DNA from: Thiogranum longum
Lineage (GTDB): Bacteria; Pseudomonadota; Gammaproteobacteria; DSM-19610
Assembly: GCF_004339085.1 (NCBI RefSeq)
Contig: NZ_SMFX01000001.1
Coordinates: 1-64,000, forward strand
Direction of reading: 5' to 3'
Length of the DNA stretch: 64,000 bases
The first letter of the stretch is position 1; every line of letters begins with the position of its first letter. A model generated the notes under the pieces. It was not told the origin of the DNA, did no database searches, and saw only the letters and a program-made list of their open reading frames with translations. Shown here piece by piece: positions 1 through 64,000 of the stretch. The position numbers and the translations under genes are program-made.

Positions 1-323
1 AAGTCCTGGAACCACTTGGGACCGAACGGCATTTTCATCGGCATGGCCGGGTTGCCCAGCGGGCTGACCATGGCGTCACTCAGGTCTTTTTTGAGTAGCA
101 GCAGGCCGTAGAAGGTGAAGAAAATCGAGGTATCCCAGCCGAGTGCGGACGAGGTGGAAGCCAGGATAAAGGGAGGGTAAGCCCAGTCCAGTGTACCCTT
201 GGTGGCAATGATCGCCATGGCCGGGGTCCGTGACTCTTCAATTGTCTGCAATTTGGTCGGCAGCAACTCATCCAGTTTTTTGTTCAGCCACTCGTCCATT
301 TGTGCTTCGTTCATATCTGACAT
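1..323 (-). CDS. DsrE2-like sulfur-carrier family protein, partial (C-terminus off the left edge)
   Basis: The frame is open from an ATG at 323 to the window edge, so only the N-terminal 107 residues or so are present. After an acidic N-terminal helix comes a segment reading TPAMAIIATKGTLDWAYPPF, then ILASTSSALGWD, FFTFYGLLLLKKD and PLGNPAMPMKMPFGP. This pattern matches the DsrE2 branch of the DsrE/F family, found in rhd-tusA-dsrE clusters of sulfur oxidisers, where these proteins relay persulfide sulfur in the cytoplasm. The start is supported by a strong AGGAGG ribosome site about 9 bases upstream; a second in-frame ATG lies at 314. The neighbouring rhodanese fits the same pathway. No tusA-like gene lies between the two; it could lie beyond the edge. 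Confidence 0.75.
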   Translation of the reverse strand, partial: MSDMNEAQMDEWLNKKLDELLPTKLQTIEESRTPAMAIIATKGTLDWAYPPFILASTSSALGWDTSIFFTFYGLLLLKKDLSDAMVSPLGNPAMPMKMPFGPKWFQD

Positions 324-369
324 CAGTTATCTCCTCCTAGCCGTTTTTATGCGGATAGTTTTTACTAAA

Positions 370-375
370 ATTATA
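370..375 (-). promoter_or_regulatory. Possible -10 box for the DsrE2-like gene
   Basis: The minus strand reads TATAAT here, about 47 bases upstream of the DsrE2-like start and its strong ribosome site, in a 243-base AT-rich gap after the rhodanese stop. No good -35 box sits at the usual distance, so this is a weak call. Confidence 0.3.
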
Positions 376-566
376 TAAGCGGATGCTGCACCATTGCGAA
401 GCAAGACCGCACCCCAAAACAGGAATTCAGTGCCGCTACCGGCAGATCACGAATAGCAACCTGAACAAATTGGCAGAGGGCTGGCACCCAGCACCCGAGT
501 ATATGAGCGGAGTTTTTCGGGGTCAAACAAATGACTGCAATCGACGACAAAGCCATCAATTATTTT

Positions 567-989
567 TCAGCACTGCTCCCAGGGCAAGCCCTGAAAGCGC
601 CAGCCGCCGGTGGTGCCCCGGTGGTGGTGCTCATCGAGTTCACCCTCAAAACCTTCGGCAATGTTATAGACCCCACAAAATCCTTCTTTAATCAACAGGT
701 TGCCTGCCTCCAGTGAGCGCTTTCCACTGCGACAGATAAGCAGGACAGGTGCGCTTGATTCTACCGTCTCATGACAGATCCCACCGAGCACCAGCTTGCG
801 TATCTCGGTGACAAAATTGGGGTTGAGATTCCAGTCCGGGTAATCGATCCAGGGAATGTGTATAGCGCCAACCGGGTGCCCGACAAACAGAAACTCCATA
901 TCGGAGCGGACATCAATCAGAATACTGCGTGGCTCATCCTGCATCAGGCGCCAGGCTTCCTGCGGTGTCAGTGATGTTACGTCTTCCAT
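567..989 (-). CDS. Single-domain rhodanese-like sulfurtransferase
   Basis: This 140-residue protein is one rhodanese domain: ILIDVRSDMEF at about 23-33, GHPVGAIHIPW at 38-47, and the active-site loop CRSGKRS with the persulfide-carrying Cys at 86. The C-terminal tail is histidine-rich (ELDEHHHRG) and ends in Cys, which is slightly unusual. Length is normal for a stand-alone cytoplasmic rhodanese. It likely moves sulfane sulfur to a carrier such as TusA or DsrE2; that is inferred from its location just upstream, in transcription order, of the DsrE2-like gene. The ATG at 989 is the first good start; the ribosome site is weak. Confidence 0.85.
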   Translation of the reverse strand: MEDVTSLTPQEAWRLMQDEPRSILIDVRSDMEFLFVGHPVGAIHIPWIDYPDWNLNPNFVTEIRKLVLGGICHETVESSAPVLLICRSGKRSLEAGNLLIKEGFCGVYNIAEGFEGELDEHHHRGTTGGWRFQGLPWEQC

Positions 990-1231
990 AGCTTTCGATC
1001 TCTCAATATTTCATTGCTTTTGAAGTATAGCGCTTCCTTAAAACCTATTTATTCAACATAAATACACACAATTTCGGTTAAATATCAAAATAAATAAATA
1101 TTATTTACCACTTAAAGTCATATTTTTCAGAATAATCCAGAAATATACAAATAGAATCATAAAGTGGGTTTTAACCTTAATATTTTAAATTAATACGGTT
1201 ACGTCAATATTTATAACCCTTTCCTGTTCAT
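990..1231. other. AT-rich intergenic spacer
   Basis: This 242-base stretch is strikingly AT-rich compared with its GC-rich surroundings and has no convincing gene. On the minus strand a TATACT-like -10 lies at 1024-1029, about 40 bases from the rhodanese start, and a TTGACG hexamer lies near 1200-1206. It separates the end of the def-to-TPR chain from the sulfur-transfer genes and probably holds the rhodanese promoter. No clear hairpin terminator was seen. Confidence 0.5.
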
Positions 1232-1549
1232 TCACTGTGACTTCTGGATACGCCTCAGAAATACCTTCATCTCCTTCGCGGCCTGTATATCGCCATTTCG
1301 CTCAGCAACTTCAATACCTGTTTGCCAGGCCTGGGCAGCATCTTCACCCCTCCCCGCCTCAGCCAGCACTTTCCCATAAGCTTTCCAGGCGGCCGAATAA
1401 GCAGCATCCTGCTCTACTGCACTCGACAAATGCATGGCGGATGAATCCAGATCGCCTTTTTTATGATACTCAACACCAAGGCTATACCTGAGCAATGCGC
1501 TGTCCCTGCCGGAAGCCAGCATTTTCTCCAGATTATCAATTATACCCAT
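1232..1549 (-). CDS. Small TPR-repeat protein
   Basis: The protein has about 105 residues with tetratricopeptide-like helices: ALLRYSLGVEYHKKGDLDSS, then AAWKAYGKVLAEAGRGEDAA and QTGIEVAERNGDIQAA. There is no signal peptide or membrane segment, so it is likely a cytoplasmic protein-interaction module. I chose the ATG at 1549 because it overlaps the upstream gene by only 10 bases; an in-frame ATG at 1576 would add nine residues. It is the last gene of the minus-strand chain after trkH. Its partner is unknown. Confidence 0.7.
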   Translation of the reverse strand: MGIIDNLEKMLASGRDSALLRYSLGVEYHKKGDLDSSAMHLSSAVEQDAAYSAAWKAYGKVLAEAGRGEDAAQAWQTGIEVAERNGDIQAAKEMKVFLRRIQKSQ

Positions 1550-1749
1550 TGAATCCGCCCCAAGGTTTTCCTCCATTCCGGATTGGCCTTACCTGCCTCG
1601 ACCTTCATTCGCCGTCCCAGTTCGTTCTCGTACCACCCCTGGTGATACTCTTGCGGCTCAATCTCATAGACCCACCAACTGCCATCGGCATCCTGTGCCC
1701 GCCAGTTAGCCCAAGCCGGCAGGTTCAGTTTATCGAATAACAGACTCAT
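1540..1749 (-). CDS. Small conserved-looking protein of unknown function
   Basis: A 69-residue, tryptophan-rich acidic protein beginning MSLLFDKLNLPAWANW, with WWVYEIEPQEYHQGWYENELG in the middle split by no obvious linker, and PEWRKTLGRIQW at the end. The ATG overlaps the trkH stop as ATGA, which supports translational coupling and this start over upstream alternatives. No signal peptide or membrane helix is visible. I do not recognise the family. Its position behind trkH and ahead of the TPR gene suggests a role with one of them, but that is only inference. Confidence 0.65.
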   Translation of the reverse strand: MSLLFDKLNLPAWANWRAQDADGSWWVYEIEPQEYHQGWYENELGRRMKVEAGKANPEWRKTLGRIQWV

Positions 1750-3197
1750 CGCCGCCAGAAGGCCGGAGACAAGAGCACCAGCAGGGTAAAGATTTCCAGA
1801 CGTCCCAGCAGCATCGCCAGTGTCAGCACCCATTTGGCCGTGTTATTGATATCACTATAGTGGAAGCCGACTTCCCCCAAACCGGGGCCCAGATTATTCA
1901 GACATGCCGCTACGGCGGAAAAGGCCGTCACCTGGTCCAGGCCGGTGGCCAGCAAGGCAAGCATCATCAAGGTGAAACAGCCGATATAGGTAGCAAAAAA
2001 TCCCCACACCGCCTCAACAACGCGTTCTGGCATGGCTTTATTTCCCACTTTAACCGGTATTTGGGCGCTGGGATGCACCAGTCTACTGATTTCACGCATT
2101 CCCTGCTTGAAGAGTAGCAGAAAACGAATTACCTTCATCCCACCCCCCGTCGAACCGGCGCAGCCACCGATAAAACTGATGAACAGCAACATCACGGGCA
2201 GGAATCCCGGCCAGTGAAAATACTCTGCTGTGGTAAATCCGGTGGTAGTACCGATTGAAACCACCTGAAAAATACCATGGTGGAGCGCATCGCCAAAGCG
2301 CTCAAAAGTCCCGCTCAGGTAGAGGTAAGAGACCGTCACCGTCGCGGCCAGCCCCAGCACCGCCATATACGCCCGGAACTCTGAATCGCGAAAATAGGCC
2401 AGTGGGTTCAGCGAGCGCCAGGCCACAAAGTGCAGTGAAAAATTGATGCCTGCCAGCAGCATGAATACGACAGCGACCGTTTCAATCGCTGTACTCTGGA
2501 AGTAACCGATGCTCAGATCATGGGTTGAAAACCCGCCAATCGCCACTGTGGAAAAACTGTGCCCGACGGCATCGAAAACGTCCATGCCAGCTACCCAGTA
2601 GGCCAGTGCACAACTGACCGTCAGGGCCAGGTAAATATACCAGAGGGCCTTGGCTGTTTCCGTGATGCGCGGCGTAAGCTTGTTGTCCTTCATCGGGCCA
2701 GGGGTTTCTGCCCGGTATAACTGCATACCACCAATCCCGAGTATGGGCAGCACCGCAACGGCAAGCACGATAATCCCCATACCACCCAGCCACTGCAGTT
2801 CCTGGCGATAGAAAAGGATAGATCGCGGTAATCGGTCAATACCGGTGATTACGGTTGCCCCGGTGGTCGTCAGGCCCGACATGGATTCAAACAGCGCATC
2901 GGTGAAGCTCATGTGCGGATGGTCTGCCAGCGAGAAGGGCAGCGAGCCGACCAGGGCCAGTACCGCCCAGAACAGAGAAACCACTACAAAACCGTCACGC
3001 ACGCGCAACTCGCGGCGCTGGCTGCGTACCGGGAACCAGAACAGGGCGCCACTGACCAGAACACCGCCAAAGGCCATCAGAAACGCGGCCTGGCTACCCT
3101 CCTCCAGCCACAACGCCAATACCAGCGGAGGCAGCATGGTAAGGCTCGCCACCATAAGCAACAGCCCTAGAATTCGCTGAATGGTGCCAAAACTCAT
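1746..3197 (-). CDS. trkH: Trk potassium uptake membrane subunit TrkH
   Basis: A 483-residue polytopic inner-membrane protein with the four pore loops of the Trk/Ktr/HKT fold: GLTTTGATVI, STVAIGGFSTHD, SIGTTTGFTT and NNLGPGLGEVG. The segment FIGGCAGSTGGGMKVIR is also typical of TrkH. Length matches the family. It forms the K+ channel-like dimer gated by cytoplasmic TrkA. It begins 13 bases after trkA and overlaps the next small gene by four bases. Both subunits are therefore made together. Confidence 0.97.
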   Translation of the reverse strand: MSFGTIQRILGLLLMVASLTMLPPLVLALWLEEGSQAAFLMAFGGVLVSGALFWFPVRSQRRELRVRDGFVVVSLFWAVLALVGSLPFSLADHPHMSFTDALFESMSGLTTTGATVITGIDRLPRSILFYRQELQWLGGMGIIVLAVAVLPILGIGGMQLYRAETPGPMKDNKLTPRITETAKALWYIYLALTVSCALAYWVAGMDVFDAVGHSFSTVAIGGFSTHDLSIGYFQSTAIETVAVVFMLLAGINFSLHFVAWRSLNPLAYFRDSEFRAYMAVLGLAATVTVSYLYLSGTFERFGDALHHGIFQVVSIGTTTGFTTAEYFHWPGFLPVMLLFISFIGGCAGSTGGGMKVIRFLLLFKQGMREISRLVHPSAQIPVKVGNKAMPERVVEAVWGFFATYIGCFTLMMLALLATGLDQVTAFSAVAACLNNLGPGLGEVGFHYSDINNTAKWVLTLAMLLGRLEIFTLLVLLSPAFWRR

Positions 3198-3210
3198 GGT
3201 CCGGGCCGCT

Positions 3211-4584
3211 TCAGAAGAACGTAACGCCGACCTGGAACAAGCGTTCGACCTCGGCGATCTTCTGTTTGTCGATCAGAAACAGAATTACGTGATCCTCACT
3301 CTGGATGACTGTGTCATGGTGCGCAATCAATACCTCTTCGCCACGTACCACGGCGCCAATGGTCGCGCCCGGTGGCAGGCGTATCTCTTCCACGGTACGC
3401 CCGACCACGCGTGAATTCTTGCTGTCACCGTGCGCCACAGCCTCGATAGCCTCGGCGGCACCGCGGCGCAATGAGTGCACCACCGCCACATCGCCGCGCC
3501 TGACGTGGGTCAACAGACTACCAATCGTCGCCTGCTGTGGGGACACAGCAATGTCGATGGCGTCACTTTGCACCAGGTCGACATAGGCCGGACGATTGAT
3601 CAGCGACATTACCTTGCGTGCGCCCAGACGCTTGGCAAGCATGGCGGAAAGAATATTGGCTTCCTCATCGTTGGTGAGCGCACAAAAGACATCGGTATTC
3701 TCGATATTCTCTTCGATAAGCAGCTCTTCATCCGCTGCGTCGCCAAGCAGCACAATACTCGACTCCAGCTGCTCGGAACGCAATCTTGCGACTTCCGCAT
3801 TGCATTCGATCAGCTTGACCTGGTAACGACCTTCGATTGCCTCGGCCAGGCGCAAACCAATATTGCCACCACCTGCGATCATCACCCGCTTGACCCGTTT
3901 TCCCAACGTTCGAAGCTCGCTGGTCACAGCACGAATATGCTTGCGTGCAGCGATAAAAAACACCTCGTCATCCGCTTCGATGACAGTATCGCCTTCGGGC
4001 AAGATGGCTGCGCCACGCCTGAAGATCGCAGCCACCCTGGCCTCCACACCGGGCATGTGCTCGCGCAGCTCACACAACTCCTGCCCGACCAGAGGGCCAC
4101 CACGCACGGCACGCACCGCCACCAGCTGTACTCGACCGTCTGCAAAGTCCAGTACCTGCAAGGCTTCCGGCTGTTCGATCAAACGTTCGATATAATCTGT
4201 CACCAGCTGCTCGGGGCTGATGAACACATCGACCGGCAGCGCTTCCTGTGAAAACAGCTTGGGGTGCTTCAGGTATTCCGGTGCACGTACACGGGCTATC
4301 TTGATCGGTGTATGGAACAGTGTGTAGGCCACCTGACAGGCCACCATGTTGGTTTCATCGCTGTTGGTTACAGCGAGAATCATATCCGCATCTTCAGCGC
4401 CGGCACGGGTCAGGATCTCGGGGTGCGAGGCATGACCGGTCACGGTGCGGATATCAATCCGATCCTGCAAGTCCTGAAGAATATCAGGACGGTGGTCAAT
4501 TACGGTAATATCATTGGCTTCACTGGAAAGGTTCTGGGCCACCGAAGACCCGACCTGTCCTGCACCAAGAATGATTATTTTCAT
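3211..4584 (-). CDS. trkA: Trk system NAD-binding regulatory subunit TrkA
   Basis: The 457-residue protein has the duplicated RCK layout of TrkA: an N-terminal Rossmann motif [14 protein letters not shown], an RCK_C half, then a second Rossmann motif [17 protein letters not shown] at about 233 and a second RCK_C half ending near VILFL. It is a peripheral cytoplasmic protein that binds NAD(H) or ATP and gates TrkH. The ATG at 4584 places the first beta strand at residue 2; the longer upstream reading runs into ntrX and is a shadow. It lies 7 bases after ntrX. Confidence 0.97.
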
Positions 4585-4591
4585 AGGCTGA

Positions 4592-5965
4592 TCAGTCGCC
4601 GCCTTTCTTGAAATCGATACCCAGACCGCGCAGTTTGCGGTACAGGTGTGTGCGCTCCATACCCACACGCTTGGCAAGCTTGCCCACACTGCCACCTACT
4701 TCCTGCAGCTGGTGCTCAAGATAAACTTTCTCGAACTGTTCGCGAGCCTCCCGAAGCGGCAGGTCCAGCGGCAGATCCGCACCACCCTCGTCGCTGCTTG
4801 CAGGCGTCCGTTCATGCTGAAGCGCGCCTTCGACTTCCTCGACTTCAATGACCGGACCCTGGCCGAGGATCAGCAGGCGCTGCACGAGGTTTTTCAGCTC
4901 ACGGATATTACCGGGCCAGCCATAATTACGCAGCCGGTTCTGTGCAGCAATGGAGAACTCCCGGTAGGGCAGATTTTCCTGGACCACAAAACGGTCCACG
5001 TAGTAATTGAGTAATTCAGGCACATCCTCGCTGTGCTCGCGCAATGGCGGCACGGTCAGCGGAACCACATTCAAATGGTAATACAGGTCTTCGCGGAAGC
5101 GCCCTGCCTTGACGGCCTCCTCAAGGTCATCCGAAGTCGTCGCGATCACGCGGATATCGACCGGCACCGGTTCTGTGCCGCCCATACGCAGAAAAGAATG
5201 CGTCTGAAACACGCTAAGCAGGCGCGATTGGGTCTGCATATCCATGTCCGAGATATTACCCAGCAACAATGTCCCGCTATTGGCCTGTTCCAGACGGCCA
5301 TAGGTAATATTGTTCCCTTCCTCACTGCCGAACAGCTCTGCAGCTGAATGTTCGGGCGACATGGAGCCAACCGCCACCTCGACAAACGGCTGGTCACGCA
5401 GGTTACTGTGCGCATGGATATAGCGTGCCACGACTTCCTTGCCGGAACCTGGCTCACCACTCACCAGCACCCAGGTATTGTGCTGGGCAATACGCTGCGC
5501 CTGCTGGCGAAGTGACTGCATGACATCGCTCTTGCCGGCCGGTTCTGCGACGGGCAACGCCTGACGTTTGAGACCCTGGTTTTCCTGCTGCAGCTTCTCG
5601 GACTCCAGGGCACGGTTGACCACCAGTAATAACTTGGCCAGCGAAATGGGTTTTTCAATGAAATCATAGGCGCCAAGGCGAGTTGCCTCGACTGCTGTCT
5701 CAACAGTACCGTGACCGGACATAATCACAACGGGACAAGGCAAGCCGCTGCCTTCAGACCATTCGCGCAGCAACGTTATGCCATCCACATCGTCCATCCA
5801 GATATCGAGAAGAATCAGATCAGGGCGACGTTTGCGACGCGCCTGACGAGCCGCCTCTCCACTTTCCGCAATACTGACCTCGAAACCCTCGTCCTCGAGG
5901 ATTTCCTTGACCAGATTACGAATGTCCGGTTCGTCGTCTACCACCAGAATGTGTCCGGAGGACAT
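4592..5965 (-). CDS. ntrX: NtrX-type response regulator with a degenerate AAA+ domain
   Basis: The 457-residue protein has a receiver domain (acidic pair D10/D11, phospho-acceptor D54, K105), an AAA+ module and a Fis-type helix-turn-helix (about 408-455, HTH helix [19 protein letters not shown]). Walker A is intact (GEPGSGKE, 170-177). The sigma-54 contact loop GAFTGA is absent: residues 213-224 read [12 protein letters not shown]. The Walker B acidic pair, usually FLDE, reads LLGN at 234-237. ATP hydrolysis and sigma-54 activation are therefore doubtful, and it may act as a plain DNA-binding regulator. It is the partner of NtrY, encoded 66 bases upstream, for nitrogen or redox signals in related bacteria. 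Confidence 0.9.
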
Positions 5966-6031
5966 GTGGATACCTGTTGCTTGCTGGGTTAAGGGAGCCT
6001 TTATACGACATTCATGACCGGACTGTCGACA

Positions 6032-8209
6032 TTACGAGAGTGAGCGCCGTGTTTCGGCATGGAAACGCAGCTCGATACTGGCATGATGCTGCTCGGTATT
6101 CTGTGCACGAATCTGCCCGTTGTGCTCTTCGACAATCTTCTTCACGATAGCCAGCCCGAGGCCGGTTCCACGTGTTTTTGTGGTTACGTAAGGTTCAAAC
6201 AGGCGCTCGAGCACATCATCGGAGAAACCGCTTCCATTGTCCAAGAAACTGACTTCGATAAAGCGATCACCGGATTCCAGCACCCATTTTGAACGTACAG
6301 TGAGCTCCCCGTCGTCCTTGTCACGCACCGCTTCGAGTGCATTTTTAAAAAGATTGTGCAGCAGCTGTCGCATGCGACCCGCGTCGCCACTGATCATGGG
6401 CGAAGGTTCGGCCAGATCCAACTGTATGCGCAGGCTCGAGCCCCGGTACAGCTCTGCAATATCCCGTATCAGTTCGTGCAGATCCAGTGGCTCCAGCTGC
6501 AGCATGGGTGCACGGGCATAGTCACCAAACGCATTGACCATTTTTTTCAGTGTATCGACCTGTTGCACAATGGTTCGCGTGGCGCGGTCCAGAATTTCCG
6601 CCTCTTCCTCATCCATCGACTTCAGGTACTTGTGACGAAGACGTTCTGCCGACAACTGTATCGGCGTGAGCGGGTTCTTGATCTCGTGCGCAAGCCTCCG
6701 CGCCACCTCGCCCCAGGCTGCGTCACGCTGCGCGCGGATAAGGTCCGTCACATCATCAAAGACAATGACTTCACCGCCGGACAGGTCATCGCTGACCGGC
6801 AGCGCGGTACTGCGACACATCAGAACATGACGACCTGCGTTGTCGAACAGCGTGACCTGCTCCTGCCAGTCGAGCTGTTGCGCGGCGTGCCGCTTTGCCA
6901 CCAGCGATAACAATGGCTCGAGGAATTTATGTTCAGCCTGGATTTCCTCCAGCGACTTGCCAAGCTCGCGACTGAGGTCAATGCCCAGAATCTGGCACGC
7001 CGACTCATTTACGGTACGCAACTCTCCGGCACCGTTAATACTCAACACACCTGATGACAGGCTGCCCAGGACGGTTTCCAGGTAGGCGCGCTGACTTTCC
7101 ACTTCCTGCTGGCCACGACGCGTCTGGTCTCTTGCAGCAGCAAGCCGTCGCGTCATGTCATTGAAGGATCTCACCAGAAATCCCAGCTCATCTTCACTGT
7201 CTACCGGCAACCGTTTGCTGTAGTCCCCTTCAGCAACCGCACGCGTCCCTTCAGCGAGAACACCGATAGGCTCCACCATGCGGCGTGCGGAATAGAACGC
7301 CACCCAGACAGCGGACAACAGGCTGAGCACCACCACCAGAGACAGTGTCAACGTATAACTGTACTTGAGCGGTGTCCGCAGGTAGGCCAGCTTGCGGTAA
7401 CGCACGATCTGGTTCTCGACATTGCTGGCCAGTCGCCCCAGGCGCTCCGGAATCGGGTACAGCGCCTGCAACGTAAGCGGCTCTGCTGCACGCTTTGTCG
7501 TAGTCACCGGGACCACAGCCCGCACAAACAACTCATTATCAATCGGGTCGAGGCCTACGTAGGAGCGCCCCGGTGTCAGTGACAACATAGCCTGGTCACT
7601 GGGGCGGCGCGGGATTATGTCAGTGCCCTCGGTACTGCTGGAAGCAACAATGCGCCCGTCCATCCCGAATACCGTCAGTTCAACCGCACCACTGCGCACA
7701 CGCAGATCGTAAAGACCGAAAGGCAATGCCGTGGGAGACATTTCACCCAGCTCGGTAGCCACTTTCTCGGTGAGTTTGAGCAAATCCCCGAGCCGTACAT
7801 CGAGCGCGCCTCGACTCAGCTCCAGCGCATCATCCAGTGCCTGTTCGATCTGCACGTCAAACCATGAATCGATACCCCGCTGCAAAAACTGCAGGGAGAA
7901 GTAATACACTACTGCAATCGGTAACACCGCGAGAATAACAAAGGTAATAACCAGACGTGATGTCAGACGCGCACCAGGGGCGCGGGTACGGTACTGGGAT
8001 ACCAGCCAGAACAGGTTGGTACTGATCAGGCCAATCAACACGACCAGGCCCAGTGCATTCAGCAACAGCAGCCATGAATACATCTGGCCAAAGCGCTCGG
8101 AATTGTGGGTCGCATCACTCATCAGTGACAGGGACACCAGCAGGATGACAAACAACACCAGCATCGGCCAGATGCCGAGACGTGATCGGTTTACGGCAGC
8201 AATGGCCAT
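6032..8209 (-). CDS. ntrY: NtrY-type membrane sensor histidine kinase
   Basis: A protein of about 725 residues with three N-terminal membrane helices (about 15-107), a periplasmic sensor region, a fourth helix near 285-310, a HAMP linker, a PAS domain, a HisKA box RRLAHEIKNPLTP with phospho-His 508, and an HATPase domain (NLFKNALEAV, DNGSGF, GTGLGLAIVKKI). This is the classic NtrY architecture. I chose the ATG at 8209, which overlaps the DUF4390 gene by 19 bases; an ATG at 8236 and a GTG at 8257 are also possible. It would phosphorylate NtrX. Confidence 0.92.
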   Translation of the reverse strand: MAIAAVNRSRLGIWPMLVLFVILLVSLSLMSDATHNSERFGQMYSWLLLLNALGLVVLIGLISTNLFWLVSQYRTRAPGARLTSRLVITFVILAVLPIAVVYYFSLQFLQRGIDSWFDVQIEQALDDALELSRGALDVRLGDLLKLTEKVATELGEMSPTALPFGLYDLRVRSGAVELTVFGMDGRIVASSSTEGTDIIPRRPSDQAMLSLTPGRSYVGLDPIDNELFVRAVVPVTTTKRAAEPLTLQALYPIPERLGRLASNVENQIVRYRKLAYLRTPLKYSYTLTLSLVVVLSLLSAVWVAFYSARRMVEPIGVLAEGTRAVAEGDYSKRLPVDSEDELGFLVRSFNDMTRRLAAARDQTRRGQQEVESQRAYLETVLGSLSSGVLSINGAGELRTVNESACQILGIDLSRELGKSLEEIQAEHKFLEPLLSLVAKRHAAQQLDWQEQVTLFDNAGRHVLMCRSTALPVSDDLSGGEVIVFDDVTDLIRAQRDAAWGEVARRLAHEIKNPLTPIQLSAERLRHKYLKSMDEEEAEILDRATRTIVQQVDTLKKMVNAFGDYARAPMLQLEPLDLHELIRDIAELYRGSSLRIQLDLAEPSPMISGDAGRMRQLLHNLFKNALEAVRDKDDGELTVRSKWVLESGDRFIEVSFLDNGSGFSDDVLERLFEPYVTTKTRGTGLGLAIVKKIVEEHNGQIRAQNTEQHHASIELRFHAETRRSLS

Positions 8210-8787
8210 CGGTGCCAGTCGCCTTGCAGACTCCATTCCGAACCAAGATAGGCCCACACCCGGATCGGGGTGGGTAAAGCTTCTACATCCAGGTCAGTGC
8301 GCATTCTTACCCAGTACTTTCGCCCGGGACGCAGCAGGTTTGCATCGATCAGTGGCAAGTCATATATATTGCCAATAAAGGTCAGGGCATCGTCCAGTGT
8401 GCGAAAACTGTGCTGTGCCCCCGTGCTGAGCACCCTGACCAGATAGGTTTTTGTCAGCGCGTGATACTCGAGTTCATACTTCTGTTCCAGCTGGGCAACC
8501 CGCTCGGGGAATAACCACTCCCGCTCCCGAATAACCTCGATACTCAGCTTCAACACCAGCGGGACGCCATTGTGCAGTGCTTCCTGCAAAGTATCATTGA
8601 GGTTGAGATCAACACGTGCACCAACCCGGTAAACGCCGTCAACCAGCAAGGTGCGGGTATCATGTATCTGTGGGTCGCTGGCATCGACCGGCGTAAACAG
8701 CAGGCAACAGGACAGTAACCACAGCGACAAACGCCAACGATGGCGAGCCTGGCACCTGTCAGCTGTTATTGTTGTTTGCTCTGTCAC
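8191..8787 (-). CDS. DUF4390 exported protein
   Basis: The 198-residue protein starts with a basic stretch and a hydrophobic signal (RLSLWLLSCCLLFTPVDA), with likely cleavage after VDA near residue 37. The rest is a compact beta-rich domain of the DUF4390 type, with LVLKLSIEVIRERE and YHALTKTYLVR. It lies between rsmB and ntrY, its usual place in Gammaproteobacteria. The start is a GTG at 8787 that overlaps the rsmB stop as GTGA; longer readings run into rsmB. Function is unknown; the position suggests a periplasmic link to NtrY sensing. Confidence 0.82.
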   Translation of the reverse strand: MTEQTTITADRCQARHRWRLSLWLLSCCLLFTPVDASDPQIHDTRTLLVDGVYRVGARVDLNLNDTLQEALHNGVPLVLKLSIEVIREREWLFPERVAQLEQKYELEYHALTKTYLVRVLSTGAQHSFRTLDDALTFIGNIYDLPLIDANLLRPGRKYWVRMRTDLDVEALPTPIRVWAYLGSEWSLQGDWHRWPLLP

Positions 8788-10118
8788 GGGGAGACTGTCG
8801 ATCCTTTTATCAAGCGTGCGTAATAAAATCCGTCCATGCCCTGTTCCCCTGGCAACAGCTGGCGCCCGACAGATAGCGGCTGACCCCACTCTGCTTCCAG
8901 TGGTAATTCGGCGGCATCGTCATGTTCCGCCATGAAAGCCTCTACCACAGTGGTATTTTCACAACGGAAGACCGAACAGGTAACGTATAAGAGAATACCG
9001 CCTGGTGCGAGCAAGGGCCATAGCGCGTTCAACAGGCGCCGCTGCTGCGCGGACAAGCGGGGCAAATCCGACTCCCGGCGCAGCTGTTTGATATCAGGAT
9101 GCCGGCGTACTACGCCACTCGCAGAGCAGGGGGCATCCAGGAGTATGCGGTCAAACTGCCTGCCATCCCACCAGTCGCCGGTTGCCCCCGCATCCGCACA
9201 CACCGTTTCAGCTTTCAGTTTCAGTCGCTGAAGATTTTCTTCCACGTTCTCCAGACGATTCGGCGTGTTATCCAATGCCAGTAATGACGCATCCGGCACA
9301 ACCTCTGCGATATGACCGGTCTTGCCGCCAGGCGCTGCACACGCATCCAGTACGCGCTGCCCCGGCTCAAGCATCAACTGCGGCGCCGCAAGCTGGGCGG
9401 CCGCATCCTGCACGGAAACGCTGCCGGCACGGAAGCCCGGCAGACTATCGACCGGAACCGGCATGTCCAGTTCGATAGCGCTATCCACAAGGGCATGCGG
9501 TCGGGCGCCAATGCCCTCCTCCAGCAACAGCTCAATATAAGCCTCCCGGCTCGATTGCTGCGAGTTGACCCGCAACACCATGGGCGCGCGCTGGTTTCCA
9601 CCTTCCAGTATCTGTTGCCAGTGATCCGGCCAGTCGTGCTGCAGCTGTTTAATCCACCAGTCAGGGCTGGACCAGCGGGCCGTGGGTACAGTATCGGCTT
9701 CCGCCAGTAGCGAGTCAGACTGCCGCAGTGCGTTTCGTAGCACACCATTGACCAGTCCCGCAGCCCAGCTCTTGCCGGTATGCCGCGCCAGGTCCACCGT
9801 CTCACTCACCGCCGCGTGATCGGCAGTATCGAGCATCAATACCTGGTAAAGACCAACCAGCAACAGCGCGTGCAGATCCCGGTCTTTTTTGCGCAGAGGT
9901 TTCTGCAGGAGTTTGCCAAGAAAAAACTCGAGCCTGTTCCTCCAGCGGAGCGTCCCCAGCACAAGTTCCCGTGTAAAGGCGCGCTGGCGCGGGTCGTTGA
10001 GAGCGGCCATTTCCGCGTTCAAAATGCCCGCCAGCGACTCGCCCTGTTCGAGTACCTGGAATACCAGCCGGGTTGCCAGTTCCCTGGGCTGGCGCACCCG
10101 GGCATCCTGTGTATTCAT
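8784..10118 (-). CDS. rsmB: 16S rRNA (cytosine-967-C5)-methyltransferase RsmB
   Basis: About 444 residues. The N-terminal NusB-like RNA-binding helical domain (1-140) is followed by a Rossmann methyltransferase: SAM motif LDACAAPGGKTGHIAEV, the DAPCSASGVVRRHPDIK loop and the catalytic TC motif in YVTCSVFRCEN. This is the RsmB/Sun arrangement that methylates C967 of 16S rRNA. ATG at 10118 is preferred; a GTG at 10133 would add five residues. It follows fmt by 37 bases, the standard def-fmt-rsmB order. Confidence 0.95.
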   Translation of the reverse strand: MNTQDARVRQPRELATRLVFQVLEQGESLAGILNAEMAALNDPRQRAFTRELVLGTLRWRNRLEFFLGKLLQKPLRKKDRDLHALLLVGLYQVLMLDTADHAAVSETVDLARHTGKSWAAGLVNGVLRNALRQSDSLLAEADTVPTARWSSPDWWIKQLQHDWPDHWQQILEGGNQRAPMVLRVNSQQSSREAYIELLLEEGIGARPHALVDSAIELDMPVPVDSLPGFRAGSVSVQDAAAQLAAPQLMLEPGQRVLDACAAPGGKTGHIAEVVPDASLLALDNTPNRLENVEENLQRLKLKAETVCADAGATGDWWDGRQFDRILLDAPCSASGVVRRHPDIKQLRRESDLPRLSAQQRRLLNALWPLLAPGGILLYVTCSVFRCENTTVVEAFMAEHDDAAELPLEAEWGQPLSVGRQLLPGEQGMDGFYYARLIKGSTVSP

Positions 10119-10155
10119 TTTACCGGCAGCCACAGCATTCGCACGCTGCCGCCCC

Positions 10156-11082
10156 TCATTTCAACACCCGTCCATCGACCGAGCGCGCATTGAGAAAATC
10201 CTTGCTGGACATTCGCTTGCCCCCGGGCAGCTGGATCTCTCGAAGGCGCAGACCGCCCTGACCACAGGCAACATCTATACCCTCAGGCCCGGCAGCCACA
10301 ACGGTCCCCGGCATGTCAGCCGGCACGTCATGGATTGCCCTAGCGTCCCAGATACGCAGTTTTTCACCCTGGTAATCCGCCTGCGCTACCGGCCAGGGAT
10401 TAAATGCCCGCACCTGACGTTCAAGCTCATCGGCATCACGGGTCCAGTCAATGGCAGCTTCCGCCTTGTCGAGCTTGGAAGCATAGGTAACCAACGACTC
10501 ATCCTGGGGTGCAGGCGTCAGGCGCCCTGCCGCCAGGTCGTCAAGGTGTTGGGCGAGCAGGTCTGCAGCAAGCCGGCTAAGGCGGTCATGCAGGGAGCCA
10601 CCGGTCTCGTCGTCACAGATCGCGGTTTTTACCTGCGCCAGCACGGGGCCGGAATCAAGTCCGGCCTCCATTTGCATCAGGCACACCCCGGTTTCCCTGT
10701 CACCGGCCAGAATGGCGCGCTGGATCGGGGCAGCACCGCGCCAGCGAGGAAGCAGTGAAGCGTGCAGGTTGACACAACCCCGCGCGGGTATGTCCAGTAC
10801 CGCCCCGGGGAGTATCAGACCATAGGCCACAACAACCATCAGGTCGGGTTTGAGTGCGGCCAACTTGGCCTGCTCGGCTTTATCCTTGAGGCTGTGAGGC
10901 TGGAAAACAGGAATATCATGCTGCCGGGCAAGTTGTTTGACGGGTCCGGGCCGCAGCTTTCTGCCCCGGCCAGCCGGGCGGTCGGGCTGACTATAAACAC
11001 CGACAACTTCGTGCCCACTGTCCAGCAGCGCCTGCAGCACGGGAACAGAAAAATCCGGGGTACCGGCGAAAACAATACGCAT
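10156..11082 (-). CDS. fmt: Methionyl-tRNA formyltransferase
   Basis: The 308-residue protein begins with the formyltransferase Rossmann motif [18 protein letters not shown]. It carries the basic loop [14 protein letters not shown], the catalytic region [21 protein letters not shown] and a C-terminal OB-like domain. It transfers a formyl group from 10-formyltetrahydrofolate to initiator Met-tRNA in the cytoplasm. The ATG directly abuts the def stop (TGAATG), so the two enzymes that add and remove the formyl group are coupled. Confidence 0.97.
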
Positions 11083-11625
11083 TCAGATAACAGGTTCAGC
11101 GTGCTGCTCGGCAGCACCTTCGGTATCACCGTGACGCGCCTGCTTTTCCAGTTTTTTGCGGATGCGGTTACGCTTCAACGACGACAGGTAATCGACGAAC
11201 AGCTTGCCATCCAGGTGGTCAATTTCATGCTGGATACAGACGGCGAGCAAGCCATCGGCTTCCTGTTCGAATATCTGCCCGTCACGGTCCAGCGCCCGCA
11301 CGCGGATATGCTCGGCACGCTTCACGCGCTCGTAGATGCCGGGGACCGATAAACAGCCTTCATCCATTTCTTCCACACCGTCTTTCTCGAGAATCTCCGG
11401 GTTGATGAAGACCCTCGGCTCATCATGCTCCTGGGACAAATCGATCACGAGAACCCGCTGATGGACGTTCACCTGGGTGGCGGCGAGGCCGATACCGGGC
11501 GCTGCATACATGGTTTCGAACATGTCTTCGATCAACTCGCGCAAAGCGGCGTCAACCTCTTCGACGGGTTTCGCCCGGGTACGGAGCCGGGGATCGGGAA
11601 AATGGAGTATTTCGAGCTTCGCCAT
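11083..11625 (-). CDS. def: Peptide deformylase
   Basis: The 180-residue enzyme shows the three deformylase motifs: GIGLAATQ (44-51), EGCLSVP (89-95) and HEIDH (133-137). C91, H133 and H137 bind the catalytic Fe(II). It removes the formyl group from nascent proteins. It is the first gene of the ten-gene minus-strand chain. There is no clear Shine-Dalgarno before the ATG at 11625; that position is occupied by a CRP-like palindrome. The C-terminal tail (from about 160) is charged and variable. Confidence 0.97.
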
Positions 11626-11640
11626 GTGATTTACGTCACA
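11625..11640. promoter_or_regulatory. CRP/Vfr-type palindrome abutting the def start
   Basis: The sequence TGTGATTTACGTCACA has two perfect half-sites, TGTGA and TCACA, spaced by six bases. It matches 13 of 16 positions of the core Escherichia coli CRP consensus. It lies in the divergent region between def and the LysM gene but touches the def start codon, so binding there would block initiation or elongation of def transcripts rather than activate them. A class I adenylate cyclase is encoded in the same window. No binding data are available. Confidence 0.45.
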
Positions 11641-11838
11641 ATCTATCGTCTACTTTGTGAATATACTCTAACATAATGATCATTAGGCTGTTTGGCCAAC
11701 TCCCCGCTATTTAGTGGTGGAACAAAATTCGCTACACTCCGCGAGCCGGCTGCCGTTAACTATGACCGGATAACTGCGTTGGCGGTGGGTCGGCGCGCAA
11801 TACAGACAAAAAACGGAACGTAATAAAGGGACGCCCAT

Positions 11839-12867
11839 ATGTCGATACTCAAATCGCTGGCGCTGGCTCTGGCACTTTTGGCCACAGCCGTATTCGCAGA
11901 CCAGGTGACACTGAAGGAAGGTCACCCAGACCGCTACGTGGTCGTCAAGGGGGACACACTCTGGGATATTTCCGGAAAATTCCTCGACAGCCCCTGGCTA
12001 TGGCCGGAAATCTGGTACGTGAATCCCCAGATCGAAAATCCACATCTTATCTATCCCGGTGACGTGATCAACCTGGTTTACGTCGACGGCAAGCCACAGC
12101 TGCGTATTCAGCGTGGCAAGGGTACCTTCAAGCTGTCACCCAAAGTGCGCGCAGAACGGCTGGACCAGGCCATTCCAACGATTCCGATTGACAGTATCCA
12201 GCAGTTCCTGACTCAGCCGCTGGTGGTCGATGAGGACACCATGGAAAATGCAGCCTATGTCGTTTCCAGCGCAGGCGAGCACCTCATTGTCGGTGCCGGT
12301 GACCGCATTTATGTACGTGGCATCAGTGCCGACCAGGGCAATCGATATAACGTCTTCCGCCCGGGCGATGCCTACATTGATCCCGATAGCGGAGAAGTGC
12401 TCGGCTTTGAAGCACTGTATCTCGGCGATGGCCGTAGCGAGCGCTTTGGCGACCCTTCAACCCTGAAGCTGGATCACACCACCCGGGAAATCAATACCGG
12501 CGACCGCGTGATGCCGATGACGCAGGAGGATGTCTACGCCTATTTCACTCCTCACGCGAGCGACAGCGAGGTTGAGGGTACGATTATCGCGGTGGTCGAT
12601 GGTGTCAGCCAGATCGGCCAGTACCAGGTCGTCGTGATAAACCGTGGTAATCGCGAAAATGTCGATGTCGGCACTGTGTTTGCCGTTGAACAGCGTGGCG
12701 TAACCATCCCTGACCAGGTCAGCGAAGACCCCAAGGACGTGGTGAAATTGCCCGATGAGCGCGCGGGCCTGTTAATGGTATTCCGCACCTTCGACAAGGT
12801 CAGCTTTGGCCTGATCATGAAAGCCACCAGCTCATTGCATGTCGGAGACCACATCCGCGCGCCCTGA
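11839..12867 (+). CDS. Exported LysM-domain protein
   Basis: The 342-residue protein has a signal peptide (ILKSLALALALLATAVFA, cleavage near residue 20). A single LysM domain follows at about 32-78 (YVVVKGDTLWDISGKFLDSP, then NPHLIYPGDVINL). The remainder is a roughly 260-residue beta-rich region seen in the LysM protein often located next to dprA in Gammaproteobacteria. It likely binds peptidoglycan in the periplasm. It is transcribed away from def, and an AAAGGG ribosome site lies about 9 bases before the ATG. A strong terminator follows, so it is probably its own transcript. Confidence 0.88.
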   Translation: MSILKSLALALALLATAVFADQVTLKEGHPDRYVVVKGDTLWDISGKFLDSPWLWPEIWYVNPQIENPHLIYPGDVINLVYVDGKPQLRIQRGKGTFKLSPKVRAERLDQAIPTIPIDSIQQFLTQPLVVDEDTMENAAYVVSSAGEHLIVGAGDRIYVRGISADQGNRYNVFRPGDAYIDPDSGEVLGFEALYLGDGRSERFGDPSTLKLDHTTREINTGDRVMPMTQEDVYAYFTPHASDSEVEGTIIAVVDGVSQIGQYQVVVINRGNRENVDVGTVFAVEQRGVTIPDQVSEDPKDVVKLPDERAGLLMVFRTFDKVSFGLIMKATSSLHVGDHIRAP

Positions 12868-12889
12868 CCGGCAAGCGTTCTTTACTGGC

Positions 12890-12943
12890 AAAAGCCGGTA
12901 CCTTCGGGCATGGTAATATCATGTTTCGAGGTACCGGCTTTTT
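12890..12943 (+). terminator. Rho-independent terminator after the LysM gene
   Basis: A perfect 14-bp stem is formed by 12890-12903 (AAAAGCCGGTACCT) and 12929-12942. The loop is 25 bases and contains a smaller CATG/CATG inverted repeat. The stem runs into TTTTTATT on the plus strand. It ends the LysM transcript 23 bases after the stop codon and lies 19 bases before dprA. Confidence 0.8.
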
Positions 12944-12961
12944 ATTGGGAGGAACTCAAGG

Positions 12962-14104
12962 ATGAGACCACACCCGGAAACACCCGACAACGACACAGCA
13001 ACTGACGACACCCTCTATCACTGGCTGGCACTGGCACACCTGCACGGGATGGGCAGTCGCCGCATTACCCGCCTGCTGGAAGCCTTTGGAACGATCGATG
13101 CTGTATTTTCCGCTTCTGACGCACAGCTGGGCCGGGCCGGAGTGCCGGATAACTGTATAGAAGGCTTGCAGCAACCGGATCGGGACGCCATCGAAAACGA
13201 TCTGCGCTGGAACGAAGCACCGGACAACCACATTATCAGCCTGGATGACCCACGCTACCCTCAGCAGCTGAAGGAGATCCCCGATCCACCTCCTTTGCTC
13301 TATGTCCACGGTGACCCGGACTACCTGGGTCAGCCGCAGCTGGCTATCGTCGGTAGCCGTAACCCGACACCTTCAGGGTTGGCGCTGGCAAGAGAGTTTG
13401 CTGCCTACCTGGCGGAATTCGGCCTGACCATCAGCAGCGGGCTGGCAACCGGCATCGATGCAGCCGCACACGAAGGCGCATTGGAAGGGCACGGCAGCAC
13501 ACTGGCCGTCACCGGGACAGGGCTGGACCGGGTTTATCCCGCCTGCCACCACGAACTCGCGCACCGCATTGCCGGCTGTGGGGCACTGGTTTCCGAATTT
13601 CCGCCCGGCACTCCGCCGCAAGCCGGTAATTTTCCACGCCGCAATCGCATCATTAGCGGGTTGAGTATTGGTACCCTGGTCGTAGAAGCGGCCCTGCGCT
13701 CCGGTTCCCTGATTACCGCCCGCCTGGCTCGTGACCAGGGCCGTGAGGTATTCGCCATCCCGGGCTCCATCCACAACCCGCTGGCACGCGGCTGCCATGC
13801 GCTGATCCGGGAAGGCGCAAAGCTGGTAGAGACCGGACAGCATATCCTCGAAGAGTTGGCCCCACTGGTCCCGGTGGCACAGAAACCTGCCGTAACCCTG
13901 GATTCGAAGCCTGATGAAACCCCTCAGCTTGCAGAGGATTACCGGAAATTGCTCGACAGCATGGGCTATGACGCCATCAGCGTGGATGAGCTGGTGCAAC
14001 GCAGCGGATTGACGCCGGAAGAGGTTTCCTCCATGCTGCTCATGCTGGAGCTGGAGGGTCACCTCGCTTCCAGTGCTGGCGGGCGCTATACCCGCGTACG
14101 ATAG
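12962..14104 (+). CDS. dprA: DNA processing protein DprA (Smf)
   Basis: The 380-residue protein has an N-terminal helical SAM-like region, the Rossmann-like DNA-processing domain (LAIVGSRNPTPSGLALA, ISSGLATGIDAAAHEGAL, FPRRNRIISGLS, VVEAALRSGSLITARLA), and a C-terminal winged helix near 320-380. It loads RecA on incoming single-stranded DNA during natural transformation. A good GGGAGG ribosome site precedes the ATG. It is followed by smg after 9 bases, the usual pair. Confidence 0.95.
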   Translation: MRPHPETPDNDTATDDTLYHWLALAHLHGMGSRRITRLLEAFGTIDAVFSASDAQLGRAGVPDNCIEGLQQPDRDAIENDLRWNEAPDNHIISLDDPRYPQQLKEIPDPPPLLYVHGDPDYLGQPQLAIVGSRNPTPSGLALAREFAAYLAEFGLTISSGLATGIDAAAHEGALEGHGSTLAVTGTGLDRVYPACHHELAHRIAGCGALVSEFPPGTPPQAGNFPRRNRIISGLSIGTLVVEAALRSGSLITARLARDQGREVFAIPGSIHNPLARGCHALIREGAKLVETGQHILEELAPLVPVAQKPAVTLDSKPDETPQLAEDYRKLLDSMGYDAISVDELVQRSGLTPEEVSSMLLMLELEGHLASSAGGRYTRVR

Positions 14105-14113
14105 AGGCTTGAA

Positions 14114-14593
14114 ATGAAAGAAAATATGTTTGACGTGCTGATGTATCTGTTTGAGCACTATTACATGGATGAGGAAACCGATCTGAGCCCGGATCGTGAA
14201 TCCCTGCACACCGAACTGGTGGAAGCCGGCTTCCCGTCAATGGAAATCAACCAGGCGTTTGAGTGGCTGGAAGGTCTCGCGGTGCAGGAGCACGAAATTC
14301 AGTCCCCGCAAACCGAGAATGCCATACGGCTGTTTTCCGACCGGGAGTGCGAACGCCTGGATACAGAAAGCCGCGGTTTTCTGCTGTTCCTCGAACAGAT
14401 GGGCATTCTGCCGCCCGAGTCGCGCGAGCGCGTTATCGATCGCGCCATGGCGCTGGACACGGATGATTTTGATATCGGCCAGTTAAAGTGGGTCATTCTG
14501 ATGGTGCTGTTCAACCAGCCCGGCGCCGAAGCCGCCTATGCCTGGATGGAAGACCTGGTGTTTGACAGTGTGCCGGGTGGCTACCTGCACTAA
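14114..14593 (+). CDS. smg: Smg family protein (DUF494)
   Basis: The 159-residue acidic protein begins MKENMFDVLMYLFEHYYM, the typical Smg N-terminus, and is mostly helical with no signal or membrane segment. Its length matches the family. The function is not established. It lies between dprA and topA, the conserved order. GAGG precedes the ATG by 7 bases. Confidence 0.92.
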   Translation: MKENMFDVLMYLFEHYYMDEETDLSPDRESLHTELVEAGFPSMEINQAFEWLEGLAVQEHEIQSPQTENAIRLFSDRECERLDTESRGFLLFLEQMGILPPESRERVIDRAMALDTDDFDIGQLKWVILMVLFNQPGAEAAYAWMEDLVFDSVPGGYLH

Positions 14594-14619
14594 CCGGAAC
14601 AACAACCCAATTCAGCCTC

Positions 14620-14642
14620 AAGCCGCACACTGTGCGGCTTTT
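14620..14642 (+). terminator. Hairpin terminator between smg and topA
   Basis: A 9-bp stem (AAGCCGCAC pairing with GTGCGGCTT) with a 3-base loop runs into TTTT. It ends only 13 bases before the topA ATG, so it may end the dprA-smg transcript or modulate read-through into topA. Confidence 0.65.
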
Positions 14643-14655
14643 AGCTATACAGACT

Positions 14656-16965
14656 ATGAGTAAAAATCTCGTTATTGTGGAATCGCCCGCGAAGGCGAAG
14701 ACCATTAAAAAATACCTCGGCAAGGGCTTTGAAGTCCTGGCCTCGTACGGTCATGTCCGCGACCTTGTACCCAAAGAAGGGGCGGTGAAACCCGACGAGG
14801 ATTTCGCCATGAAATACCAGGTCATCGAACGTAATTCGAAACACGTCGACGCCATCGTCAAGGCCCTGAAAAAAGCTGACACCCTGTACCTCGCGACTGA
14901 TCCGGATCGCGAAGGTGAAGCCATATCCTGGCATTTGCTTGAACTGCTGAAAGAACGCGGCATCCTCAAGGACAAGGAAGCTCACCGTGTGGTGTTCCAC
15001 GAGATTACCAAGCGTGCCATCAACGATGCTGTTGAGCACCCGCGCGAGCTGTCTGTGGACATGGTGAATGCGCAGCAGGCGCGCCGCGCGCTGGATTACC
15101 TGGTGGGCTTCAACCTGTCTCCGCTACTGTGGAAAAAAATCCGTCGTGGCCTGTCTGCGGGCCGCGTGCAAAGCCCGGCGCTGCGCATGATTGTCGAGCG
15201 TGAAGAAGAAATCGAGAAGTTCAAGCCACGCGAATACTGGACCATCGAGGCCGACCTCGAAAAAGACAAGCAGGCCTTCACTGCCAGACTTACACACCTG
15301 CATGGCAAGAAACTCAGCCAGTTTTCTATCAACAAGGAGAAGCCGGCGCACGAGGCGGAAAAAGAACTGCTGGAAGCCGCGAAGGGCAAGCTGACCGTCA
15401 CCACCATCGAGAAGAAACAGCGCAAGCGTAACCCGGCGGCGCCCTTTACAACCTCGACGCTGCAACAGGAAGCCTCGCGCAAGCTTGGCTTTACCACCAA
15501 GCGCTCCATGAGCGTGGCGCAGCAGCTGTATGAAGGTATCGACATCGGCGAAGGCGCTGTGGGTCTGATTACCTACATGCGTACCGACTCGGTGAATCTT
15601 GCCAACGAAGCGCTGGAAGAGATACGCGAACTGATCAGTGAGCGGTACGGCGACAAGGCATTGCCGGACAAGCCACATCAGTTCAAGACCAAGGCCAAGA
15701 ATGCGCAGGAAGCCCACGAGGCGATCCGCCCGACCTCGGCAAGGAATATTCCCGAAGAGATCAAGAAACATCTGAGTTCCGACCAGTACAAGCTCTACAA
15801 CCTGATCTGGAAACGCACCGTTGCCTGCCAGATGAAGCACGCGACCATTCACACGGTTGGCGTGGATTTCAACGTCGGCGACGGCAACACACTACGTTCA
15901 ACCGGCTCCACTATTGCCGACCCGGGGTTCATGGCCGTTTATCAGGAAGGTGTGGACGACGCCAAAAAGGGTGGTAGCGATGAAAATCGTCTGCCGCCGC
16001 TGGAAAAAGGCGACACGGTCGATCTGAACAAAATTCGCCCGGAACAGCACTTCACCGAACCGCCACCGCGCTACAGCGAAGCCAGCCTGGTCAAGTCGCT
16101 GGAAGAACACGGCATCGGCCGCCCGTCGACCTATGCCACTATCATCTCGACCCTGCAGCAGCGCGAGTATGTGACACTGGAAAAGAAACGTTTCCAGCCT
16201 ACCGACGTCGGCCGCATTGTCAGCAATTTTCTCACCAATCACTTCACCAAGTATGTGGACTACGACTTCACCGCGCGTCTCGAGGATGAACTCGATGCCG
16301 TCTCGCGTGGCGAAAAGGAATGGATCCCGTTGATGAAGGAGTTCTGGTACCCGTTCAAGGAACTGGTCAAGGACAAGGAAGAAAGCGTTTCGCGCAGTGA
16401 AGTTACAACCGAACCGCTGGGTGAGGACTGCCCCAAATGCGGCAAGCCACTCAACATTCGACTGGGACGACGCGGTCGCTTTGTCGGCTGCAGCGGCTAC
16501 CCGGAGTGCGACTACACGCGCAACCTCGATGACAACGGAGAAAGCAGCGAACCGGAGATCGTAGAAGGTCGTAACTGTCCCGAGTGTGATTCACAACTGA
16601 TTATCCGCAGCGGGCGTTACGGTAAATTCATCGGTTGTTCCAGTTACCCGGACTGCAAATACATAGAGCCATTGGAAAAACCCGAAGACACCGGTGTGGC
16701 CTGCCCGAAGTGCAGCAAGGGCACTATGCTCAAGCGTAAATCACGGCGCGGCAAAATCTTCTATTCCTGCTCGACCTACCCGGACTGTGACTACGCCGTG
16801 TGGAACGAACCGGTGGAAGGCCCGTGCCCCAAATGCAACTGGCCAATCCTGACCATCAAGACGACAAAGAAACGCGGCACCGAGCGTGTCTGCCCGCAGC
16901 AGGACTGTTCCTTTGCCGAGCCCTTCGAGCAGGACGAGGCCGAAGAAACCAGTAACGCCGATTGA
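14656..16965 (+). CDS. topA: DNA topoisomerase I
   Basis: The 769-residue enzyme begins with the Toprim domain (NLVIVESPAKAKTIKKYLG, TDPDREGEAISWH) and has the catalytic tyrosine Y307 in GLITYMRTDSVN. The C-terminus carries four Cys4 zinc ribbons, from CPKCGKPL at about 594 to the last, CPKCNWPI, near 723. It relaxes negative supercoils. I use the ATG at 14656, whose product starts MSKNLVIVESPAK as in other TopA proteins; a start 24 bases upstream lies inside the terminator hairpin. No clear ribosome site is visible. Confidence 0.97.
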   Translation: MSKNLVIVESPAKAKTIKKYLGKGFEVLASYGHVRDLVPKEGAVKPDEDFAMKYQVIERNSKHVDAIVKALKKADTLYLATDPDREGEAISWHLLELLKERGILKDKEAHRVVFHEITKRAINDAVEHPRELSVDMVNAQQARRALDYLVGFNLSPLLWKKIRRGLSAGRVQSPALRMIVEREEEIEKFKPREYWTIEADLEKDKQAFTARLTHLHGKKLSQFSINKEKPAHEAEKELLEAAKGKLTVTTIEKKQRKRNPAAPFTTSTLQQEASRKLGFTTKRSMSVAQQLYEGIDIGEGAVGLITYMRTDSVNLANEALEEIRELISERYGDKALPDKPHQFKTKAKNAQEAHEAIRPTSARNIPEEIKKHLSSDQYKLYNLIWKRTVACQMKHATIHTVGVDFNVGDGNTLRSTGSTIADPGFMAVYQEGVDDAKKGGSDENRLPPLEKGDTVDLNKIRPEQHFTEPPPRYSEASLVKSLEEHGIGRPSTYATIISTLQQREYVTLEKKRFQPTDVGRIVSNFLTNHFTKYVDYDFTARLEDELDAVSRGEKEWIPLMKEFWYPFKELVKDKEESVSRSEVTTEPLGEDCPKCGKPLNIRLGRRGRFVGCSGYPECDYTRNLDDNGESSEPEIVEGRNCPECDSQLIIRSGRYGKFIGCSSYPDCKYIEPLEKPEDTGVACPKCSKGTMLKRKSRRGKIFYSCSTYPDCDYAVWNEPVEGPCPKCNWPILTIKTTKKRGTERVCPQQDCSFAEPFEQDEAEETSNAD

Positions 16966-17525
16966 GCCGCTTTCCGTCACAGTGGCAGGTTTCACAGGCG
17001 GCGCGCTGTGTCCGTCATGGTGGCATCGTCGCCTACCCGACCGAAGCCGTGTTCGGACTGGGTTGTGACCCTGCAAATCCTTATGCCGTGATGCGGCTGC
17101 TGGCACTCAAGCAACGCCGTATTGAAAAAGGCCTGATTCTGGTCGCCGCTTCCCGGCAGCAGCTTCAACCCTGGGTTGCACCGGTTCCTCGTAAACTGGA
17201 CCAACCTCTCGAATCGAGCTGGCCTGGCCCACACACCTGGTTGCTACCCGCCGCCAGACACTGCCCTGACTGGTTGACCGGTGGCCGGAATACGCTTGCA
17301 GTGCGCGTAAGCGCTCACCCGGTAGTACAACGCCTGTGCAATGCCACTGGTAGCGCCATTGTCTCCACCAGCGCCAACCAGGAGAGCAAGCCCCCGGCCC
17401 GTTCACGGCTGGAACTACAACTTCGCTTCCCGACCGGGATCGATTATTGTTTACCCGGTGCACTGGGCGGGCTGGAACAACCCACCCGCATCCGCGACCT
17501 GCAGACCGGGCGCATCATCCGTTAA
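16962..17525 (+). CDS. tsaC: Threonylcarbamoyl-AMP synthase TsaC (YrdC/Sua5 family)
   Basis: The 187-residue protein is a single YrdC domain: [18 protein letters not shown] at about 20-37, [13 protein letters not shown] with the conserved Lys, [10 protein letters not shown] and [11 protein letters not shown]. It makes threonylcarbamoyl-adenylate from Thr, bicarbonate and ATP for the t6A37 modification of tRNA. Translation appears to start at a TTG that overlaps the topA stop, because no ATG or GTG allows the full domain. It is followed by hemF, a common neighbour. Confidence 0.92.
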
Positions 17526-17536
17526 CCGGAAACACT

Positions 17537-18460
17537 ATGCCGCAAATCGACCACAATCTACCTGATATCGCAGCAGTGCGTGATTACCTGATGGACCTGC
17601 AGGACCGCATCTGTGACGCCCTGCAGACTTTTGAACCCGACACCCCCTTTCATGAAGACACGTGGGTTCGCGACGAGGGTGGTGGTGGCCGCTCACGCGT
17701 GCTGGAAGAGGGCACCGTACTCGAGAAAGCCGGTATTAATTTCTCACATGTTCATGGCAAACAACTGCCCGCCTCGGCCACCGCACACCGGCCGGAACTG
17801 GCAGGGCGTCGCTTCGAGGCGCTGGGTGTTTCTCTGGTGATACATCCGCGCAATCCGTATGCGCCGACCTCACACGCCAACGTACGTTTCTTTATTGCGC
17901 AAAAGGAAGGCGCCGACCCGGTCTGGTGGTTTGGTGGTGGTTTCGACCTTACGCCGTATTATGGTTTTGAGGAAGATGCCAGACACTGGCACCAGACGGC
18001 AAAAGAGGCTTGTGAACCTTTCGGGGATGAACTGTATCCGCGCCTGAAGCAATGGTGCGATGAATACTTCTATCTGAAGCACCGCAATGAACCACGCGGT
18101 ATCGGCGGGCTGTTTTTCGATGATTACAATACACCGGGTTTTGCTGACAGCTTTGCGTTTATGCGCAGCGTTGGCGATCACTATGTGCCGGCTTACGTCC
18201 CTGTTGTGGAAAAACGCAAGGACATTGCCTATGGAGAGCGGGAGCGTGATTTTCAACTCTACCGGCGCGGGCGTTACGTGGAATTCAACCTGGTATATGA
18301 CCGTGGCACGCTATTCGGCCTGCAGACCGGTGGGCGCACCGAGTCAATATTAATGTCACTGCCACCACTGGTGAAGTGGCGTTATGACTGGCAGCCTGAA
18401 GCAGGCTCTGCCGAGGCAGTGCTTTACGATATTTTTCTGAAACCGCAGGACTGGGTCTAG
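17537..18460 (+). CDS. hemF: Oxygen-dependent coproporphyrinogen III oxidase
   Basis: The 307-residue enzyme carries HemF signatures: [69 protein letters not shown] and [13 protein letters not shown]. It converts coproporphyrinogen III to protoporphyrinogen IX and requires O2, which points to aerobic or microaerobic growth. I use the ATG at 17537, 12 bases after tsaC; longer readings run inside tsaC. Confidence 0.97.
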
Positions 18461-18481
18461 ACTGGCCTGAAACAGGCCAGT
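18461..18481. terminator. Hairpin at the convergent hemF end
   Basis: A perfect inverted repeat, ACTGGCCTG and CAGGCCAGT around AAA, starts immediately after the hemF stop. It lacks a T-tract on either side, so it may be a weak or bidirectional transcript end between hemF and the converging binding-protein gene. Confidence 0.45.
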
Positions 18482-18499
18482 CACACTCAACCTTGTTAG

Positions 18500-19405
18500 C
18501 TAGTGCAGACCGCCGTCACGCGCCATTTTTGATTCCTTCAGCTTAACCCGTAACAGGTTCAGCCCTTCAAGATAAGGCACCGTATTGTTAGCGCGAATCA
18601 CAGCGCGGCCTTCCTTGCTACCTGCAAAACGGATGAACTCCCTGACCATGTCAGCATGTTCACTTTTTTTATTATAAACCATGTACAGGGGACGATAGAG
18701 CAAATATTCACCCGTCTGCACATTTTCATACGTCGGTGACTTTCCGTTCAGGTCGAGAATTTTCACGTTGCGCTTGCGCGCACTGCTGATACCTGAAATC
18801 GCAATGGTTCCAGGCTCGTTTTCAACCTGCTTTTCAAGCGGGCCTGATGAATCGAATAACTCGCTGGCGGCAAACTCCTGATCGAAATTGTCAAACATCA
18901 ACTTGCGCGCAGTACTGCCAACACCGGAAATCTTTCCTTTGCGGGCGAGCAGACGTATTGGCATGTCTTCGCCACCCAGCTGCTTCCAGTTGGTAATCTG
19001 GCCGAGATATATCATGCGTAAATCTTCAAGTGAAATATTGTCTACCGGGCTGTCCTTGTGCACGATAGCGACCAGCGCATCCCAGGCAACCGGCACCTGG
19101 ACAATACCGCTTTCCTCTGGAACACCGCGTATTCTGCGCCGGCAGCTACCGCCCATATCAGCCGACATACTGGCGACGTCACGTATGCCGCGCGTCGCTC
19201 CACCGCCCTGAACATCGATAACGATTCCCGTTTTCTTCTCATAAGCTTTTGCAAGCGCCACAAGGTAGGCTTTTTTGGAAATACCACAACCGACCCAATG
19301 CAGTGCAGGCTGCTGCTCAGCGAGTACCGGTAGCGCACAGACTGGCCCCAGTACCAACAGCGCCAGAAATATAAAGGCCTTTTTCATTTCATTCATCCTT
19401 CTCAT
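18500..19405 (-). CDS. Orphan PstS-like periplasmic substrate-binding protein
   Basis: About 301 residues with a signal peptide (KKAFIFLALLVLGPVCA...VLA, cleavage near 29). The body is a type II periplasmic-binding fold of the phosphate-binding-like kind: AYEKKTGIVIDVQGGGATRG, VHKDSPVDNISLEDLRMIYLG, GSTARKLMFDNF and NEPGTIAISGIS. Two mature cysteines (GCGISKKA and GGSCRRR) are unusual for PstS. No transporter genes are adjacent, so the ligand is uncertain; a sensory or scavenging role is possible. I chose the ATG at 19405 because a GGGGGGAA ribosome site lies just upstream; ATGs at 19396 and 19387 are alternatives. Confidence 0.78.
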   Translation of the reverse strand: MRRMNEMKKAFIFLALLVLGPVCALPVLAEQQPALHWVGCGISKKAYLVALAKAYEKKTGIVIDVQGGGATRGIRDVASMSADMGGSCRRRIRGVPEESGIVQVPVAWDALVAIVHKDSPVDNISLEDLRMIYLGQITNWKQLGGEDMPIRLLARKGKISGVGSTARKLMFDNFDQEFAASELFDSSGPLEKQVENEPGTIAISGISSARKRNVKILDLNGKSPTYENVQTGEYLLYRPLYMVYNKKSEHADMVREFIRFAGSKEGRAVIRANNTVPYLEGLNLLRVKLKESKMARDGGLH

Positions 19406-19575
19406 CGAGTTCCCCCCAGGAAACAAATTTTCACTCACCAGACACCGCTTACAGCGGTTTGGAGCCACTACGCGCATTGCCACTGCTATAGCCAGGCTGT
19501 TACTCAACATATTAACGGCCACTTTTAATAATAATTAATCCCCCAGCGATCCGCGGGCAAAACATTTCCGGCAGC

Positions 19576-19584
19576 TGGTATACT
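19576..19584 (+). promoter_or_regulatory. Extended -10 promoter for the rubredoxin gene
   Basis: The plus strand reads TGGTATACT, an extended -10 element (TGn plus TATACT), about 44 bases before the rubredoxin ATG. There is no good -35 hexamer, which is common for extended -10 promoters. Confidence 0.45.
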
Positions 19585-19627
19585 GACGTAACGAACTGAA
19601 ATTAATACGGTCCCGGGGAAACTCTCT

Positions 19628-19792
19628 ATGAAAAAATGGGAATGTGTGGTCTGCGGATTTGTCTATGACGAAGCTGCTGGCTGGCCGGATGACGGCATTG
19701 CCCCCGGCACGCGTTGGGACGATATTCCGGAGGATTGGGAATGCCCGGATTGTGGTGTAACCAAGTCCGATTTTGAGATGGTCGAAATCTAG
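19628..19792 (+). CDS. Rubredoxin
   Basis: A 54-residue acidic protein with the two rubredoxin iron knuckles, CVVCG (6-10) and CPDCG (39-43), plus the conserved aromatic core [13 protein letters not shown] and the segment PEDWECPDC. It is a cytoplasmic one-electron carrier with a single Fe(Cys)4 centre. Length is exactly that of small rubredoxins. It is monocistronic by position. Its partner reductase is not visible nearby; usual partners are rubredoxin reductases, alkane or peroxide-detoxifying enzymes. Confidence 0.95.
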
Positions 19793-19800
19793 AACAGGCT

Positions 19801-19827
19801 AAAAAAAACCCCGCCAAAGTGGCGGGG
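19801..19827 (-). terminator. Strong minus-strand terminator
   Basis: Read on the minus strand, a 7-bp GC stem (CCCCGCC with GGCGGGG around a 5-base loop) is followed by eight T residues. This is the second of two consecutive terminators. On the plus strand it follows the rubredoxin stop by 16 bases but lacks a T-tract, so it fits the minus strand far better. Confidence 0.75.
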
Positions 19828-19829
19828 CG

Positions 19830-19846
19830 AAAAACGCTTTTCAGCG
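19830..19846 (-). terminator. First of two tandem minus-strand terminators
   Basis: On the minus strand CGCT, a GAAA tetraloop and AGCG are followed by five T residues. It lies 13 bases past the stop of the small open frame at 19860-19994 and directly before the stronger terminator at 19801-19827. Confidence 0.5.
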
Positions 19847-19859
19847 TCGGAGGAGTCAG

Positions 19860-19994
19860 TCACACAACAATGAAACTGTTTGATTTGGAGTGTGCCTTCA
19901 ATGAGAAGGCACAGTCCGAATCGAGTTCCATCCATGGATCAGGATTGTCGACCTTGTCCCTTGTAACGGCCGACACGGCTTTGACTTTAGCCAT
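19860..19994 (-). CDS. Candidate 44-residue small protein, or a small RNA
   Basis: A 44-codon frame begins MAKVKAVSAVTRDKVDNPDP and ends SNSFIVV, with no homology I recognise. It lies immediately upstream of tandem minus-strand terminators, which shows that something is transcribed here. The ribosome site is weak. The middle of the frame (19891-19913) contains a perfect 9-bp hairpin (TGTGCCTTC and its complement), so the transcript could equally be a structured small RNA. The 425-base gap 19793-20217 contains nothing else I can support; its right half is AT-rich. Confidence 0.35.
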   Translation of the reverse strand: MAKVKAVSAVTRDKVDNPDPWMELDSDCAFSLKAHSKSNSFIVV

Positions 19995-20217
19995 CCATTG
20001 GCTACCGATTCCCGTCCCTGCCCAAAGTAAATGCAAACATGATGCCAGCTTCGATATAATTTGTTAGTGCTTTGTTATTTATAGATATATTTTATTGTTT
20101 GGGAAAAGCACCAACAACTTCTTGACGCTCTAATGCGTGTGCATCCGCAATTGACCGCCGTGCAATCGTCAACCAACCGCCATTTTTACCTGTCAGACAT
20201 CAAGAAAATCCCGAAAC

Positions 20218-20775
20218 CTAGTCCAGCGTATCGCAATGCTCACCTTCAGCATGGTCATGATGCCGGGCAGTACCTGTCAGCCGATCGATGACGCAGGCCT
20301 CCTTTAGCAACGCTTCAAGACCGGACGGGGCTGCCGTTTTGGTGGATAGAGGGAGTACTGCCAGCGCCTGATGCCGTTTCATCACACGAAAATAATCGTC
20401 CGCTGGCCACAGATGTGCCGCAAGCGCAAAACCGGCATCAAGGTGCTTTCGTGCCGGCTGCCGCTTTCGCGCCAGCAGCAGCTGACCATAGCAGAGCTCC
20501 AGAAGAGCACGTTCAATATCATTCTGTGCGATGGCCAACAAACTGTAATAGCTCATTTCAGCATCGCGTCCTGACCAGTAACGCGCAACCAGTTCAGCCA
20601 GGCGATCGCGAAAACGCAGTCTGGTTCGGGCAGACGATGCCAGTAATTGCCTGACCCAGTATTCTGCCTGCCGTGCATCCAGTGGCTCGCCATACCAGTC
20701 GGCCAGTGACAGGTCATTGTCCGATAACAACTGTGATAATGGCTCCGGTGCCTGCAAAATCACTCCCCGTGACAT
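20218..20775 (-). CDS. Hypothetical helical protein
   Basis: A 185-residue protein, mostly alpha-helical, beginning MSRGVILQAPEPLSQLLSDN. It has no signal peptide, membrane segment or known motif; a helical repeat-like stretch runs from about 60 to 140 (ELCYGQLLLARKRQPARKHL and similar), and the C-terminus is His/Asp-rich. I chose the ATG at 20775 because longer readings overlap the divergent hemB promoter and start. It is divergent from hemB with a 68-base gap. I do not recognise the family. Confidence 0.65.
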   Translation of the reverse strand: MSRGVILQAPEPLSQLLSDNDLSLADWYGEPLDARQAEYWVRQLLASSARTRLRFRDRLAELVARYWSGRDAEMSYYSLLAIAQNDIERALLELCYGQLLLARKRQPARKHLDAGFALAAHLWPADDYFRVMKRHQALAVLPLSTKTAAPSGLEALLKEACVIDRLTGTARHHDHAEGEHCDTLD

Positions 20776-20777
20776 AG

Positions 20778-22687
<1,910 letters not shown>

Positions 22688-22729
22688 CGGGGCCGGTTTC
22701 TGGCCTCACGCAAGCAACCACCCCGAACA

Positions 22730-24079
22730 TCAGCGCATGGTTACCAGCTCTTCCGCGCTGGTCGGGTGAATCGCCACCGTATCATCAAGGTCTTTCTTCG
22801 TTGCGCCCATGCGGATAGCGACCGCAAAGCCCTGTAACATTTCATCCGCACCCGGGCCGATGACGTGGCACCCGACAACCTTTTCCTGCGCACCGACGGT
22901 CACCAGCTTCATGGCGGTCTTCTGTTTGCGCTCGGTAAGCGCGTTATACATGGCGGTGAAGCGTGTCTGGTAAACCTTGACCGCCTCGCCGTGCTGGTCA
23001 CGCGCTTCACTTTCCGTCAGTCCGACTGTACCGATTGGCGGGTGGCTGAAAACGACTGTGGCAATATTCTCATAAGCCAGATGCCGGTCTGCCATGCCAC
23101 CGAACAGGCGGTCGCCGAGCCGGCGACCGGCAGCAATCGCAACCGGCGTCAATTGCGCTTGCCCGGTTACATCGCCGATGGCATATACACCTGATACATT
23201 GGTGTTCTGAAATTTATCCGTAGGGATGTAACCGCTTGCATCGACTTCGATACCGGCCTTCCCCAGTGCCAGCCCTGCGCTCAACGGGTAACGACCTATG
23301 GCCCAGATCAGCTCGTCGAACCCTTCCAGTCGCTGACCGTTTTCGCATTCGATCACCAGTGTGCCGTCATCGGCGCCGCACACTTCCCTGACCTGGGTGC
23401 GTGCAAGTATGTCGATACCATCACCGAGCATTTCTTCCATGAGGTTTTCACGCAGCATGGCGTCGAAATCGCGCAGCAGGTGTTCACGACGCAACAACAT
23501 GGTGACATCAGACCCCAGCGCATTCAGCATACCCGCCAGTTCTACTGCAATATACCCGGACCCCACCACGGCAACGCGGCGCGGCAGGCTCTCCAGTTCG
23601 AAAAAACCGTCGGACGTTATGCCCAGCCCGGCACCTGGTGTTTCAGGCAGCATGGGCGCACCGCCCGGAGCGACGACAATATGATCAGCGGTGTAGTGCT
23701 GACCATCGACCTCCAGTGTGCGCGCATCGACAAATCTCGCTTCTCCAACGATTTCGTCGATATTCGAGTCCGCAAGATAGGTGTGGTACCAGTCGTTGAT
23801 GCCGTGCACATAGTTGTCACGCTTTGTTTTCAGTGCCTTCCAGTCAAATGCTGTTTCGCCGAGGTGAAATCCATAGTGCTCCGCATCTTCGAGGGTGTGT
23901 GCAATACTGGCACCAAACCACATGACCTTCTTCGGCACGCAACCGACATTCACACAGGTACCGCCCAGCGGCCCCTTTTCTATCACCGCACAACGCGCCC
24001 CGTATCGGGCTGCACGCTCCGCCACAGACAGTCCGCCGCTACCACCACCGATCGCAATCAGGTCATAATGCTGGCTCAT
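22730..24079 (-). CDS. gor: Glutathione-disulfide reductase
   Basis: The 449-residue flavoprotein has FAD motif [18 protein letters not shown], the redox-active disulfide [13 protein letters not shown] (C42, C47), NAD(P)-binding [15 protein letters not shown], the FAD motif [10 protein letters not shown] and the C-terminal catalytic [12 protein letters not shown]. An arginine pair just after the second glycine motif (LLRREHLLR) fits NADPH. It keeps glutathione reduced in the cytoplasm. The ATG at 24079 gives the family start [16 protein letters not shown]; upstream readings cross into the divergent prlC region. Confidence 0.95.
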
Positions 24080-24135
24080 CACATACCCCGTTGTTGTACA
24101 GGGGTCACATTTTACTGGAAAGCTGCCGAGACACC

Positions 24136-26172
24136 ATGAATCCCTTACTGGAATTGACTGAACTACCTGCTTTTGACCGTATTCGCCCCGAACACGTAGA
24201 GCCTGCGGTAGACCAGGCGCTGGCTGATGTACGCACAGAAATAGAAAATTTGCTGCAGGCCGGGCCACCCTGGAACTGGGATAACACCCTGGCGCCACTT
24301 GAACTGGCACTCAACCGCCTGCACCGCGTGTGGTCTCCGGTCAGCCATCTCAACGCGGTAATGAACAGCGATGCCCTGCGCGCCGCCTATAACGCCTGCC
24401 TGCCGAAACTCAGTGCCCTTGAAACCGAACTGGGTCAGCACAAAGGTCTGTACCGGGCCGTTAATGCCATTGCCAACAGTAATGAATTCGACGCACTGGA
24501 TCCTGCGCGCCAGCAATCCATTCGTCACCGGCTGCGCGACTTCCGCCTGATGGGCATAGCACTGGGTGAGGACGAACAGGCCCGTTTCAAGGAAATACAG
24601 CAACGGCTTTCCGAATTACAGGCCCGCTTCCAGGAAAACCTGCTGGATGCGACCCATGGGTGGAAAAAAATTATCACCGATGAAAGCCTGTTATCCGGGC
24701 TGCCGGAATCCGCACTTGAGCTGGCGCGCCAGCACGCTGAAAATGAAAACACGCAAGGATGGCTGTTCACACTCGATTTTCCCTCCTACTTCCCTGTCGT
24801 AGCTTATGCTGACAACCGTGCCCTGCGTGAGGAGCTCTACACCGCCTACATGACGCGCGCCTCAGACACTGGCCCCCATGCCGGTCAATGGGACAACACG
24901 GCACTGATGGATGAAATTCTCATGCTGCGGGACGAATCGGCCCGACTGCTGGGATTCGCAAGCTATGCCGAATACTCGCTGGCGACCAAGATGGCCGACT
25001 CACCGACACAGGTTCTGCAATTTCTGAATGAGCTTGCCGAGCACTCACACGCGTCCGCGCACAATGAAATGAACATACTGCGCGAGTTTGCCCGGGAACA
25101 GGGTGCAGACTACACGCTACAGGCCTGGGATGTCCCCTACTGGTCCGAGAAGCTGCGCAGGCAACAACACGACCTTTCGCAGGAAATGCTCAAACCCTGG
25201 TTCCCGCACACGCGTGTCATCAAGGGGCTGTTCGATGTGGTCGAACAGCTTTATGGCTTGCGCATCACTGAACGTGATGGTGTCCCGGTCTGGCACACCG
25301 ATGTTCGCTTTTTTGATATCCACGATACTGACGGCACACTGCGAGGCAGTTTCTACCTCGACCTGTATGCGCGCGCCAACAAGCGTGGAGGCGCATGGAT
25401 GGATGACTGCGCCTCGCGACTGATGATTGGAAATCAACAGCAGACGCCGGTCGCCTACCTGACCTGTAACTTTTCCCCCCCCGTTGGCGACCGCCCTGCG
25501 CTGCTCACCCACGATGAGGTGACTACCCTGTTCCATGAATTCGGCCATGGCCTGCACCACATGCTGACACGTGTCGATTACCCGAGTGTATCCGGTATCA
25601 ATGGCGTGGCCTGGGACGCTGTCGAACTCCCGAGCCAGTTCATGGAGAACTGGTGCTGGGAACGCGAACCGGTCAACCTGATTTCATCACACGTCGAAAC
25701 CGGAGAGCCGCTGCCTGATGATTTATTCGAACGCCTGCGTGGCGCCCGGAATTTTCAGTCAGCCATGCAAATGGTCAGACAACTGGAGTTTGCCCTGTTC
25801 GACATGCGCATACACGACGAATATCAGTCTGACAAAGGTGCTCGAATCTACGAAATGCTTGATCAGGTTCGTACGCAGGTTGCTGTCGTGCCGGTACCCG
25901 AATTCAACCGTTTTGCGCACGGTTTCTCACATATCTTCGGCGGCGGTTACGCCGCCGGCTACTATAGTTACAAGTGGGCCGAGGTGTTATCGGCCGACGC
26001 CTACTCACTGTTCGAAGAAACCGGCGTCTTCAACCGGGAAAGTGGCCGGCGCTTCCTGGAAAATATTCTGGAACAGGGCGGTTCGGCCAATCCCATGCAG
26101 CTTTACAGGCAGTTTCGTGGCCGTGAGCCGGATATCCGTGCACTGCTCCGGCACAGTGGGCTTGAGCAGTAA
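24136..26172 (+). CDS. prlC: Oligopeptidase A (M3 family metallopeptidase)
   Basis: The 678-residue cytoplasmic peptidase has the zinc site HEFGHGLHH at 467-475 with the downstream Glu in [17 protein letters not shown]. It carries PrlC/Dcp-type segments such as [20 protein letters not shown] and the C-terminal [20 protein letters not shown]. It degrades short peptides including signal peptides. The ATG at 24136 starts [16 protein letters not shown] as in the family. It is divergent from gor with a 56-base gap. Confidence 0.96.
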
Positions 26173-26327
26173 GCCAGAACGGTTCAGGAGGCTCTGTCCT
26201 GCCGGGCCTGGCCAGCACAAAGCAGGCCGCACAATCCGCCAATCTGGGTAGCGCAAGCCTTCGACAATTCTGTAAATGTCTGGCTTCCGGTACAATCGGC
26301 ACTTGTTCCGGCCCCAGGAAGACTTAC

Positions 26328-27800
26328 ATGCACTACCAGGATCTTCGCGACTTCATCAGGCAACTGGAAGCTGACGGCCAGCTGCAGCGTATTACCCACC
26401 CCGTTGACCCGAAGCTTGAGATAACTGAAGTCTGTGAGCGCACCTTGCACGCCAGCGGTCCTGCCCTGTTGTTCGAAAACCCGGGCGATTTCTCAATCCC
26501 TGTCCTTGCCAACCTGTTCGGTACACCCGAACGTGTTGCTGCCGGTATGGGCGCCGATTCTGTCGCCGAGTTGAGGGAAATCGGCAAGCTGCTGGCAGCA
26601 CTCAAGGAACCCGAACCCCCAAAAGGGATGAAAGATGCGTGGCAGAAACTGCCCATGTTCCGCAAGGTGCTCGATATGGCACCAAAAATATTGAAGTCCG
26701 CACCCTGTCAACAGCACATTCTAGAGGGTGATGAAGTTGATCTTGGAAAACTGCCCATTCAGACCTGCTGGCCGGAAGACGCCGCCCCGCTCATTACCTG
26801 GGCATTGGTGGTTACCAAAGGCCCGCAAAAGGAACGCCAGAACCTGGGCATTTACCGACAACAGGTGCTGTCTCGCAACAAGGTCATTATGCGCTGGCTG
26901 GCACATCGCGGCGGCGCACTGGATTACCGTGACTGGCAACAGGTACATCCCGGCAAACCTTTCCCGGTAGCTGTTGCGCTGGGTGCAGACCCTGCCACGA
27001 TACTGGCCGCTGTCACTCCCGTGCCCGACACCCTGTCGGAGTATGCTTTTGCCGGCCTGCTGCGCGGGGCAAAGACTGAACTGGTGAAATGCCACTCACT
27101 GGATTTACAGGTTCCTGCCAGTGCTGAATTTGTCCTTGAAGGCCATATTCACCCGGGCGAGGAGGCACTGGAAGGCCCGTTCGGCGATCACACCGGCTAC
27201 TATAATGAGCAGCAACGCTTTCCGGTATTCACCATTGACTGCATCACTCACCGGGACAAGCCGATTTACCACAGCACCTATACCGGTCGCCCGCCTGACG
27301 AGCCTGCCATCCTGGGAGTAGCACTCAACGAGGTTTTTGTACCGATCCTGCAGAAGCAGTTTCCTGAAATCACCGACTTCTATCTCCCGCCGGAAGGCTG
27401 TTCCTACCGGATCGCCTGCGTGAGCATGAAAAAGCAGTATCCCGGCCACGCCAAGCGTGTGATGTTCGGGGTATGGAGTTTCCTGCGTCAGTTCATGTAC
27501 ACCAAGTTTGTCATTGTCACAGACGATGATGTGAATGTACGTGACTGGAAAGATGTGATCTGGGCCATGACCACACGCATGGACCCGGCGCGAGATGTCA
27601 CACTGGTAGAAAACACGCCTATCGATTACCTGGATTTTGCCTCACCGGTTTCCGGACTTGGCAGTAAAATGGGGCTGGATGCCACATCAAAATGGAAAGG
27701 CGAAACCAGTCGCGAGTGGGGGCGCCCCATCAGCATGGATGCAGATACCAGGGCACACGTGGATGCCATGTGGGATAAACTGGGTATACGTCTGGACTGA
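26328..27800 (+). CDS. ubiD: 4-hydroxy-3-polyprenylbenzoate decarboxylase
   Basis: The 490-residue enzyme begins [20 protein letters not shown], the UbiD N-terminus, and has the prenyl-FMN site region [19 protein letters not shown] and [20 protein letters not shown] with the catalytic Glu in EGPFGDHTG. It decarboxylates the octaprenyl-hydroxybenzoate intermediate of ubiquinone synthesis and needs prenyl-FMN from UbiX, which is not in the window. A 155-base gap separates it from prlC; a TACAAT hexamer near the start of the frame could be its -10. Confidence 0.96.
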
Positions 27801-27847
27801 CACCGTAAAACGTTGCTGAACAGACAAGGATTGTCCTTTACCAGGCT

Positions 27848-28975
27848 TCAGGCCGTCGCGCACAACAGACTGTTGTCACCTTCGGCGCTAACAGCCATTT
27901 CCTCCAGGTACCTGAGCACCTGCATGCTGTTTGCTTCCATTTCCTCAAGCTCACGCAGGGCCTGGTCAATGTTACCTTCATGGTACTGCGCCAGGGCTTC
28001 CAGTGCGTGACGATGTACGCCACGGTGCGGTTCTTCCAGCTCCCGGTAACCGGGTAACTTGCTGAAGCAACCGATCCCCTCTCCTTCGTAGTACCATTGC
28101 CCCAGTCGGCAGCGGGTATGATCAGCAAACTCATCAATACTCTTGTTCGATACACCCATCATGACCTGATATATCGCAAACTTGTAAACCAGGTGATCCG
28201 TCTTCGCCAACTCCACAAAACTTCTTAATGCCCCCGCTGAAATTACGCCTTCCATATCCTTGGATAATTCCAGTACCGACCCCATACCTGAACTTGCATT
28301 GTTTCCGATTTTGCTCAGTTCAGATGACTGGTTTGCCATGGTGCTCATTTTTTCCTGTGTTGCACTGGTTTCTTCCTGGATCTTTGTGACCTGTGAGGAA
28401 ATTTCCTGGGTTGCTTCGTTGGTTCGCTTGGACAGGTTACGCACCTCGTCAGCCACTACCGCAAAACCACGCCCGTGCTCGCCTGCGCGTGCAGCTTCGA
28501 TAGCAGCATTCAATGCCAGCAAGTTGGTCTGTTCGGAAATCTCGGTAATCAGGTTGACGATATTTCCAATCGCATCGGTACGCTCGTTCAGGCCCTCCAC
28601 GTTATTGACAGCCTGATCGACTGTCGATGACACCTGTCGCAGGTTTGATACCATCAACTCTGTGCCTTTACGCGCATCGACCGAGACCATTGCTGCCTTG
28701 ATAGCGACCTGTTTTTCACTTGCCAGGCTGTTCGCCAGTTGCGCAAGCGTCGACTGCAGTGCGGTCAGGCTTTCACCGAAGTGATGGAAGTTACGATACA
28801 GTCCATCTGCCATTTGCACCCTGGCTGCCAGTTGTTGTTGTTCCGCAGCAGCCGCATCCAGTTGTTCCTGCAGATTTTCCAGCATGGTATCTTTTTCTGC
28901 CAGCTGGCTGCGCAAACTTGCAATCTCATTTTCGGCATTAGCCAGTTGTGTGCGAGTACGCCCAAAAATCGCCAT
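27848..28975 (-). CDS. Soluble methyl-accepting chemotaxis-type protein with a CZB zinc-sensing domain
   Basis: About 375 residues: a coiled coil (about 10-50), an MCP signalling hairpin with tip [20 protein letters not shown] (146-165), and a C-terminal CZB domain with ligands H261, C289 ([13 protein letters not shown]) and H317/H321. There are no membrane helices, so it signals from the cytoplasm. CZB domains bind zinc and respond to hypochlorite or zinc. I prefer the ATG at 28975, because GGAGAGG lies 7 bases upstream of it and only one base before the other ATG at 28981. No che genes are nearby. Confidence 0.9.
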
Positions 28976-29297
28976 TCCCATACCTCTCCAGTGTTAATTC
29001 TAATCCCGTTCCGGTCACGGTAACGGCCATCAATAGCCCAGCTTTACCCTCCGGAATCAACCCTGCCATGCACGACCGGGTAACTGTCAAATATATGGCT
29101 AATAGAGACTTTCGCCCACCGCGAAGTGCAACCCCGACACCTGAACTGCCATCATGTTGACGGCCAACAACACCTGCTTGCCGTCTTGCGCAGAACAATA
29201 CAGACATCCATGTCCAGGCGTGATTTTTGCTAGAAATATATCCTGCACCAGAAGACTTTCTTCATTAATACCCGCCTGCGGGGAGGCTGTATTCAAT
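28976..29297. other. Intergenic region between the CZB receptor and the membrane protein gene
   Basis: This 322-base divergent spacer has no recognised gene, riboswitch or clear promoter. A minus-strand frame at 29099-29305 (TTG start, 68 codons) is open but unsupported. No GEMM-type c-di-GMP riboswitch features were seen despite the downstream GGDEF/EAL gene. Confidence 0.4.
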
Positions 29298-29690
29298 ATG
29301 GGCAACCGGCTCTATCGACTGCTGTTTGGCACTTTGCTGTTGATTGCACTCTATTTCGGTCTGCATCAACTGATATATTTCCTGGTAAGCTTGACTGTTT
29401 TCGAAGCCGTTACTAATCTTCGTATTCCCTTATTGATCGCCAGGCTTCGAGGGGTAGATAATCCGGATCCAGACGAAGGATCACTCGGCATAAATTTCCA
29501 TACACGCAGCAGCTTCGAGGCTGAACGTGGCTGGCGCCTGCTGGTTGCCACCATGCTGGCGGTCAGTGTATTTATTTTTCCTGGACCGTTGTGGTTTTTA
29601 CCCTGGTTCATGGGTTTCGCCATTCTGGGTGCCGGTGTAAGTGGTGTATGCCCGATGTTCCTTGCGTTAAAATGGGCAGGGTTAAGATGA
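29298..29690 (+). CDS. Small inner-membrane protein, DUF2892-like
   Basis: A 130-residue protein with two hydrophobic regions: one near the N-terminus (LLFGTLLLIALYFGLHQLIY) and a hairpin near the C-terminus (LLVATMLAVSVFIFPGPLWF...GVCPMFLALKWAGLR). The GVCPMF motif resembles the FxGCP hallmark of DUF2892/YgaP-like membrane domains. The start at 29298 is preceded by GGGGAGG 11 bases upstream. Its stop overlaps the next gene as ATGA, so it is coupled to the GGDEF/EAL protein. Function is unknown. Confidence 0.7.
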   Translation: MGNRLYRLLFGTLLLIALYFGLHQLIYFLVSLTVFEAVTNLRIPLLIARLRGVDNPDPDEGSLGINFHTRSSFEAERGWRLLVATMLAVSVFIFPGPLWFLPWFMGFAILGAGVSGVCPMFLALKWAGLR

Positions 29691-32125
29691 AATCAGCGCG
29701 GCACAATGAAGCAGTCCATATCGGCCTTCCTCTCAAGATTGCCGGTATCGTTTTCTGGGGGCTGGTCGCAGTTGGATTATTGATGGTTGCCATGGCCATG
29801 CCCTGGTTGGAAAGGATTGCCGTTCTGGAACACGAGACATCTCCCCGCCAGATCGTTACATCTGTACGCGAACAACTACTCGAAGACAACGCAGTAACAC
29901 TGGATGCATTACGGCCCTCCATTCCGCCACTGATGCAGGAACTGAACATACCCGCAGTCAGCATCGAGCGCAGCACCAAGAGCATAACCTTCGGTAAACC
30001 GGAACCCGGCCTGGAGAGTTTTACCTCGAGTTTTACATCAGCCGATTTACAGACCGGGGGATTAGTGGATGTTGTTGTCACTGTCTACCAGCAAACAATC
30101 GAACAGGCATTATTGACCCGGAAGAAACAACTGATGCTTGTACTTGGCATCAGTTTCTTTGCTTTCGGCCTGATCATTCAGTGGATCTTGCAGAAGGTTA
30201 TCACCAAGCCCTTCCACCAGATGATTGCAACTGCCGAATTATGCTCCCATGGCAACGAAGCACGCTTTAACGAGAATCGCTTCGATGAGTTCGGTTATCT
30301 CTCGCGATTCATCAACAAGGCTATGGCGGCACTGCAGGCCAGGCAGTTGGAACTCAGCGATGCACTGCAACGTGCACAGGCAGGCGAACATGCTCTGTTC
30401 GATGAGAAGAACCGGGCTGAAGTGACACTGAATTCCATTGCAGAGGGAGTCATTACTACAGACCGTGACGGAAAAGTTCGTTTCATGAACCCTGTTGCTG
30501 AAAGACTGTCTGGCTGGAAACAGGAAGAGGCCACCGGGCGGGATATCGACGACATCATTCACCTGATCGATGAACAAACCGGTGACTTTATTCCCTGTGC
30601 AGTCAGTTGCAGCCTGCGAAACAACAAAATCGAGCGCAACCTTCAAAGCCGTTTACTGGTTCGCAAGGGTGGTGAAGAAATTGCTGTCGCTGAATCAGCT
30701 GCGCCCATGCACGACGCAACAGGCAATATTGTTGGTGCTGTACTGGTCTTTGATGATGTTCGCCAGACCCGTGAACTTACGCGCCAGCTGTCGCACCAGG
30801 CCTCCCACGATGCCCTTACCGGTTTACTTAATCGGCGTGAGTTTGAAGCACGCCTGCAGCAGGCACTGGAAAATACCCGCAGCAATGGCGAGCACTATGC
30901 GTTGTGCTATATCGATCTGGATCAATTCAAAATCATCAACGATACCTGTGGCCACACCGCTGGCGACGAACTGCTACGCGTTCTGGGGAGCCTGCTGCAC
31001 AAGAAATTGCGCGACAGTGATATCGTGGCCAGGCTTGGGGGTGATGAGTTTGGCATTCTTTTACAGGGTTGCACCATGGCGGACGCCGAGAAACTTGCCG
31101 GTGAAATACGGAAGGTTATTCGAGCCCTGAACTTTGTATGGGATGGCAAGAGCTTTGAAATTGGAGCCAGTATTGGCATCGTCCCTCTTTCCGGAACAAC
31201 CCAGAGTGTTGCCGAGGCCCTTTCGTCAGCAGATGTCGCCTGTTACGCCGCCAAGGAGCAGGGGAGAGACCGCGTACATGTCAGCGAACCGGATGACAAG
31301 GAGCTGAAACGTCATCGCAGCGAAATGCGCTGGGTAGGTCGTATACGCGACGCACTGAAAGAAGGCCGGCTCACATTGTACCGGCAATCCATAGTGCCTG
31401 TGCATTGCAGTGATCAGCGGGAATTACATACCGAGATACTACTCAGAATGATTGGGAAGGACGAGAAGCTGATACCGCCCGGCCGTTTCCTGCGTGCGGC
31501 AGAACAATATGGCCTGATGCCGGAAATCGACCGCTGGGTGGTTGAACACTCCCTGCGCTGGCTGGCCAATGAAATCCGGCTTTGTCAGTCCACCACTATC
31601 ATGGCAGTGAACTTGTCCGGCCAATCGCTCACGGCACGCGGTTTTCTTTCCAGCATCGTCGACCTGCTGCACGACAGCAAGGTGCCGCCTGAACAGATCT
31701 GCTTTGAAATTACCGAAACAGCTGCCATAGCCAACTTCGAGACTGCACTCAAGTTCATGCGTCTGTTGCACGGCATGGGTTGCCGGTTTGCGCTCGATGA
31801 CTTTGGTAGCGGCATGTCATCATTTGCCTATCTCAAACAACTTCCGGTCGACTACCTGAAGATAGATGGCAGCTATGTACGTGATCTGCTGCACGACCCG
31901 GTCGACCGCGCAATGGTGCAGTCAGTCAACCAGATCGGCCATGCCATGGGCATACAGACCATAGCCGAGTACGTCGAGGACAGATCCATCCTCGGGGCAC
32001 TGGCTACTATTGGCGTGGATTTCGCCCAGGGCTACGCCATCGACAAACCACAAGCTGTGCGCCACACCGAAGCACACTGTGATAGCGTTGTTTCTTTTAT
32101 CAAGCCCGGCTCAGGCCAGGGATAA
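29687..32125 (+). CDS. Membrane GGDEF/EAL protein with PAS domain
   Basis: An 812-residue inner-membrane protein: helix at about 13-40, a small periplasmic domain, a second helix near 150-170, a HAMP-like linker, a PAS domain (about 245-370), GGDEF (about 375-540) and EAL (about 545-800). The GGDEF core ARLGGDEFG is intact, with an RxxD inhibition site (RDSD) five residues before it. EAL-type residues are present: TEILLR, NLSGQS, FEITETAA, DDFGSG, KIDGSY, QGYAIDKP. It could both make and degrade c-di-GMP. Translation is coupled to the small membrane protein. Confidence 0.94.
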   Translation: MKSARHNEAVHIGLPLKIAGIVFWGLVAVGLLMVAMAMPWLERIAVLEHETSPRQIVTSVREQLLEDNAVTLDALRPSIPPLMQELNIPAVSIERSTKSITFGKPEPGLESFTSSFTSADLQTGGLVDVVVTVYQQTIEQALLTRKKQLMLVLGISFFAFGLIIQWILQKVITKPFHQMIATAELCSHGNEARFNENRFDEFGYLSRFINKAMAALQARQLELSDALQRAQAGEHALFDEKNRAEVTLNSIAEGVITTDRDGKVRFMNPVAERLSGWKQEEATGRDIDDIIHLIDEQTGDFIPCAVSCSLRNNKIERNLQSRLLVRKGGEEIAVAESAAPMHDATGNIVGAVLVFDDVRQTRELTRQLSHQASHDALTGLLNRREFEARLQQALENTRSNGEHYALCYIDLDQFKIINDTCGHTAGDELLRVLGSLLHKKLRDSDIVARLGGDEFGILLQGCTMADAEKLAGEIRKVIRALNFVWDGKSFEIGASIGIVPLSGTTQSVAEALSSADVACYAAKEQGRDRVHVSEPDDKELKRHRSEMRWVGRIRDALKEGRLTLYRQSIVPVHCSDQRELHTEILLRMIGKDEKLIPPGRFLRAAEQYGLMPEIDRWVVEHSLRWLANEIRLCQSTTIMAVNLSGQSLTARGFLSSIVDLLHDSKVPPEQICFEITETAAIANFETALKFMRLLHGMGCRFALDDFGSGMSSFAYLKQLPVDYLKIDGSYVRDLLHDPVDRAMVQSVNQIGHAMGIQTIAEYVEDRSILGALATIGVDFAQGYAIDKPQAVRHTEAHCDSVVSFIKPGSGQG

Positions 32126-32247
32126 GCGTAATTCCGGCCGGTCTCGCTGCCAGCCAACTTAAAAGTGCCGGATAAACACAACATTCATGCGTTTACCTGC
32201 TGCATGAAATCAACGAGAATGCCCGCCCTTCGTCAAGAGAATTCAGC

Positions 32248-33288
32248 ATGACCTTTGAGGTTAAGATCGAATCAAGCGGCCACCGCTTCACCACTGAGGC
32301 AGATGAAACACTGCTGGACGCTGCTCTGCGTCAGGGTGTCGGTCTGCCTTATGGCTGTCGAAACGGTGCCTGTGGGTCCTGTGTCGCCACCTTGCTGTCC
32401 GGTGAGGTCGACTATCCCGACGGTCGACCAGAAGTCGAATATAAAACCGGCCAGGTCGTTATTTGTCAGGCCCACGCACGAAGCAACCTGACCATCAGGA
32501 CGCGCGAAGTCAGTGCCAATGCCGACATCATCGTAAAAACCCTGCCGTGCCGTGCCGAGCACCTGAAAAGACTGTCACACGACGTCATGCAGGTATTACT
32601 CAAACTTCCGGAAACCGAACGACTACAATTTCTCGCCGGGCAGTATATTGAATTTATTCTCAAAGATGGCCGGCGGCGCGCCTTCTCGATCGCCAATGCG
32701 CCACACCAGGATGAGTATCTTGAGCTGCATATCCGCCATGTACCCGGTGGTTCATTCACCGGCCATGTGTTTGATGAAATGAAAGATCGCGCACTGCTGC
32801 GTATCGAAGGCCCGCTGGGTGCTTTCTACCTGCGCGAGAATTCTGATCGCCCCATCCTGATGATGGCGGGCGGCACCGGCATCGCACCGCTCAAGGGAAT
32901 AATTGACCATGCCCAGTACATCGGCATCGACCGTACCATTCACCTGTTCTGGGGTGTCAGTTCAAAGCGTGACCTGTATCTCCAGGACGAACCGCAGCGC
33001 TGGAAGAAAAACAGCAGCGCATTCAGTTATACGCCGGTACTATCAGATCCCGCTACAGAGGACCGGTGGGAAGGCAAAACCGGCCTGGTTATGAATACTT
33101 TGCTGGAAGCCTATCCGGATCTGGCAAACTACGATATCTATATGAGCGGTCCACCCGCAATGATCGAGGCTGCAACGCCGGTATTCGCACAACACGGCGC
33201 CAGCCTGGACCATATGTATTCCGATGCCTTCGAGTTTGCACAGGACGTGCTGGATAAAATTGCCCGCGAGGAAAAGGCGGCGGACTGA
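32248..33288 (+). CDS. Ferredoxin-FAD/NAD(P)H oxidoreductase (CDP-6-deoxyglucoseen reductase-like)
   Basis: The 346-residue protein has an N-terminal plant-type [2Fe-2S] domain with C37, C42, C45 (CRNGACGSC) and C73, then an FAD domain (RRAFSIANAP) and a NAD(P)-binding domain (GGTGIAPLKG, and SGPPAMIEA near the C-terminus). It passes electrons from NAD(P)H through FAD to the iron-sulfur cluster. Such enzymes are annotated as AscD-like reductases, and some serve ubiquinone or oxygenase pathways. The partner is not visible. It converges on hemY. Confidence 0.9.
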   Translation: MTFEVKIESSGHRFTTEADETLLDAALRQGVGLPYGCRNGACGSCVATLLSGEVDYPDGRPEVEYKTGQVVICQAHARSNLTIRTREVSANADIIVKTLPCRAEHLKRLSHDVMQVLLKLPETERLQFLAGQYIEFILKDGRRRAFSIANAPHQDEYLELHIRHVPGGSFTGHVFDEMKDRALLRIEGPLGAFYLRENSDRPILMMAGGTGIAPLKGIIDHAQYIGIDRTIHLFWGVSSKRDLYLQDEPQRWKKNSSAFSYTPVLSDPATEDRWEGKTGLVMNTLLEAYPDLANYDIYMSGPPAMIEAATPVFAQHGASLDHMYSDAFEFAQDVLDKIAREEKAAD

Positions 33289-33293
33289 TGTGC

Positions 33294-34547
33294 CTAGTGG
33301 CTGAGCATCTCGATGCGATCGGTTTCGGCCGCCTGCAACATGGCTTCCTCCGGCACAACCTGTGCGGGTGCCTGCAGTACCGGCAAGGGTAGCGACAAGC
33401 CCTTGCGGTAGCATTCTGCCGCCGCATCATGATCCTCGAGCTGTTCCAGTAAATCGCCAAGCAGACGATAGGCTTCCGCCGTCGGTTGTATGCCGATACT
33501 GGCTTCCAGGTAACTGCGCGCCTTGCCCCATAGTTTATTACGCAAACTTATCTTCCCCAGCGTCAACAGCAACACCGCATCCTTGTCGTGCCTGGCCAGC
33601 CACTTCTCGGCCATTTTCTGTTGTACTGCACTGTCGCAACCCTCGAGTTCACCGTACAGGTAGACCAGTCTGTCATCCCAGTATTCAGATAACTGCTCAC
33701 GTAACAGGCCTTCTGCCTGATCATGTTCGCCAAGGCGCACCAGCTGTTCAATATAGAGGGCCAGCAGGGCATGATCCTGTCGCACCGGGGGCGGTAACTG
33801 TGCCCAGCCTTTTTTGAGCGTATCGATATCCCGCGCCGAAGTCAGTTCCCGGATCCGTTCCTGGTACACCTGAACTGCCAGCCTTTGCCATTGGTCATGG
33901 TTCAGCACTTCGCTACGACGTAATTCCGGCAACAGCTCGCGTAATTTCCCCCAGTCCTTTTGACCCAGATATAGCTGCATCTGCAGGCGCAACGTTTCAC
34001 GATTGCGCGGCATCAGGGTGCGTAGATGCGCCAGTGTTGTCTGCGCCTGGTCGAACTGGTCACGTGCGAGTTGCAACTCGGCCTGCACCAGACATATTGC
34101 TGATTCTGCCTCAGGGAAGCGCTTGAGTGCCTGCCCCAGGTAACGATCGCGACGCCCATCTTCACCGAGGCGATTTGCGGCATGCGCCGCAGACAGGCAG
34201 GCGGCAAGCGGTGCACGTGAATCATCGGCCAGACGCCCGAGCTGCCGCTCTGCACGCTCGAGTTTTCCACTGACGAGTTCGATAATCGCAGCATCATAAC
34301 GCCGTGAAAGCTTTTGTAGCTGGCGCTGGCCTGACCAGTGCCTGATGCGTACCGGCATGCGCCACAACCCCGCCAGCATTCGCAATGCGAGATAGCCGAC
34401 AAGTAAAACGATAATGAAAACCACAAGGGAGGTTTCCACACTGATATTACCGTAACCAATCAGGATATATCCCGGGTCCGGCAGGGCAAATAAAGCAGCG
34501 GCAACTGATCCCAGCAGCACCAATACGCCGATTAACAGCAATTTCAT
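33294..34547 (-). CDS. hemY: HemY family TPR-type membrane protein
   Basis: The 417-residue protein has two N-terminal membrane helices (LLLIGVLVLLGSVAAALFAL and TSLVVFIIVLLVGYLALRML) and a long cytoplasmic tetratricopeptide region. This is the HemY layout of the hemCDXY cluster in Gammaproteobacteria. HemY is required for normal haem synthesis, though its exact step is not settled. The start overlaps the hemX stop as ATGA. Confidence 0.93.
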   Translation of the reverse strand: MKLLLIGVLVLLGSVAAALFALPDPGYILIGYGNISVETSLVVFIIVLLVGYLALRMLAGLWRMPVRIRHWSGQRQLQKLSRRYDAAIIELVSGKLERAERQLGRLADDSRAPLAACLSAAHAANRLGEDGRRDRYLGQALKRFPEAESAICLVQAELQLARDQFDQAQTTLAHLRTLMPRNRETLRLQMQLYLGQKDWGKLRELLPELRRSEVLNHDQWQRLAVQVYQERIRELTSARDIDTLKKGWAQLPPPVRQDHALLALYIEQLVRLGEHDQAEGLLREQLSEYWDDRLVYLYGELEGCDSAVQQKMAEKWLARHDKDAVLLLTLGKISLRNKLWGKARSYLEASIGIQPTAEAYRLLGDLLEQLEDHDAAAECYRKGLSLPLPVLQAPAQVVPEEAMLQAAETDRIEMLSH

Positions 34548-35761
34548 GGCGCGTCCTCGGCTGTTACCGGAGCTTCCTCCACTGAAGGCAATACGGTTTC
34601 GGTATTCGCTTCATTCACGGCATCATTTGCTTCCGCTTCCGGTGCAACAGCAGGGGGTTCAACCACGGCTGGTAGCGCGAGGTTCTCCTGCTGCTTCTGT
34701 ATCCCGTGCAGTAACTGCAGAGATTTCGAAACATCCGGCAGCTCGGGATGAATGTCTACAGCAGCCAGTTCATCGAGGCCTTGCGCCATCGCAGCCACTG
34801 CCGGGTCCCCGGTATCGAACCAGTCCCTCAACCATACGGCAGCAGTATCCAGTGCCTGCCGGTAGGCCTGTCGGTCCTCGCGAAGCAGTGCCAGCCGCGC
34901 TGCCGCCAGTTGAAGCCTCAGGTTTTCTTTCAGGAACCAGACGCGCTCCGGGGGGAGCATGGGAGCAACCGGCTTGTCGTGTTCACGAATCAGGAAAAGT
35001 TCTTTCAATGCTGCCCAGATGACTTGCGGCAATTCGCGCCAGTCGCCTGCCGAGCGAGTCGTATCAAACTGTTCAGGTTTGGGCTCAGGAGGCTCGTAAC
35101 GGCTGCCTGCCACCTGCAAGCTCTCGACCTGCTGCAAATCATCGGCCAGTCGAAGCGAGATACCATCAAAATCCACATCCGGCACTTCGCGTAAACGGTT
35201 CAAGTCGCGCGCCAGCTGCTCCCTGACCGGTAGTAGCTGCGGATCTGCCAGTTCGCGCAACCGGGTATCGGCACTGTTCAGTGCTGCGACCGCTGTTCGT
35301 TTGTCACGGCGCAGTTGCAGGCTTTCACTGGCAACTCGTAACAGGTATTCAACCTCGGCCAGCGTCCAGCCGGTCTCACTGCGATTGACATGCGATGCAA
35401 GGCGGTTAAGTCTTTCAGCCAGTGCGGCCTGTGCTTCGCCCAGCTCACTCAGCTGCTGTTCGATTTCACGGCGACCTGTTTGCCATTCATTGCTGATGGC
35501 CTGTAAATCACTTTGCAGCGGCTTAACTTTTTGCTCCAGCTCTGGCACCAGACCCGCCTGCTCCCCCGTCAACTGCTGTACCTGGTTCCAGATAAAATAG
35601 CCGCCAACTGCCAACCCGATGGAAACACCAAGTGCCAGCATCGCGAATACCAGTGGCAGTGGCGAGGCCTTCCGGGGCACAGGTTGTGGCTTGTCGCTCG
35701 AAGTTTCGGCGGTATTTTCGTGGTTTGTAGTTTTCGGCAGACGTTTCTTTGACTGGCTCAT
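34544..35761 (-). CDS. hemX: HemX family membrane protein
   Basis: The 405-residue protein has a charged cytoplasmic N-terminus, one membrane helix (about 34-57, PLVFAMLALGVSIGLAVGGY), then a periplasmic coiled-coil and helical domain (SDLQAISNEWQ onward) and an acidic Pro/Ala/Glu-rich tail. This matches gammaproteobacterial HemX, often called putative uroporphyrinogen-III methyltransferase, although no methyltransferase motif is visible. It sits between hemD and hemY. Confidence 0.9.
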   Translation of the reverse strand: MSQSKKRLPKTTNHENTAETSSDKPQPVPRKASPLPLVFAMLALGVSIGLAVGGYFIWNQVQQLTGEQAGLVPELEQKVKPLQSDLQAISNEWQTGRREIEQQLSELGEAQAALAERLNRLASHVNRSETGWTLAEVEYLLRVASESLQLRRDKRTAVAALNSADTRLRELADPQLLPVREQLARDLNRLREVPDVDFDGISLRLADDLQQVESLQVAGSRYEPPEPKPEQFDTTRSAGDWRELPQVIWAALKELFLIREHDKPVAPMLPPERVWFLKENLRLQLAAARLALLREDRQAYRQALDTAAVWLRDWFDTGDPAVAAMAQGLDELAAVDIHPELPDVSKSLQLLHGIQKQQENLALPAVVEPPAVAPEAEANDAVNEANTETVLPSVEEAPVTAEDAP

Positions 35762-35839
35762 GGCAACTCACGGATCACTGTATGGGTAAAGTCAGATTTG
35801 ATTGTACCGGATCTGGATGCATTGCACTGCGTATCGAAC

Positions 35840-36631
35840 TCAACCATGCCATGTACACAGCGCATCGAGAACCGCATCATCGGTGGCATTGGCCGCCAGT
35901 ACAGGGGGTTGAGTAAATCCCATGCGTTCGACGACCGGCAACATACGTTCGCTGACGACCAGCAGCGGCGTATCGCGCAGCAAAGCCCTGCCTTCATCAT
36001 CCAGCATGGCAAACAGGTTCTCCAGACTCTCGATGCTGTTGACCTGCACTATGTCGATTTTGCCGCTACGCCACGCTTTAACCAGTGATGTGCTGCTCTC
36101 AGCCGGTCGGGAGCGCTGGTATGCCTCGACATACTGAACCGTCGCCCCACGTTCACGCAGGCTATCTGCCAGGTATTCACGGCCGCCGTTACCACGAAAA
36201 ATCAGCACCTGCTGGCCTGCTACATCCTGTAGTGCCTCCTGCTCCAGCAGTCCTTCACTGTTGAAATGCTCTTGTGGACAGATATCTGCCTGCAGGCCGA
36301 AGGATTCCAGTGCTTCCGCAGAGCGCCTGCCGATAACGGCGATGCGCACAGCAACCGGCCAGTCACGCTGTGCAAGGATGCAGGCCAGGGCATGCTCAAC
36401 AGCATTGGCACTGATAAAAATGGCTATATCAAAATCATCCAGCTGCGCCACACTGTCTTCAAGTGGACGACTGTCCTTTGGCGCAGTTATCTCCAGCACC
36501 GGGAAGCTAATGCTTCGCCCCCCCAGCAGCCCGATTCGCTGGCACAGCCCGCTAGCCTGGTGCGCCGGTCGGGTGACCAGCACACCACAATTCCTCAGCG
36601 GCCCGCTCCCCGTAGCTGGCGGTTCTGTCAT
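35840..36631 (-). CDS. hemD: Uroporphyrinogen-III synthase
   Basis: The 263-residue protein follows the HemD fold with [17 protein letters not shown] near the start, [41 protein letters not shown] and SIESLENLF. It cyclises hydroxymethylbilane to uroporphyrinogen III. HemD sequences are poorly conserved, but the overlap with hemC (ATGA) makes the call firm. Confidence 0.93.
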
Positions 36632-37566
36632 TCATCGTCCTCGGCGTACAGGTCATCGAGAATTTGCCTTGCTCCGCGCGACAGCAGATCTTCTGCCAGC
36701 ACTCTTCCCAGCTCCTCGGCGTCTTCCGGTCGCCCACTGATCACACCCTGCACCATCTCGCTACCATCCGGCCGCCCCACCAGCGCGCGTAACACTATGA
36801 CGCCGTGGCTGATTTCGGAATAACCCGCAATAGGCACCTGACAACCGCCCTGCAGGGCTTCGTTCAGGGACCGTTCTGCGCGTATGCGCGTCGCCGTCTG
36901 TCCATCATTCAGCTCTTCTACCAGGCTACGTACGCGCGCATCGTTCACACGGATTTCGATGCCGATGGCCCCCTGGCCAATGGCCGGGATAAACTGCTCC
37001 GGTGCCAGTAACTCGGTGATACGCTCTTCCCAGCCCATACGTTTGACGCCCGCCGCCGCCAGCAGGATGGCGTCATAATCACCGTTATCCAGCTTGGCGA
37101 GGCGGGTATTGACGTTACCACGCAGGTCCAGAACTTCCAGATCCGGGCGAATACGCCGTAACTGGCACTGACGACGCAAGCTCGAAGTTCCCACTCTGGC
37201 GCCATCCGGCAACCCTTCGATAGAAGCATATTCGTTTGAAATCAATGCGTCACGGGGATCCTCTCGTGGCAATACAGCCGCCAGACCGAGACCTTCGGGA
37301 AATTCTACCGGCACATCCTTCATGGAATGCACGGCAAGGTCGGCGCGTCCTTCCAGCATACCGGTTTCCAGTTCCTTGACGAACAACCCCTTGCCACCGA
37401 CTTTTGCCAGCGGTGTGTCCAGGATTTTGTCGCCCTGCGTGGTCATAGTGACCAGTTCGACTTCGAGTTCGGGGTGTCTTGCAAGCAGTGCATCACGCAC
37501 GTGATTGGCTTGCCAGAGCGCGAGCGGGCTCTTGCGGGTTGCGATACGAAGTGTGGAATTTGTCAT
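36628..37566 (-). CDS. hemC: Hydroxymethylbilane synthase (porphobilinogen deaminase)
   Basis: The 312-residue enzyme begins [17 protein letters not shown], has [42 protein letters not shown] and the cofactor-binding cysteine C242 in [14 protein letters not shown]. It polymerises four porphobilinogens. I use the ATG at 37566 because it gives the family N-terminus; the longer reading adds an unrelated tail. It starts the hemCDXY operon. Confidence 0.97.
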
Positions 37567-37622
37567 GGCTACCTGACTTGCTAAAACTGTGAAAACCACC
37601 GATCCAGTCGGCATGGGAACCG

Positions 37623-37628
37623 TATAAT
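37623..37628 (+). promoter_or_regulatory. -10 box for the thioredoxin-like gene
   Basis: A perfect TATAAT lies 36 bases before the GTG start of the thioredoxin-like gene, in the divergent gap with hemC. The -35 region is poor. Confidence 0.4.
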
Positions 37629-37664
37629 GACCACCAGAGCGGAATATTTATGGGAGCATAACGA

Positions 37665-38159
37665 GTGACTGACAAGTGGTGCAAGTGGCCGCACATCATG
37701 GCCGGGATTTTTTTGCTGGTCGCGAACGTAACACGGGCCGCTGTGCCATTGGCGCAGGATCTGCAAAAGGACGGTCGCCAGGCTGAACGGTATTGTGCAC
37801 CCGTCCTGCTGGAGTTTGCCGCTGAATATTGTGATTACTGCATGTTACTTGAACATGAAATTCTTGACCCGACATTGTTGGACAGAGACTACGACCGACG
37901 CGTGCTGATGCGCAAGATTATGATTGACGGTAACCGCCGGCTGCTGGATTTTAATGGTAAAACAATCGATGAGCGCAGTATTGCCACTCACTATAAAGTC
38001 TGGGTGACGCCCACTGTGCTGTTTGTCGACCGTAACGGGATGGAAATAGCCAAACGCCTGGTCGGAATAAGTTCGGTGGATTTTTACGGGGGTTACCTGG
38101 ATGCCGCCCTGGACGAGTCACGGCGACGTCTACAGGAACTGGGGCGCTGCGACCCCTGA
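37665..38159 (+). CDS. Periplasmic thioredoxin-fold protein (SoxW/DsbD-gamma-like)
   Basis: A 164-residue protein with a signal-like segment (IMAGIFLLVANVTRAAVP, 11-28), then VLLEFAAEYCDYCMLLE with a CxxC redox pair at C56 and C59, and the cis-proline segment VWVTPTVLFVDRNG. It is a periplasmic thiol-disulfide protein; SoxW-like proteins in sulfur oxidisers look similar, but the function is inferred. The GTG start has GGGAG 8 bases upstream. It lies on the opposite strand between algR and hemC, which are usually adjacent. Confidence 0.82.
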   Translation: MTDKWCKWPHIMAGIFLLVANVTRAAVPLAQDLQKDGRQAERYCAPVLLEFAAEYCDYCMLLEHEILDPTLLDRDYDRRVLMRKIMIDGNRRLLDFNGKTIDERSIATHYKVWVTPTVLFVDRNGMEIAKRLVGISSVDFYGGYLDAALDESRRRLQELGRCDP

Positions 38160-38171
38160 ATGCCTCAGCAG

Positions 38172-38900
38172 TCAGGCGCCATTGCGAATATTCCGCCTGA
38201 CCTCAGGCAACAGCCTGCGACTCACTTCGAGGCGTTCTTCAACGCCATCGAGCACTACACTGACATGCCCCTGGCTGTCCTTTTCCAGTGCACGAATACA
38301 CTGTACTGCAACCAGGGCATTGCGGTGAATGCGCAAAAACCGGTCACCAAATTCCTCTTCCAGGGCCTTGAGTGCATCTTCAACCAGGATTTTCCGGGTA
38401 GCAGAACGTACCGTGACATATTTCTGATCGGCCTGCAGATAGACAACCTCTTCCACCGGAACCAGCTCCAGGTTTCCCCGGTTACGCGCACACAGGTGGG
38501 TACGCACATCGCTATCACCGCTGATATTTTCCAGCTGGACAAGGTTCAGCCGCCGCGCCTTTTCGAGTGCCTGCTGCAAGCGCTCGGGATGGATCGGCTT
38601 GAGCAAATAATCTATCGCCTGCGCTTCGAACGCCTCCAGCGCATGATCACCATAGGCGGTGGTAAACACCACGGCCGGTGGGTTATCCAGCTTTAGCAGG
38701 TGGCGCGCTGCTTCCAGGCCGTCCATGCCTGGCATGCGTATATCCATCAGAATCAGTTCTGGAACCAGCACCTGCGCCTGGTCAAGCGCCTGTTGTCCGT
38801 CTGCTGCCTCACCACAGACTTCACAGCCTTCCAGCTGATCGAGCATGCGAGTCAAACGTTCGCGTGCCAGCAATTCGTCATCCACCACCAGGCACTTCAT
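38172..38900 (-). CDS. algR: LytTR-family response regulator AlgR
   Basis: The 242-residue protein has a receiver (D7/D8, phospho-acceptor D53 in LILMDIRMPGMDG, K101 in DYLLKP) and a C-terminal LytTR DNA-binding domain (about 140-240; VEEVVYLQADQKYVTVRS, FLRIHRNALVAV). The neighbours algZ, argH and hemC are those of Pseudomonas AlgR. In Pseudomonas it controls alginate and type IV pilus genes; targets here are unknown. The start overlaps algZ as ATGA. Confidence 0.94.
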   Translation of the reverse strand: MKCLVVDDELLARERLTRMLDQLEGCEVCGEAADGQQALDQAQVLVPELILMDIRMPGMDGLEAARHLLKLDNPPAVVFTTAYGDHALEAFEAQAIDYLLKPIHPERLQQALEKARRLNLVQLENISGDSDVRTHLCARNRGNLELVPVEEVVYLQADQKYVTVRSATRKILVEDALKALEEEFGDRFLRIHRNALVAVQCIRALEKDSQGHVSVVLDGVEERLEVSRRLLPEVRRNIRNGA

Positions 38901-39955
38901 ATGGCCTTCTCCCTTGGGAAATACAGGGTTGTTTCAAATTCATCACCCACTTCTCGCAGCGCCACACCGGCCTGGTTACCAAACGCCAGCTGCAGGCGCA
39001 GGCGGATATTTTCGAGTGCGATGTGGTTACCCCTTCGGTGTGAGGCAACGCCATGTGGTGCACGTGGATTACGTACTGTAATGCTGATACGCCGGCCCTC
39101 GGCTGCACCGTGAATGACAATGCGCCCACCTTGTGGCAAGGCCTCGATACCGTGATATACGGCATTCTCCAGCAACGGCTGAAGAACCAGTGACGGTACC
39201 AGCCGCTTGCGCGGCAGACGGTCGATGTCCCACTCCACCTGCAGCCGCTCACCAAGACGCAGGCCCTCCATACGCAGGTAACGTCTGGCCACATCGATTT
39301 CCTCGTCCAGCGGTATACGCTCTGATGCATTACGCAGCGTGACGCGAAACAGGTCGGACAAATCCTGCACAGCCAACTCTGCACGCTGTGGATCACTACC
39401 TGTCAGTGCGGCAATACTGTTCATACTGTTGAACAGAAAGTGGGGTCTGATACGCGCCTGCAACGCCTGCACGCGCGCCTGCGACTCGGCCTGAATCTGC
39501 CGCCGCCATTGGTGCTGTACGAACAGATAGCGCAACACCAGCCCGCTAACGATGGCGCTGATGCCCGTATTGCGGAACAGGAACTCGACATGCCCCGCAG
39601 AACCACCATTCTGTTCCAGGCCGCCCATGTACCAGGCCAGTTCACTGATCAGCACCGTAACCAGCAGCAGTAACAGGTAGCTGGCCAGTACGGCGGCGGT
39701 ATTACTGATTTTCAGCAACAGTGGCCGGGCAAGACACAACGCAGCCGCGCTGCTCAGGGCAATCCATTGCAAAAACAGTGATACCAGCCCGAGATCATTC
39801 CAGGGGTCGGCGCGCCCGTTGGCCAACACCAGCACAAAGGCCAGCAGCTCGGCAATGACCACCACAGCGAATACCAGGCGGATATCACAGAAACTCGGCA
39901 GGAACAGGGTATCCTGCGGCAACTCTGACGAATTTTTTCGGCTTGTCTGGCCCAT
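38897..39955 (-). CDS. algZ: LytS/YehU-type sensor histidine kinase AlgZ (FimS)
   Basis: The 352-residue protein has four hydrophobic helices (about 25-145), then a His_kinase domain with [17 protein letters not shown] (H172) and an ATPase N-box [15 protein letters not shown]. This is the FimS/AlgZ architecture. I chose the ATG at 39955 because longer readings run into the oppositely transcribed argH start. It pairs with AlgR. It is divergent from argH. Confidence 0.92.
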
Positions 39956-40069
39956 GACAGCGATAACAGGTCCGGTGAAACGCCCAAAAACGGGCAACAC
40001 CATAATATCGGCCAGTGTTATCAGTACTTTGAGGTATACTGGCGCCCCGTTAACCGCACTTGCACCGAT

Positions 40070-41461
40070 ATGACCGACAAACCGAGCAGCGACAAGCCAT
40101 GGGGCGGTCGCTTTACCGAATCCACCGATGCTTTTGTGGAAGCTTTCACCGCTTCCGTCACCTTCGATCAGCGCCTGTATCGCTACGATATCGAAGGCTC
40201 CCGGGCGCACGCACGCATGCTCGCGCGGGTTGGCGTTATTACCGCTGAAGAGCGGGATACGATTCTTGCTGGCCTGGACGCCATCGAGAAACAGATCGAA
40301 GCCGGGGAGTTCGAATGGTCTGTCAGCCTCGAAGACGTGCACATGAATATCGAGGCACGGCTGACGGCGCTGGTCGGCGAAGCCGGTAAAAAACTGCACA
40401 CCGGCCGCTCGCGCAACGACCAGGTCGCCACTGATCTGCGCCTGTATCTGCGCGACCAGATCGATGCCACCTGTGCTGAATTATTACGCCTGCAGACTGG
40501 CCTGCTGGAACTGGCCGAGCGTGAAGCCGATACCATCATGCCCGGCTTTACCCATTTACAAGTCGCCATGCCGGTCACCTTTGGCCATCACATGCTGGCC
40601 TGGTTTGAAAACCTGCAACGCGACCGGGAACGCCTGATGGAAAGTCGCAGGCGGGTCAATGTGATGCCACTGGGCGCTGCCGCGCTGGCTGGCACCAGCT
40701 TTCCCATCGACCGTCACTATACCGCCGAATTGCTGGGCTTCGACGCGCCCGCCGAAAACTCGCTGGATGCGGTCAGCGACCGTGATTTTGTCATCGAATT
40801 CTGCAGCCATGCCGCACTGGTGCTTACCCACCTGTCACGCTTTTCTGAAGAACTGATCCTGTGGGCTTCCGCGCAGTTCGATTTCATTGATCTGCCGGAC
40901 CGGTTCTGTACCGGCTCAAGCATCATGCCGCAAAAGAAAAACCCCGATGTGCCGGAACTGGTACGTGGCAAGACCGGCCGCGTGACCGGAAACCTGATGA
41001 GCATGTTAATGCTGATGAAAGGTCAACCCCTGGCCTATAACAAGGACAACCAGGAAGACAAGGAACCCTTGTTCGACAGCGTGGATACACTGCTTGGCTG
41101 CCTGCGCGCCTTCGCTGACATGGTCCCCGCCCTGCAGGTGAAGAACAACAACATGCGGCAGGCGGCGGCCAGCGGTTATTCAACCGCCACTGATCTTGCC
41201 GATTACCTGGTGCGCAAGGGTGTTGCTTTCCGTGACGCGCATGAAATCGTCGGCACAGCAGTCCGGCTTGGTATCGACAGCGGGCGTGACCTGGCAGAAA
41301 TGGAACTGGCTGAACTGCAGTCCCTGTCACCTGCTATTGGCGAAGATGTGTTTGACGTATTGACACTTGAAGGTTCGGTTTCGGCGCGCAATCACTTTGG
41401 TGGCACAGCGCCGCAACAGGTGCGTGAGGCCATCGTGCGAGCGAAACAACGGCTGACCTGA
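40070..41461 (+). CDS. argH: Argininosuccinate lyase
   Basis: The 463-residue enzyme begins [20 protein letters not shown] and carries [32 protein letters not shown], the catalytic Ser loop [19 protein letters not shown] and the [14 protein letters not shown] motif. It splits argininosuccinate to arginine and fumarate. The divergent gap with algZ contains a TATACT -10-like box near 40035. Its stop directly abuts the stop of the converging GGDEF/EAL gene. Confidence 0.97.
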
Positions 41462-44215
41462 TCAGGCAACCGAAATAGTGGCCGGGCGCCTGCCTTCCAC
41501 ACTGGCAGGAATCAGCTCCTGCTCCGGCTTGCCCAGGTAGTAACCCTGTACGTAGTCCACGCCAAGGCTGCGTACCCGGTCGTATACCTGCTCGTTTTCC
41601 ACAAACTCGGCAATGGTACGCATACCCATGCCACGCGCCACATCAACCAGCGCCTTGACGAACAGCTGGTCGGCATTGTTATTGTGTATGTCGCGAATAA
41701 AACTGCCATCGATCTTCAAAATGTCAGCTCGCAGATGCTTGAGGTACGAGAACGACGAGAAGCCCACGCCAAAATCATCCAGTGAGATCCTGCAACCGAG
41801 CTGACGGATTTTCTGGATGAATTCCATCGCACTGGTGAGCTGTTCGCAAGCTGCAGTTTCGGTGATTTCAAACGTGATACGTGCCGGATCAACACCGGAT
41901 TCACGGACTTCTTTCTCGATACATTCATACATCTCCTGGCTACCCACCGACATGCCGGACAGGTTGATGGAAAATGCGGTCTGTGAAAATTCTGCGGGTA
42001 ACTCTGCCAGGTAACGAATGGCCTTGGTGAGCACATGCCGGTCAACACGCTGGATGAATCCGAACTGCTCGGCGGCCGGGATGAACTTTCCGGGGGGCAC
42101 CAGTTTGCCATTTTTCTCACGCATCCGGACCAGCACCTCGTAGTGAGAGGTACGACCGGCCGCAATGGCAACGATGGGCTGGAAAACCAGCACCAGCTCA
42201 TCACGGTCCAGTGCTTCCAGCAGACGATCCTTCCACACCAGCTGGTTATCCATCTCTTCACGCATCATCTCGGATTCGTCATACGCGCGCACGCAATTAC
42301 GCCCGCTGTGTTTTGCTGAACTCATGGCGGCATCGGCCTTAGCCAGCAATTCAACCGGCGCCTTGCCCTGCGCGGGGAAGGTTACGACACCGATACTTGC
42401 TGACACATTCAGGCTTCGCCCACCATAACGCGGCTTGAGCCTGCTGATCCGCTCCAGCAGTTCCGCCGCTTTTTCAAACCCCAGCTTTTCATCCATGCCA
42501 GGATAGGCCACTGCAAATTCATCACCACTGACCCGTGCAAGAAAATCCTGTTCACGTGAAGCACGCTTGAGCAGACCGGCAATCTGTACAATGATCTGGT
42601 CTCCAGCCGCATGACCGGCCGTATCATTGATCAGTTTCAAATGATCGATATCAATCAGCAGCAGCACACCGCTTTGTGAGTCTCGTTCAACACGTCGTAT
42701 TTCATGGTTGAGGTCCTGGATAAAGCGTCGTCGGTTGGACAAACCGGTCAGGTGGTCCTGGTTGGCCAGGACAACCATGCGCTTCTCATCCTGCTTGACC
42801 TTGGTGATATCACGCGCTGTACCACGGTAACCCTTGATTGATTTCCCCGAGAATACCGGTACACCGTTGAGACGCAGGCAATGCTGATCACCGTTTCTGG
42901 CGTGCACCCAAATTTCAACTTCCTTGAAAATATCGTGTCGATCTTCACCAGAGCGCAACAATGACATCAGTTCTCCCAGGCTTGAACCCGGGAAAACTTC
43001 TGCAGGCGTTCGCCCAAGCCAGCTTTCCGCCGGAATATCGAGTGTCTCGGAAACACTGGTTGAAACAAATGTGAAATGCCCGGAGCGATCTGTCTCCCAC
43101 AACCAGTCAGATGAACTGGAAGCAAAATCCCGGAACCGCCGCCTGCTGTTCTTCAGCTCGTTCTGTGAAGCATTGAGTGTACCCAGCATGGTATTGAATG
43201 AAGTCATCAGCTGACCCAGCTCATCCCTGCGAGCAAGCTTTATTTTCTGCGTCATATCACCGTTGGCAATGGCCTGTGTAGCATGCGCCAGCAATTGTAT
43301 GGGTCGCGTCAGGGTACGGCGACTGATAGTGATACCGAACAAACCGGCCAGCAGCAGGATCAGGGCAGAGAAATATAGTGCGTTTCCACCCAGCACCTGG
43401 AACGGTGCCCAGTAACTGGAATGCGGGACGGCCAATAAGACCTTTGCCGCTTTTCGTTCCGAGCCGGCATGATTCAATACAGGGAGCACACGAACACTGT
43501 AACGTTCACCATCCACATCCAGCACTGCGCCGCGCTGCGCCGGCTTGACCATATTGATCATCGGTAGCTGTGTTTTAAGACCGGGAATCGTGCTGGCCAG
43601 TACGACGCTATCGCTAAATATGGCAATATCTGCATACACCAGCTCCCGCAATGCCTGCAGGTCTTTCTCTGAAAAACGTTTTCCTACGATCAATGCGCCG
43701 ACACGGCCACCAAGCGGACTCTGTATAGGGACAGCAACAAGCTGCAACAGGCTGTCGAACAGTAATGCGTTTCCAAACTCAACGGGATCCCCGCTTGCCA
43801 ACCCTCGCACCAGGTCCAGAAGGTCTGCCGATCCCAGAACCTGAGAAGAAGTAAAATGCGGCTTGTCCCCGACCCCGGCAACATCACCTGGACCGGTATC
43901 CAGATAGACGGCAATAAAATCTGCACCCGGGCGCGGGTAGAGGTCATCCAGCATACCGCGAACGGTTGCGATATCACCGGTCAGTGCTGCTGCTATCAGG
44001 CTTGGTTCGCCACGTACACTGCGTGCCACGCTCAACAGATTATCGAACGTATTCTTCTGTGCGCTGACGAATACCTTGCTGGCTCGCTCAAGATCACCAT
44101 GAACGCCTGCCGTCACATGATCTCGAACCAACAGGAAGGCTGCACCTGCCACACCCATGAGCACGGCCAGCACCAGCGAAATAACAAACAGTGTATTTTT
44201 CTGTTCTATATTCAC
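41462..44215 (-). CDS. Membrane GGDEF/EAL protein with large periplasmic sensor
   Basis: A 917-residue protein: helix at about 7-29, a periplasmic sensing domain to about 285, a second helix, HAMP (about 305-358), PAS (about 365-480), GGDEF and EAL. The diguanylate cyclase core reads RVSGDEFAV (SGDEF), with an inhibition site REQD five residues before it. EAL residues are present: YEVLVRM, NLSGMS, FEITETAA, DDFGVG, KIDGSF, QGYYLGKP. The start is a GTG. It is coupled to the cupredoxin gene (20-base gap), so the periplasmic domain may sense a signal brought by that protein. Confidence 0.94.
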   Translation of the reverse strand: MNIEQKNTLFVISLVLAVLMGVAGAAFLLVRDHVTAGVHGDLERASKVFVSAQKNTFDNLLSVARSVRGEPSLIAAALTGDIATVRGMLDDLYPRPGADFIAVYLDTGPGDVAGVGDKPHFTSSQVLGSADLLDLVRGLASGDPVEFGNALLFDSLLQLVAVPIQSPLGGRVGALIVGKRFSEKDLQALRELVYADIAIFSDSVVLASTIPGLKTQLPMINMVKPAQRGAVLDVDGERYSVRVLPVLNHAGSERKAAKVLLAVPHSSYWAPFQVLGGNALYFSALILLLAGLFGITISRRTLTRPIQLLAHATQAIANGDMTQKIKLARRDELGQLMTSFNTMLGTLNASQNELKNSRRRFRDFASSSSDWLWETDRSGHFTFVSTSVSETLDIPAESWLGRTPAEVFPGSSLGELMSLLRSGEDRHDIFKEVEIWVHARNGDQHCLRLNGVPVFSGKSIKGYRGTARDITKVKQDEKRMVVLANQDHLTGLSNRRRFIQDLNHEIRRVERDSQSGVLLLIDIDHLKLINDTAGHAAGDQIIVQIAGLLKRASREQDFLARVSGDEFAVAYPGMDEKLGFEKAAELLERISRLKPRYGGRSLNVSASIGVVTFPAQGKAPVELLAKADAAMSSAKHSGRNCVRAYDESEMMREEMDNQLVWKDRLLEALDRDELVLVFQPIVAIAAGRTSHYEVLVRMREKNGKLVPPGKFIPAAEQFGFIQRVDRHVLTKAIRYLAELPAEFSQTAFSINLSGMSVGSQEMYECIEKEVRESGVDPARITFEITETAACEQLTSAMEFIQKIRQLGCRISLDDFGVGFSSFSYLKHLRADILKIDGSFIRDIHNNNADQLFVKALVDVARGMGMRTIAEFVENEQVYDRVRSLGVDYVQGYYLGKPEQELIPASVEGRRPATISVA

Positions 44216-44234
44216 GCGTTAGCCTGAATTCTCT

Positions 44235-44945
44235 TTATTCATGATAAAGCTGCTCGACGCCAGCCTGTGCATTCAACTGCCCACGACCTTGCCCACCACC
44301 ACGCGATACCAGCTGTAGTGACAGTGGTGGTGGTGATGTAATAGCACTGACCTCGAGCCAGCGCGTCTCGGCAGCAGGTGCAGCCAGGCGTAATTTCCAG
44401 CGCCCTTTCCCCAACCCGGCAAAATGAAAAGACCGCCCGGACTGCACAGTCTCCAGATATGAGGTGTCCACCACGTCAATGCGCGCATAACTCTTGTTAT
44501 GAATGCGGCAAAAGAAATGTGTTGTGCCTGGCATATCGAGAACCAGCCCCGGGCTGGTGGCTTCATTGCTGCCGGCACGATCGAGACGTATTGACCAGGG
44601 CTTGCCAGGAGACAGGGAAAATATCTCGTGGTAGACCCCGTCGCGATTAACAAAGCTGATACTGTCACCCTTCTTCACCGTAAAAAATGCCGGCGACATT
44701 CGATTACCTGCAATCTCGACCTTGTGATGCCGTTGACGCCGCGGTACAACATGCTGACCCTGTGCCGGCAGTAGCGCTACAGAAACAGGTTGTGGCTGGG
44801 CACTTGCGTCCGCCTCAAACATGCCCTGGTACGCAATCGTCACCGTGCCCTTCACCTCGGCGGCTGATACCTGCAACGGAGCAACAGCAAACTGGCCAAA
44901 CAGGGCCAGAGGCAATATTCCTGAATTCAGTATGTTGCGAACCAT
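44235..44945 (-). CDS. Periplasmic cupredoxin-like protein
   Basis: A 236-residue exported protein (signal to about residue 29, VSAAEV). The central domain (about 70-160) follows the plastocyanin pattern: FTVKKGDSISFVNRDGVYHE and LDMPGTTHFFCRIHNK. Copper ligands H106, C146 and H149 are visible, but the usual axial Met after the CxxH is absent (Ser152, Ala154). An N-terminal segment and a C-terminal beta domain (about 160-235) flank it. It resembles the so-called methylamine-utilisation protein found beside GGDEF/EAL genes. It is transcribed with the downstream c-di-GMP protein. Confidence 0.82.
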   Translation of the reverse strand: MVRNILNSGILPLALFGQFAVAPLQVSAAEVKGTVTIAYQGMFEADASAQPQPVSVALLPAQGQHVVPRRQRHHKVEIAGNRMSPAFFTVKKGDSISFVNRDGVYHEIFSLSPGKPWSIRLDRAGSNEATSPGLVLDMPGTTHFFCRIHNKSYARIDVVDTSYLETVQSGRSFHFAGLGKGRWKLRLAAPAAETRWLEVSAITSPPPLSLQLVSRGGGQGRGQLNAQAGVEQLYHE

Positions 44946-45008
44946 CAGCAGTCAATTTCCCTGATTTGTATACTTGCTCCTGGGTCTAGCGGCCGCGAAT
45001 GTGATTTA

Positions 45009-45386
45009 ATGAACCATATGAACCACCTGACTGACAGCGACAGTCTTGAGCAGCTGCGCCGGCAACTGGCCAGATTCGCTGATGAACGGGACTGGCAAAA
45101 ATTTCATTCACCGAAAAACCTTTCCATGGCGCTGATCGCCGAAGCCGCCGAACTGGTCGAGCACTTCCAGTGGCTGAGCGAAGCACAAAGCCACAGCCTC
45201 GATGAAGAAAAGCACGCGCAGGTGAGGCTGGAGCTGGCCGACATCCTGATCTACCTGATACGCACTGCCGACCAGCTGGAAATTGACCTGATCAGTGCCG
45301 CAAATGACAAAATCGTCATAAACGAAGAACGCTATCCCGTTGAAAAAGTTAGAGGAAAGGCAGGTCGCGCTGAAGATTTCCGCTAG
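45009..45386 (+). CDS. MazG-like nucleotide pyrophosphohydrolase
   Basis: A 125-residue all-alpha NTP pyrophosphohydrolase of the RS21-C6/MazG-like kind: WQKFHSPKNLSMALIAEAAE, the metal-binding EAAELVEHFQW and ELADILIYLIRTAD motifs, and KIVINEERYPVEKVRGKA. It hydrolyses non-canonical or excess (d)NTPs to monophosphates. Starts at 45009 or 45018 are equally possible. It lies divergent from the cupredoxin operon. Confidence 0.9.
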   Translation: MNHMNHLTDSDSLEQLRRQLARFADERDWQKFHSPKNLSMALIAEAAELVEHFQWLSEAQSHSLDEEKHAQVRLELADILIYLIRTADQLEIDLISAANDKIVINEERYPVEKVRGKAGRAEDFR

Positions 45387-45520
45387 CTCATCCAATGCGG
45401 GCCGGTACTCCGGTACCGCACGTTCCATATAAAGATTCCGTCACAGTTTCCGCTAACAATCGATGAGTCTGTCTACAGACAGTACCTCATATTTTTCATT
45501 TGCTGCGGAGAACCCTACGG

Positions 45521-46351
45521 ATGCCGGAATACCTGTCTCCAGAACAGGCATTGCGCCTGATCGAAACCTGCCCGATACCACTACTGGTACTTGACCACAC
45601 GGGTATCGTACATAGCTATAACCCGGCCTTTGCCGTACTGGCGGGTAAAACCCGGGCTGAAGCACTGACGGGAAAATCAGCCAGGTCAATCGGCAATACT
45701 TCACTGAAGGTGCTGCTTGCAACCGGCGCACCGATCAGCTGGCCTGATAGTAACGGTCAACCCCGACACTATGAGATCCATTGCTGCAACATCGACGGAC
45801 CCGACACTCTGGAAATCCGCTATTTTATCGACATCACCCGCCAGCGTGCGCTGCAGGATTCACACTGTGCACTGCGCGAAGAATTACGCGAAAACACCCT
45901 GACCGACCCCGTCACCGGACTACTCAACCAGCGCGGCGTTATACTTGCGCTTGAGCCACAGGTGGCACGATCGCGCCGCTACAACAGCCCGATATCTGTC
46001 ATCAGCCTGGATGTATATCGTGTCAGTGAAGATGACACGCTACGAAAACAGGTAGCACTACAGCTCAAGGATCAACTACGCTGGGCGGACCTTATTGGCT
46101 GTGATGAGAACCATGCCTTCCTGCTCATTCTCCCTGAAACGGGGGAAGATGATGCATGCCGACTGGCTGAAAAGCTGCGTACAAGGCTGGTTGAATTTTT
46201 ACAGGTTACATCTGCAAAACAGCAAATCTCGATCTTTTACGGTGTAACCGGCTGGCAAAGGACAGACAATGCCGCCACATTGCTCAGGCGTGCCGGGCGA
46301 GCCCTGGAACAGTCACGCTCCGGGCAGGAAACACAACCGGTAGCTTCATAG
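45521..46351 (+). CDS. PAS protein with a degenerate GGDEF domain
   Basis: The 276-residue protein has a PAS domain (about 8-110; IPLLVLDHTGIVHSYNPAFA) and a GGDEF-like domain (about 126-270) with LTDPVTGLLNQRGVI. The catalytic core is lost: the usual DxDxFKxIND region reads LDVYRVSEDD, and GGDEF is replaced by GCDENH (193-198). It should not make c-di-GMP but may bind a partner or nucleotide. It ends 12 bases before cyaA and is probably cotranscribed with it. The ATG at 45521 has GCGGAGA upstream; an upstream TTG is less likely. Confidence 0.82.
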   Translation: MPEYLSPEQALRLIETCPIPLLVLDHTGIVHSYNPAFAVLAGKTRAEALTGKSARSIGNTSLKVLLATGAPISWPDSNGQPRHYEIHCCNIDGPDTLEIRYFIDITRQRALQDSHCALREELRENTLTDPVTGLLNQRGVILALEPQVARSRRYNSPISVISLDVYRVSEDDTLRKQVALQLKDQLRWADLIGCDENHAFLLILPETGEDDACRLAEKLRTRLVEFLQVTSAKQQISIFYGVTGWQRTDNAATLLRRAGRALEQSRSGQETQPVAS

Positions 46352-46362
46352 AGCACCTGCAC

Positions 46363-49299
46363 GTGACCTCACCGCGCAAAACCACCGGAATGGTGGACGC
46401 TGCTGGCAAAAAAAGGGCTGGCGGCCAGATCGTCAAGGCGGAGTTCACGCGTTCTTCCAGTTCAACAATCGCCATTGACGCCCTCGAGTTGCGTGCGGTA
46501 AGGCGCCGTTTCATGGCGATAAACCAGGACAGACTACGTCGTGTCCGCGAATCACTGGAGCACCGCCAGCAGGTCTTTATGCAGCTTCTACCGCTGTTGT
46601 TCCACATCAATCACCCTATGTTGCCAGGCTATCTGACCAACAAGACACCGTGCGGAATCTCTGACTATGCGCCTGGCAAGCGTTGCATCCAGGCTGCGCG
46701 CAAGCTGGCCCGAAGCTTTAGTTACCAGCGTCGTGCACAACGGCGCTATTCCATTCACGCGCTTTACATGATGGGTAGTACGGGCACCATTGCCTACTCA
46801 CGCGCCAGCGATTTCGACATCTGGATCTGCCATCGCCCAGGTCTGCCGGACGACCAACTTGCCGCGCTGCGGGAAAAAGCTGACGGGATCCAGAGCTGGG
46901 CCGAATCCCTTGGACTGGAAGTGCACTTCTTCCTGATGGATGATGTGTCGTTCCGCGAACAGGAGCACCAGCAGCTTTCCAATGAAAATGCCGGCAGCTC
47001 ACAGCATCACCTGCTGCTCGACGAATTTTACCGAACGGGTTTACTGGTGGCAGGTCGCTTCCCGGTGTGGTGGCTGGTACCACCAGAATACGAATCGAGA
47101 TATGACGAGTACGTTGACAAACTGATCGTTAACCGTTTTATAAAGGCCGTTGACATTGTCGATTTCGGCGGACTTTCCGGGTTACCCAGCGAAGAGTTTT
47201 TTGGTGCCACCCTCTGGCAACTGTACAAGGCGGTCGACTCACCCTACAAGTCCATCCTCAAGATCCTGTTGATGGAAGCCTATGCCAATCAGTACCCGGA
47301 CATCGATCTGCTGGCGATGCGTTTCAAGAAGCTCGTTCATCAGGCGGACGTTCAGCTTGATCGTCTGGATCCCTATGTGATGATGTGTAACACAGTAGAG
47401 GAGTACCTGTTCTCACGCCGCGAGATGGAGCGCCTGGACCTGGCGCGGCGTTGTTTTTACTTCAAGGTCAACGAGGCCATGAGCAAGCCGGATCATGGCC
47501 TGGCACAGTCCTGGCGCCGCCAGGCCATCCGCGAGCTGGTAGAAAGCTGGGGATGGAGTCATTCCAAGCTCACCACGCTTGATCAGCGCCGGCAATGGAA
47601 AATAAAACGCGTTCTCGAGGAACGTCACTTGTTAGTGGATGAGCTGACGCGCAGCTATCGTGCCCTGTCCCAGTTTGGCAGGGAAAATGATGACAGCAAG
47701 GTATCCATCAATGCTGACGACCTCAACCTGCTTGGCAGAAAACTCTATGTTGCGTTTGAACGCAAGTCCGGGAAGGTTGAACTGATTAATCCCGGCGTCT
47801 CAAGCGACCTGTCGGAAGAGCGCCTTGCCTTGCATTACATCAGCGGTGAAGGACAGCACAGCTGGGCAATGTATCGCGGCCCTGTTCTCGAACGTGATAC
47901 CGCCGAAAACGAGCCGCTTAAGCGATCGGCAGGATTGCTGGATCTGCTTGCCTGGTGCCACTTCAACGGCCTGATTAATCGCAATCCGTCAACAGTGAGT
48001 ATTCATCCAACTGACTGCTGCCTGAGCCAGTGGGAGTTACGTTGCGTACTGGACTGCCTGCAACAACTGTTCCCCGGTGGCAGACTGCCGGACAACAACA
48101 TGGATGCACTGTCAAAATCAGCCACACTGTGCGAGGCCGGCCTGTTTATCAATCTTGCACAGGACCCGATGTCCAAGCTGACACGTAATGGTATGCAGCT
48201 GGTCAGCGAACGTATCGACCCGCTAAGCTATGGCGGGCAGTGGGAGAATCTTGCCATCAGCTTCCAGATGATCGCGCTGACATCGTGGGGTGAGGTACTG
48301 ACTTTCGGCTATTCCGGTCATACTGCACTGATGGACTGCCTGTGCGACTACTTTGCCTGGCAACCCGTAACTAACGGTTCGGCGCCACCTCCTATTCCCT
48401 GCTTCAGTTTTTCATCCTCACGCGGCGCCATTATCGCGCGGAGGATCGAAGACCTGTTCCGTGATGTCGCCGAGTATTTTTACCGAAACTACTGGCGGCG
48501 TCATGCCCGCTACGCCCTGCGCATTGGACAACATTATTTTGTACTCCAGTGTGAAAATGATGTGCCGCGTTACCTTGAGCTGGAATCCCGTGAAGCATTG
48601 CTTGACCATCTTGGCCAGGCCCAGGCATCATTCAGCCCGATCCATGTAGATGTACAGACACTGGATAACTCCCCTCTGGGCATTGCACTGAAACACAACC
48701 GCGAAGGCGTGGTGCAGCTGTTCTATCGACTCGATCATGGCCATGCCGAAGTGTGGATTCTCGACGAACGCGGCTCGCTGTTTCACCAACGAATTATTTT
48801 TCATGACCGCCAGACGCTGCTTGGACAGTTCCAGCGTTTTCTGGAAGCTGTGCGCTACCGACTACGCAATATGCAACAGCCAAGCAGCCTGTCAAATGAC
48901 GATGACACAGAATATTACCGTATCGTACGCGACAGCATGGGCCAGTGGTTTCCGGAAACACAGAAGACGTCACGCTGGATGGACAGCCATTATCTCGACG
49001 TTCAGGTTATTGGTAGTCCGGATGACAGCAACCGGGGGGCGTTCAGTATTTTCTGTGGCAACCGCGAGTTCTCCATACTGGAGCACGGTGATAATATTTT
49101 TCTGGCTGTCGCCAATTACATTACCGATCAACGCGGCAGTGGCAGCCGCTACCCGATTTATATTACCGATATCGACCTTTCATCTTCGGTATTTGCTTCA
49201 GATAGCGGAACCGGTGTGCAAACCATTCATTTCCTGAACCAGAAAAAACGCATCGAACAACAGCTGAACGAATCACTGCACCAGCTACGTAAAAACTGA
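46363..49299 (+). CDS. cyaA: Class I adenylate cyclase
   Basis: A 978-residue cytoplasmic enzyme. The N-terminal half has the nucleotidyltransferase signature MGSTGTIAYSRASDFDIWI (G138, S139, D150, D152) and YFPVWWL-type and EYDEYVDKL-like class I cyclase segments (FPVWWLVPPEYESRYDEY). The C-terminal half is the glucose-regulatory region. It converts ATP to cAMP. Translation starts at GTG 46363 or ATG 46390; the first 40 residues are low-complexity. It lies 12 bases after the degenerate GGDEF gene and converges on the DUF302 gene. Confidence 0.95.
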   Translation: MTSPRKTTGMVDAAGKKRAGGQIVKAEFTRSSSSTIAIDALELRAVRRRFMAINQDRLRRVRESLEHRQQVFMQLLPLLFHINHPMLPGYLTNKTPCGISDYAPGKRCIQAARKLARSFSYQRRAQRRYSIHALYMMGSTGTIAYSRASDFDIWICHRPGLPDDQLAALREKADGIQSWAESLGLEVHFFLMDDVSFREQEHQQLSNENAGSSQHHLLLDEFYRTGLLVAGRFPVWWLVPPEYESRYDEYVDKLIVNRFIKAVDIVDFGGLSGLPSEEFFGATLWQLYKAVDSPYKSILKILLMEAYANQYPDIDLLAMRFKKLVHQADVQLDRLDPYVMMCNTVEEYLFSRREMERLDLARRCFYFKVNEAMSKPDHGLAQSWRRQAIRELVESWGWSHSKLTTLDQRRQWKIKRVLEERHLLVDELTRSYRALSQFGRENDDSKVSINADDLNLLGRKLYVAFERKSGKVELINPGVSSDLSEERLALHYISGEGQHSWAMYRGPVLERDTAENEPLKRSAGLLDLLAWCHFNGLINRNPSTVSIHPTDCCLSQWELRCVLDCLQQLFPGGRLPDNNMDALSKSATLCEAGLFINLAQDPMSKLTRNGMQLVSERIDPLSYGGQWENLAISFQMIALTSWGEVLTFGYSGHTALMDCLCDYFAWQPVTNGSAPPPIPCFSFSSSRGAIIARRIEDLFRDVAEYFYRNYWRRHARYALRIGQHYFVLQCENDVPRYLELESREALLDHLGQAQASFSPIHVDVQTLDNSPLGIALKHNREGVVQLFYRLDHGHAEVWILDERGSLFHQRIIFHDRQTLLGQFQRFLEAVRYRLRNMQQPSSLSNDDDTEYYRIVRDSMGQWFPETQKTSRWMDSHYLDVQVIGSPDDSNRGAFSIFCGNREFSILEHGDNIFLAVANYITDQRGSGSRYPIYITDIDLSSSVFASDSGTGVQTIHFLNQKKRIEQQLNESLHQLRKN

Positions 49300-49312
49300 C
49301 ACAGTACCGCAC

Positions 49313-49756
49313 TTACTCACTGAGGCGAACCTGCTCCAGGATATGCTGTAAATCTGTCTCCCACACATCGAAATGTTTTCTGATATCTGCCTGCGTATAG
49401 AAAGGACGGAGATGCTCAAAACTGGATGCCAGCAGCAGGGTTTCGTCACCCTCGGCAAAAATCGCGATCTTCAGTGGTAAATACGGCACCAGGTCGAGGT
49501 AACGATCGCCCAGTTCCCTGATCTCCTCCGGCTTGCCAAAGAATACCACACGGTAACGGTCTGTCTTGAAACCGGATTTTGTCAGGCCGATATCCACGCG
49601 TTGTACACGTGACAAGGTATAGCCCTGTACCTTGATGGCTTTTTGCAAGGCAATCATGGTTTCAGGAAAAGCCATTTGCGAACGCGCCATATACAAATCC
49701 TGCGCATTCACCGAAGCAGCCACCATCAGCAGAATTCCTGCCAGCCATATTCTCAT
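49313..49756 (-). CDS. Exported DUF302-domain protein
   Basis: A 147-residue protein with a signal peptide (IWLAGILLMVAASVNA, to about 18) and a DUF302 domain (about 25-145; ALQKAIKVQGYTLSRVQRV, RYRVVFFGKPEEIREL, DLVPYLPLKIAIFAEGDET). The fold is TT1751-like; its ligand is unknown. It follows the cytochrome-DUF302 gene with an ATGA overlap, so the two form one unit. Confidence 0.85.
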   Translation of the reverse strand: MRIWLAGILLMVAASVNAQDLYMARSQMAFPETMIALQKAIKVQGYTLSRVQRVDIGLTKSGFKTDRYRVVFFGKPEEIRELGDRYLDLVPYLPLKIAIFAEGDETLLLASSFEHLRPFYTQADIRKHFDVWETDLQHILEQVRLSE

Positions 49757-50799
49757 AGCGTCGCCTCCTCGAGGATTTCTGTATAAAGACGGTGCATGCG
49801 CTCGCAGGCCTTGTCCAGCTCTCTGTTATTGAACAGGTGACTGAGGTTTTCAGGGTTGATGGTTACCAGCTCAATACCCTTTTCGGTCTCCTGCAGAGTC
49901 ACCCGGCAGGGAAGAAACAGCCCCACACGAGGATCTATCGAGAGCGCTTCGTTCAGGAAAGAGAAGCTGCAGAAATAAACAATGTACTGACGCCTGCTTT
50001 CCTTGTTCTTTTCAACAAACCCGCTATCCAGTGTCTGCTCGCGTATAACGCGGAAATTGCGTGCAGATATGGCTTTCTTCAGGTTATCCAGCGTCTCCTC
50101 GAAGCTGTAGGAAGACTCCATGCGGATAACCGGTGACTCGCTCTTGCGCACCGGTGCAGAATCAGCGGGCAACTGACGCAACCACGCAACCAGATCATCA
50201 GCATCGCCTTCCTTTAACCCCAACTCAGTGATAGAGGGCATTGGCGTACCATGCCGCCCACGTAACAGGGTCGCCTTTAGCATGGCATCACTCACCGATT
50301 GCTGGAACCCGGGATTATTCAGCGCTGGTGCCATGATCGGTGCTTCGCGCGGCCGCGAGAATGTTACACCGGTACCCTCACCTCCCTGGCCACGTTCCCC
50401 GTGACAGGCAACGCAATATTGCGTGAACAACTGCTTGCCACGCACGGCATCACCCTTCAGTGGTTTACTGTCATAGTCCGGCGGCGGCACCCCGGACCAG
50501 CCCCGTACTGTCTGGATAATAGCACCCACCTCGTCCTCTGAAAGTAACGGGAAGGCAGGCATAACCCGGCCTGGTCGGCCATTACGCACCGTTTTTCTCA
50601 GGTAGTCGTCGCTGGCTACCGCCAGAAAATCAGGAAGATTCAGCGGTACACCGACACCACCGCTGCCATCACTGCCGTGGCAGGCGGCACAATGTTGCTG
50701 GTAAAGCTCATCTCCGTCGGAATGATCCGCTTGTGCGACAAGGGTTGTGGCGGTCATCAGTGCCAGCACCGTAAACAGGTATTGTATTTGTTTCTTCAT
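49753..50799 (-). CDS. Di-haem cytochrome c fused to a DUF302 domain
   Basis: A 348-residue periplasmic protein: signal peptide to about residue 24, two class I cytochrome c domains with haem sites CAACH (37-41) and CVACH (129-133), then a DUF302 domain (about 225-345; DNLKKAISARNFRVI, LPCRVTLQETEKGIELVTI). Met ligands are likely in GRVMPAFP and GTPMPSI. The fusion ties DUF302 to electron transfer in the periplasm. It is coupled by ATGA overlap to the stand-alone DUF302 gene. The electron partner is unknown. Confidence 0.9.
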   Translation of the reverse strand: MKKQIQYLFTVLALMTATTLVAQADHSDGDELYQQHCAACHGSDGSGGVGVPLNLPDFLAVASDDYLRKTVRNGRPGRVMPAFPLLSEDEVGAIIQTVRGWSGVPPPDYDSKPLKGDAVRGKQLFTQYCVACHGERGQGGEGTGVTFSRPREAPIMAPALNNPGFQQSVSDAMLKATLLRGRHGTPMPSITELGLKEGDADDLVAWLRQLPADSAPVRKSESPVIRMESSYSFEETLDNLKKAISARNFRVIREQTLDSGFVEKNKESRRQYIVYFCSFSFLNEALSIDPRVGLFLPCRVTLQETEKGIELVTINPENLSHLFNNRELDKACERMHRLYTEILEEATL

Positions 50800-50817
50800 A
50801 GTTGCTTATTGTCCCAG

Positions 50818-50836
50818 AGGCCGGCATCGCCGGCCT
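50818..50836 (-). terminator. GC-rich hairpin after the esterase gene
   Basis: A perfect 8-bp stem (AGGCCGGC and GCCGGCCT around a 3-base loop) lies just after the esterase stop and before the cytochrome gene. There is no T-tract, so it may be only a weak terminator. Confidence 0.4.
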
Positions 50837-50845
50837 TGATTTGAA

Positions 50846-51505
50846 TCAATCCAGCTTTTCCGCAATCCAGCTGCGGAGACTACGCACCTGTGCTGGACAC
50901 AGGCTGTGCTGCATCGGCCAGGCATGAAAGTCGACCTTGTAACCCAGTGCTTCCAGCGCCTTGCGTGTTCTTTCTGCCGCGGCGAACGGCACAACAGGAT
51001 CCTGCTCGCCGTGATCGATACGTATCGCAAGTCGCTGAGGATCGGCCTGTTTTTCAGCTGCCAGCGTGCCTGGTCGAGGCAGATACCCGGACAGTACCAG
51101 CACCCCGGCCAGTGGTTCAGCCATACGTAACGCTGTATGCAATACCACAGCCGCGCCCTGGGAAAAGCCTGCCAGCAGAATCCGCCCGGTGGGAACACCC
51201 CGCTCCACCTCGCGTGCGACCAGCGACAGCAGCATTTGCCGCGCCCGCTCAATACCCTCTGTGTCCTCGCCATTATCGAAAGTCAGATCGTAAAGATCGT
51301 ACCAGGCACGCATTTCCATACCGCCATTGAGCGTAACCGGTTGGCGAGGGGCGTGAGGCAGAATAAACCGGATACCCTGGCTTTCCGCCAACCCCCAGTC
51401 GCGCACCAATGGCTCGAAATCGTGGCCGTCAGCACCCAGACCGTGCAGCCATATCACGGCACCCTTCGTTTTACCTGTTGGCTCAATCTCCAGTATTTCC
51501 AGCAT
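50846..51505 (-). CDS. Carboxylesterase / acyl-protein thioesterase-like alpha/beta hydrolase
   Basis: The 219-residue enzyme has the phospholipase/carboxylesterase fold: IWLHGLGADGHDFEPL (oxyanion region), nucleophile S115 in LAGFSQGAAV, D169 in IDHGEQDPVVPF and H200 in WPMQHSLC. It has no signal peptide. It would hydrolyse short acyl esters or thioesters; the substrate is unknown. I use the ATG at 51505, where the family-typical N-terminus begins. Upstream readings are unsupported. Confidence 0.9.
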   Translation of the reverse strand: MLEILEIEPTGKTKGAVIWLHGLGADGHDFEPLVRDWGLAESQGIRFILPHAPRQPVTLNGGMEMRAWYDLYDLTFDNGEDTEGIERARQMLLSLVAREVERGVPTGRILLAGFSQGAAVVLHTALRMAEPLAGVLVLSGYLPRPGTLAAEKQADPQRLAIRIDHGEQDPVVPFAAAERTRKALEALGYKVDFHAWPMQHSLCPAQVRSLRSWIAEKLD

Positions 51506-51621
51506 GTTTGTTCCCGTATCTTCAGATGCGGCACATAGTACCCGCAACCCGCAACAGGTTCGACTTGGGCTTTTGCTGCCGGCTTCGTATACTGCCGGCC
51601 TGCAAACCGGGGATTATCGAT

Positions 51622-51762
51622 ATGAAACCTTGCTGGGCAAGCTACCTCCTCTGGCTGGTCATCGGCGTTGCCGGTGTCGGCGCCATGCTGTCCTCCTGTG
51701 GACAAAAAGGCGACCTCTACCTGCCTGAACCCGCTGACCACAAAGAAGACAGCAAAAAGTAA
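51622..51762 (+). CDS. lptM: Small lipoprotein LptM (YifL)
   Basis: A 46-residue lipoprotein: a hydrophobic signal (LLWLVIGVAGVGAML) ends in the lipobox LSSC with Cys26, followed by GQKGDLYLPEP, the conserved CGxKGxLYxP motif of LptM. LptM aids assembly of the LptDE lipopolysaccharide transporter in Escherichia coli. It lies 5 bases before lysA, its usual neighbour in the Pseudomonas-type cluster. The frame is easily missed because it is short. Confidence 0.9.
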   Translation: MKPCWASYLLWLVIGVAGVGAMLSSCGQKGDLYLPEPADHKEDSKK

Positions 51763-51767
51763 CCTGA

Positions 51768-53015
51768 ATGGATTATTTTGATTACAGCAACGGGCGACTG
51801 TGTGCCGAGCAGGTCGATATCCCGACATTGGCCGACCAGTACGGTACGCCCCTGTACGTCTACTCTCGCGCCACGCTGGAGCGACACTGGAATGCTTTTG
51901 ACGAAGCGCTGGGAAGTCATCCGCACCTGGTCTGCTATGCCGTCAAGGCGAACTCCAACCTGGCGGTTCTGGCACTGCTGGCAAGACTTGGCTCTGGTTT
52001 CGACATTGTGTCCGGTGGCGAACTGGCACGTGTGCTGAAAGCCGGTGGCGACCCGGCGCGTATCGTTTTTTCCGGCGTGGGCAAGACTGTTGCCGAAATG
52101 GAAATGGCACTTGAAACCGGTATTCGCTGCTTTAATGTGGAATCAACCGCCGAGCTGGCACGTCTGAATGATGTCGCAGCCACGCACGGTGTTTATGCCC
52201 CTGTCTCCTTGCGCGTCAACCCGGATGTGGATGCGCACACCCATCCTTATATCTCTACCGGCCTGAAGGAAAACAAGTTCGGTATCGAGGTAAACGCCGC
52301 GCGTGATGCCTACCGGCAGGCGGCCGACAGTAAACACCTCGATGTTCACGGCATCGATTGCCACATTGGTTCACAGCTCACTGAAATTGCCCCGTTCGTG
52401 GATGCGCTGGACCGGGTGCTGGAACTGGTCGACCACATCGAGTCGGACGGCATTCCTGTCAGCCATATCGATCTCGGCGGTGGTCTCGGCGTGCGTTACC
52501 GCGACGAACACCCGCCACTGCCTGAAGACTATGTACGACCCCTGATGGCACGGCTGTCCAACTGTGACAAGGAAATCCTGATAGAACCCGGTCGCGCTAT
52601 CGCTGCCAACGCCGGTGTCCTGGTGACGGAAGTGCAATATCTCAAGGAAACGGCCGAACATAACTTCGCCATTGTCGATGCCGCCATGAATGACCTGCTG
52701 CGTCCGGCGCTGTACCAGGCCTGGCAGGATATTGTGCCGGTAATCCCGCACGACGGCGCGGCAAAGCACTGGGATGTCGTCGGCCCGGTTTGTGAAACCG
52801 GCGATTTCCTTGGCAAGGATCGGGAACTGACACTCGCGCAAGGTGACCGGCTCGCGGTGCGCTCTGCCGGAGCTTACGGTTTTACTATGGCGTCCAACTA
52901 TAATAGCCGACCACGACCGGCAGAGATCCTTGTTGATGGCGACAAGGCGTATGTCGTTCGCCAGCGGGAAACGGTTGATCGGCTATTCGAAGGTGAGTCG
53001 ATACCGGATTTATAG
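51768..53015 (+). CDS. lysA: Diaminopimelate decarboxylase
   Basis: The 415-residue PLP enzyme has the alanine-racemase-like barrel and Greek-key domain of LysA: YAVKANSNLAVL with the PLP lysine K60, GFDIVSGGELARVL, RVNPDVDAHTHPYISTG, HIGSQLTEI, DLGGGLGVRY, EPGRAIAANAG, and PVCETGDFLGKDREL near the active site. It makes lysine from meso-diaminopimelate. It follows lptM by 5 bases. dapF would normally be next but is displaced by 3.4 kb. Confidence 0.97.
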   Translation: MDYFDYSNGRLCAEQVDIPTLADQYGTPLYVYSRATLERHWNAFDEALGSHPHLVCYAVKANSNLAVLALLARLGSGFDIVSGGELARVLKAGGDPARIVFSGVGKTVAEMEMALETGIRCFNVESTAELARLNDVAATHGVYAPVSLRVNPDVDAHTHPYISTGLKENKFGIEVNAARDAYRQAADSKHLDVHGIDCHIGSQLTEIAPFVDALDRVLELVDHIESDGIPVSHIDLGGGLGVRYRDEHPPLPEDYVRPLMARLSNCDKEILIEPGRAIAANAGVLVTEVQYLKETAEHNFAIVDAAMNDLLRPALYQAWQDIVPVIPHDGAAKHWDVVGPVCETGDFLGKDRELTLAQGDRLAVRSAGAYGFTMASNYNSRPRPAEILVDGDKAYVVRQRETVDRLFEGESIPDL

Positions 53016-53042
53016 CAACGCACCGGATTTCCAGCCAACTTG

Positions 53043-53068
53043 CGTCATTGCGAGGAGCGCAGCAACGC
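53043..53068. repeat. Fragment of a common dispersed MITE-like repeat
   Basis: The bases CGTCATTGCGAGGAGCGCAG and a few following match the core of a short dispersed repeat (GTCATTGCGAGGAGCGAAGC type) known from many bacterial genomes. Only one half is present; the inverted second half was not found nearby. It lies 28 bases after the lysA stop, at the left edge of the segment that splits lysA from dapF. Confidence 0.45.
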
Positions 53069-53158
53069 CCGGCTGCTCCGACGCCAATAAAAAACGCCTT
53101 GCCCGTGACCTGTTCAGCGCATGCCAGATGGATGACTGCCTTCGACCGACATTGCAGA

Positions 53159-55285
53159 TCACTGGATCGTAATCGATCCGCGCGGCAACACATCACGCCC
53201 GCCATCAAGGTTCGTTACCGTGACGCCACACGTGCCCGATTTGTCAGGATCGACTGTTACATTCGCAACCAGCATCGTCGAATCAATAACCGTCACCAGG
53301 TTGGTCGTAACACCCCCATTACGGCATACCTCTACGCTCACGCCATCCTGGATGCCGGTACCGGAAGCCATTACATCGACCGTACTACCGGCGAAAAGCA
53401 GGCCAGGAACAACGCCTGTGATACTTAATGGATTACCACCCACGCCACCCGCACTAATCGCTATCGCACTGCGCAGTACTTCTCGCTCTCCATCAGGGTT
53501 GGTTACCGCCAAATTACAGGCACCCGATGCATTGGCTGCCACTGTCAAATTGGCAATCAGCGTTGTTGAATCGATTACCGTTACCAGATTAGTCGTAATC
53601 GCTCCACTTCGGCAGACCAGGACGTTTGCCCCGACGTCGATACCAGAGCCGGTTAACGCCACATCCATCGTGCTACCCGCATCCAGAGTGGATGGCGACA
53701 CACTCGCAAGCGTTAATACTTCGCCAGGAGGTTCAACCCCGCCTGCATCAATCGTAATCGAACCACGTGGCAGAATATCACGCGCGCCATCAGCGTTTGT
53801 AACCGTCACGCCACACGTACCCGATTTATCAGGATCGACTGTCACATTCGCAACCAGCATCGTCGAATCCGGGACCGTTACCAGATTGGTTGTGACGCCC
53901 CCGTTCCTGCATATCACCATGTTCACCCCATCCTTGATCCCCGCACCGCTGACCGTCACATCGACCGTGCTGCCCACTTCCAGATTGGCCGGGGAAATAC
54001 CCGACAGGCTTAATGGTTCAAGTATCATCAATTTCTGGATGCCACTGAGTAGCGGAATTTCCTGGGCAAGGTCATCCGATGCCTGCGCGCTGTTAATGCG
54101 ATCAATTATCGGCTGCAGTGACTGCTGTACATCGCTGTGCAGGCCCTCGATCGCCAACACCTGTTGTGCGTCTTCAAGCTGTGCAATTGCTGCAGTTAGC
54201 AATATCTGCGCAACCTCCGTGTCAGCCTGCTCGATAATTGCTTCCCGCAAAAAGACAACGGCCTGATTGATATTCTCATTGGCATTGATCACTGTCAGGA
54301 AAGCCGCAAGCAGACCAATCTGCTCGCTGGTAAGGCTTATACCTCCCACTACTGCTGCAGCAGGCGAATTATTGAAGTTGGCACTGGTATAAAAGGCAAT
54401 AGCGTCCCTCAATGTTTGAGCAGCGTGATTGTGGAACAGCGGCGTGGTATCGGCGGCTTCTACCACCGGCGGGGTGTTGAATGTCCCATCACCTGCGCCA
54501 GTATCAGTCGGTATGAATACGCCTGTTTGCAAGGCGATTTCCTGGGAAAGATTCTCCACTCCGGTATTGAAATTCGGGTTGTTAATCCCGGAACCCGCAT
54601 TCGTGTGGCAGTTATTACATTTTGCGCTGGCTGAGTCGAGAAAGAGCACTTGACCTTGACTGGCGTCGGCATCCACAAGATTAAGGGGTAATGACAGGTC
54701 CACCTGACGTCCAAGAAACAGTTGAAATGCCTCCAGCGCATCCAGCTCTGCATCAGTCGCAAGCCGGAAGTCGACAGCCTCAACGCGCGCCATTGTCTTA
54801 GGGAAATGTTGCTTGATCGCACCTTCGGTAAACTCCCGGAGAGACCCATCACCCTCACTCACCCCGGCCCAGCCCATTCGCTCGCCATCAGGACCATCCC
54901 TGCTGGTTCGCAGTGCCAGAACATGGTTTGTACTGCGGAAATCGGGGAAGGCCGGATCCGGACTGGTCTTGAACAGCGCAAACTGCCGCACCAAGGTATC
55001 ATCTTCCAGATCTGCCAGGTCCGGATTGGTTTCCGAAACAAAAACGGGGTCGTCCGGGGGCAGCAAGGTGATAAAACCGGGGTCTATCGTAGTGCTTCGT
55101 TCCAGCGGATGACAAGTGGCGCAGGTTCGTCCATTACCATTGAATGTTTCCTGTACAAATATCAAGAGGCCTTGCTTGACAAGCGGATCAAGCGCGTTGA
55201 CAGACGTTGAAACTCCCCCTCCTAGCATTACCAGGCTCGAAAAAAAGAAATATCTACCAATCTTCGATATAAACCCAATGTTCAT
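53159..55285 (-). CDS. Exported di-haem cytochrome c peroxidase-like protein with IPT/TIG-like repeats
   Basis: A 708-residue exported protein (signal to about residue 31). The first half (about 30-380) resembles di-haem peroxidase/MauG proteins, with haem sites CATCH (55-59) and CNNCH (223-227) and the segments TPPVVEAADTTPLFHNHAA and LRDAIAFYTS. The second half has a helical spacer and three IPT/TIG-like beta repeats of about 88 residues starting at 425, 524 and 620. No membrane anchor is visible. I chose the ATG at 55285 (AAGGG upstream). It is an opposite-strand insertion within the lysA-dapF operon. Substrate unknown. Confidence 0.85.
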   Translation of the reverse strand: MNIGFISKIGRYFFFSSLVMLGGGVSTSVNALDPLVKQGLLIFVQETFNGNGRTCATCHPLERSTTIDPGFITLLPPDDPVFVSETNPDLADLEDDTLVRQFALFKTSPDPAFPDFRSTNHVLALRTSRDGPDGERMGWAGVSEGDGSLREFTEGAIKQHFPKTMARVEAVDFRLATDAELDALEAFQLFLGRQVDLSLPLNLVDADASQGQVLFLDSASAKCNNCHTNAGSGINNPNFNTGVENLSQEIALQTGVFIPTDTGAGDGTFNTPPVVEAADTTPLFHNHAAQTLRDAIAFYTSANFNNSPAAAVVGGISLTSEQIGLLAAFLTVINANENINQAVVFLREAIIEQADTEVAQILLTAAIAQLEDAQQVLAIEGLHSDVQQSLQPIIDRINSAQASDDLAQEIPLLSGIQKLMILEPLSLSGISPANLEVGSTVDVTVSGAGIKDGVNMVICRNGGVTTNLVTVPDSTMLVANVTVDPDKSGTCGVTVTNADGARDILPRGSITIDAGGVEPPGEVLTLASVSPSTLDAGSTMDVALTGSGIDVGANVLVCRSGAITTNLVTVIDSTTLIANLTVAANASGACNLAVTNPDGEREVLRSAIAISAGGVGGNPLSITGVVPGLLFAGSTVDVMASGTGIQDGVSVEVCRNGGVTTNLVTVIDSTMLVANVTVDPDKSGTCGVTVTNLDGGRDVLPRGSITIQ
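53162..54013 (-). repeat. Three tandem IPT/TIG-like repeats inside the cytochrome gene
   Basis: Three protein repeats are encoded at 53747-54013, 53453-53716 and 53162-53428. They share the pattern GSTxDV, then C-R-x-G-x-x-T-T-N-L-V-T-V, DST, SGxC and NxDGxR. The first and third are almost identical over long DNA stretches; the middle one is more diverged. Recombination between copies would shorten or lengthen the protein. Confidence 0.85.
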
Positions 55286-55385
55286 CAGCTGCCCTTTTTT
55301 TACTGGCAGATAATGTGCGTACCAACCAGTATCCTGATAAAGCAATCCGAAGACCGTGCCATATGACGAAGTGGTAACTGTTACT

Positions 55386-55537
55386 TTAGATCATTTCTGA
55401 GCCGTGTCCACAGTGGACGTTAACTATCCAAACAGCAAAGTTCCCTGACTCGAAACCAGCAGATAGTGTAATCACGTCGCGCGCAACTACACGCTCCCCA
55501 TCAGGGTTGTCGATGCAAACGCCGCTACGCAGTCAGT
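55386..55537 (-). pseudogene. Decayed fragment of another IPT/TIG-like repeat
   Basis: On the minus strand a frame ending at TAA 55386-55388 reads SGVCIDNPDGERVVARDVIT then LSAG. This matches the end of an IPT repeat of the downstream gene (SGACNLAVTNPDGEREVLRS then AIAISAG). It is broken upstream by an in-frame TGA and has lost the residues between SG and C. It is the tail of a lost paralogue or a repeat displaced from the neighbouring gene. Confidence 0.6.
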
Positions 55538-55837
55538 GATAAGGCAGCAGCGCACCGGCAGCTTTTAAAAAAGAAGGCCTTTCAGGACAGAATGGCATGA
55601 TACGATATTTCCCCTCTTTATTATTTTTATATTCATACTGAAGTCTGGGCCAACTCAAGCATGAAACCACTGACTGTCCTATTTTGGTAGCAAACTAAAC
55701 TGATCATCGTATACCACCAAATGCTAAAGAACCTGCAAAGGAGTGTTTCCGGAAATATATGCGGATAACCTTCCCTGGCTGCTGCCAAAAAAGCTCAGGC
55801 GCTGGCTTGTCGGATTGTTTCGGTTCGTCGGTGCAGC
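55538..55837. other. Low-information intergenic DNA beside the insertion
   Basis: This is the right part of the 552-base gap 55286-55837. It has AT-rich patches around 55600-55640 and no supported gene. A short plus-strand frame at 55743-55841 would encode a basic amphipathic peptide but lacks a plausible ribosome site spacing. Confidence 0.35.
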
Positions 55838-56353
55838 CTAGCACCGCAGCTGTCCTGATGGACTCCCTTCAGCATCAATAATCCCCTCCCTCAGCAACCA
55901 CCCCCTTGCATCCCCGGCATCCCCTTCAAACCACGCCTTTGTCGACCCTAACCGAAAACTGTAGCCCCATGCATCCATGTCCGCCATCAACCTCTCACGC
56001 CCCACGCCAGTCAAACGATCCGCCAGTAAAATCTGTAAGTAGCAAACCGCACTCTCTTCGTCGTAATCCCCGCCCGCATCGGTATGTAGCCCGGCACGCC
56101 GATCCGGTGTCATGCAAATATAATGACAGGCCTCGTGTAATGCAGAATGCACGGGCGTGTCATCACGCAACACCAACCTGTCCCCCACCAGACCGGCCTC
56201 ACTGTCGCCCCAGAAACTGCCCGAAATAGCGTTGCCGGCAGCCACCCGTTCACAGCTCAGGCCATAATCCACAAGGAGTACCTGCAATACATCGATACCA
56301 AGCCCTTGTACGCTGAGCACATCCGCATGCTGTTGTATGATTCCATGATCCAT
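55838..56353 (-). CDS. HExxH-motif protein of unknown function
   Basis: A 171-residue protein with the zincin motif HEACH (H73, E74, H77) in SALHEACHYICM, and a candidate third ligand in DYDEESAVCYL (E99 or E100). The C-terminal part is helical. There is no signal peptide. It looks like a minimal cytoplasmic metallopeptidase-like fold of a conserved gammaproteobacterial hypothetical, but no family is recognised and activity is unproven. No good ribosome site precedes the ATG. It is divergent from dapF. Confidence 0.7.
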   Translation of the reverse strand: MDHGIIQQHADVLSVQGLGIDVLQVLLVDYGLSCERVAAGNAISGSFWGDSEAGLVGDRLVLRDDTPVHSALHEACHYICMTPDRRAGLHTDAGGDYDEESAVCYLQILLADRLTGVGRERLMADMDAWGYSFRLGSTKAWFEGDAGDARGWLLREGIIDAEGSPSGQLRC

Positions 56354-56418
56354 GAGGATAAATTCTCCGCCGCCACCGCCCCGCTTGCAAATCCCTGCCT
56401 GACCCGTACCCTGAACCG

Positions 56419-57249
56419 ATGGAATTGCAATTCACCAAAATGCATGGTCTCGGCAATGACTTTGTCGTCATCGACGCTATCAACCAGTCGGTCAATCTCG
56501 ACACTCACCAGTTACGGTTTCTCGCCGATCGCCGTCACGGTGTGGGCTGTGACCAGATTTTACTGGTCGAAACCTCCGACCGGCCTGACAGCGCATTCCG
56601 CTACCGCATCTTCAACGCTGATGGCGGTGAGGTGGAGCAATGCGGCAATGGAGCACGCTGCTTTGCGCGCTTTGTGCGCGAAAAGGGCCTGACTGATGCC
56701 GACCGTATCCCGGTTCATACACGTGCCGGGCTACTCGAGCTGATTGTCCGGGACGATGGCCAGGTGACCGTGAACATGGGTGTTCCGGTGCTGGAGCCAG
56801 CCGGCATCCCCTTTGAGGCGCTGGTAAGAGCACCTCAATATGCCTTGTCAGTGGAAGGTGAAACGCTTGAAATCGGCGCTCTGTCCCTGGGTAATCCTCA
56901 TGCCGTTATGGAGGTGCCACACATTGACACAGCACATGTGGCACAACTTGGCCCGCTGATAGAATCGCACCCGCGCTTCCCCAACCGGGTCAATGCAGGA
57001 TTTATGGAGATTGTCGATCGCGGCCATATCCGCCTGCGTGTTTACGAGCGTGGTGCAGGTGAAACACTGGCTTGCGGATCGGGGGCCTGTGCTGCGGTTG
57101 TGGCGGGTCGCCTCTGGAACGAGCTGGATGAACAGGTAGAAGTCGAGCTGCGTGGCGGAAATCTTGTGGTAAGCTGGGCAGGTGAAAACCAGCCGGTGCT
57201 GATGACGGGGCCGGCCACCTTTGTCTTCGAAGGAACTATAACATTATGA
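56419..57249 (+). CDS. dapF: Diaminopimelate epimerase
   Basis: The 276-residue enzyme has both catalytic cysteines of DapF: C75 in [14 protein letters not shown] and C219 in [17 protein letters not shown], plus [15 protein letters not shown] at the start. It interconverts LL- and meso-diaminopimelate for lysine and peptidoglycan. It starts an operon with DUF484 and xerC (ATGA overlap to DUF484). Its usual upstream partner lysA is 3.4 kb away. Confidence 0.97.
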
Positions 57250-57953
57250 CATCCCAGGCCAACGCCAACCCTGTCGCCGCACAGGAACCCGATGTAGAAC
57301 AGGTCGCACGCTACCTGGCCAGTCACCCCGAATTCTTCGAAAACCATGCTGACCTCGTTGCCGAGCTGCGACTGTCTCACCAAAGTGGTAACACCGTCTC
57401 CCTGATCGAACGGCAGGTACAGGTACTTCGCGAACAGAACGAAGGCCTGAAAACCCGTTTGCTGGAGCTTGTGGATGTCGCCCGCGATAATGACCGTCTT
57501 AGCGATCGTGTACACCGCATGACACTGGATCTACTTGCGACAGATGGCTCTGCGGCGCTGACCGATACCCTTGAGGACAGACTGCGCAACGAGTTCGATG
57601 CCGATTCCATAAGCCTGTTTCTCACCAATATCGATGAGAACCAGCAACGTGAAAGCGGTATTTTGAAGCTGGACGCCAACGATGAACTGAAAGCCCTCTT
57701 TGAACCGGCCTTCAGCGAGAACAAGCCTCAATGCGGCCGGTTATCTGCAGAACAGACAGCGTTTTTGTTTCGTGAGCAGGCTCAGGCCATTGAATCGGCC
57801 GCAGTGGTCCCGCTCGGAGACCACGCACAAGCCGGTCTGCTCGCTATCGGCAGCCGTGAGGCCAAACGCTTCAATAACAGTATGGGCACTCTGTTTCTCT
57901 GTCATCTCGGCGAATTATTACTGGCCCTGCTCAGGCAGAAAGGTCTTGGCTGA
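57246..57953 (+). CDS. DUF484 (GAF-like) protein
   Basis: The 235-residue protein follows the DUF484 pattern: [26 protein letters not shown] is the hallmark start (split here: [12 protein letters not shown] and [18 protein letters not shown]), then a coiled coil and a GAF-like C-terminal domain. Its exact role is unknown. It lies between dapF and xerC, its standard position, with an ATGA overlap to dapF. Confidence 0.93.
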
Positions 57954-57959
57954 CACGCC

Positions 57960-58868
57960 GTGCACAAAGACGCACTAGACTGGCAACAGCGCTACCTGGT
58001 GCACCTGAGTGAGCAGCGGCAGCTCTCCACGCACACCCTGAGCAACTACCGGCGCGACCTCGATTCCGCTGTCGGCTGGTGTGACAGACAGAACCTTCAC
58101 CACTGGCGCGAGCTGAACAACCAGGACGTGCGCAACTGGAGCGCAGAATGTCACCGCAAAGGACTGGGGGGGCGCAGTATCCAGCGCCGGTTGTCCGCGC
58201 TGAGAGGCTTTTGCCGGTTCCTGGTTGAAAACAAAGTACTGGAACACAACCCGGCACGGGATATTCGTGCACCAAAATCACCGCGCAAACTCCCTCACAG
58301 CCTGGACGTCGACCGCCTGCAACGGCTGCTGGAATGCAAACCGGAAAACTGGCTGGAACAGCGCGACCTGGCCCTCATGGAGCTTACCTACTCGGGAGGA
58401 TTGAGGCTGGCTGAACTGGTTGGCCTCGATATCAGTGATGTCGATTTACGGGAAGGCGAGGCCCGGGTGCTGGGCAAGGGGCGCAAGACGCGGATCGTAC
58501 CGGTCGGCGGCAAGGCACGAAATGCCCTCGCCGCCTGGCTACCACTGCGTAACCTGCATGTAGCGGAAGACGAAACCGCATTGTTCATCAGCCGTAACGG
58601 AACACGCGTCAGCCCCCGCAGCGTGCAGCAACGGCTAAAGCGCTGGGCGCTGAAACAGGGGCTGGAAGGCCGCCTGCATCCACATGCCCTGCGCCACTCC
58701 TGCGCCACCCATATCCTCGAATCCAGCGGCGACCTGCGCGCTGTGCAGGAGTTACTCGGTCACGCCAATATTGGCACTACTCAGATCTATACTCACCTGG
58801 ATTTCCAGCGTCTCGCACAGGTTTACGACGCTGCGCACCCCCGTGCCCGTAAAAAACAGCGCTCGTAA
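57960..58868 (+). CDS. xerC: Site-specific tyrosine recombinase XerC
   Basis: The 302-residue recombinase has an N-terminal SAM-like core-binding domain and a catalytic domain with the R-H-R-H-Y set: SGGLRLAELV, HALRHSCATH, LLGHANIGTT and IYTHLDF. With XerD it resolves chromosome dimers at dif. The start is a GTG 6 bases after DUF484. A terminator follows. Confidence 0.96.
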   Translation: MHKDALDWQQRYLVHLSEQRQLSTHTLSNYRRDLDSAVGWCDRQNLHHWRELNNQDVRNWSAECHRKGLGGRSIQRRLSALRGFCRFLVENKVLEHNPARDIRAPKSPRKLPHSLDVDRLQRLLECKPENWLEQRDLALMELTYSGGLRLAELVGLDISDVDLREGEARVLGKGRKTRIVPVGGKARNALAAWLPLRNLHVAEDETALFISRNGTRVSPRSVQQRLKRWALKQGLEGRLHPHALRHSCATHILESSGDLRAVQELLGHANIGTTQIYTHLDFQRLAQVYDAAHPRARKKQRS

Positions 58869-58882
58869 CCGGATTGCCTGCC

Positions 58883-58902
58883 ACCGCTAACCGGCGGTTT
58901 TA
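58883..58902 (+). terminator. Terminator after xerC
   Basis: A short stem ACCGC/GCGGT with a 6-base loop is followed by TTTTA, 14 bases after the xerC stop. It separates the dapF-xerC unit from hslVU. Confidence 0.5.
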
Positions 58903-58914
58903 CCGGGTTTTAGC

Positions 58915-58943
58915 CTGAACGTATTGCGGGTCTGGTGTACAAT
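58915..58943 (+). promoter_or_regulatory. Candidate hslVU promoter
   Basis: CTGAAC (58915-58920) and TACAAT (58938-58943) are separated by 17 bases, about 35 bases before the hslV GTG. A CCCCATTC stretch just downstream resembles a sigma-32 -10 box, but no matching -35 sits at the right distance. Confidence 0.4.
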
Positions 58944-58978
58944 CCTCCACCCCATTCAGACAATTTCAGGACTGCGGC

Positions 58979-59518
58979 GTGGAACAGTACCGAGGCACAA
59001 CCATTCTTTCTGTACGACGTAACGGCCGGGTGGTCGTTGGCGGCGATGGGCAGGTATCAATGGGAAACACTGTGATGAAAGGTAATGCCCGCAAGGTACG
59101 CACCCTGTATCACGGCAAGGTGCTGGCCGGTTTCGCCGGCGGTACCGCCGACGCCTTCACGCTGTTCGAGCGTTTTGAGGCCAAGCTGGAAAAACACCAG
59201 GGCCACCTGACACGCTCTGCCGTCGAGCTGGCCAAGGACTGGCGCACCGACCGCATGCTGCGCCGGCTTGAAGCCCTGCTGGTGGTGGCCGACAAGGAAG
59301 CCTCTTTGATTATTACCGGTAATGGCGACGTCATCGAGCCGGAAGACAGCCTGATGGCCATCGGCTCCGGTGGACCGTTTGCACAGGCGGCCGCTCGCGC
59401 CATGCTGGAAACCACCGAACTGGGCGCGCGTGAGATTGTCGAAAAAGGTCTCAACATCGCCGCCGGAATCTGCGTTTATACCAATCACAACCTTACGCTT
59501 GAAGAACTCGAGTGCTGA
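58979..59518 (+). CDS. hslV: ATP-dependent protease proteolytic subunit HslV
   Basis: The 179-residue proteasome-like peptidase has the N-terminal threonine in [14 protein letters not shown]; maturation would expose the TT pair. Other motifs are [17 protein letters not shown] and [18 protein letters not shown]. It forms the HslUV protease with HslU. Translation starts at GTG. Confidence 0.96.
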
Positions 59519-59553
59519 GCCAACGCTCGCACACCACACCCAATAGTGAAACC

Positions 59554-60891
59554 ATGTCTGAAATGACCCCCCGCGAAATCGTTCAGGAACTGGACAAACA
59601 CATCATCGGCCAGGACGACGCCAAACGCGCCGTCGCGATCGCCCTGCGCAACCGCTGGCGCCGCCAGCAGGTCGAGGAACCGCTACGTAGCGAGATAACG
59701 CCGAAAAATATTTTAATGATCGGCCCGACCGGTGTCGGCAAAACCGAAATCGCCCGACGACTGGCACGACTGGCCGATGCACCCTTTATAAAGATAGAGG
59801 CCACCAAGTTTACCGAAGTCGGCTACGTAGGCCGGGACGTCGAGTCCATCATTCGTGATCTGATGGAAGTCGCTATCAAGATGACCCGCGAAACGGAAAT
59901 GGCCAAGGTGCGGCACCGCGCCGAAGATGCTGCCGAAGAGCGCATCCTGGATGTCCTGTTACCCAAACCGCACAGTGTCGGCTTCAGTGCCGAGCCACAG
60001 GAAGACGAAAGCAGTGACACGCGACAGAAATTCCGCAAAATGCTGCGCGAAGGCAAACTTGACGAGCGTGAAATCGAAATCGAGGTATCCGCTGCACCGG
60101 TCGGTGTGGAGATCATGGCACCCCCCGGCATGGAAGAAATGACCAGTCAGTTGCAGGGCATGTTCCAGAACCTTGGCGGCGGCCGCACCAAGACGCGCAA
60201 GATGCGTGTGGACGAAGCCCTGAAAATCCTGATCGATGAAGAAGCCGCACGCATGATCAACGAGGAAGATCTCAAGCTGCAAGCCCGCGAAAGCGTCGAG
60301 GAAAACGGTATCGTATTTCTCGACGAACTCGACAAGGTCACCCAGCGCAGCGACCAGGGCGGCAGCCCGGGCGTATCGCGTGAAGGCGTACAACGTGATC
60401 TGCTGCCGCTGGTCGAAGGCAGCACCGTCACCACCAAGTACGGCATGATCAAAACCGATCACATTCTCTTTATTGCCTCCGGGGCGTTCCATTTATCCAA
60501 ACCGTCCGACCTGATCCCGGAGCTGCAGGGTCGACTGCCGATTCGTGTCGAACTGGAGGCACTCGGGGTGTCCGAGTTCGTGCGTATTCTGACCGAGCCC
60601 GACGCTTCACTGACCGAGCAGTACGCCGCCCTGATGAAAACCGAGGGACTGACACTGACCTTTGCCGACGATGGCATCGAACGTATTGCCAAAGTCGCCT
60701 GGGAAATCAACGAGCGCACTGAAAACATCGGTGCACGCCGCCTGCACACCGTTATCGAACGGCTGCTGGAAAATATATCCTACGAGGCCGCCGACAAGGC
60801 CGGGCAACAGGTGAACGTCGATGCCGCTTATGTCGATTCACAGCTCGACGATCTGGCCCGGGACGAAGACCTGAGCCGCTACATTCTCTGA
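59554..60891 (+). CDS. hslU: ATP-dependent protease ATPase subunit HslU
   Basis: The 445-residue AAA+ unfoldase has Walker [15 protein letters not shown], the [14 protein letters not shown] pore-loop region, an I domain (about 110-230), Walker B FLDELDK and the C-terminal tail DLSRYIL that docks into HslV. I use the ATG at 59554 (protein starts [13 protein letters not shown]); the extra upstream codons overlap hslV. An ATG at 59563 is also possible. Confidence 0.97.
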
Positions 60892-60916
60892 TTCTGTTTT
60901 TGAGGTAACACCGCAC

Positions 60917-61294
60917 ATGGCTGACAAACCCCCACACCCGACCGAAATCAACTTTCACCAGAAGTCCCGTACGCTGGAAATAGCGTTTGATGACGGTAGT
61001 AACTTCACCATGAGCGCCGAGTACCTGCGTGTCCACTCACCCTCTGCCGAAGTACAGGGCCATGGCCCCGGCGAAGGCGTACTGCAGGTAGACAAGGAAG
61101 ACGTCAACATCAAGCACATCGAGCCGGTCGGCAACTATGCTGTCCAGATTCATTTTGACGATGACCACAATACCGGCATCTACTCCTGGGAAACACTGTA
61201 CAAGCTGGGCGCCAATATGGAAGAAAACTGGAAAGCCTACCTGGAGCGGATGAAAGAAGCTGGTGCGCCGCATTCACAACTTCGCACAAAATAA
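60917..61294 (+). CDS. DUF971 (gamma-butyrobetaine hydroxylase-like N-terminal) protein
   Basis: A 125-residue single-domain protein: TEINFHQKSRTLEIAFDDGS, SAEYLRVHSPSAEVQGH, and GNYAVQIHFDDDHNTGIYSW. It is the DUF971 protein usually found between hslU and ubiE in Gammaproteobacteria. The domain fold occurs in iron-sulfur assembly-related proteins; function here is inferred only. Confidence 0.93.
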   Translation: MADKPPHPTEINFHQKSRTLEIAFDDGSNFTMSAEYLRVHSPSAEVQGHGPGEGVLQVDKEDVNIKHIEPVGNYAVQIHFDDDHNTGIYSWETLYKLGANMEENWKAYLERMKEAGAPHSQLRTK

Positions 61295-61366
61295 CAGCTA
61301 CCGCAGCACGGAGACTCTGCGCCGCGTTCCGGCTACAATACAACCTGGTACAGAAACGGATTCGCA

Positions 61367-62110
61367 ATGTCTGAAAAAACCCATTTCGGTTTCGAGCAGG
61401 TCGATGTAGAAGAAAAACAACGCCGCGTGGCCGGCGTGTTTGACTCGGTCGCCGACAACTACGACCTGATGAACGATGCCATGTCGTTCGGTATTCACCG
61501 GTTGTGGAAACGCTTCGCCATCGAGCAGACCGGTGCCCGACCGGGACAACGCATCCTCGACCTGGCCGGTGGAACCGGTGACCTCGGCGCACGACTGTCG
61601 CGACTGGTTGGCCCGACCGGTGAGGTCGTCATTGGTGACATCAATGCCTCCATGCTCCATGTCGGTCGTGAACGGCTGCTCGACAAGGGTATTACCGGCA
61701 ATGTTCAATTTGTACAGGCCAATGCTGAATCCCTGCCCTTCCCCGACCAGAGTTTTGACTGCATCACGATTGCCTTTGGCCTGCGCAATGTCACCGACAA
61801 ACAAAAAGCGTTGGCCTCAATGCATCGCTGCCTCAAACCCGGCGGACGTATACTGGTACTGGAGTTTTCCAAACCGGTCGCACCGGGTCTCAAGCCTCTC
61901 TATGACATCTACTCTTTCAGGCTGTTGCCACTGATGGGTAAATTTATCGCCAAAGACGAAGACAGCTACCGCTACCTCGCCGAATCGATTCGCATGCATC
62001 CTGACCAGGACACACTGAAAGATATGATGGAGCAGGCAGGCTTCGAGGACTGCGAATATTTTAACCTCACCGGCGGCATAGTCGCCCTGCATCGCGGGTT
62101 CCGTTACTGA
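61367..62110 (+). CDS. ubiE: Demethylmenaquinone/ubiquinone C-methyltransferase UbiE
   Basis: The 247-residue SAM methyltransferase has the UbiE signatures: [19 protein letters not shown], the SAM motif [35 protein letters not shown] and [15 protein letters not shown]. It methylates the ubiquinone ring. It opens the ubiE-ubiJ-ubiB operon. Confidence 0.97.
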
Positions 62111-62117
62111 AACAACC

Positions 62118-62735
62118 ATGAGCACCCCTGCCCTGATTTCTGCTGCGCTGGAATCCGCGTTAGACCTGTACCTCAAACAGGACCCGGATGCATTACAACG
62201 GTGTGCGGCACTGCGGGACAAGGTCATTGCCATAAATCTTACCGGAACAGATTTCTCCCTGTATTTGCTGCCAGATGCCGAAGGCATCAAGGTCCTGACA
62301 CATTACGAAGGAAAACCTGACACGCTCCTGCGCGGTACACCGGCAGGATTTGCGCGGCTTGCCCTTGAAACACGTGAGGACGCACTTTTCCACGGCGCTG
62401 TGGAGATTATCGGTGACACGGAGACAGGTCAGGCCTTCCAGGAACTTCTCTCCCGGGTCGATTGGGACTGGGAAGAACAACTTTCACGACTGACCGGTGA
62501 CACAGTTGCGCACCAGCTCGGTGAACTGGTGCGCAAGGGGCAGCGGTGGCTCACAGAAAGTGGTGACACACTACAACAGGATTTGTCCGAGTACCTTCAG
62601 GAGGAAGCGAGACTGCTTCCTGCCCGTGTTGAACTCAGCACATTTCTTGATGCCGTGGACCAGCTCCGATCCGACACTGACCGCCTGTCAGCTCGCGTTG
62701 AACGCCTGCTTAACCTGCACGAGGAGGCATCATGA
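62118..62735 (+). CDS. ubiJ: Ubiquinone biosynthesis accessory factor UbiJ
   Basis: The 205-residue protein has an SCP2-like N-terminal domain (about 15-110; [25 protein letters not shown]-like segment [22 protein letters not shown]) and a C-terminal coiled coil that pairs with UbiK. It supports ubiquinone synthesis in the cytoplasm. It overlaps ubiB by four bases (ATGA). Confidence 0.93.
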
Positions 62736-64000
62736 TCCGGCCAGGACAGTTGCTACGACTGTTGCATATCAACTGGGTGCTGGTCAGAAACGGGCTCGAC
62801 GAAGTCATCCTCGCAACCCACCTGTTCCGACCGGTGCGCTTCCTGCGCTGGCTCGCGCCCTGGCATCTTCTCAGCCGGCGCACTCCGCGTGCAGTACGCA
62901 TTCGTCGCACGCTTGAAGACCTCGGCCCGATATTCGTCAAATTCGGCCAAATCCTGTCCACCCGCAAAGATCTGCTACCCGATGATATTGCCGATGAACT
63001 GGCCAAGCTGCAGGACCGGGTTCCTCCTTTTAGCGGGGATCTGGCCTCTGCCATCATAGAAAAAACCCATGGTCGCCCCGTGCAGGATATTTTCGCCCAC
63101 TTCGACACTGTGCCACTGGCTTCCGCCTCGGTGGCCCAGGTCCACGCCGCCACACTTAACAGTGGCGAAGATGTTGTCGTCAAGGTATTACGCCCCGGCA
63201 TTGAACCGGTGATTCGGCGTGACGTCAGCCTGCTCCACTACATCGCAGGCCTTGCAGAGCGTTACTGGAGTGAAGGCCGGCGCCTGCGCCCGCGTGAGGT
63301 CGTTGCCGAATTCGAGAAAACGCTCTACGAGGAAATGGACCTGTTGCGCGAAGCCGCGAACGCCTCACAATTGCGACGTAATTTCGAGGATTCCACGCTA
63401 TTGCATGTTCCCGAGGTGTACTGGCCCTATTGCCGTCACAATGTAATGGTGATGGAACGCATCTACGGCATCCCGGTCAGTGATCTGGATGCGCTACACG
63501 AAGCCGGTGTGGATATGAAGTCCCTGTCAGAACGTGGCGTGGAAATCTTTTTTACCCAGGTGTTCCGGCACAATTTTTTTCATGCCGATATGCACCCCGG
63601 CAATATTTTTGTGTCCCGTGAAGGGCAGTACATGGCCGTGGACTTCGGCATCATGGGCACCCTGAGTCCGGTCGACCAGCGCTACCTGGCAGAAAACTTT
63701 CTGGCTTTTTTCCGACGCGACTATTACCGGGTCGCGCAGCTTCATGTTGAATCAGAATGGGTACCGAAAGGTACCCGGGTTGATGAATTCGAATCTGCCA
63801 TCCGCTCGGTTTGTGAACCGATTTTTGAAAGACCTCTTAAAGAAATCTCCTTTGGCCAGCTATTACTTCGACTGTTTCAGACGGCACGGCGCTTTGACAT
63901 GGAGATACAGCCACAACTCGTACTGCTGCAAAAAACCCTGCTCAACATCGAAGGCCTTGGCCGACAGCTCTACCCCGACCTCGATCTCTGGCAAACCGCA
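62732..64000 (+). CDS. ubiB: Ubiquinone biosynthesis kinase-like protein UbiB, partial at the right edge
   Basis: The first 423 codons are present. The atypical kinase features are visible: the KxGQ motif in [16 protein letters not shown], the Ala-rich loop [19 protein letters not shown] with the Lys, [13 protein letters not shown] and VDFGIMG. UbiB is a membrane-associated ADCK-family ATPase needed for ubiquinone. The C-terminal membrane helices lie beyond the window. Confidence 0.96.

Follow-up and report, generated by a model that had tools for sequence, protein, structure and literature searches.

A cupredoxin-like protein as the probable periplasmic partner of an adjacent Cache-sensor c-di-GMP enzyme

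For many membrane c-di-GMP enzymes the input signals are unknown. In NspS-MbaA and YfiR-YfiN, a periplasmic partner of a fold other than cupredoxin controls such an enzyme, and the Vibrio autoinducer-2 receptor LuxQ, whose output is a histidine kinase, reads its signal through a separate periplasmic protein of the sugar-binding type, LuxP. The HmsC-HmsD system of Yersinia, composed of a periplasmic protein and a membrane diguanylate cyclase, is tied to periplasmic redox conditions in the available portion of its description (PMC8846402), and in the VtrA/VtrC co-component systems two adjacent genes give rise to one fast-evolving periplasmic sensor, according to the retrieved part of PMC9214523. 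Iron binding is reported for the Pseudomonas aeruginosa protein IsmP (PA2072) in the accessible sections of PMC10904736, and copper binding is presented as likely for PA14_37690 in those of PMC13277305. The open-access literature that we searched held no account of a cupredoxin controlling a c-di-GMP enzyme and no description of a cupredoxin-DUF3034-globin-EAL cassette, and the retrieved portions of PMC5847120, PMC9592645 and PMC3770913 describe neither the pair nor the cassette.

Here, we analysed a window of 64,000 nucleotides of Thiogranum longum DNA (the whole stretch under study), in which the open reading frame of a cupredoxin-like protein lies beside that of a membrane GGDEF/EAL sensor protein (Table 1), in agreement with an earlier sequence-only reading of this DNA. 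The cupredoxin stop and the GGDEF/EAL start are separated by 19 nt (44216-44234), one fewer than the 20 bases given in that reading. The open reading frames of positions 37000-50000 presumably include argH, mazG, cyaA, hemC and an alg-type regulator pair, as judged by eye. The GGDEF and EAL motif residues listed in Table 1 are given in their established catalytic meaning.

Table 1. Positions of the two genes and of their predicted domains and sites in the window
Feature	Position	Strand	Basis
Sensor-HAMP-PAS-GGDEF-EAL membrane protein, 917 aa, GTG start	41462..44215	-	ORF call, Pfam
Periplasmic double-Cache-like sensor, residues 31-275, between two predicted TM helices	43391..44125	-	model pLDDT 93
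Membrane-distal Cache half, residues 71-181	43673..44005	-	conserved-position count
HAMP domain, residues 299-348	43172..43321	-	Pfam
PAS domain, residues 367-474	42794..43117	-	Pfam
GGDEF domain, motif SGDEF with RxxD I-site spacing	42296..42766	-	Pfam, sequence
EAL domain, EVL motif; N, E, DD, K, E, Q motif residues present	41525..42229	-	Pfam, sequence
Exported cupredoxin-like protein, 236 aa, ATG start, MauL-like family	44235..44945	-	ORF call; hydrophobic N-terminus
Cupredoxin domain, residues 71-159	44469..44735	-	model aligned to plastocyanin/amicyanin, Z about 11-12
His106, first Cu ligand	44628..44630	-	invariant in 89 aligned sequences, window included
C146-R-I-H149-N-K-S152: second and third ligands, Ser152 at the amicyanin axial-Met position	44490..44510	-	sequence alignment
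C-terminal beta-strand domain, residues 160-215; CarboxypepD_reg-like in relatives	44301..44468	-	DSSP, relatives, G015 remnant

The structure model of the smaller protein (mean pLDDT 87) has a cupredoxin fold at residues 71-159, and the 50 best structural matches of this part, at Z 10.9-12.1, are mostly plastocyanins and amicyanins. Its cupredoxin matches in Pfam were all sub-threshold, with Copper-bind (PF00127) scoring 13.4 bits against a curated cut-off of 21.2. By tblastn the protein matches records named 'methylamine utilization protein' (E down to 6e-7), an NCBI product name carried by several of its relatives, and purifying selection acts on its gene (dN/dS 0.13 relative to the orthologue in G012). 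A TGA inside the match in three relatives (G371, G276 and G165) was considered as a selenocysteine codon and rejected, being an ordinary stop near the protein end. The ligands H106, C146 and H149, named in the sequence-only reading, are indeed present, and this His-Cys-His set is invariant across 13 aligned sequences of the order. The axial Met is common in type 1 blue copper proteins but not universal; in the window cupredoxin no Met comes after H149, and the H+3 position, which we take to be that of the amicyanin axial Met after the corresponding His, is occupied by Ser152. The missing Met reported earlier is thus confirmed for the window protein but is not a family trait, as 73 of the 80 long-form relatives among the matches listed keep it, and the members of this set that have lost it all belong to the window's clade.

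The structure model of the window sensor agrees with a double-Cache fold, and Pfam gave no Cache or dCache match in it at E up to 1. The periplasmic domain of LuxQ is the top match by Z (16.1, rmsd 3.8, 204 aligned), LuxP-LuxQ complexes being among the LuxQ matches, and the chemoreceptor Mlp24 comes first by Foldseek E-value; many Cache domains match at Z 12-14, which is near the tool's unspecific range for long helices. The membrane-distal half of the predicted domain holds 43 of the 65 sensor positions that are conserved in 11 cupredoxin-positive sequences, counted against 7 others, all drawn from the 26 sequences of the rates test described below.

Within the order, the cupredoxin is present in 15 of 20 genomes (complete in 13, truncated by a contig end in one and reduced to a remnant in one), and all 15 genes adjoin the sensor gene. 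A co-occurrence survey had been set beforehand as the test that could refute the association, and the pair proved to be conserved widely: among the matches listed, in 66 of the 80 long-form relatives a signalling gene follows on the same strand at a distance of no more than 700 nt, with outputs, assigned by small purpose-built HMMs, of GGDEF/EAL (54), Ser/Thr kinase (6), class III cyclase (5) and histidine kinase (1). The long-form set was obtained by excluding 19 of 99 loci by span (140) or score (140 bits), and two of the loci surveyed, L172 and L173, overlap; regions of 12 kb were taken for 39 of the 73 listed matches, one of them an order member, together with G009, and in a second listing for 59, the strong matches and a few weak ones. 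The other 14 of the 80 comprise one at a contig end, one with a kinase 1.75 kb away, one divergent pair, three near another signalling gene and eight with no signalling gene nearby. Additionally, in 11 long-form partners scanned with Pfam, whose outputs are GGDEF/EAL, class III cyclase, Ser/Thr kinase or histidine kinase, dCache_3 was matched in nine (eight over the cut-off) and HAMP in ten. The cupredoxin and the periplasmic sensor are the parts in common, and the outputs are interchangeable. The window genome of 2.9 Mb has 33 GGDEF matches, a base rate near 1% of genes for an estimated gene number, and of ten short-form cupredoxins (matches of 83-94 residues), none had a same-strand GGDEF gene in the 1.5 kb downstream.

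Rate and distance comparisons of the aligned sequences support a tie of the cupredoxin to the periplasmic sensor, not to the enzyme. In nine related genomes with the cupredoxin lost or gutted, the sensor is faster-diverging, truncated or replaced, with the GGDEF-EAL part still conserved. The sensor gene is kept in eight genomes that lack the cupredoxin, two of these having a truncated or replaced sensor; therefore, the cupredoxin is not indispensable. Among ten relatives with a catalytic identity of 54-62% to the window protein, the sensor identity to the window is 40-48% in the five with the cupredoxin versus 15-20% in the five without it. The divergence is mild in G017, which has lost the cupredoxin (53% versus 56-65% in relatives of like catalytic identity). 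On a fixed tree of the 26 sequences, the sensor/catalytic ratio of tip branches is 0.90-2.9 for nine cupredoxin-positive tips and 3.07-31 for nine with the gene lost or gutted, ratios that may be inflated by the poor alignment of divergent sensors and that leave aside six cupredoxin-positive tips whose catalytic branches, no longer than 0.013, were considered too short; their ratios of 2.5-5.5 would make the two ranges overlap. An ordinary ratio (2.9) was also obtained for one internal branch of a family without the cupredoxin. When the window's clade is left out of the distance test (35 pairs), the cupredoxin correlates with the sensor given EAL at 0.61 and with EAL given the sensor at 0.05 (partial rank correlations); with the clade included, the partial correlation with EAL (0.54) is as high as that with the sensor (0.50).

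It is unlikely, in our judgement, that the cupredoxin serves an envelope process as an ordinary electron carrier or copper protein, for example with a globin and a DUF3034 protein, and that the GGDEF-EAL protein stands in the operon to tune c-di-GMP to this process without the proteins ever touching. Such a role would accord with the neighbouring genes, as among the matches listed 34 of the 80 loci carry DUF3034 and 33 carry a truncated globin, both accompanying the cupredoxin in 33, with annotated four-gene sets in Caballeronia and Novosphingobium; moreover, two loci below the long-form score cut (L168 and L169) have the cupredoxin and DUF3034 with GGDEF/EAL absent from the stretch, and L152, with cupredoxin, DUF3034 and globin, has no sensor directly downstream. 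However, the pair persists in the window's clade, where neither DUF3034 nor the globin was found in the nine regions examined; a search of the window genome found no truncated globin, and one for DUF3034, which matched none of 14 control genomes either and so had no positive control, found none. Furthermore, it is the sensor domain and not the enzyme that follows the cupredoxin in evolution, and the pair is constant while the outputs change. Because the pair is widely kept and the cupredoxin is tied to the sensor, a sensing partner is favoured over an unrelated electron carrier. To this extent the earlier proposal of a sensing ligand stands, although the Met loss on which it drew is not family-wide. 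An adjacency due merely to shared ancestry of the locus, with no functional link, would fit the order argH - sensor - cupredoxin - mazG - cyaA that recurs through the clade, but it is disfavoured by the phylum-wide survey, in which the pairing is found with other output types, and by the divergence of the sensor where the cupredoxin is missing, so that we consider it highly improbable.

Doubtful, but less so than the electron-carrier role, is a loss of copper function in this clade, with the cupredoxin acting on the sensor as a protein ligand or stabiliser that needs no metal. The axial Met has become Ser, Asn or Glu in the clade, two members have lost further ligands with the pairing intact (one His in G074, Cys and His in G108), and the G015 remnant is the C-terminal domain of the cupredoxin-like protein, with the copper domain gone and the sensor gene still there. 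Against this stands the invariance of H106, C146 and H149 in the order, and copper binding could persist without the Met, because the PDB has Cu(II) structures of amicyanin M98A and M98Q; in addition, both G108 and G015 have sensors of low identity relative to their catalytic parts, and G015 shows a high tip ratio (6.1). Redox or copper chemistry is the probable input in the wider family, since its members retain the complete His-Cys-His-Met site and their loci often encode a truncated globin as well. We are less sure of copper or redox sensing in the window's clade, where the copper ligands are being lost and the altered site may be heading towards a plain protein-ligand role.

We have shown here that the two genes are paired, and widely so, that the outputs can be exchanged and that the cupredoxin is coupled in evolution to the sensor, and the folds have been modelled; we consider it likely that the cupredoxin is a periplasmic co-receptor, namely the input subunit, of the adjacent Cache-sensor c-di-GMP enzyme. 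The exported cupredoxin would dock in the periplasm on the double-Cache domain, most likely on its membrane-distal half, and whether it carries copper, is oxidised or reduced, or has another ligand bound could set the conformation of the Cache dimer. The HAMP and PAS domains would then pass the signal to the GGDEF-EAL part, shifting c-di-GMP synthesis or breakdown one way or the other.

A broader and more tentative proposal is that the pair belongs to an envelope module that is widespread and apparently undescribed. Its double-Cache receptors would have a blue-copper protein as a detachable input subunit and could be joined to any of several outputs (c-di-GMP, cyclic nucleotide, Ser/Thr kinase or histidine kinase), often in the company of DUF3034 and an exported truncated haemoglobin. 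The module would read periplasmic redox, O2/NO or copper, and the window's clade could be a branch that is dismantling the copper site while keeping the protein-protein signalling role. The findings suggest that a blue-copper-type protein paired with a sensor is a common, little-noticed route of extracellular redox or metal sensing. Such a module offers a testable input for a sizeable set of membrane c-di-GMP enzymes, connects an electron-transfer protein family with signalling, and would account for the 'methylamine utilization protein' beside EAL proteins. The natural losses at one locus are ready-made comparisons, and the decaying copper sites bear on whether the signal needs the metal.

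Compared with known proteins, the window cupredoxin resembles amicyanin and MauL-type cupredoxins, the latter by product name, in its fold, its three Cu ligands and its loop spacing, set against what we take to be the amicyanin ligand-loop spacing, and differs from them by the additional C-terminal domain and the Ser in place of the axial Met. LuxQ, the best match by Z, is a double-Cache receptor as the window sensor is predicted to be, but the partner here is a cupredoxin and not a protein of the binding-protein fold. IsmP and PA14_37690 likewise combine GGDEF-EAL with a periplasmic domain of the CHASE4/Cache type (Z 13.8 to the window sensor), whereas in them the metal is bound by the sensor itself, and the available portions of their descriptions mention no cupredoxin partner (PMC10904736; PMC13277305), the term cupredoxin being absent from PMC13277305. 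HmsC is described in the retrieved part of its source through cysteine pairs and not as a cupredoxin (PMC8846402), whereas the window partner is cupredoxin-like. The VtrA/VtrC systems differ in having a lipocalin-like partner and a DNA-binding output.

The sequence-only reading had described two adjacent reading frames, and both were borne out as a 236-aa protein followed, 19 nt downstream, by a 917-aa membrane protein. The latter carries HAMP, PAS, GGDEF and EAL domains (Pfam), and since what we take to be the GGDEF and EAL motif residues appear intact on sequence inspection, both activities are predicted to be possible. The model of its residues 1-305 (pLDDT 93) contains a double-Cache-like domain flanked by two helices, for which the best solved match is LuxQ by Z (16.1, rmsd 3.8, 204 residues) and Mlp24 by Foldseek E-value. 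By inspection, the 236-aa protein has a hydrophobic, signal-like N-terminus. Pfam cupredoxin families match it only under their cut-offs, and residues 71-159 of its model (mean pLDDT 87) match amicyanin, pseudoazurin and plastocyanin (Foldseek; structural alignment Z about 11-12). After this comes a C-terminal beta domain that is CarboxypepD_reg-like in relatives, with sub-cut-off matches in four and no match in two of six scanned cupredoxins, and a match just above cut-off at locus L243. A PF00127 search of the window genome did not pick up this cupredoxin and found one copper-binding protein elsewhere.

Features of the Thiogranum longum genome discussed in the text
Feature	Coordinates	Strand	Description
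Sensor gene	41462-44215	-	917-aa Cache-HAMP-PAS-GGDEF-EAL protein
Cupredoxin gene	44235-44945	-	236-aa MauL-like protein
PAS-like protein gene	45500-46351	+	weak GGDEF match (E 3.5e-12)
Copper-binding protein gene	C1:1254390-1254707		sole PF00127 match found in the genome; outside the window

Within the DSM-19610 order, the cupredoxin gene occurs in 15 of 20 genomes, including one remnant and one gene cut by a contig end, and adjoins the sensor gene in all 15; a sensor match was found in 18 of the 20, and neither match in G010 (82% complete) and G019 (85% complete). Thiohalobacter or Thiogranum MAGs make up seven of the 12 named relatives. Cupredoxin matches, many short or weak, were found in 68 of 369 genomes of the class and 133 of 398 of the phylum, and among the matches listed 99 usable loci were fetched, 80 of them passing the long-form cut-offs (span 140, 140 bits). 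A signalling gene lies within 700 nt downstream on the same strand in 66 of these 80 loci, among the matches listed; by small HMMs built for this analysis, the partners comprise EAL+GGDEF (51), EAL (2), GGDEF (1), kinase (6), class III cyclase (5) and histidine kinase (1) proteins. Among 11 Pfam-scanned long-form partners, nine have dCache_3 (eight above cut-off), one has a sub-threshold dCache_1 and L065 has no dCache match, while HAMP is found in ten, twice under cut-off. The other 14 loci include a cupredoxin at a contig end (L140), a kinase gene 1.75 kb onward (L056), a divergent signalling gene across a 13-nt gap (L074) and another signalling gene near the cupredoxin (L084, L147, L163); in eight of the 80, no signalling gene was found nearby.

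Sensor-less cupredoxins at L068, L127, L137 and L146 are followed by a protein of roughly 400 aa, without Pfam match in the two scanned (L068, L137), and a similarly sized protein, also without Pfam match, comes after the GGDEF/EAL gene at L075. The cupredoxin gene of L057 (G111) has a gene for a HisKA-response regulator-Hpt sensor on one side and one for a class III cyclase on the other; its product is perhaps one input common to two receptors.

The predicted copper ligands H106, C146 and H149 are invariant in all 13 order sequences aligned, the contig-cut and remnant genes being omitted. The window loop C-R-I-H-N-K-S and the wider family's C-N-I-H-D-W-M form a gap-free alignment, which places Ser152 at the axial-Met position; the loss of Met noted earlier thus stands for the window protein but not as the defining trait of the system, since 73 of the 80 long-form relatives keep Met. 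The seven exceptions all belong to the window's clade: four have Ser, one has Asn, G074 has lost one His ligand and retains Met one residue closer, and G108 has lost Cys and His ligands. Because the exceptions are so confined, axial-Met loss, as judged from the sequences, characterises this clade and does not define the system. Of the nine clade loci among the 80, L049 and L050 keep Met, a further order member (L015) has Glu there, and G015 has lost the copper domain and retains the C-terminal domain.

The locus runs argH, sensor, cupredoxin, mazG, cyaA, names that were assigned by eye and are presumed. The cupredoxin is missing there in three genomes of the genus (G017, G018, G007) and in five of families f44 and f46, and is gutted in G015. 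In all cupredoxin-less genomes except G007, whose fetched stretch showed no mazG, mazG and the sensor gene lie too close together to accommodate a cupredoxin gene, so its absence is not an artefact of incomplete assembly. Within the genus the losses are nested in cupredoxin-positive lineages, with several nodes weakly supported (49-81); f44 and f46 may have lost the gene once or twice, or may never have had it.

The sensor diverges where the cupredoxin is lacking. Relative to the window protein, f44/f46 genomes share 54-57% identity in GGDEF-EAL and 15-20% in the sensor, and cupredoxin-positive relatives with 57-62% catalytic identity share 40-48% in the sensor; the corresponding catalytic and sensor values are 77% and only 53% in G017, 56% and 40% in G074, and 54% and 25% in G108, which lacks Cys and the third-ligand His. 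G018 also lacks sensor residues 63-173, and no similarity is detectable before sensor residue 249 in G007. On a fixed tree, nine cupredoxin-positive tips had sensor/catalytic tip-branch ratios of 0.90-2.9, against 3.07-31 for nine tips in which the gene is lost or gutted, with six positive tips of very short branches dropped (2.5-5.5) and G074 (2.89) and G108 (3.28) set apart from both groups; internal branches gave 6.1 and 6.8 in f44 and 2.9 in f46. Of 65 sensor positions conserved in 11 cupredoxin-positive sequences, 43 fall in the distal Cache half, and seven sequences without intact cupredoxin retain on average 0.45 of conserved positions in the sensor and 0.87 in the catalytic part. G017 and G018, which lack the cupredoxin, also lack the homologue of the window's PAS-like protein, but that homologue is present in f44/f46 genomes without cupredoxin.

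For 44 GGDEF/EAL pairs, cupredoxin distances had a partial rank correlation of 0.50 with sensor distances given EAL (reached in none of 2000 permutations) and of 0.54 with EAL distances given sensor. When the nine clade loci were left out (35 pairs), the values were 0.61 versus 0.05; we regard these as the informative figures because the clade split drives both 44-pair correlations, a preference chosen post hoc with both results already known.

A larger cassette is also found. Among the matches listed, DUF3034, of unknown function in Pfam, occurs in the fetched stretches of 34 of the 80 long-form loci, accompanied in 33 by a truncated globin; Pfam confirmed PF01152 in L152 and L243 and PF11231 in L073 and L243, and an export signal was predicted by eye in all three globins inspected. 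Annotated Caballeronia and Novosphingobium records hold DUF3034, group 1 truncated haemoglobin, a cupredoxin-family gene (annotated as 'methylamine utilization protein' and by a carboxypeptidase-regulatory-like domain, respectively) and an 'EAL domain-containing protein' together; a Comamonas record holds the last two, and in a distant Sinorhizobium relative no sensor gene is annotated beside the cupredoxin. Judging by the globin next to a blue-copper protein, the candidate input of the cassette is redox, O2 or NO. Neither DUF3034 nor globin genes were found nearby in the nine loci of the window's clade. Truncated haemoglobin genes adjoin DUF3034 genes at L243 and L245, as in the 33 long-form loci.

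None of ten short cupredoxins has a signalling gene within 1.5 kb downstream, and five have an MCP gene within 1.1 kb upstream. These five class relatives (L067, L069, L076, L077, L082), of about 110 aa with a C-A-I-H-P-x-M loop, possibly belong to a cupredoxin-linked chemotaxis system; that of L076 adjoins a MauG-type di-haem peroxidase gene. L172/L173 (G515:C2) combine two cupredoxin matches and MCP genes within about 14 kb, and a cupredoxin ORF in L172, outside the ten, is directly followed by an MCP gene.

The simplest reading is that the cupredoxin is a co-receptor of the Cache sensor: docked on that domain, it would drive enzyme output according to its own state. Related Cache-type domains of GGDEF-EAL proteins are reported to sense iron in IsmP (PMC10904736) and likely copper in PA14_37690 (PMC13277305), and no cupredoxin-type partner is mentioned in the consulted passages of these reports; the words 'copper' and 'cupredoxin' do not occur in the searched text of a review of c-di-GMP inputs (PMC8846402). 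The proposed working mode resembles that of the periplasmic co-receptor in LuxP-LuxQ, to which the window pair does not belong because its partner has another fold. Periplasmic partner-controlled receptors are known; a cupredoxin would be a new sort of partner.
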